Source: a virus. Taken from it: a stretch of 25,512 nt of DNA. Below, piece by piece: positions 1-25,512 of this stretch; position 1 is the first letter of the stretch, and the number at the start of each line of letters is the position of its first letter. The notes below the pieces were generated by a model, which made no database searches, was not told the DNA's origin, and saw only the letters and a program-made list of their open reading frames with translations. A program made the translations under genes and the position numbers. The stretch covers positions 1 to 25,512 of the IMG/VR virus record IMGVR_UViG_3300044591_000145, one strand, 5' to 3'.

Positions 1-351
1 CAGTTCGTCGTGATCAAGAAGAGCGACGGCAAGGTGTTGGCTGCACTGGGCAGCGGGGAGATCATCGACCAGACGATCACGCGCAACAAGGTGTTGGGGC
101 GCGTGGAGCACGAGATCGAGGTAGCCGGGTACGTGGACTACTTCATCGAGGAGCAGGTCATCCGCTCACACTGCGTGGCGATGTCGTTCGGTTACGAGGA
201 CTTCAAGAAGCAACTAGAGCAGATCGATGGCTACACCGTGTCGTACATGCGCAAGGACATGATGGCCCGCACCAGGGGACCGCAGATGCGCATCCGAGCC
301 ATGTGCATCAGGCGCAGGGTTGAGCGTGAAGCTGCCGTGGACGACGCTTGA
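1..351 (+). CDS. Conserved phage hypothetical protein, 5' partial
   Basis: The reading frame is open from the first base of the window (Gln-Phe-Val precede the GTG at 10), so this is most likely the C-terminal part of a longer gene that begins upstream. About 116 residues are visible, ending at the TGA at 349-351. The visible part has a tract reading SHCVAMSFGYEDFKKQL and then a basic stretch, MRKDMMARTRGPQMRIRAM, before a short acidic tail. This looks like a small globular, possibly nucleic-acid-contacting, domain, but I cannot assign a family. It is transcribed towards the late operon, and the next plus-strand gene starts inside its 3' end, which suggests translational coupling. The strand suggests it belongs to a separate, perhaps early or replication, unit; this is inference only. 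Confidence 0.7.
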   Translation, partial: QFVVIKKSDGKVLAALGSGEIIDQTITRNKVLGRVEHEIEVAGYVDYFIEEQVIRSHCVAMSFGYEDFKKQLEQIDGYTVSYMRKDMMARTRGPQMRIRAMCIRRRVEREAAVDDA

Positions 352-532
352 GAAGGGGCAGGGGTTCTTCATCCCTGCCCTAGACCTCGACGCCACGCGT
401 GAGGCGGGGCTACTGGCTGCAGTCAAGGCCCGCGTTCTAGACGCTCAAGCCTTGTACTGCCTCCACAACGGTATGCAGGGCGTCCTGTTCTACCGCAAGC
501 CTACTTCTGATACCGGTCGTAGAGCGCGATGA
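326..532 (+). CDS. Small conserved phage hypothetical protein (68 aa)
   Basis: This short frame overlaps the end of the preceding gene and stops at the TGA at 530-532. I prefer the GTG at 326, because an AGGG lies six bases upstream and the protein then begins with KLPWTTLEKGQGFFIP. A TTG two codons earlier, at 320, is the alternative. The pattern of an aromatic/proline GFFIP strand, a central alanine-rich helix and a terminal GVLFYRK strand gives a compact alpha/beta look. Small phage proteins of this kind recur, but I know no function. Its last 32 bases overlap, on the opposite strand, the end of the 2159-aa gene. That is unusual packing, but the codon pattern of the protein looks genuine. 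Confidence 0.65.
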   Translation: MKLPWTTLEKGQGFFIPALDLDATREAGLLAAVKARVLDAQALYCLHNGMQGVLFYRKPTSDTGRRAR

Positions 533-3500
533 ACGGGGCAGCGATCCGCTGCGCTGCCGAGTCGATACGGGCCAGGATTTCGTCCTTGCGCTCCGTGGAC
601 ATGTTGGGCGCAGCCCGCACCTGACGCCGCAGCTTGGCCAGTTCACCCAGTTGTTTCTGCAGCGCGCCGCTAGTCTCGGCAAAGGCCAGACGGTCTGCGT
701 ACTCCTGAGCGAACAGCTTGGCGTCTGCCATGCGCCCGTCCTCGATGAGCTTGTTGAGCGAGCCCTTGGCCTGATCAATCTCCTTCATCCGCTCGTAGGC
801 GCCGTCGAGTGTGGCGCGGCCCTCCACAGGCTGGAACAGCCCGCCGATGAACGGCATCTTGCTCGGCTTGGTCGTGGGCTCCTGCACGTTGTCCGCCTTG
901 GACGCAAGCAGGGGGTTGGCCAGTTGCACCAGGGCGATGCCCAGACCGCCCGTGTAGCCACGGATCAGGTAGTCCACCTTGATGGGCGTGAGGCCCAGGT
1001 CGCCCGTGGCGCCGCCGATGAGCTTGGCGATCTCGGTCGTCGTCTCACGGTAACGCTCGGTCGGCAGCATGCGCTGCTCACGCGCAGACTCAATGTCTCC
1101 GGCAAAGAACGACTTGCCCAGTACCACCTCGGTCAGCGGCTTGATGGCCTGCGGCAGCGCAAACGGATTGCTCTGCATGAGCAACTTGCCCATGCCCTTG
1201 GTCAGATCGTCGCCCTTGTCGTCGGACGCCATCTTGTTGAAGATGGCTTCGGGCAGCGCCTTGAACAGGTAGCCCAACTCAAACGGGATCGGCACGCGCA
1301 CGGGCTCGGATACGCCTGGGACGTACACAAACCAGTTGGCCAAACGCTCTTCAGGCTTGGCCCGCTTGTACGCCTCATCGTCCTGCATGACGGCGGCGTA
1401 GCCCATCGTGCTACCTGCCATGAGCAAGCCACGCATGACGAGCTTCTTGCGAATCTCCAACTGCTCGTTGTACGGCATGTCGCCCTTGAAGGCGCGGTAC
1501 AGAACGTCCAAACCCTGAATCTGGGCGTTGAAGAAGGGGATCATCACGGACAGCCACCGCATACTGGGCGACAGGCCGCGACGGCTGAAGTTCATCGACT
1601 CCAGGGTACGCAGCAGCGCCTGCTGCTCGCTCATGCCCTTGGCAATCGAGTCGTTGTAAACGACTGCGCGGGTGGCCGCATCGCCTTGCATGGCGAACGC
1701 ATCGGCCTTGGCCATCGTCTTGTCCCATAACGACTTGCCTGCGGTGAGGTCGCGCATGAACATTTCCATGTCGCGCTGATCGCCCGTGAACACGTTGCTG
1801 CTGATGGCACCTGCCGACATGAGTTTGGCTTCGGCTTCGCTGCGTCCGGCCACCATCTTGCCCAGTTCGCGCATGGCATCCAGTACCGGCACGCCGCTCG
1901 TAGCGTTGGTCAGCCAGACGTTGAGCGGATCACGGATGATCTGGCGCACCGCATACACCGGCGCGCGCGTCACGAACTTGCGCAGCACATCTGCCGGGTA
2001 GCCCATCATCTCCACGAGCATCGGCATGGCGGTCTTGATACCCTCCATGCCCTTGACGATCAACTCCGCCGGAATGCCAAACTGGTCTTGATCAATGACC
2101 GCAAAGTGGTCTTCGCCCTTGACCTTGAAGCGCACGGTGCTGCTGCCTGCAGGTCCAGCGCCGCGCCCCATCTTGCTCACGATGCCCATCTTGTTGAGCG
2201 TGAAAGCGGAGTCCTTCATCATCTGGTTGCGCAAACCCATGCGCGTGATGATGTAGGCGTTCTGCACGGCGCTCGTGAAGGCGGGCATGATCTGGTCAGA
2301 ACCACCCTTGAGTTGCTGCAACTCCGGCTGATCCTTCACGTTGCCGATGCGGATGGGGCGCTCCTTGTCCACATACAGGTTGAGCACGTCGCCATCGACG
2401 CGGTAGTACGGGATGTAGGGCGTGCTCTTGAGTTCCGCAGCCTTGGCAGCGGTCATCTCGCCGGTCTGCACCAAGAAGTCGATCAGGCCGTTGTTGAACT
2501 CCTGATAAATCTTGTTGGCCTTCTCGAACGCAGCCTTCATCTTGGGATCGGCGTTCAAGCGCGCCATCACCTCGGCGTGCTCTTTCTTGGCAAGCGCGGG
2601 GTTCTTCAGGTTGAGCTTCTCCCAACCCTTGACCTCTGCCCGCAGCCCCGCCACGTAGGCGGTGAACATGGCTTCGGCTTCTGTGGAGTTCTTGATCCCC
2701 GACTCGTTGAGCGCCTCTGCAGCGCCCATCAGCGTAGCCCCAGGCTTGCTGCGGTAGATGTACTCCATCCCGCCCGCCACCTTGTTGGCGATCCGCTGCA
2801 CCGGCCCGTTGGTCAAGAACTGAGCGGCGTACTGGCTGATCTGCTGACCGAAGCGCAGAGAGAACTCAGCGTTCTGGGCCTCAAGCGCAGTGATCTGGCC
2901 CTTGGCCAAGCCACGCTTAAACGCCTCAGAAAGTGCCGCGTCTTTGTCAACATACTGAACGCGACCCGACAGGCCCATGATGTTGCCAAACAGCACGTCG
3001 CGCAGCCGAGGCTTCTCAGCCACGAAAGACTTGGCGATGTTGACATCTTCCCGGTATTGACGGAATGCGATCTGTCCGTCTGCTGAGCGGTAGGCTCCGA
3101 TGCGCTTGTCGGCAAACGCCTTACGCGATTCGCGCAGCATGTAGAAGATGTCGGAGGTGCTGAGCTTGGCAGTCTCCATCATGCCCATGCGGCGCAGACT
3201 GGAGCGAACCATGCCTACGAGTTCCTTGATCCACCGACCGGCCTTCTCTCGGAAAGACGCGGTGACACGCGCCTCTTCGGTATGGGCGATGATCTCGCGC
3301 AGGGCTTGCAGGCGTTGAATATCTTCGCCACGCCCGATAGCACTCATGGCGTCCATAGCCGACTGAGCTTCGGCGCGCAGGTCAGCACCGCCTACTTCTT
3401 CAGCCAACTTGAGCACATCGGTCTTGTTGGCGTACGCCTGCAAGCGGTCGATGCCGATGAGGGTGTCAATGCCGTAGTGGCCAACCAACTCGTGGGCAAT

Positions 3501-6500
3501 CGTAGCCTCAAGGTCTTTGAGGTTGGCGTGGTTCTCGCCAATCACCAGCACCGTGCCGTCGCTAAACACAGCGCCTTGAACGTCGGCAGGATCGGCCTTC
3601 TCTTTGGCCATCTGGTTGAGCAAGCGTACGGGCACATCGCGCACCGTGGGCGCGTAGATGAACTTGACGTTTGAAGGAAGCTCCTCCTTCACTTTCACTA
3701 TCAACTTCTCTGCTTCTGCCGCATCAACTTGTCCACCCTCGGCTTCACGTTTGCGATACGCAGCCCCAACATCGTCATCAAACTCGCCGCGCTCACGGCG
3801 CTCAGCTTCCTCAAAGTCGCGCTTAATCTGCTGCAGGCGTTCAAACTTTTCAGCCGTAGCCTTGCGGCTTTCAGGCGAACCAGTGCGCTCTTCGCTCGGA
3901 GCCTGGGAGACTTTGCGTGTAACTTGAGGCGTGCGCTGGGTCGGTACTGTCTGCTTGCTGAACTTGGTTTCCTTCAGCGCCTCTTGCATGACGCTGATCT
4001 GTTCCTTCAGTGCAGCCTTGTACTCGGGCGTGGCTTTACCAAGCGCCGTCGCGCGCTCGGTCGTTGCCAGCTTGGCTTTCTCTTGGAACTCAATAACCGC
4101 CGGATCGTTGGCCCCGGACTTTTCCTTCAGTGCTTCAAAGCGGCGCTTGATGTCACTGGCAAACTTCTTGTACTCCGCTTCGTTGCGGCCCAGGTCAATT
4201 GCCAGTTTTCGCATCTCTTCAGATGCTTCGGCTTCCTTACGGACATCACCACGCTTGATGCGCTCAGCAGTCTTAACTGCACGAGACACCGGCTGCTGCA
4301 TCCGAGCGCGGCGATCACTTTCTGCGCGGCGCGCCGCACGCAAATCGGCGGGTGTGGCGGCTTCTTCACGGGTGTACAGGCTCTTGTAGAGTTCGTCGAT
4401 CTGGTTCTTGATCGGAGCGACTTTAGTGTCGTTCAACATGTTGAACCGACCGGCAATGGTCTGCAGGCGCTTGGTTGCCGCACCACGCTCTTGGCCAGTC
4501 ATCGGACGCTGCTCAGGCGCAGCCTCGCCTTTGCCCAGAGTGGCATTCAACTGTGCCACTTTGTCCTTCATGGACGGCTTGTATGCAATGCCTGTCTCCA
4601 GCGCATTGGAGATCATGGCGTGCTCAGCGGCGAGGTCTTCCAGTTCTTGCAGGATTGAACGCTTGGCGTTCTTCTGCGGCTGCTCAACCCGGTTGCGCAG
4701 CGTCATGATCTGGTTCATCACGCTGTCGTACTGCTCCGGCGTGGCCGTACGAGTGACCTTCGCACCTTTAAGCCCCAGACGCTCCTCAAGTGCCCTGTTC
4801 AGGCGCAATTTTTCGTCTGCTTCCTTCTCCTTAGTCGCAGCCGCTTCTCCACGCTTGCGTGCTTCAGTGGCAACCAATGCCCGCTGAACGGCAACCGGGT
4901 CGTTGTTCTGCATCCCAGTGCGCAGCATGTTGATGCTGCTGAAGATGTCTTCAGTGCGGTCACGCGTAGGAACTACGTCTTGCAGTTCCTGTTGAAGCTG
5001 CGCAAGACGGCGCGGCGATGCGGGCTCAGTCTTTTTCTCAAGCCCGATGCCCATCTCATCAACTTGCGCGGCTTTGCGCAACGCTTCGGCACGCTTGTCG
5101 GCCTCAGACGGCTCAGCAGGCGCGGCTTCGATAACGGGCTTAGTCTCAATAGCCGCAGCTTCTTCTGGCTTGGTCGCCAACGTCTCGATGGGCTTGCCTG
5201 CCAGAGACTTAAATTTAAGCGGGGTCTGGCCTTCCGGCTGAGCGGACATCTCACCAAACAACTCGCGGGTCTGGCCGCGCTGCTCCATGCCTACCTGCTT
5301 CTCCTGCAGCGCCTGCATGCGCTTGGCAGTATCGGCGGCAAGCGCCTCACGTTCCTTCTTGGCGGCATCAAGCTGCGTGCCGAGGTCCGTGGCTTTGTCG
5401 AAATCGCTGGCTTGCGCAGCCTTGGTGAAGTCGTCTTGCAGCTTGGTGATCCGGCTATCGATAGCCGTCATCTTGGCCGCAGCCTGCTGCTGGAACTCCG
5501 TCTCGGGGATGGCCACACCCCCACGCTCTTCGATCAACGCGGCGCGCGCATCAATCCGACGCTGGAGTTGCTGACGCTGTTCGTTTAGCGAACGGAAGTC
5601 GTCCGTGCGGCCTTCGGTGGCGGCAGTCTGCAACTGGGGCAGCAAGTCCTGAAGCTGCTTATTGAGCGCATCCTGCTCGACCATCAGGCGCTGTACGTCA
5701 GGGATGGGTTCGGGAGCCGGAGCCGGAGCCGGTGCAGGCGCGGGAGCTTCCGCAGGCTGCTCAGCCTTCTTCAATTCGGCAATGGCGTCCTTGCGCTTCT
5801 CGTACTCACGCCGCAATGGCATGAAGTCCTGCATGAAAGCGGTCAGGTCTTCTTTGGCCTGGGCCTTGGCTGCGCGCTCTTCTTCCGTAGAGTCCTTGGT
5901 CAGCCGCACATTCTTGGCGGCTTCCAACTCCTGCTTGCGGGCCTGGGCCGCTGCGTAGTCAGCGTCAAGTTTGCGCAGCGCCTCGGGCTGCGTAGCGGCA
6001 GCTTCGGCTTCCTGCTCTTGCTTGAGTTGCTCAGCCTTCGCTTGATCGGACAGGAACTTCTCCGCCTTGCGGCGCTCACTCCCGCGCTCAACCGCACGAC
6101 CGGCAGGCGAAATAACACCACCCAGAACAGCGCCGCCGATCAGGCTCTCGATGTACTCTGCACGTGCTGCCGGGTCAGTTACTTCAAGCCCTGCCTGCAG
6201 CCGCTCCAGATACTGTTGACCGACTTCGGTCAAGCCTTCACGCCCAGCTACCTTGCCCGTCGTAACGGCGTAGTCGGCCACCGCTTGGCGCATGCCCTGC
6301 TGCGTGATGGCTTTGGCTTCGGCTTCTGTCAGGTCTTTGCCAACCGACTTGAAAAGGTTACGAATGAGCGGGATGCCGCGCAAAGAGAACACGTCCAGTG
6401 CGGCTTGCGGCACCGCAGCAATAGCTGCTTTGCCCAAATCAGTCCGCTCCAGACCACCAGTTTCCCCACGCTTCTCCGCTTCCTCAAGCTGCCGTGCGAG

Positions 6501-6980
6501 GTTAGAACCCGTGAACTGCGCAACCGAGGCAGCACCGGCGCCAAGCGCGCCAACAACGGGTGCTGCTGCGCCAAGGGGAATAGCCGCAGCGCCTGCGGCA
6601 ATCGGAGCCGCCATGTACGGGATCGAACTGCCCAGCAGTTCAAGCGTTTTCTGAACCGGGGCTTCAGTCCAACCTTCTTCGGTCGGTTTGAAAATCTGCT
6701 TAGCGCGCTCTTCGCGCTCGGCGCGGTACTTCTCCGCTGCCTTAACGTCCATCAGGCCGAGCTTGCCTGCAGTGAGCGCAGCCTCGCCTTTCAGCGACTC
6801 AACACCGGCTCGAAGTGCGGGGGTGAAACCCCCTCGGGGGCCTTCTTCCGGGGCTACTGCCGCTGTGCGGCCAAAAGCCTCTGGGTATTTAGCGTACGCC
6901 TCACGTATGGCCTCCTGATATGTCTGGCCTTCTTTGGCCTCGTAGTAGGCACCATTGGGCAATTGGACGTAATTCGCCAT
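501..6980 (-). CDS. Giant polyvalent-type virion protein (2159 aa) with zincin-like motif
   Basis: This is the last and largest gene of the late run, with an ATG at 6980 and a TAG at 501-503. Regions seen, in order: a short N-terminal motif (YVQLPNGAYYEAKEGQTYQE); an Ala/Gly-rich hydrophobic stretch, residues 113-157, and another near 277-293; a long charged coiled-coil region, about 300-1100, broken by an Ala-Pro linker at 412-423; a metallopeptidase-like segment with HELVGH at 1163-1168 and a candidate third ligand, E1229, in REIIAH; and a helical C-terminal half from about 1330 to 2080. The C-terminal half carries PFFNAQIQGLDVLYRAF, FELGYLFKALPEA and YLIRGYTGGLG blocks of the kind found in phage large polyvalent proteins (LPD38-like). 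Polyvalent proteins are thought to be injected with DNA; for this one, injection and peptidase activity are inferences. The Shine-Dalgarno is weak. No frameshift was seen. Confidence 0.9.
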   Translation of the reverse strand: MANYVQLPNGAYYEAKEGQTYQEAIREAYAKYPEAFGRTAAVAPEEGPRGGFTPALRAGVESLKGEAALTAGKLGLMDVKAAEKYRAEREERAKQIFKPTEEGWTEAPVQKTLELLGSSIPYMAAPIAAGAAAIPLGAAAPVVGALGAGAASVAQFTGSNLARQLEEAEKRGETGGLERTDLGKAAIAAVPQAALDVFSLRGIPLIRNLFKSVGKDLTEAEAKAITQQGMRQAVADYAVTTGKVAGREGLTEVGQQYLERLQAGLEVTDPAARAEYIESLIGGAVLGGVISPAGRAVERGSERRKAEKFLSDQAKAEQLKQEQEAEAAATQPEALRKLDADYAAAQARKQELEAAKNVRLTKDSTEEERAAKAQAKEDLTAFMQDFMPLRREYEKRKDAIAELKKAEQPAEAPAPAPAPAPAPEPIPDVQRLMVEQDALNKQLQDLLPQLQTAATEGRTDDFRSLNEQRQQLQRRIDARAALIEERGGVAIPETEFQQQAAAKMTAIDSRITKLQDDFTKAAQASDFDKATDLGTQLDAAKKEREALAADTAKRMQALQEKQVGMEQRGQTRELFGEMSAQPEGQTPLKFKSLAGKPIETLATKPEEAAAIETKPVIEAAPAEPSEADKRAEALRKAAQVDEMGIGLEKKTEPASPRRLAQLQQELQDVVPTRDRTEDIFSSINMLRTGMQNNDPVAVQRALVATEARKRGEAAATKEKEADEKLRLNRALEERLGLKGAKVTRTATPEQYDSVMNQIMTLRNRVEQPQKNAKRSILQELEDLAAEHAMISNALETGIAYKPSMKDKVAQLNATLGKGEAAPEQRPMTGQERGAATKRLQTIAGRFNMLNDTKVAPIKNQIDELYKSLYTREEAATPADLRAARRAESDRRARMQQPVSRAVKTAERIKRGDVRKEAEASEEMRKLAIDLGRNEAEYKKFASDIKRRFEALKEKSGANDPAVIEFQEKAKLATTERATALGKATPEYKAALKEQISVMQEALKETKFSKQTVPTQRTPQVTRKVSQAPSEERTGSPESRKATAEKFERLQQIKRDFEEAERRERGEFDDDVGAAYRKREAEGGQVDAAEAEKLIVKVKEELPSNVKFIYAPTVRDVPVRLLNQMAKEKADPADVQGAVFSDGTVLVIGENHANLKDLEATIAHELVGHYGIDTLIGIDRLQAYANKTDVLKLAEEVGGADLRAEAQSAMDAMSAIGRGEDIQRLQALREIIAHTEEARVTASFREKAGRWIKELVGMVRSSLRRMGMMETAKLSTSDIFYMLRESRKAFADKRIGAYRSADGQIAFRQYREDVNIAKSFVAEKPRLRDVLFGNIMGLSGRVQYVDKDAALSEAFKRGLAKGQITALEAQNAEFSLRFGQQISQYAAQFLTNGPVQRIANKVAGGMEYIYRSKPGATLMGAAEALNESGIKNSTEAEAMFTAYVAGLRAEVKGWEKLNLKNPALAKKEHAEVMARLNADPKMKAAFEKANKIYQEFNNGLIDFLVQTGEMTAAKAAELKSTPYIPYYRVDGDVLNLYVDKERPIRIGNVKDQPELQQLKGGSDQIMPAFTSAVQNAYIITRMGLRNQMMKDSAFTLNKMGIVSKMGRGAGPAGSSTVRFKVKGEDHFAVIDQDQFGIPAELIVKGMEGIKTAMPMLVEMMGYPADVLRKFVTRAPVYAVRQIIRDPLNVWLTNATSGVPVLDAMRELGKMVAGRSEAEAKLMSAGAISSNVFTGDQRDMEMFMRDLTAGKSLWDKTMAKADAFAMQGDAATRAVVYNDSIAKGMSEQQALLRTLESMNFSRRGLSPSMRWLSVMIPFFNAQIQGLDVLYRAFKGDMPYNEQLEIRKKLVMRGLLMAGSTMGYAAVMQDDEAYKRAKPEERLANWFVYVPGVSEPVRVPIPFELGYLFKALPEAIFNKMASDDKGDDLTKGMGKLLMQSNPFALPQAIKPLTEVVLGKSFFAGDIESAREQRMLPTERYRETTTEIAKLIGGATGDLGLTPIKVDYLIRGYTGGLGIALVQLANPLLASKADNVQEPTTKPSKMPFIGGLFQPVEGRATLDGAYERMKEIDQAKGSLNKLIEDGRMADAKLFAQEYADRLAFAETSGALQKQLGELAKLRRQVRAAPNMSTERKDEILARIDSAAQRIAAPFIALYDRYQK
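5712..5747 (-). repeat. Hexanucleotide-like repeat coding an Ala-Pro linker
   Basis: GGAGCC-type units repeat in near-perfect tandem and encode alternating Ala-Pro, about residues 412-423 of the 2159-aa protein. Such linkers are stiff and extended, and here it separates two coiled-coil segments. Length variation by slippage would be expected between relatives. Confidence 0.75.
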
Positions 6981-7004
6981 GACCGTACGCTAATTTTTAC
7001 CCGG

Positions 7005-7032
7005 CTGCACGACCCGGAATTACAGCGTGCAG
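7005..7032. other. Inverted repeat in the gap before the giant gene
   Basis: CTGCACG at 7005-7011 and CGTGCAG at 7026-7032 form a perfect 7-bp inverted repeat around a 14-nt loop. It sits in the only intergenic gap longer than 70 nt in the window (6981-7057), between the 596-aa and 2159-aa genes. In the minus-strand transcript no U-run follows it, so it does not look like an intrinsic terminator. It could be an mRNA stem tuning expression or stability of the giant gene, or chance. I see no convincing promoter in the gap. Confidence 0.35.
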
Positions 7033-7057
7033 ATGCCCCCAATTATGAGGGACTTTC

Positions 7058-8848
7058 TCACCGAAGGATAGGTGCGCCTGCAGGCGGCTGCACAAATCCA
7101 CCACCGGTACCACCTGCAGTGACCCCGGGCTGAACGCTCATACCGCGCAGGTATGTTTCAAACGTCGGGTACTGACGCATGAACTCTTCACCTTCAGTAC
7201 CCTTACCGCTCAGAGAAATCTTCTGGCTATTAGCCAGCTTGACGTAGTTTTCATACAGCGCGGGGATGCGCTGCTCACGCGTCTGAAGCTCAAAGCCAAG
7301 TTTGAGTGCGCTTTCGGGGTCTTTTGCCCCCATCGCGCGGCCCAAGGACGTGAGCAATTGCAACTGTGCGGGCGGCGCGTTGACCTGCATGCGCGCGCGC
7401 TCCATAGCGCCTTTCTGCTCAACCTCCGTGGTGTAAATCTGGCGAGCCGTGTCGGCGTTCTTGATGCCCAGGCTGTTCAACGCCTCAATGCCGTACTTAC
7501 GGGCATTACCCAAACGCTCATCTGCACGCTCTTCAAACTTGAGTTGCGCATCAGTATCGGCGCGAGCCTCGGCGCGGCGGGCTTGCTCGATGTCGGCCAT
7601 CGCGCGCTGACGCTCCTTGGCGGACTTCTTAAAGTCCTTGATCGCCTCAGCGTACTGGCCGGTGCCGACCATCGCACCCTTGCCGATGTTCTCCAAAGCG
7701 CGGGGGGACGTACCGGCCATCATGGCCAGACCGGCGTTGAGAATAGCCATCGCCTTGGACTGCTCAAGCTCACCCTTAGCGCCTTCTTCCTCTTTCTTAA
7801 TGAGCGACTCAAGTCCCTCATAGGCTTTGCCTTGGCCCTCAAGTGCCTTCCTTCGGCGCTCTCGTGAAGCCTCAACGTCAGCGGCTTCGGCCCTCTGGTA
7901 GTCGGCTATGCGCTTTTCAATCGCTTGGCTGTCAAGAAATTCCGCCGCAGTCTTTTTAGCCGCCTCAACAGAAGGTACGGCAGCGCGCGCAGCAGCGCCG
8001 GTAGAACTGGCAGTGGCAGCACCGGCGCCGGGGGCAGCATAACTCCGCGTACCGCCACTAGGAGCGGCGGAAGGTACCGGTGCTCCGGCCAACTGGGCTT
8101 CGTAGGCTTCACGCTCACCCGCCCGAGCGCCGCCAACACCTGCGCTGCGCGCGCCGCCTGCAGCAGGGCGCTCGGCAGCCTCTTGGCTTTTCTTTTTGGC
8201 CAAATCTTCGGCCACCACCTGCGCCAAAGATTCCTTGGGAATCTTGTCGTATAGGCTCTTGACGGCATCGCTTACGTCGTTATACGCAGCATTCAAAAAC
8301 TCTGTGATCGACATGCCCTCGTAGCCGGTAGTGGTCGGAAGCAACCGCTCGCCCCCGTAGACACCACCATAAGGCGTGACGCCGACCGCCCGCCCCTTCT
8401 CCGAAATCCCCGTTGGCTGACCGCCTGCCTGATACCGCGCCACACCACCATCGGCCATGCGCACGACTGGCTCGCTGCGCTGAGTGAAGTCAAACATGCC
8501 GCCGCGAGAGAACGAATCCTCTGCGCTATCGGCCACACCGCCTTCGGCGTAACCTGCGATCCCACCGTCAGCCATACCCTGCATATTCGGAGCGGGCAGC
8601 GCGGCGATGCCCGGTGCGGCTTGTGGGGGCGTGCCCATCGACATGATGGCTTGATCCGCCACCTTGGGCTGAGGCTGGGCCATCTGCGCCTGGGCCGCAG
8701 CACGCATCTTTTTGCGCGCCATGTCTTCCGAGATCACCATCGGTAAGATGTACGGGTCTTGCTTGTACATCATCGCCATGCGCTGCAATGCCTGATCCGG
8801 CATCATGCGCAGTTCGGCTGTGAGTTGGTTGATGTTCGGAATTGCCAT
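7058..8848 (-). CDS. Low-complexity virion protein with DGG motifs (596 aa)
   Basis: The start chosen is the ATG at 8848, two bases after the TGA of the upstream gene. A TTG two codons earlier overlaps that stop and is less likely. The N-terminus (AIPNINQLTAELRMMPDQAL and on to PYILPMVISED) is helical. Residues of roughly 90-150 hold repeated MADGGI/AGYAEGGV-type segments. Next come an Ala/Gly/Pro-rich disordered stretch, a long charged helical region about 290-480 (many Lys, Glu and Arg), and a Gly-rich tail ending GAPILR. No enzyme motif is visible. By position among large virion proteins and by its style, it is probably an internal or tail-associated virion protein; the exact role is unknown. 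Confidence 0.82.
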   Translation of the reverse strand: MAIPNINQLTAELRMMPDQALQRMAMMYKQDPYILPMVISEDMARKKMRAAAQAQMAQPQPKVADQAIMSMGTPPQAAPGIAALPAPNMQGMADGGIAGYAEGGVADSAEDSFSRGGMFDFTQRSEPVVRMADGGVARYQAGGQPTGISEKGRAVGVTPYGGVYGGERLLPTTTGYEGMSITEFLNAAYNDVSDAVKSLYDKIPKESLAQVVAEDLAKKKSQEAAERPAAGGARSAGVGGARAGEREAYEAQLAGAPVPSAAPSGGTRSYAAPGAGAATASSTGAAARAAVPSVEAAKKTAAEFLDSQAIEKRIADYQRAEAADVEASRERRRKALEGQGKAYEGLESLIKKEEEGAKGELEQSKAMAILNAGLAMMAGTSPRALENIGKGAMVGTGQYAEAIKDFKKSAKERQRAMADIEQARRAEARADTDAQLKFEERADERLGNARKYGIEALNSLGIKNADTARQIYTTEVEQKGAMERARMQVNAPPAQLQLLTSLGRAMGAKDPESALKLGFELQTREQRIPALYENYVKLANSQKISLSGKGTEGEEFMRQYPTFETYLRGMSVQPGVTAGGTGGGFVQPPAGAPILR

Positions 8849-8850
8849 GA

Positions 8851-10230
8851 TCAACGACCCATGTTGTAGATTGCCAAATCAGCCAGACCGGCGGGCTTAT
8901 CTCGATACTCGGCGTCTTCGACTTCGCCGCCGTCCTTCATACCGAACAGTTTGCTTGCGCCAATCGCAGCGGTGCCCAGACCCGCCAGTTGCGACGTCAT
9001 AGACGGCGCCTGCTGATAAACAGCCGCGCCAGTCTGCGACAGGGGTGCGCCGCGCAAGATGTCGGACATGAAGCCCAACTGCTTGTACGGGTAGTTCTGG
9101 TAGTTCAGGAAGTCTTGGTACTGCTGATTCAGGATGTTCTGCGCCTGCTGCTGTTGCATGCCGCCATACTGGGCCTGCAACTGGTTGATCGCCATGTTCT
9201 GACCGAACTGGTTCTGACCCAACTGACCCAGTTGACCCGCGCTCTGCAGTGCGGTCTGCAAGCCCTGTAGCCCAAGACCCGCACCAAACTGACGCGACTG
9301 CTCGCCAAGCTGCGCCGCCGCTTGGTTGTACTGAGCGCCCAGACCGGCCTGCTGCATCAGGTTGCCATAGCCAAACTGACGCGACTGCTCAGCCATCTGC
9401 TGCGCCTGCATCCGGGCTTGCTGCTCGGCCAACCGCGCCTGGAGGTCTTGCTGCGCGCCAAACTGCTGAGTACCCAGAGCAGCCTGCAGGTTCTGGCCAC
9501 CCATCGTGATGCCTGCCTGCTGATTGGCCAGTTGAGCTTGCAGCCGCGCCGCTTGCTCAGCGTTGAACTGCTGTTGAGCCTGCTGGTAAGCCGCCTGCAA
9601 CCCAGTGGCTTGGATGTCGCCCTTCTGCATGGCAAGGTTGCGTGCAGCTTCGGCGTTCTCGATGGCTTGGCGCGCACCACCAAACGCACCGGCACGGGCG
9701 TACTTCTGACCGCGAGCAGTAGCGGCGATGTCCGCTTGGCGCTGAGCTTCGCGCTGCTGGATGTCCACCACGTTCTGCATGTACGGAGACATGTACTGAG
9801 ACGCAGTGCCTTGGCCAGTAAGAGAGTCCGTGTACACACGCTCCGCAGGCCCCATCTGGTAGGTCGTCAGAGCGCGAGTGCTAACACCGGGAGCCGTAAA
9901 CCGTGTGGGCTGATATGAGCTAACCGGCTGGTAGAAGTTGGCAAACTGCGACGGCTTGTACTGGTCGTACGCCAACGCACGCAAGCCTGCGGTGCCGGCC
10001 ATTGCAGACGCATCGCGCAACTGAGGCGCTGCCTCCATCGCTTGGGCGCCCGTGAACGCCTGTTGCTGCAGCGGGGAGAACTGCGCAAAACGCTCCCCCT
10101 GGTACTGCATGTACGGGTCTTCAAACATCGCCTCCGCACGGCCAAGCAGCCGCTCGGCATAAGGCGCGACGACCGGCGCGAAGCCAGTCTGGTATTCAGT
10201 AACCTGGGTAGGTACAGGGGTGGTTGCCAT
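8851..10230 (-). CDS. Glutamine-rich internal virion-like protein (459 aa)
   Basis: ATG at 10230, with AAGGA six bases upstream that includes the stop codon of the previous gene. The N-terminal 170 residues are mixed (YQTGFAPVVAPYAERLLGRA at the start). Residues about 170-400 are Gln/Ala/Gly-rich, with repeated units such as EQSRQFGYGN and EQSRQFGAGL and many QQ pairs, which suggests a long helix or flexible rod. The C-terminus carries LAGLGTAAIGASKLFGMKDG and an acidic DGGEVEDAEYRDKPAG tail. Gln-rich proteins of this layout occur with podovirus internal virion or tail genes, and the location between two other large virion proteins agrees. No catalytic motif was recognised. A role in the ejection apparatus is plausible but unproven. 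Confidence 0.82.
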   Translation of the reverse strand: MATTPVPTQVTEYQTGFAPVVAPYAERLLGRAEAMFEDPYMQYQGERFAQFSPLQQQAFTGAQAMEAAPQLRDASAMAGTAGLRALAYDQYKPSQFANFYQPVSSYQPTRFTAPGVSTRALTTYQMGPAERVYTDSLTGQGTASQYMSPYMQNVVDIQQREAQRQADIAATARGQKYARAGAFGGARQAIENAEAARNLAMQKGDIQATGLQAAYQQAQQQFNAEQAARLQAQLANQQAGITMGGQNLQAALGTQQFGAQQDLQARLAEQQARMQAQQMAEQSRQFGYGNLMQQAGLGAQYNQAAAQLGEQSRQFGAGLGLQGLQTALQSAGQLGQLGQNQFGQNMAINQLQAQYGGMQQQQAQNILNQQYQDFLNYQNYPYKQLGFMSDILRGAPLSQTGAAVYQQAPSMTSQLAGLGTAAIGASKLFGMKDGGEVEDAEYRDKPAGLADLAIYNMGR

Positions 10231-10236
10231 GATCCG

Positions 10237-10246
10237 TCCTTATGCG
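10237..10246 (-). promoter_or_regulatory. Junction element CGCATAAGGA (stop plus ribosome-binding site), copy C
   Basis: Read on the minus strand, CGCATAAGGA contains the TAA stop of the 980-aa gene fused to the AAGGA ribosome-binding site of the 459-aa gene, six bases before its ATG. The same ten bases occur at two other borders, 18917-18926 and 20864-20873. Confidence 0.7.
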
Positions 10247-13182
10247 GGGAGGTACTTGTCGGCGCGGGTGTTCTTAGCCACCTTGCCCTTACCGGTTGTC
10301 TTAGCGCGGGCGCGCTGCACCCGATCCATCATTGCATACAGCTTGCGTGCGCCTGCCTCGGTCGAGCCGTTGCCGATCTCAGAGACGATGCGGGCGGGGA
10401 TCACAAACTCACCATCGGCCAGCCGCGCGGGTTGACGGTTGCCAATCGTGGCGGGGATGCTGTCAGAGACGCCATCACCAGGGCCGCGCAGCAGGCGCCC
10501 ACCATCGGAGTAGCCGCCCAGATTGAATTGGCCACCCCGAGCAGCACCAGCGGCGGCTACAGCGGCGAGTCCGCCTTTGCGCATACCGGCCATCAGTGCA
10601 AGCTCTTCGTCGGTGTACCGTTCGCCACTGCCGATGTCGTAGTTAAAGTCAAACTCCGTGTCTGCCCGCGCATTTTCAATCGCCAACTGGTTAATGGCTT
10701 CGTTGTGCGCGCGGTCAGCCGCTCGTTGCGCGGCTTCGGCCTCAAGGACAGCGCCAATGCTGTAGGTGCTGCGGTCCTCAACAGGCACGTTGTTCGCATC
10801 CTGCGTGCCGAACAGAAAGTCGGTAACGGGCGTGTTGCTTGTGGTGCCCGTGCTACTAGAGCCGCCTGTGCTTGTCGTGCCCGTCGTTCTCGAACCGCCA
10901 ACAACCGCCGTTGATCCACTGCCAGAGGTAGACGTTCCGCCGCCGGTAATACCGCTGCTGGTTACCGAGCCACCACCCGTTGTACCTGCGCGCAGGCGAG
11001 CAGCGATGGCTTGCAGTGCCAACCAGTTTTCATCCAACGGCGCATTGATTGCCGCGCGGATGGTGGCGTCGTCATAGCCTGCGGCCAGTAGCGAGTTGTA
11101 GTACGCAGCCTTTGCTTCCGGCGTCTGACCAAAGATAGACTGATCAAAGGTAGCACGCAGCCGATCCAGCGCGGTTTGATTTGTGGTGCCGGTCGTTCCG
11201 GTCGTCGTTCCAGTTGTGCCCGTTGTTCCGGTTGTGCCCGTCGTTCCAGTACCGGCGCTTTGCGCGGTCTGGCGGGTGGGATCGGTGGGAACATAGCGGC
11301 GAATTGCGCTTTCACGCGCCGCGCCACCAACAACTTCGCTGTAAGGACGCATCAGCGCCCCACCGCCAGGAACAAACGGCGTAGCCGGGTACGAACCGCG
11401 ACCCATCAGGTAGTCGTAGGCGTTCTTGGTGCCGCCGGTCATCATGCTGAATCGACGCTCGTTAATAGCCGCACGCAGTTGGTAATCCGGCACGCCGTTG
11501 GCGCGGCCCCAGGCTGTGATCTCCGTAGCCGTCGCGTTCGGGTTGTTTGCCAAGTAGGCTTGCAATGCGTCAACCACAGCGTTCTGCGTCATCGGGCGCT
11601 CGTTCGGGCCGAGACGTGTAACCGTGGGCATTGCCGTGCTGCCGCCGCCTTGCTCGTACCTAGTGGTTACATCCGACATAGTCGGCGCCGTAGGTTGGAA
11701 GGCGGGGCCTAGCGTGACTTGCGGTTGTGGGGCGGTGTAGGTAGGCGTCGTGGTATCGCCGCCGTACGTCTGGTCTGAGCCGGTAGAGCCAGGAACCGTG
11801 GGGCCAGACACAACTTCAACAGGCTTAACCGGTCGAGTCTTGTACTCAATCGAGTTCATGATCTCCCGGCGAATCTGCTCGGGTGAGAACTGCGATGCCT
11901 TGTAGAACTCAAACCCGCCCTGATCAGCTTCACGCCCCAACAGGTCGCGGTAAATACCGCGAAGCTCGTCATCTGTTGCCCGCACGCCAGTGGCGTAGGG
12001 GATGGCTTGCGAACCCGCCTCAATATGAGACGCAAACGGGTTGGTGGCAGTAGTAGAAGCAGTGGCAGGAGCAATAGGGGTGGCAGGCGCAGGGCGCGTG
12101 ATGTTGTTTGTAGCCATGAAGTCGGCTACGTTCTGCGCGTTAAATGACTTGCCGTATTGCGTGTTGACCAAGTCGGCGATCTGCTGATTGGTCAGGTTGT
12201 TTGCGATACCGCTACGCACAGCGTTAATTGCTGCTGTTTGCGGGTCGTTGACAATCCTTTGCTGTTGAGCCAGTTGTGCTGCGCTCGGGGTTACTTGTTG
12301 CGTGGGGTCGGTGTTCCCACCATTGGCCAACGCGACGATGCCGCCGCCTGCCATGCCACCGGGCGGTTGATCTTCTTGCGACTGTGCGGGTGCACCTGCG
12401 GTTTGACCTTGACCCGTGTTAACAGGCATTGCCGGATAGGTCGGCTGCGCCGTCCACTGCTTGGTGAACGGATCAAACTTGTAGGGACGGATGGTGCCTT
12501 GATATTGACCACTCGGCATCGGCGTAGCCGTCTGCACGGCTTGGTCGGCCATGATGGGCGCCGCAGCCGCGTAGCCTGCTTTGAGCAGGCCAGAACCGCC
12601 ACCAATACCGGACATGAACGCACTACGACCAGCCTCGTTTCCAAGACCGGCAATACCTGCCTTTAACTGGTCAAACGGAGTGATTTTGGCAGCGTTTTCC
12701 AACACCTGCTTTTGGATAAATTCGCCAGCAGCGTTACCCGTAAGCCCTTGCTTGGCCGCTTCCTCAGCGGCAGCTTGACCAAGCGCGGCTTGGCTTGTGG
12801 CCATACCCGCCTGTTGAAACGCATTGCCCAACGAAGCGCCGCCGTAGGCGCCCAGACCGGCCATGATGCCTTTCTGGAGACTGCCGGTGGCCAGAGCCGT
12901 CGCACCGCCGACCAGTGCCCCCGCGCCCAGCGCGCTGCTGACCACGCCGAATCCGGCAGGGCCAAGGGCAAAGCCCGCGATCATGGGCAGTGCCGACTTG
13001 AGCAGCTTCTTGAACGAGAAGGCTTCCGGCAGACCCGTGTGGGGGTTGATCGTCATGGTGATTCCATGACTCAGGCCGAGCGCCTGCAGACCCGCAACTT
13101 CGCTGGGGGCCATGTGCACCAGCATCGAGTCGCCGTTGCGACCCTTGGACGCCATGTGGTTGGCTAGTACGGCAAGGCTCAT
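10240..13182 (-). CDS. Large modular virion protein with DUF4214-like segment (980 aa)
   Basis: ATG at 13182 with AAGGGG five bases upstream. The N-terminus (residues 1-55, with MLVHMAPSEVAGLQALGLSH) is followed by a Gly/Ala hydrophobic region, about 60-125, that could insert in a membrane. Near residues 240-300 is a Gly-Pro-rich part with GGGIVALANGG. About 400-446 resembles DUF4214 (IYRDLLGREADQGGFEFY, then EIMNSIEY). Short helical units ending in AAIN-type motifs recur, at PDYQLRAAINERRF and DDATIRAAIN. Thr/Gly tandem repeats lie near 644-668. The C-terminus has GPGDGVSDSIPATIGNRQPA and LADGEFVIPARIVSEIGNGS, a module also found at the ends of other phage virion proteins. It is likely an internal or tail-associated component; its function is unknown. 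Confidence 0.85.
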   Translation of the reverse strand: MSLAVLANHMASKGRNGDSMLVHMAPSEVAGLQALGLSHGITMTINPHTGLPEAFSFKKLLKSALPMIAGFALGPAGFGVVSSALGAGALVGGATALATGSLQKGIMAGLGAYGGASLGNAFQQAGMATSQAALGQAAAEEAAKQGLTGNAAGEFIQKQVLENAAKITPFDQLKAGIAGLGNEAGRSAFMSGIGGGSGLLKAGYAAAAPIMADQAVQTATPMPSGQYQGTIRPYKFDPFTKQWTAQPTYPAMPVNTGQGQTAGAPAQSQEDQPPGGMAGGGIVALANGGNTDPTQQVTPSAAQLAQQQRIVNDPQTAAINAVRSGIANNLTNQQIADLVNTQYGKSFNAQNVADFMATNNITRPAPATPIAPATASTTATNPFASHIEAGSQAIPYATGVRATDDELRGIYRDLLGREADQGGFEFYKASQFSPEQIRREIMNSIEYKTRPVKPVEVVSGPTVPGSTGSDQTYGGDTTTPTYTAPQPQVTLGPAFQPTAPTMSDVTTRYEQGGGSTAMPTVTRLGPNERPMTQNAVVDALQAYLANNPNATATEITAWGRANGVPDYQLRAAINERRFSMMTGGTKNAYDYLMGRGSYPATPFVPGGGALMRPYSEVVGGAARESAIRRYVPTDPTRQTAQSAGTGTTGTTGTTGTTGTTTGTTGTTNQTALDRLRATFDQSIFGQTPEAKAAYYNSLLAAGYDDATIRAAINAPLDENWLALQAIAARLRAGTTGGGSVTSSGITGGGTSTSGSGSTAVVGGSRTTGTTSTGGSSSTGTTSNTPVTDFLFGTQDANNVPVEDRSTYSIGAVLEAEAAQRAADRAHNEAINQLAIENARADTEFDFNYDIGSGERYTDEELALMAGMRKGGLAAVAAAGAARGGQFNLGGYSDGGRLLRGPGDGVSDSIPATIGNRQPARLADGEFVIPARIVSEIGNGSTEAGARKLYAMMDRVQRARAKTTGKGKVAKNTRADKYLPA
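11183..11253 (-). repeat. Short tandem repeat coding Thr-Gly-Thr units
   Basis: Degenerate 9-bp units (ACNGGNACN, coding strand) repeat about eight times and encode TGT-type tripeptides within the 980-aa protein. This is a flexible linker and a likely length-variable site between relatives. Confidence 0.75.
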
Positions 13183-13212
13183 GTGCGCCCCTTGGAATTG
13201 ATTGGGTTCATT

Positions 13213-14589
13213 TTATTGGGTCAAGTCCCAGAAAGCGATGGTGCCGTAGCACTCGCCTTGCGGAGTTGCAGAATCCACCGTGCGGATGGCAAGCGTCAGG
13301 ACATCACTGGCGTTTGCCAAGGACACGCCCAACTGCAAGGCCCAGTTGTAGCCTGCCGGATCAACCAGAGGCTGCTTGCCTCCGCTGCCGGAAGCATCAA
13401 GATAGTCTGTCTGCACCAGAGTGCCGCCCGTCATGGCCGTAGCAGAGGTATCCATCTCTGCGTTGGAGTCCGTGGGAACAGCCGACCAAGATGCGCCGGT
13501 CAGGGTTGCATTGAAGAACAGGCCCACCTCGTAACTTTGACTTGCGATGGGAAGTATTTGCATCCGGCCAGGAAGCACCACTGCGCCAAGCGCCGTAGAC
13601 GCCAGACGGATCGACACGATGGGCTTGAACGTCAGTTGGATGTTGGTCAGTTTAGTGGTGCGCCGCGCCAAGTGGCTCGGGGAATACTGTTCGTAGCCAC
13701 CCTCAGAAATGACCGTCGAGCAAATCTGCTTCATGCTCGCGGTGACGGCGTTCGACAGGTTCGTGATCTCGTACCGCACCGGCAGGATGGCCGTGGTCAT
13801 GTAGACCGAGCCGATCTCGTTGGCGTTATTAAACGTGTGGCAGACGATGTACTGTCCATTGATCACGAACCCGGTACGCACCGAACCCACGCCCAACCAC
13901 TCAAAGTCGCACCAGAAAATCTGCGTCTTGCTTGGGTCGAGCGTGTAGCCGGATGCCCCGGTGCCGTCCAACTTGTCGCCGTTCCAGGCGGACTGGGGGA
14001 TCGAGCGGATGTCGCTTGGCGTTCCCGGCGTGGGCAAAGAGTCAGAGCGCATGACCATCGACAGCGTGGTGCCGTTGGCCTCAAAGAACACGCCGTTCTG
14101 GGTGTTGAAGTACCCCACACGCTGCCGGATGTTGGCCGTGGGCGTGTTCATGGCGAAGGTGGCAAGCACCAATAGTCCCTTGCCCGGTTGGTAGGACATG
14201 GAGCGGAACGTCTGCCGCACTGCCTGCGAGTTGGTGGTCGCCGCCACCGACATCTGCACCGTAGATTCGTTGCTCAGGAACGTGGTAGATGCGCCGTTGA
14301 CTGTGCTCGTATCAAACTGGTTGTCCGCAGCGTAGCGTTGCTGAGAGTCGAAGAGCGTGTAGGGCTGACTGACGCGCAGGCGACCGAAGGCATCCGTGTT
14401 GGTGCCGCCGATGGAAATGGGGATGGGTGTGGTTGTAGTCACGAGGCCCCTCAGCAGTGCGTCGAGTCGGTTGAAGTACAGGCGCAGGACGTTGTTGAAC
14501 TGCTCGTGGTAACGCGACTCGTATGCAGTTGGCGCCAACGGCAGGTTGGGCGGTGCCGGGACGGTGACATTCTCGATAAGGAAACTCAT
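13213..14589 (-). CDS. Phage structural protein (458 aa), beta-rich
   Basis: ATG at 14589, overlapping the TGA of the upstream 609-aa gene by four bases (ATGA), so translation is probably coupled; the stop is TAA at 13213. The N-terminal 50 residues include a helix, YHEQFNNVLRLYFNRLDALL, which may mediate oligomerisation. The rest is beta-strand-like: Thr/Ser/Val-rich, with few charges and alternating hydrophobics such as QIFWCDFEWLGVGSVRTGF. No signal peptide or membrane segment is seen. Tight coupling to a nozzle/stabilisation-like protein and placement ahead of the internal-virion-like genes suggest a tail or head-tail component, possibly a head decoration or tail-surface protein. I cannot name its family with confidence. 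Confidence 0.85.
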   Translation of the reverse strand: MSFLIENVTVPAPPNLPLAPTAYESRYHEQFNNVLRLYFNRLDALLRGLVTTTTPIPISIGGTNTDAFGRLRVSQPYTLFDSQQRYAADNQFDTSTVNGASTTFLSNESTVQMSVAATTNSQAVRQTFRSMSYQPGKGLLVLATFAMNTPTANIRQRVGYFNTQNGVFFEANGTTLSMVMRSDSLPTPGTPSDIRSIPQSAWNGDKLDGTGASGYTLDPSKTQIFWCDFEWLGVGSVRTGFVINGQYIVCHTFNNANEIGSVYMTTAILPVRYEITNLSNAVTASMKQICSTVISEGGYEQYSPSHLARRTTKLTNIQLTFKPIVSIRLASTALGAVVLPGRMQILPIASQSYEVGLFFNATLTGASWSAVPTDSNAEMDTSATAMTGGTLVQTDYLDASGSGGKQPLVDPAGYNWALQLGVSLANASDVLTLAIRTVDSATPQGECYGTIAFWDLTQ

Positions 14590-16415
14590 CTGCGTCCATC
14601 CGGCCTAATATCGATGCGGGGTGCGCCAAGCTGCCACGCCGTACCCAGTTGGTTGGAGTCGATCTTGAAGATCATCTGCCGCCCACGCACGCGGGTGTAA
14701 ATCTGCCCGGTGAACTCCTCGGTAATCACGTACGTCGAGCCCTTAACCACCGCTTGCCCTGCGTTATCGACGCTGCCTGAGCCCGAGTTGTACAACCCAT
14801 AGAGCGTCATGTTAACGGTCGGCGTGTTGGCCGTCGAGTTCTCAAACGTCAAGTCAGGCAGTATGCGCCAGACAAACCCGAAGTTGTGGCCATCGCCGAT
14901 GTCGAACTCAGACGACGAGATGTACGCGTTGATGGCGGTGGGGGTGCCCGTCTCGTTGTTGTCCAGACCCTGCTCGTGGTTGACGAGGTTTTGGCTGTAG
15001 GTGGCAGCCATCGGATAGTCGCGCAGACCGGAGTCGAGCCAAGCCGTCCTGGCCATCGTGCCGTAGTACCAGATTTTCTCGACGTAGTTGTAAACGACGT
15101 ACTTGTCGATGGTAAGTGAATTGGCGGATGGGTAGAACCACCAAACTTCGTTAAAGCCCTCGTTGGTACCGGCGAAGACCTGTGCAGCCTGCGACTGATT
15201 GAAGTCACTGAACACATACCGGCGCACATCGCAGTTAAGCGTCTGCACGCGACCGTCGTAGGCGTAAAACTTGTCCACGCCCATCCAGTACACCACGCCC
15301 GAGGCGATGATCGCCGCGTTGGGGCCTTCAATCGAGATGTTGTCTCCGAGAAGCTGCGCGCCCCAGAAGATCGGTGCGTCCAAATACTGCAGCGAGTAAA
15401 TGGCCGAGTCCGTAAACACCACGATTTCTTGGCGAGCCTGCACCGCCGCAACGATTTCTGAGCCGTGAGACAGGCGCAGGCTGCCCGCTTGATTAGTCGC
15501 CGCAGGCGTCCAGTTGACAGCGTCTTCTTGATCCGACCACCGGATAAGCATGGGATCAAGCGTTGCGCTGCCGTAGTCGCTGCAACCCATTGCAAACACG
15601 AAGCGGCTGATGTCTGAAACAAAGATGTCGTTCTGTACTGTCGGCACGTCCGACGCACCGGGCAGACTGGAGAGCAAAACCCCCCGCGTAGTCAGACTTG
15701 TTGTAGCGTCCCAATAATAGATGCCGCCCCCACGAGGGCCAAAGATTAGGTCTTGGCCGAAGTTGGCTTGGCTCCACAATCGCAGAGCCGTGCTAGACGT
15801 ACCACCAATACCCCACGCGCCCGAACCCCACGCGCCCGCACCCCAGCCAGTCAGAGGGATGGCAAACGCAGGGCCGACGTTGATCTGATAGGCGGCAGAT
15901 ACTGCCGAACCGCCCGTAGCCCCCGCCGGGATAGCAGACGCCACCGTGATGGTGTAGGAGTTGATCGTCAGAACAGTAAGCTGGAACTCACCGTTGAGGA
16001 GCGCCGCGTAGGTTCCGGTAACGCCGCTGAAGGTCACAAAGTCCCCAGTCACAGCGCCATGCGCAGAGGCAGTCACCGTAACCGTCGTGGTGCCGTTGCC
16101 TGTAAATGGATCGGTGCCCAGCGTGGTGGTTACGCGGATCGGGGTGATGTCGTTGTACGCGCCACCGTTCTCGATGTAAAACTTCAGGTTGGTACCGACG
16201 CCAATAAGGTTTTGGCTGGTCAGCGTGACCCAGTTCCACAGCGAACGGCATACGCCCAGGAACGTATTGGCAGAAATGCGAGTCCACCCGCCAATGATCT
16301 CAGGGTTGCCCTGACGGAACCGAACCTTGTCGCAGTCATACCACCCACCCTCGGTGGTGTACCGCGTGTTTTCGCGGTTGACTCCGGGCTTGAACAGGAT
16401 TTTCTGGAGTGGCAT
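14586..16415 (-). CDS. Tail nozzle / DNA-stabilisation-like protein (609 aa)
   Basis: ATG at 16415, 15 bases after the endolysin stop, with only a weak ribosome-binding site. The N-terminus, MPLQKILFKPGVNRENTRYT and then GWYDCDKVRFRQGNPEIIGGW, is the recognisable signature of a phage family related in style to P22 gp10 (packaged-DNA stabilisation protein) and T7 gp12 (tail nozzle). The body has repeated aromatic blade-like strands (DLIFGPRGGGIYYWD, RFVFAMGCSDYG, EIVVFTDSAIYSLQY, WWFYPSANSLTIDKYVVYNY), which suits a beta-propeller. A GWGAGAWGSGAWGIG loop lies near 190-205. Near 95-180 is an inserted Thr/Val-rich domain, probably an Ig-like fold. A role closing the tail channel is inferred from family resemblance. 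Confidence 0.85.
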   Translation of the reverse strand: MPLQKILFKPGVNRENTRYTTEGGWYDCDKVRFRQGNPEIIGGWTRISANTFLGVCRSLWNWVTLTSQNLIGVGTNLKFYIENGGAYNDITPIRVTTTLGTDPFTGNGTTTVTVTASAHGAVTGDFVTFSGVTGTYAALLNGEFQLTVLTINSYTITVASAIPAGATGGSAVSAAYQINVGPAFAIPLTGWGAGAWGSGAWGIGGTSSTALRLWSQANFGQDLIFGPRGGGIYYWDATTSLTTRGVLLSSLPGASDVPTVQNDIFVSDISRFVFAMGCSDYGSATLDPMLIRWSDQEDAVNWTPAATNQAGSLRLSHGSEIVAAVQARQEIVVFTDSAIYSLQYLDAPIFWGAQLLGDNISIEGPNAAIIASGVVYWMGVDKFYAYDGRVQTLNCDVRRYVFSDFNQSQAAQVFAGTNEGFNEVWWFYPSANSLTIDKYVVYNYVEKIWYYGTMARTAWLDSGLRDYPMAATYSQNLVNHEQGLDNNETGTPTAINAYISSSEFDIGDGHNFGFVWRILPDLTFENSTANTPTVNMTLYGLYNSGSGSVDNAGQAVVKGSTYVITEEFTGQIYTRVRGRQMIFKIDSNQLGTAWQLGAPRIDIRPDGRR

Positions 16416-16430
16416 AACCGTATTCTCGTG

Positions 16431-16934
16431 TCAAGACAAGAAAAGGGCAATCTCTGCCTCGCGGCGTTTTACTAGACCCGGCAGGACTTTGCCGCCGCCC
16501 ATCGTCCACTGGCGGAAGGCATCAGCCGCCCCGCTCCAGTCATCCCGGTTGGCCCGCATCCTGATCTGACTGCGCTGAAGATTGCCTAGCCCTGCATTGA
16601 AGGAAAAACTGACAAGAGCGTCAAAAGAGCCTTGACGGCCAGATACGCCGGGAACAAGTCGAAGAACACCACGTTCAAAAGTCCCGACATCATCACGGAA
16701 TAGTTCGTCGATCTCCGTCTTAGTCCAGACACGGCTGTCCTCCGGCTTCAGGGGGAACTCGTTGCGGAGCATCCCGGTGTAGCCTTCTTTACGAACGGAA
16801 GGCAGGCGAATTTGCTCTTGGTACAGGACATGGCCGTAGCCAATCGTCCAGATGTGGGCAGGGCAAAGGTAGGGTTTACTCCTAAAGCCCTCATACTTGT
16901 GCATGAGGTCTTCGCCCGCCTTGCTCAGTTTCAC
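16431..16934 (-). CDS. Endolysin, T4-type lysozyme (GH24)
   Basis: Muramidase that cleaves the MurNAc-GlcNAc bond of peptidoglycan at the end of infection. The catalytic pattern E15-x8-C24-x5-T30 matches the GH24 E/D/T layout of T4 lysozyme, with cysteine in place of aspartate, a known variant of the family. The following TIGYGH block and the later FDALVSFSFNAGLGNLQ helix are typical. The length, 167 aa, is normal for a single-domain enzyme. There is no signal peptide or N-terminal SAR segment, so export should depend on a holin. The start is GTG at 16934, overlapping the TGA of the holin gene by four bases (GTGA), so the two are probably translationally coupled. Confidence 0.95.
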   Translation of the reverse strand: MKLSKAGEDLMHKYEGFRSKPYLCPAHIWTIGYGHVLYQEQIRLPSVRKEGYTGMLRNEFPLKPEDSRVWTKTEIDELFRDDVGTFERGVLRLVPGVSGRQGSFDALVSFSFNAGLGNLQRSQIRMRANRDDWSGAADAFRQWTMGGGKVLPGLVKRREAEIALFLS

Positions 16935-17434
16935 TTCTTACTCCACTGGCGAGAACCGAACCAGTAGCCGATGATCCCCCCAAGGATCGCCATCTCGTCG
17001 GCCGAGAAGATAAGGTCAGAGTACAGGATGATGTCGTCCATGCCCTGAATCAGATTCGGGTGGTTCCACAGATACCACGCCATGAAGGCGTTGATGGCCA
17101 CCAACTCAAACACGAAGATGTAGGTGACCGTAGGACGGACGGTGCCGGTGTAGTTCACCACCCACCGGGAAGCCTTGTCCATGATCTTCTGGTCGTGCGC
17201 CAGAGCAGCCTCGGTCATCCGAGCGTCGGTCTCCATCGCCACCTGCTCGGTGCGAATCTCCTCCATCCGGGCTTGAGCGGCAAAACCTGCTGCGGCCAGT
17301 TGGAGTTCCCGCTCGGTCTGAACCTGGGCTAGGCGCAACTCATGGGCTTGGTCTGCCTTGTTCTGGAAGTATTCAAGCAATTTGGGCAGGCCCGAGAGCA
17401 GCAAGCCCCCGAGGGTGGAAAGAAGCGACAGCAT
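16931..17434 (-). CDS. Holin, GTA-type three-TM family
   Basis: A 167-aa membrane protein immediately upstream of, and overlapping, the endolysin gene. ATG at 17434 with TAGGAG six bases upstream. It has a short hydrophobic N-terminus (about 2-18), a charged amphipathic helix (20-85), then RWVVNYTGTVRPTVTYIFVF entering a TM segment (101-123), and a final hydrophobic stretch (147-160) with GGIIGYWFGSRQ. The RWVVNY..RPTVTY and IIGYWFGSRQ motifs are those of the GTA_holin_3TM family, so holin function is well supported by family and position. In this family the protein makes inner-membrane lesions that release the endolysin. Confidence 0.87.
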   Translation of the reverse strand: MLSLLSTLGGLLLSGLPKLLEYFQNKADQAHELRLAQVQTERELQLAAAGFAAQARMEEIRTEQVAMETDARMTEAALAHDQKIMDKASRWVVNYTGTVRPTVTYIFVFELVAINAFMAWYLWNHPNLIQGMDDIILYSDLIFSADEMAILGGIIGYWFGSRQWSKK

Positions 17435-17435
17435 C

Positions 17436-17912
17436 TCAGGCTCCTAGAGCAAAGAAAAACAGAAGCACCCCGACAGCGCCCACACCAAGTGAGGCGTAGA
17501 ACAGGCTCAGGGTGACGGCCAGGATGGCCGCAGAAGACAGGACGATGGCCAGTTGCAGCGCCATGCCGGAGTAGGAGTAATAGGAAGACTTGGCCTTGGC
17601 AGCGTCGCGCTTGGCTTCAGCAGCGCGGGCCTTCTCCATGATCTCGTCCATGTCGGCGCGTTGCTTGGTGGCCTTCTGTTCGTTGTTGGTGACTTCGTAG
17701 ATGGTCGCCCGGACGTTCTTGGCCTGATACCACGCCCACAGGTTGTTCGACTCTATGGTTCCATTGAGAACCGCAGAGGAGTTCCTTCCGGCAAAGTAAT
17801 TTGTAACAGCAAGGAGTAGAGCAAGCAGGCTAATAGAAACCGCAGCAAGAGCCTTGACATGGGCCTCCCTCTCTGAACGGCTTGCGCCTTCCGGCGGCTT
17901 CCTGAAACTCAT
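17436..17912 (-). CDS. DUF4337-like membrane protein (158 aa)
   Basis: ATG at 17912, overlapping the previous stop by four bases (ATGA); the stop is one base before the holin ATG. Likely topology: TM 22-41, a periplasmic or cytoplasmic coiled-coil linker (55-112) rich in Ala, Lys and Glu, then two hydrophobic segments, 117-136 and 138-156. The SNNLWAWYQAKNVRATIYE block closely resembles DUF4337 proteins, which are bacterial membrane proteins of unknown function. Placement in the lysis block suggests a holin partner, a pinholin-like or antiholin protein, or a membrane-reorganising factor, but none of these is demonstrated. An alternative is a host-acquired gene unrelated to lysis. Confidence 0.85.
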   Translation of the reverse strand: MSFRKPPEGASRSEREAHVKALAAVSISLLALLLAVTNYFAGRNSSAVLNGTIESNNLWAWYQAKNVRATIYEVTNNEQKATKQRADMDEIMEKARAAEAKRDAAKAKSSYYSYSGMALQLAIVLSSAAILAVTLSLFYASLGVGAVGVLLFFFALGA

Positions 17913-18403
17913 TGCTGTACCTTGTCGAGTAAGTAGTAACCCACCCCAATCAGGGCGGTTGCTACGAAGGCAATGCCTGCCCCGTACTTCACGTTGAGCA
18001 TGAACTCCTGCTGCCGCAGGCGGTGCTCACGCTCCTTCTTCTCGCGCTCCTTCTTCAGCCGGATGCGCTCCATGATCATTTCGTTGTAGACGCTCTCACC
18101 GTAGTGAGCGACGATCAGAATCTTGAGTTCGTACTCCTGCTTGATCAGCGCCTGCTTGTGCATCGTGATCTGCAAGGCTTCCTGCTCGATGCTGTCGTCG
18201 TGCAGCAGCCGCTTGAAGACCGAAGGCTTCTTGTTGGCCTTCTCGGTAGCGAGGCGGTTGAAGTCACCAAAGGCGCCGTACCACTTGCCGATTTGACCAG
18301 CAACGTCCTGTATCTCGCGGCCCGTGGCGACGAGCTTTTTGACCGCCCCAAACGCGGCATTCGCTGCTGAGACTGCCGCAAGAATGCCGGTTATGGGTTC
18401 CAT
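17909..18403 (-). CDS. C-terminally anchored coiled-coil protein of lysis block (164 aa)
   Basis: ATG at 18403, three bases after the stop of the upstream gene; no strong ribosome-binding site, so translation is probably coupled. The first 20 residues (MEPITGILAAVSAANAAFGA) are small and hydrophobic. A charged helical middle follows, with a run of Lys, Arg and Glu near 112-135, and one clear TM segment at about 140-159, followed by a short tail, LLDKVQQ. The middle could be a coiled coil. Similar proteins accompany lysis or tail genes in aquatic phages, but I know no function. It might be a spanin-like, antiholin or virion-assembly membrane factor; no lipobox is present, so it does not look like an o-spanin. 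Confidence 0.82.
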   Translation of the reverse strand: MEPITGILAAVSAANAAFGAVKKLVATGREIQDVAGQIGKWYGAFGDFNRLATEKANKKPSVFKRLLHDDSIEQEALQITMHKQALIKQEYELKILIVAHYGESVYNEMIMERIRLKKEREKKEREHRLRQQEFMLNVKYGAGIAFVATALIGVGYYLLDKVQQ

Positions 18404-18406
18404 AGA

Positions 18407-18910
18407 TTAGGGCTGCTCAGGCCAGTTGACGGTCCAGGGGAACCCAGCTTGCGAGGTAATGTCGCGCAGGGCTTGGCGGTGGGTTGCCCACGCAGCCTTG
18501 TCCCCCGGGGCGTCAGCCACCTGCGTCCAGTCCGTGTCCTTGAGTTTTTGGTTGCGCTGCTCACGCACAGCCTTGGCTTGCTCGGCGTCCTTCTGAGCCT
18601 TGTAGGCGGCTTCCTGCTCGGCAGCAGTCTGGGCAGGCTCGGTATCCGTTGCAGGACGGTCAGTGAAGATCGGGCCAAGAACGTGCTTGGTGTACCACTT
18701 GCCATCCACCTGCTCCACGCCTTGACGCATGGAGAACTGATAAACAGTACCTCCGGTTGCCTGCGGGCCTTCGAAGACCACATCAGCGCCTAGCGCCTCT
18801 AGAACCTCATCCGTGGTTTGACCCCATGACGGGCCACCGTTGTCTTTGGCCCAACGCCGGAGTTCGTCCTCCAGCATCACTTGGCCCGTGGCCCTGATTC
18901 TGATTTCCAT
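18407..18910 (-). CDS. Tail-fibre assembly chaperone-like protein (167 aa)
   Basis: ATG at 18910 with AAGGAG five bases upstream, containing the stop of the 645-aa fibre. The C-terminal part, about 110-165 (REQRNQKLKDTDWTQVADAP, WATHRQALRDITSQAGFPW), matches the Phage_tail_APC family, a tail-fibre assembly chaperone group. The N-terminal 85 residues (MEIRIRATGQVMLEDELRRW, GLP-free) differ from the second copy at 21443-21802 and may bind a specific fibre. A charged Ala/Gln/Glu linker (86-115) joins the halves. It directly follows the 645-aa fibre, so that fibre is its likely client. Folding-chaperone activity is family knowledge; the pairing is inference. Confidence 0.85.
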   Translation of the reverse strand: MEIRIRATGQVMLEDELRRWAKDNGGPSWGQTTDEVLEALGADVVFEGPQATGGTVYQFSMRQGVEQVDGKWYTKHVLGPIFTDRPATDTEPAQTAAEQEAAYKAQKDAEQAKAVREQRNQKLKDTDWTQVADAPGDKAAWATHRQALRDITSQAGFPWTVNWPEQP

Positions 18911-18916
18911 GATTGC

Positions 18917-18926
18917 TCCTTATGCG
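18917..18926 (-). promoter_or_regulatory. Junction element CGCATAAGGA (stop plus ribosome-binding site), copy B
   Basis: The minus-strand sequence fuses the TAA stop of the 645-aa fibre with the AAGGAG ribosome-binding site of the following assembly-chaperone-like gene. It shares 13 bases with the border at 20862-20874 and ten with 10237-10246. Confidence 0.7.
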
Positions 18927-20857
18927 ATGGCGAGGAAGAGGTAAGTGTCTCCATTGACATTGATACCAGTTCCGGCATCATCATTCACGATGAATCCTGA
19001 ACTGTCAGTATCAACACTATCACGGGTGGTTACTTCAGCGGAAGTTGTATTCAAAGCAAGGTATGGATCATTCCCCGCCACAATTCCGCGTGCGCTGTCC
19101 CAAACCCACCAGTTTCCATTTCCGCTTGTCTTTTTGATTAACACAAATCTAGCGCCACCAGTAAATCCACAGTTGATCGTCTGGCTTGTGCCATTACCTG
19201 TATAAGAGCCTGTTTTGCTTACACCCGCAGCAGAAGCAAAAAGATAGGCAACGTATGTGCCACCACTGTCATTAACTCCTGTATCTGTTCCAACTGTAAA
19301 AACAGAAGACGTTGGAGTTGTACTATTCCATCTAGTAGTGCCTGTTAGTTTTGTTCCGTTGCTGTTAAGTAATATATATTCTGTGTTTGCTAACGTGGCA
19401 GAATAAACCGTCCAGTTTGAAGTGTTGTCCCTGTACTTCACAATCATCAACTCAGGCACAACACCTAAGTTATGACTCACCGTGCGGTTAGCACCCGTCC
19501 CCGTATAGCAAACCTCATCAAAGAAACCGGGGGCGCGGCGGAAGTTCCAGTAGATACCAGAACCGCTTCCTGATAGGTAACCGTCTTGGTTGTACCCCGT
19601 ATTACTCCACGCCAATGTTCTGAAATTCAAAGCCGTTGATTCAGCGGCAGTGTTTGTGGATGTTAAATAGTTTGCCACCTCTGTAGAGGTGCTGCTTACG
19701 CCGCGAAGTCGATCAGAGAACCCAAAGTTTGGGGTGAGGCCGGGGCGATATCCGGCTACTTGCAGATCAAGCGGAAAGTTCGTCGTTACCGTCGTGCCAG
19801 TTGTGGTGGCAGACAAATTCGGACTAAACACACTCGTCCCCGTCGTCGGAGTTTTCATCGGGCCGCGACGGATGGCGACGTAGATGTAGGTGCCAGCACC
19901 GTCTACCAATTGGCTATTGAATCCGGTGGATGTCACAGATGCAACAGAATCATTGCCTTCGGCGCTAGAAGAATTTGGTATTAGCCTTGGCCCGAACACA
20001 TCAGACGTAAAGCCCGTCATGTTGTTTATGATGTACCAACTACCGCCCGTTGAGTCGGCTCTTTTTACCATCAACCATTGAGGTTCGTATCCAAGGTTTA
20101 TTGCTGTTGCCGAGGTGTACGACCCACACGAAATCACATTGTCCGTACCCGTCAGGCCAAAGCCTCCTGCGTCGTGGGCGAACAGGTAGGCGACGTAGGT
20201 GGAGCCGGAAGCATTGACGTTGCCGTTTGTGCCAACGGTGAACTCGGTGGAAGTTGGCGCGGTGTCATTCCAGATCGCAGAGTCAGTCGCCTCGGCGTCT
20301 GTGAGGTTGAGTTTGAGGTTCTTGGTTGCTCCCAGACTCCTGTGATACACGCGCCAGAGGCCGTCAAAATCTAGGCGCTTGACAATAATGCAGCCGGGGA
20401 CGCTGCCAAGACTGTGGGCGATAGTTCTCGCAGAACCCGTCCCCGTATACGTCACCACATCAAAGAACTTCGGCTGCTTGCGGAATGTCCATGAGACGTA
20501 GTTTCCCGGCGATTCGTTAACACCAACCTCCGACCCCAACGAAAAGCCGTTTGAAAGAAAACTTGTAAGTGAATTTGAAATCGAACTTTGTGCTCCTGTG
20601 CCATTCGATGCAAGTCGATTCAATGCCCCACGGTTAGTATCAAAGATATAGTGACCATAACCCGCAGAACGACTCTTTATCCAAACCAACCCACCCTTTG
20701 TGGATAAATCGATCCCGTTGGTGATTGTGTTGGTAGAGTCATTGCCGGTGTAGAGCCATGTTTGGAACACGTCCTCGATGTAGTTGGCGGCAGTCTGTTG
20801 GGCGAACTCGCCAAACCCTTGGGCAGATGCGGCACCTCGTGTGGCTACCAACGGCAT
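18920..20857 (-). CDS. Tail fibre with tandem repeats (DUF7483-like, 645 aa)
   Basis: ATG at 20857 with AAGGAG five bases upstream. The protein is a row of about five or six related units of roughly 95 residues: about 34-128, 132-227, 240-330, 340-440 (most divergent), 446-541 and 549-645. Each has a TGTG/TGNG-type start, a conserved hydrophobic strand such as CIIVKR, LMVKR, MIVKY or FVLIKK, a WxVY or WYII strand, then FTVGT..VN.SG.TYVAYLFA or its counterpart. This resembles DUF7483-type phage fibre repeats. No signal peptide or catalytic motif was seen. The gene has visibly lower GC than its neighbours (AT-rich runs near 19360-19375), pointing to recent transfer. Likely role: a trimeric receptor-binding fibre or its shaft. 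Confidence 0.87.
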   Translation of the reverse strand: MPLVATRGAASAQGFGEFAQQTAANYIEDVFQTWLYTGNDSTNTITNGIDLSTKGGLVWIKSRSAGYGHYIFDTNRGALNRLASNGTGAQSSISNSLTSFLSNGFSLGSEVGVNESPGNYVSWTFRKQPKFFDVVTYTGTGSARTIAHSLGSVPGCIIVKRLDFDGLWRVYHRSLGATKNLKLNLTDAEATDSAIWNDTAPTSTEFTVGTNGNVNASGSTYVAYLFAHDAGGFGLTGTDNVISCGSYTSATAINLGYEPQWLMVKRADSTGGSWYIINNMTGFTSDVFGPRLIPNSSSAEGNDSVASVTSTGFNSQLVDGAGTYIYVAIRRGPMKTPTTGTSVFSPNLSATTTGTTVTTNFPLDLQVAGYRPGLTPNFGFSDRLRGVSSTSTEVANYLTSTNTAAESTALNFRTLAWSNTGYNQDGYLSGSGSGIYWNFRRAPGFFDEVCYTGTGANRTVSHNLGVVPELMIVKYRDNTSNWTVYSATLANTEYILLNSNGTKLTGTTRWNSTTPTSSVFTVGTDTGVNDSGGTYVAYLFASAAGVSKTGSYTGNGTSQTINCGFTGGARFVLIKKTSGNGNWWVWDSARGIVAGNDPYLALNTTSAEVTTRDSVDTDSSGFIVNDDAGTGINVNGDTYLFLAIA

Positions 20858-20863
20858 GGTCGC

Positions 20864-20873
20864 TCCTTATGCG
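20864..20873 (-). promoter_or_regulatory. Junction element CGCATAAGGA (stop plus ribosome-binding site), copy A
   Basis: On the minus strand the TAA of the 190-aa gene is embedded in the AAGGAG ribosome-binding site of the 645-aa fibre. Thirteen bases (20862-20874) are identical to the border after the same fibre at about 18915-18927. Confidence 0.7.
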
Positions 20874-21439
20874 AAACGGGTCTGAGCAGCGAAGACGCTG
20901 AACGTCGCGTTCGCGGTCTTGATAATGGTGTACGTGTACGCGTCCACGCCACTGGCGTTGCCCGCTGCGGGAGCCGTGCCACCTTGCCACCGGGTGGTCA
21001 CACCGCTCGTCGTGCCGTCCACCTGCACCGCGCTGTTGAAGTACGCGGTCGATCCTTGGGTGACCAAGAACGCAGCAGTAAGCGACTCGCCTGTGGCCAT
21101 CAGCGTGTTCAAGCTCGTGCCGCTTGACCCACGGAAGTTGACCGTCCAGTTTGCAGAGGCGTTGGAGGTGTAGAACAACACCACCTGGGTGGTGACGTCG
21201 TAGTTGATCGTGCCCGTGGCGGCGGTAGTGGTGGCCGTCGCAGTCTCCAACACATCGGCAATCTTCAGACCCGCCGTGCTGGACGTGCCCACCACCGTCA
21301 TCTTGTTGGCGATGGAGACGTTGCCCGATGCAGCGGTTAGCGCCGTGGTACCCGCAGACTGGAGCGCCAGTTCGCCAGAAGCATCAGCAGTGACGATTGC
21401 ACCGCCAACGACGGTGTCTGCATTGATGAAGGTGGTCAT
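20867..21439 (-). CDS. Small Thr/Ala-rich phage structural protein (190 aa)
   Basis: ATG at 21439, with GGAG six bases upstream; the previous stop TAA lies between the two. The protein begins TTFINADTVVGGAIVTADAS and is dominated by Thr, Ala, Ser and Val, with few charges and no Cys. Beta-strand patterns alternate, such as VVLFYTSNASANWTVNFRG. The end, AYTYTIIKTANATFSVFAAQTRF, reads like the closing strand of a jellyroll or beta-sandwich. Such proteins are common beside fibres in aquatic phages and may be tail-tip, fibre-base or capsid-decoration proteins. No enzymatic motif was seen. It lies between an assembly-chaperone-like gene and the 645-aa fibre, so a fibre role is most likely. Confidence 0.8.
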   Translation of the reverse strand: MTTFINADTVVGGAIVTADASGELALQSAGTTALTAASGNVSIANKMTVVGTSSTAGLKIADVLETATATTTAATGTINYDVTTQVVLFYTSNASANWTVNFRGSSGTSLNTLMATGESLTAAFLVTQGSTAYFNSAVQVDGTTSGVTTRWQGGTAPAAGNASGVDAYTYTIIKTANATFSVFAAQTRFA

Positions 21440-21442
21440 GGG

Positions 21443-21802
21443 TTACTCCGGCTTGGAAGGCCACTGGATGTTGTCGGGGAAGCCCGCTTGTTGGGGGACA
21501 TCGCGCAGAGCTTGACGGTAAGGCGCCCATTTGTCTTTGGTTGCCTGCGGGACATCGACGGCTTGAGTCCAGTCGGTTGCAGAAAGTCTAGCGTTGCGCT
21601 GCTCACGCATTTCGGCGGCTAGTTTTTCACGCGCCTGTTCGGGCGTCGGTGCGTTGGGGTTGGACCAAGACGTACCGTCAAACACGCAGCCTGCACTCAT
21701 GCTGTCAGGGGCGGCGACCCAACCTTGAGTAGCAGCGTATTCGGGTTCGGCAACGACGATATTCACCGCCACGCCATTTTCGAGAATTGCAAAATTAGGC
21801 AT
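21443..21802 (-). CDS. Tail-fibre assembly chaperone-like protein (119 aa)
   Basis: The start chosen is the ATG at 21802, because AAGAGG lies six bases upstream. A TTG at 21823 would add seven residues overlapping the previous gene. The N-terminal half (MPNFAILENGVAVNIVVAEP, then a GTSW motif) is a small beta unit often found at the start of such proteins. The C-terminal part (REQRNARLSATDWTQAVDVP, YRQALRDVPQQAGFPDNIQW) matches Phage_tail_APC. It shares this half, but not the N-terminal half, with the 167-aa protein at 18407-18910. It follows a glycine-rich adhesin, which it may help to fold. The two copies suggest that each fibre has its own helper; this is inference. Confidence 0.86.
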   Translation of the reverse strand: MPNFAILENGVAVNIVVAEPEYAATQGWVAAPDSMSAGCVFDGTSWSNPNAPTPEQAREKLAAEMREQRNARLSATDWTQAVDVPQATKDKWAPYRQALRDVPQQAGFPDNIQWPSKPE

Positions 21803-21812
21803 GATGAACCTC

Positions 21813-22646
21813 TTAGTACTCAATGACTACAACGCCCGGAGCGCCAAAACCATCGGTGTTGTTGTTTGAACCGCCGCCGCCACCGCCAGAGCCGTATGCG
21901 TAGCCTTGCACTCCACCGTTGTAGTTGCCCTGACTACTCCCGCCGCCGCCCCAATACGAAGCACCGCCTACGCCACCACTAGATGTCCCCGACTGCGCGC
22001 ATTTTGCTTGCCCCATACCGCCATAGATATTGATGTCTCCGTTAGTTCCGTTAGCCGGGGTACTAAAAGCACTTGCAACACCACCGCCCCCGGTTACAGT
22101 TACCGCCCCATAAGCGAATGAAGAGTTGCCGCCATTAGTAGAAGTTCCACCCGCACCGACAGTAACTGTGGCGCTGCCACCAGAAAGTGTGTAAATACGT
22201 ATCGCGGTTCCACCAGCGCCGCCGCCGAAGCCGCTTTGAGCACACGCACCACCACCAGTAACAGTAACCTTGCACTTCGTGATTCCGGCGGGCACAGACC
22301 AAGTACCAGAAGAAGTAAATACTGCAAGGTTTGAAAACCCACCAGCAGCCGCTGCAGCACTTGTCCAAGTCGTGCCGTTACTTGTCAGCACGTTACCGGT
22401 TGTACCCGGCGCCACAACCTGCACAGCAGACGTTCCGTTCCCAAGCAGGACGTTGTTGGCCGTCAGCGAAGAGGCGCCTGTACCGCCACCAGCAACGCCA
22501 ACTGCACCAAACGACGGGGCGCTCGATCCGTTACTGAGCAGCACCTGACCCGCAGTGCCTGCGGAGGTGGAGACGTAGTTGGTTCCGTCGCCATAGACGA
22601 CGCCACCGGCGGTGGGCGTGTTATTGCCTACGATGGTTACTGGCAT
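21813..22646 (-). CDS. Glycine-rich tail-fibre/adhesin protein (277 aa)
   Basis: ATG at 22646 with GGAG six bases upstream, inside the end of the previous gene. Residues 1-100 are fibre-like, with GGTG at 54-57, GQVLLSNGSS and GNVLTSNGTT units and short TAG motifs. Residues 107-277 form a glycine-rich domain (VFTSSGTWSVPAGITKCKVT, then GGG tracts), with a CAQSG motif occurring twice (C135 and C216), and end in GAPGVVVIEY. Glycine-rich distal domains can fold as polyglycine-II or beta-layer adhesins, as in T-even gp38. The family guess here rests on composition only. It is likely a receptor-binding component, paired with the assembly-like protein that follows it. Confidence 0.84.
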   Translation of the reverse strand: MPVTIVGNNTPTAGGVVYGDGTNYVSTSAGTAGQVLLSNGSSAPSFGAVGVAGGGTGASSLTANNVLLGNGTSAVQVVAPGTTGNVLTSNGTTWTSAAAAAGGFSNLAVFTSSGTWSVPAGITKCKVTVTGGGACAQSGFGGGAGGTAIRIYTLSGGSATVTVGAGGTSTNGGNSSFAYGAVTVTGGGGVASAFSTPANGTNGDINIYGGMGQAKCAQSGTSSGGVGGASYWGGGGSSQGNYNGGVQGYAYGSGGGGGGSNNNTDGFGAPGVVVIEY

Positions 22647-22649
22647 TAT

Positions 22650-23015
22650 TTACTCCATCAAAATAACTTCGACCCAAGAAGTCGTGGGCTCGTCCCACCG
22701 ATAGCGTTTGCCGTCGGTTGGGTATGGAATTGGTGCGTCCCACCGGCAGGTGACTTCGTCAAATACCCAGGATGGGAATGGCTTGGGTGGGATAAACGCA
22801 TCGCGCTGTTCATCATAAGTGAACCCCTCACTCGCGTAGTTCTTGCGAAATGTGGCGTTGTAGGAAGTCTGCACCCAGTTTCCACCAAACAGGGATTGAC
22901 AGAACGCAATACCTTTGAGTTCGGACTCGTCACCGTTTTCCATCAACTCGTTGTTGTGGACGACGATGACCCGCAGCACCACGTTGTTCGCATCGAGTTC
23001 AGCAAAGTGCGCCAT
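22650..23015 (-). CDS. Small conserved phage protein, MAHFA type (121 aa)
   Basis: ATG at 23015 with TGAGG six bases upstream. The protein starts MAHFAELDANNVVLRVIVVH and contains WVQTSYNATFRKNYASEGFT and YDEQRDAFIPPKPFPSWVFD, then PIPYPTDGKRYRWDE near the end. This string of aromatic blocks is a recognisable small phage protein seen in aquatic and cyanophages next to fibre genes. Its biochemical role is not known to me; a small virion or fibre-attachment protein is plausible. It sits between two glycine-rich fibre proteins. There is no signal peptide or membrane segment. Stop TAA at 22650-22652. Confidence 0.87.
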   Translation of the reverse strand: MAHFAELDANNVVLRVIVVHNNELMENGDESELKGIAFCQSLFGGNWVQTSYNATFRKNYASEGFTYDEQRDAFIPPKPFPSWVFDEVTCRWDAPIPYPTDGKRYRWDEPTTSWVEVILME

Positions 23016-23023
23016 GCGTTGCC

Positions 23024-23821
23024 TCAGAACCTAATTGACCCAGAGCCGGTAAATTTGTATGTCCAAAACCCACCGCCGCTAGAAGTTAGTGGTGATCCGG
23101 TAGTTGCGGCTGCGGCTTGAGTTGCGCGGATGATGACTGTACCGGAGCCGCCTGCGCCGCCGTTGCCTTCATCTGTGCCACCACCGCCGCCACCGCCGCC
23201 GCGATTTGCTGCTCCGGGCGAACCGTTCTGTTGGCTTCCGTCGCCGGGGTTTGCGCCGCCATTTCCGCCGCCATCTGCACCTGCGCCGGGGCCTCCGGCA
23301 TCATTACCACCACCGCCGCCACCGCCAGAGTAGGTCAATGAACTATACAAAGTGGAAGAGCCGCCTGAACCACCATTCGCTCCGCTCCCTGCGGAGCCAA
23401 AGCCGCCACCGCCACCACCGGGGCCGGGAGATGTTGCACCAGCATTGCCTTGGCTCGGGCTCGTTGATGGCGTGTTGCCAGCGCCACCAGCCGAACTATA
23501 AGCGCCACCACCACCGCCAGAACCGCCAGCACTACCGGCATTAAACCCGCCACCACCGCCGCCGCCACCGGCAGATGTAATGGTGCTAAAGACAGAAGAG
23601 CCTCCGTTTCCGCCACTACCGCCACCAGCGCCAACAGTTACTGTGTAGGTCTGATTGGTGAGGATTGAAAGACTTGTATTCGTTCTAAATCCTCCACCAC
23701 CGCCGCCACCACCTGCGCCATTTCCCCCGCTAGTAGTACCACCGCCGCCACCTCCGGCAACAACCAATACGTTGACGTTAATTGGCAGACCCCCCGCACC
23801 GCCTGCCGCAAACATTTGCAT
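23024..23821 (-). CDS. Glycine-rich tail-fibre/adhesin protein (265 aa)
   Basis: The start chosen is the ATG at 23821, eight bases after the previous stop. A GTG at 23857 would overlap that gene and has no visible ribosome-binding site. The protein opens MQMFAAGGAGGLPINVNVLV and then is dominated by glycine tracts (GGGGGG runs) separated by beta strands such as NQTYTVTVGAGGGSGG. It ends with TVIIRATQAAAATTGSPLTS and a tail, GFWTYKFTGSGSIRF, a C-terminal block common on such proteins. It may fold as stacked polyglycine-II layers, but no family assignment is certain. A distal adhesin role is inferred from its position in the fibre block. Confidence 0.84.
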   Translation of the reverse strand: MQMFAAGGAGGLPINVNVLVVAGGGGGGTTSGGNGAGGGGGGGGFRTNTSLSILTNQTYTVTVGAGGGSGGNGGSSVFSTITSAGGGGGGGGFNAGSAGGSGGGGGAYSSAGGAGNTPSTSPSQGNAGATSPGPGGGGGGFGSAGSGANGGSGGSSTLYSSLTYSGGGGGGGNDAGGPGAGADGGGNGGANPGDGSQQNGSPGAANRGGGGGGGGTDEGNGGAGGSGTVIIRATQAAAATTGSPLTSSGGGFWTYKFTGSGSIRF

Positions 23822-23829
23822 GATGCCTG

Positions 23830-24387
23830 TCACGACACGTTCCCCGTCACCACACAAGCCGTTGCGCTGTAAAACAAAATCGTTGCTACCCCACGGGTTG
23901 CAAGCGTCATTGAAGTTCTAACGGTGTTGGTCCCGGCAACATATGCAGTCGGTGCAGAGCAAGTAATCGTGATGTTGCCTGTCGTGTTGTTGTACAGGGT
24001 GATCGCGTCGCCTTCTGCAAAGACGGAAGTTGGAACGGTGATGCTGCCCCCAGAACCAATCTGAACATACTTGCCAACATCACCAGCCGCAAGCGTGTAA
24101 CTGCCGGTCTGAGTGCCAACTGCCGGGAGGTTGCGATACCCCACGGTCATGTTCTCGTTGGGGAAGGTGTAGGTCTTCGTGCTGCTTGCAGGGCCGCTTA
24201 CTGAGAAGAACGCATTTCCAGTTCCACCAGAACCCGCAGGCAACGGCTGAGCAAGCGTCACGACTTGATTGGTGCCGATGGTGACTGCGGTGGTCGTGCC
24301 GTTGGTCTGCAACACCAACTGGCCGGTGGTGTCACCGGACGTGACAAGTGCGGTACCGGATGAGGTTCCTGCGGAAATGGTGCTCAT
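23830..24387 (-). CDS. Phage tail-fibre-like protein (185 aa)
   Basis: ATG at 24387 with AAAGGA seven bases upstream. The N-terminal part (GTSSGTALVTSGDTTGQLVL, QTNGTTTAVTIGTNQVV) is a typical fibre entry, followed by GSGGTGNAFFSVSGPASSTK, with the GGTG hinge at 54-57. The C-terminal half from about 85 (TGSYTLAAGDVGKYVQIG, VPTSVFAEGDAITLYNNTTG) looks like a small beta domain. It is compact, with no coiled coil. This is a short fibre or fibre-tip component, with its own ribosome-binding site, in a cassette with the 331-aa and glycine-rich genes. Its receptor is unknown. Confidence 0.83.
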   Translation of the reverse strand: MSTISAGTSSGTALVTSGDTTGQLVLQTNGTTTAVTIGTNQVVTLAQPLPAGSGGTGNAFFSVSGPASSTKTYTFPNENMTVGYRNLPAVGTQTGSYTLAAGDVGKYVQIGSGGSITVPTSVFAEGDAITLYNNTTGNITITCSAPTAYVAGTNTVRTSMTLATRGVATILFYSATACVVTGNVS

Positions 24388-24398
24388 GCTTTAGTCCT

Positions 24399-25394
24399 TT
24401 AGATCACGACCCAGCGTTGGCCGGAGGATACGGTAACAGTCTGCCCGGAGGCAACCGTGATGGGGCCAACCGAGAAGGCGTTCGATCCCGTGGGTACGGT
24501 GTAGCTCGTCGTTACCGTGGTCGTGTTGACAATCAGTGCGCCGCCTGCCTGCGCAGGGCTGGTAAGCGTTTGCCAAGTCGGCAGTGCACCTGCACCCGCC
24601 GAAGTCAGCACCTGACCCGAACTGCCCGTGCCGGATACCGTTTGGAACGCACCCGTGGATGTCGTACCGCCGGTCAGCAGAGCGTAGGCCGTGGCGCTGG
24701 TAACGCCTGTGCCGCCGTTGGGAACCGTGAGCGCGTTGGTCAAGCCCAGGGTGTTGGCCGTCAGCGTCGTGCCGTTGAAGGTCAGGTTGGCAGAGTCGGT
24801 CAGGTTGCCGCTTGCCCCCGCATAGGTCACGCGCCCCGAAGTCAGCGAAGAGTCTGCAAAGTTGGCCGCTGTCAGCGTCGTGCCATCAAACGTCAGGTTG
24901 GCAGAGCCTGCAAGGTTGCCGCCGCTGTTGAACTGAACCTGAGTGTTGGAGCCGCCCGCCGATGCGCCGATGCGCACGAAGTCAGAACCGTTCCACGCCA
25001 CCAGCGCCTTGTCGCCCGAGGCAATCGTCACGCCCGTGGTCGGACCTGCCCCCACAATCTTGACGGACTGCGAAGTAGACGTGGAGTTGATGACGATGTA
25101 GGGCTTGCTCGCCGCAGGTGCGGTGATCGTCAAAAGCGAAGCGGGGTTGCCCGTGCAGTTGATGATCATGTACTGGGACGAACCAGTCGATCCCGACCCA
25201 GCCTGAGACAGCGACGCGGCTGTCGTCTTGCTCAGCGTAACCGCTGTCTGGGAACCACTGATGGTCTGAGTACCCGCAACCGCACCATCAAGGTACTGCG
25301 TGATGTAGTCGTTGACCGTGTCGCCCCATGTGCCGGACAGTTCGCCCGTGACCGGGAGAGCAAGGCCCAAGAGGGAGGTATACGTGGTGGGCAT
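24399..25394 (-). CDS. Tail-fibre protein with repeated TFDGTTLTA modules (331 aa)
   Basis: ATG at 25394, with TAGGAG six bases upstream that overlaps the previous stop. The N-terminal 60 residues (PTTYTSLLGLALPVTGELSG, then TWGDTVNDYITQYLDGAVAG) are the usual attachment-type start of such fibres. A beta-rich middle (75-145) follows. Two fibre repeats, ANLTFDGTTLTAANF at about 165-179 and ANLTFNGTTLTANTL at about 202-216, precede a GGTG hinge (227-230) and a C-terminal domain ending SSGQRWVVI. No enzyme or chaperone domain was seen. It is probably a side fibre or fibre base, the first of the cassette series. Confidence 0.85.
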   Translation of the reverse strand: MPTTYTSLLGLALPVTGELSGTWGDTVNDYITQYLDGAVAGTQTISGSQTAVTLSKTTAASLSQAGSGSTGSSQYMIINCTGNPASLLTITAPAASKPYIVINSTSTSQSVKIVGAGPTTGVTIASGDKALVAWNGSDFVRIGASAGGSNTQVQFNSGGNLAGSANLTFDGTTLTAANFADSSLTSGRVTYAGASGNLTDSANLTFNGTTLTANTLGLTNALTVPNGGTGVTSATAYALLTGGTTSTGAFQTVSGTGSSGQVLTSAGAGALPTWQTLTSPAQAGGALIVNTTTVTTSYTVPTGSNAFSVGPITVASGQTVTVSSGQRWVVI

Positions 25395-25403
25395 TTAATG
25401 CTC

Positions 25404-25512
25404 CTATTCCGTTGGAATCACAGTCCAGTTACCGGACTCCGCGTTGTCGATATTCTGCCAGTTGGCGTTCTCGGCGTCATCAATTAGTGACCAGTAGAAA
25501 ACCCCCAATGAG
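25404..25512 (-). CDS. C-terminus of an upstream virion protein, 5' partial
   Basis: On the minus strand the last 35 residues of a gene are visible, ending at the TAG at 25404-25406, nine bases before the 331-aa fibre ATG. The visible sequence includes FYWSLIDDAENANWQNID and ends NWTVIPTE. Its NWQNID and NWTVI units are a repeated Asn-Trp pattern seen at the ends of some phage structural proteins. The start lies outside the window, so the size and role cannot be judged. It shows that the late run continues upstream of this window. Confidence 0.65.
   Translation of the reverse strand, partial: SLGVFYWSLIDDAENANWQNIDNAESGNWTVIPTE

Follow-up and report, generated by a model that had tools for sequence, protein, structure and literature searches.

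The gene at positions 18,920 to 20,857 of a 25,512-nucleotide stretch of viral DNA (IMG/VR record IMGVR_UViG_3300044591_000145; the whole stretch is called the window below) had been described in a first-pass annotation as a fibre gene of five or six tandem units, poorer in GC than its neighbours and, judging by that composition, recently acquired. The locus raised the question of what was mobile here: the gene as a whole, or the units of which it was made.

Features of the fibre gene and its neighbours (window coordinates)
Feature	Position	Strand	Basis and remarks
Six-unit DUF7483 tail-fibre gene	18920..20857	-	645 aa, ATG start; Pfam PF24299 E 1.1e-96, PHROGs
N-terminal anchor	20780..20857	-	residues 1-26; Mantel link with chaperone; pLDDT <50 at residues 1-18
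Unit A1	20465..20779	-	residues 27-131; profile homology, AF2 model
Unit B1	20165..20464	-	residues 132-231; profile homology to B2 (52% identity); single-unit model pLDDT 94
Unit C1	19859..20164	-	residues 232-333; profile homology
Unit A2	19523..19858	-	residues 334-445; most variable unit, mean pairwise identity 0.23
Unit B2	19223..19522	-	residues 446-545; profile homology
Unit C2	18923..19222	-	residues 546-645; most conserved unit, mean identity 0.72
DNA island 1, A1/B1 joint	20438..20503	-	residues 119-140; synonymous codon identity 0.66-0.67, two 10-residue windows
DNA island 2, B1/C1 joint	20111..20200	-	residues 220-249; synonymous codon identity 0.59-0.67
DNA island 3, C1/A2 joint	19823..19897	-	residues 321-345; synonymous codon identity 0.63-0.65
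DNA island 4, A2/B2 joint	19493..19555	-	residues 435-455, strongest 441-450 (synonymous codon identity 0.70)
Tail fibre assembly chaperone (Phage_tail_APC)	18407..18910	-	next downstream; PF16778 E 3.8e-19
Upstream gene, phrog_5906	20867..21439	-	PHROGs; homologue <=1.2 kb upstream in 112/162 relatives

The protein matched the Pfam family DUF7483 with 324.3 bits against a cut-off of 27, over positions 4-327 of the 330 in the profile, and a second DUF7483 copy lay in tandem with the first (profile 128-327, 153.5 bits), which placed the protein in PF24299. Its PHROGs matches were phrog_24898 (tail fiber) and phrog_19943 (virion structural protein). No other family was found by Pfam to E 1, and neither a lectin nor a SPRY/LamG family matched; Gp38 was likewise absent from Pfam to E 1 and from PHROGs to E 0.1, where the same two families stood alone. 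When split at its joints, the protein consisted of six homologous units of about 100 aa in the order ABC-ABC. All 15 unit pairs were homologous in profile-profile comparisons built on 192 genes (probability 95.8-100%, E 8e-9 to 2e-43), and the control, one column-shuffled comparison per pair, stayed below 1% in 14 of the 15 pairs and gave 21% in one. Since the best-matching pairs were A1-A2, B1-B2 and C1-C2, the protein represented two tandem triplets, with one DUF7483 domain equal to three units. Thus, the proposed fibre of tandem units was borne out, with six units, by Pfam, PHROGs, the profile comparison and the structure model; the blocks by which it had been recognised (VKR/VKY, W strand and VG..VN.SG.TY) were those of units B1 and B2. 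The suggested self-dotplot, run as a self-BLASTP, returned the full-length match alone with no off-diagonal, although the repeats were evident in the profile comparison. BLAST drops alignments nested inside a full-length self match, and we attributed the null result to this because B1 and B2 were 52% identical.

An AF2 model of the whole fibre (pLDDT 90.2, pTM 0.87; 94.0 for B1 modelled alone) consisted of small, mostly-beta domains, and the six all-beta units were probably beta sandwiches. The underlying alignments held 68 sequences (the first 71 representatives without L022, L062 and L083) and 59 sequences (58 of the 190 listed B1 stretches plus the window's own). A Foldseek comparison of the whole model with the PDB gave two matches at E <=0.001, both with probability 0.25 and TM <=0.14, and the single unit gave none at that E value. 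The best VIA-align 2 scores were also weak (Z 5.6 for the whole model, 5.5 for the single unit). Weak matches at Z 5.4-5.6, over 69-80 residues with rmsd 2.9-4.0, included a pseudaminidase C-terminal domain and a galectin, and such matches neither established sugar binding for the modelled fold nor excluded any known family. The top BFVD match was named DUF7483 (TM 0.90), and most others listed nearby had no name.

The window followed the order of a fibre gene and then a Tfa/Phage_tail_APC chaperone, and a chaperone homologue lay within 1.2 kb downstream in 175 of the 181 relatives with enough flank. A second chaperone (PF16778 E 6.8e-24) directly followed a glycine-rich fibre-like gene (21443-21823 and 21813-22646); therefore, the cluster held what looked like two fibre-chaperone pairs. 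Another glycine-rich protein was encoded at 23024-23857 (PF21722 E 3.7e-13, phrog_2295), in a gene with a GC content of 0.613 and a third-position GC of 0.464. Further away were a protein of 2159 aa (501-6980) carrying an LPD38 domain close to the C-terminus (E 5e-33) and a weak match to a DNA ejection protein (8851-10230, phrog_4287 E 2.7e-7); judging from these matches, both products were possibly ejected virion proteins. No reverse transcriptase was found by Pfam among the 19 large ORFs scanned in this 25.5-kb fragment. The complete genome of a relative, MW202710 (L083), carried genes annotated as ninb protein, recombination enhancement, exonuclease and single strand binding, which were possibly machinery for homologous exchange.

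Relatives of the fibre gene were taken from the matches listed in five viral scans and one phage record, giving 202 distinct genes from 273 loci, nearly all on metagenome contigs. At least 600 stretches matched in each of four of the five member-query scans of one viral collection, and 22 in the fifth. DUF7483 relatives occurred in roseophages, pelagiphages and cyanophages. As weak host evidence, a prophage-host scan returned five MAG contigs; the label was Alphaproteobacteria for four of them and Euryarchaeota for the fifth. An alignment of 196 genes included the window gene and left out seven of the 202 (five short, two long). It had been proposed that repeat number varied between related phages and tuned the reach of the fibre. 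Among close relatives the number was near-fixed, as the 5-95% limits of length were 635-693 aa in the 202 genes, but it did differ at greater distance; the length range spoke for close relatives only because the search favoured full-length matches. Eight pelagiphage isolates, chosen from 26 Pelagibacter records, had proteins of 339-351 aa, equal to one triplet of three units, and a family member in EBPR siphovirus 2 had 387 aa. The member in roseophage CRP-603 (L285:3137-5845) had 902 aa, with its N-terminal part replaced by a different sequence that looked lectin-like by eye. The longest relative (L101:4001-6049) had at least 1001 aa, being open at the contig end, and was 38% identical to its own query. 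On contig L005 (6369-6683), a second gene of the same family (>600 aa) lay upstream of the first-matched one; therefore, some phages may carry two.

The joints between the units differed from the units themselves at the level of DNA. Synonymous codon identity, scored among pairs sharing the same amino acid in 192 genes, rose from a baseline of about 0.4 (0.28-0.52 per 10-residue window) to 0.59-0.70 in four islands of 63-90 nt each, located at four of the five joints. The fourfold-site match was 0.60 in the islands versus 0.368 at non-joint codons with an amino-acid identity of at least 0.7, and 0.647 versus 0.374 in the first 71 genes. When the island mask was shifted circularly, 10 of 644 shifts reached the observed value, none of them displaced by more than 6 residues from the real position; beyond 15 residues, the values peaked at 0.586, which we think reflected the spacing of the islands at about 100 residues. 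Islands 2 and 3 showed the rise although neither contained any of the six peptides with which the first scan was made. In the same 192 genes, synonymous identity was not raised at the B2/C2 joint or in the conserved unit C2. Among 3000 random pairs, an identical stretch of at least 20 nt was shared by 34-50% in the islands, by 0.2-2.7% in the cores of A1, B1, C1, A2 and B2, and by 7-9% in C2, the A1 start and the B2/C2 joint. Between the window gene and MW202710, DNA identity was 67-95% in the islands and 39-52% in the units by segment, reaching 98% at residues 119-138, 90% at 223-242 and 82% at 323-342. The island 4 region was 95% identical over 104 nt to the genes on L034 and L036. A two-piece match to MW202710 (20121-20508, 95.7% DNA identity) had been considered as an exchange of unit B1, but its pieces corresponded to islands 1 and 2, which enclosed a divergent B1. 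The third-position GC of the islands followed genome GC as that of the cores did; therefore, the island DNA was not one frozen sequence.

The units were inherited almost independently of each other. Among 19,110 pairs from the 196 genes, pairs with one unit at least 90% identical mostly had another unit below 65% (16/20 for A1, 27/31 for B1, 23/27 for C1, 15/19 for A2, 16/20 for B2 and 37/41 for C2), and only four pairs were alike throughout all units. The identity matrices of the units were nearly uncorrelated (Mantel r -0.14 to +0.07 over 15 unit pairs). As a positive control, the N-terminal anchor and the chaperone, on opposite sides of the gene, were correlated in 171 genes (r 0.585, reached by none of 200 permutations), whereas r between the six units and the chaperone was -0.06 to 0.07 in these genes; C1 and A2 showed weak correlation with it (7/200 and 6/200 permutations reached the value). 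Co-inheritance of C2 with the chaperone had been expected, and its r of 0.033 spoke against it. We mapped 162 exchange ends, defined as the ends of shared blocks and deduplicated by a heuristic. Islands contained 71 of them against 16% expected (p 6e-17), and 91 lay outside. Further peaks were found at residues 520-559 (B2/C2 joint, 23/162) and 20-59 (A1 start, 13/162); since ends also clustered at these two places, neither of which showed a synonymous rise, raised DNA identity was not required for exchange. There was no sign of exchange between different unit positions, where no DNA identity exceeded 78% (the best case, B1-B2).

The clearest cases came from individual alleles. Contigs L193 and L034 were 99.64% identical over 2787 bp upstream, up to about residue 61, and 99.8% identical over 3.6 kb downstream from about residue 446. 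Between these flanks, units A1, B1, C1 and A2 had DNA identities of 0.57, 0.51, 0.51 and 0.26 (gaps counted as differences), one 729-column stretch aligned at 68%, and the codons at islands 1, 2 and 3 were nearly all identical. A comparison of the L226/L227 and L198/L199 alleles gave 99-100% identity at residues 324-596 and 93% in B1 but 53% in A1 and 40% in C1. In addition, L062 had A1-B1 of L034 (99.4% identity over 673 nt), and its background resembled L084 (93% identity upstream and 97% downstream); as this was a single contig, L062 may be the product of a misjoin.

The joints were also compared in cultured phages. CRP-1, CRP-4 and CRP-13 were Roseobacter phages infecting the same strain, and their pooled synonymous identity was 0.718 in the islands versus 0.512 elsewhere; these three of the five phages compared were pooled after the segment identities had been seen. 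By pair, the island rise was clear for CRP-1/CRP-13 (p 6e-5) and CRP-4/CRP-13 (p 9e-4) and weak for CRP-1/CRP-4 (p 0.07). The raw values for CRP-9, islands versus elsewhere, were 0.617 versus 0.513 with CRP-1 and 0.586 versus 0.434 with CRP-13, and CRP-4/CRP-9 showed no island rise (0.441 versus 0.516). The three CRP-603 pairs had small rises or none (0.40-0.55 in islands versus 0.42-0.49 elsewhere). As far as about residue 58, CRP-9 and CRP-13 had 78% identity, and past the end of the gene 74%; in between, alignment was limited to matches of 40-195 nt, three of which sat at joints. The consulted part of PMC8528129 discussed module recombination in CRP-9 and CRP-13, and that of PMC6918029 dealt with other CRP phages whose tail fibre gene varied; the fibre units were not treated in either part. 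Between the window gene and CRP-4 and CRP-13, synonymous codon identity was slightly higher in the islands (0.48 versus 0.37-0.38), but fourfold identity was no higher there (0.41 and 0.32) than in the rest (0.43 and 0.39); therefore, island DNA seemed mostly pool-specific, and from these sequences we read the window phage and the CRP phages as belonging to separate pools. The three-unit genes of the eight pelagiphage isolates had no clear islands (baseline about 0.65). In one pelagiphage pair, HTVC103P and HTVC104P, units A and B differed and the alignments on both sides averaged 84-86%, which was suggestive only.

Several other explanations of these data had to be considered. With nearly all relatives being metagenome contigs, and with joints of 63-90 nt and long exact matches offering likely places for misjoins, the mosaics might be assembly artefacts in which different phages were joined at conserved joints and the true genes were not mosaic. 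We considered this quite improbable, since the L193/L196 allele recurred in two metagenomes, the L034/L036/L072 allele in three, and the L226/L227 and L198/L199 alleles in two each, with a near-identical block adjoining divergent units in each of these two pairs of alleles. Moreover, the isolates CRP-9 and CRP-13 kept their alignable flanks around units that aligned only in short matches, and misjoins alone would leave the higher synonymous identity of the joints unexplained. Rapid point mutation driven by selection from the host, with recombination playing a small part, would agree with the extreme divergence of the unit cores (mean identity 0.23 in A2). However, it was scarcely credible beside near-identical units next to units below 65% in the same pair and a replaced segment with 99.6-99.8% identity on both sides, and the mosaics refuted it unless they were artefacts.

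A stronger competitor was that the codons of the joints were conserved for translation or RNA reasons, such as RNA structure or pausing between domains as they fold, and that exchange ended there for no other reason than that the units were folding domains. In the structure model, the islands corresponded to the last strand, the linker and the first strand of adjoining units, a place where folding during translation could be of importance; in addition, exchange took place at joints without raised synonymous identity. On the other hand, no clear RNA structure signal was found in the islands of 40 genes (z 0.24, 0.42, -0.64 and 0.17; controls -0.11 to 0.36), the B2/C2 joint had the same kind of linker and no rise, and the island fourfold identity of the window gene to CRP-4 and CRP-13 did not exceed that of the rest. 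Thus, we regarded this explanation as unlikely.

The remaining alternative, that the whole gene was a recent low-GC arrival, started from a correct observation: the GC content of the fibre gene was 0.502 (0.52 at third positions), whereas 17 of 18 other large ORFs had 0.56-0.63 and the remaining one, 22650-23015, had 0.525. Windows of 200 bases were also lower inside the gene (0.405-0.57) than in the flanks (0.545-0.635), albeit with slight overlap. GC was uneven within the gene as well, from 0.574 in B1 to 0.417 in B2, a gap that could favour the arrival of the gene but was also compatible with units of different origin. However, 164 of 192 family genes, the window's included, were below their own 2-kb flanks, with a mean deficit of 3.0 points, and gene GC followed flank GC (r 0.80). 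The window gene was 8.2 points under its flanks and ranked 12th of 192 by raw deficit, yet it lay just 0.75 SD below the GC trend. In the first 71 genes, third-position GC was low mainly in the unit cores (mean 0.40) and was 0.58 in the joints. Since low GC was a family trait that tracked the GC of each phage, it was no sign of recent arrival, and the recent acquisition suggested from composition was not supported. Together with the adjoining chaperone in nearly all relatives and the co-inheritance of the anchor with it, this made recent acquisition of the whole gene very improbable. The horizontal movement that we observed was of units, to which whole-gene composition is blind. No near-identical donor for the window gene's own units was found in the sampled relatives.

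The explanation that we favoured, and held to be likely, was a host-recognition fibre whose domains were exchanged position by position through homologous joints; we infer both the receptor role and the recombination mechanism. In this model, the gene product would be a phage tail fibre of six all-beta units, with each position acting as an exchangeable cassette. When two phages co-infected a cell, homologous recombination at the conserved joint DNA, where the strands would pair, would replace one unit or a run of units. Such exchange would join the same unit positions and might alter receptor specificity. Neither the N-terminal anchor nor the downstream chaperone would move with the units, and the remainder of the genome would likewise stay. 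The fibre would presumably be trimeric and bind sugars or proteins of the host surface. The variable units, A2 above all, would be turned towards the host, and the conserved C2 may have a part in folding or in the assembly of trimers. A more far-reaching version was possible but somewhat doubtful: the joints could be dedicated recombination sites in a six-slot combinatorial adhesin, with selection preserving the likeness of joint DNA, and not of the protein alone, between phages of common host range. Domain alleles would then circulate position-wise in a pool larger than any phage lineage, and separate pools would be marked by different joint sequences.

Recombination between conserved motifs was reportedly found by Tetart, Desplats and Krisch in 1998 to swap the specificity of T-even adhesins. 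The T-even Gp38 is described, in the part of PMC12529663 consulted, as glycine-rich motifs alternating with hypervariable segments. The fibre resembled Gp38 in having conserved motifs at which variable segments were exchanged, a likeness of mechanism and not of family membership, but here the exchanged pieces were whole domains of about 100 aa, six in one gene. In coliphage tailspikes, conserved DNA motifs (44, 95 and 20 nt) on either side of the receptor-binding domain have been suggested as cross-genera recombination hot spots (PMC10408124, in part). As far as that part of the source goes, these motifs flanked one receptor-binding domain, whereas the DUF7483 gene had serial joints and units that were near-independent by position. 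The tail fibre of Alteromonas phages A5/V22, with its downstream chaperone, was common to distantly related phages (PMC10579305, in part), and there the whole fibre-chaperone module moved, whereas here the anchor and the chaperone stayed and the units moved. The portion of PMC6957217 consulted, on the T4 long tail fibre, contained nothing on unit exchange at joints. Because T-even adhesin motif recombination and the tailspike hot spots came before, this kind of system was known. In the literature searched, with subscription papers outside its scope, we found no paper on DUF7483 by name and no description of DUF7483 fibres that exchange whole domains by position at serial DNA islands; the fibre family and its layout of units and joints were apparently undescribed there. 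The Pfam name of DUF7483 denotes unknown function, and our analysis divided each domain into three exchangeable units and the joints into DNA islands.

DUF7483 fibres were common in viromes, and relatives occurred in cultured roseophages, pelagiphages and cyanophages. If exchange acts on each of their units independently, the evolution of host recognition consists in reshuffling domains drawn from a common pool, and similarity over the whole fibre would mislead host prediction. In that case, the unit that determines the host could be identified by comparing phages of known host unit by unit. Thus, unit exchange would let phages reshuffle the parts that they probably use to recognise bacteria.
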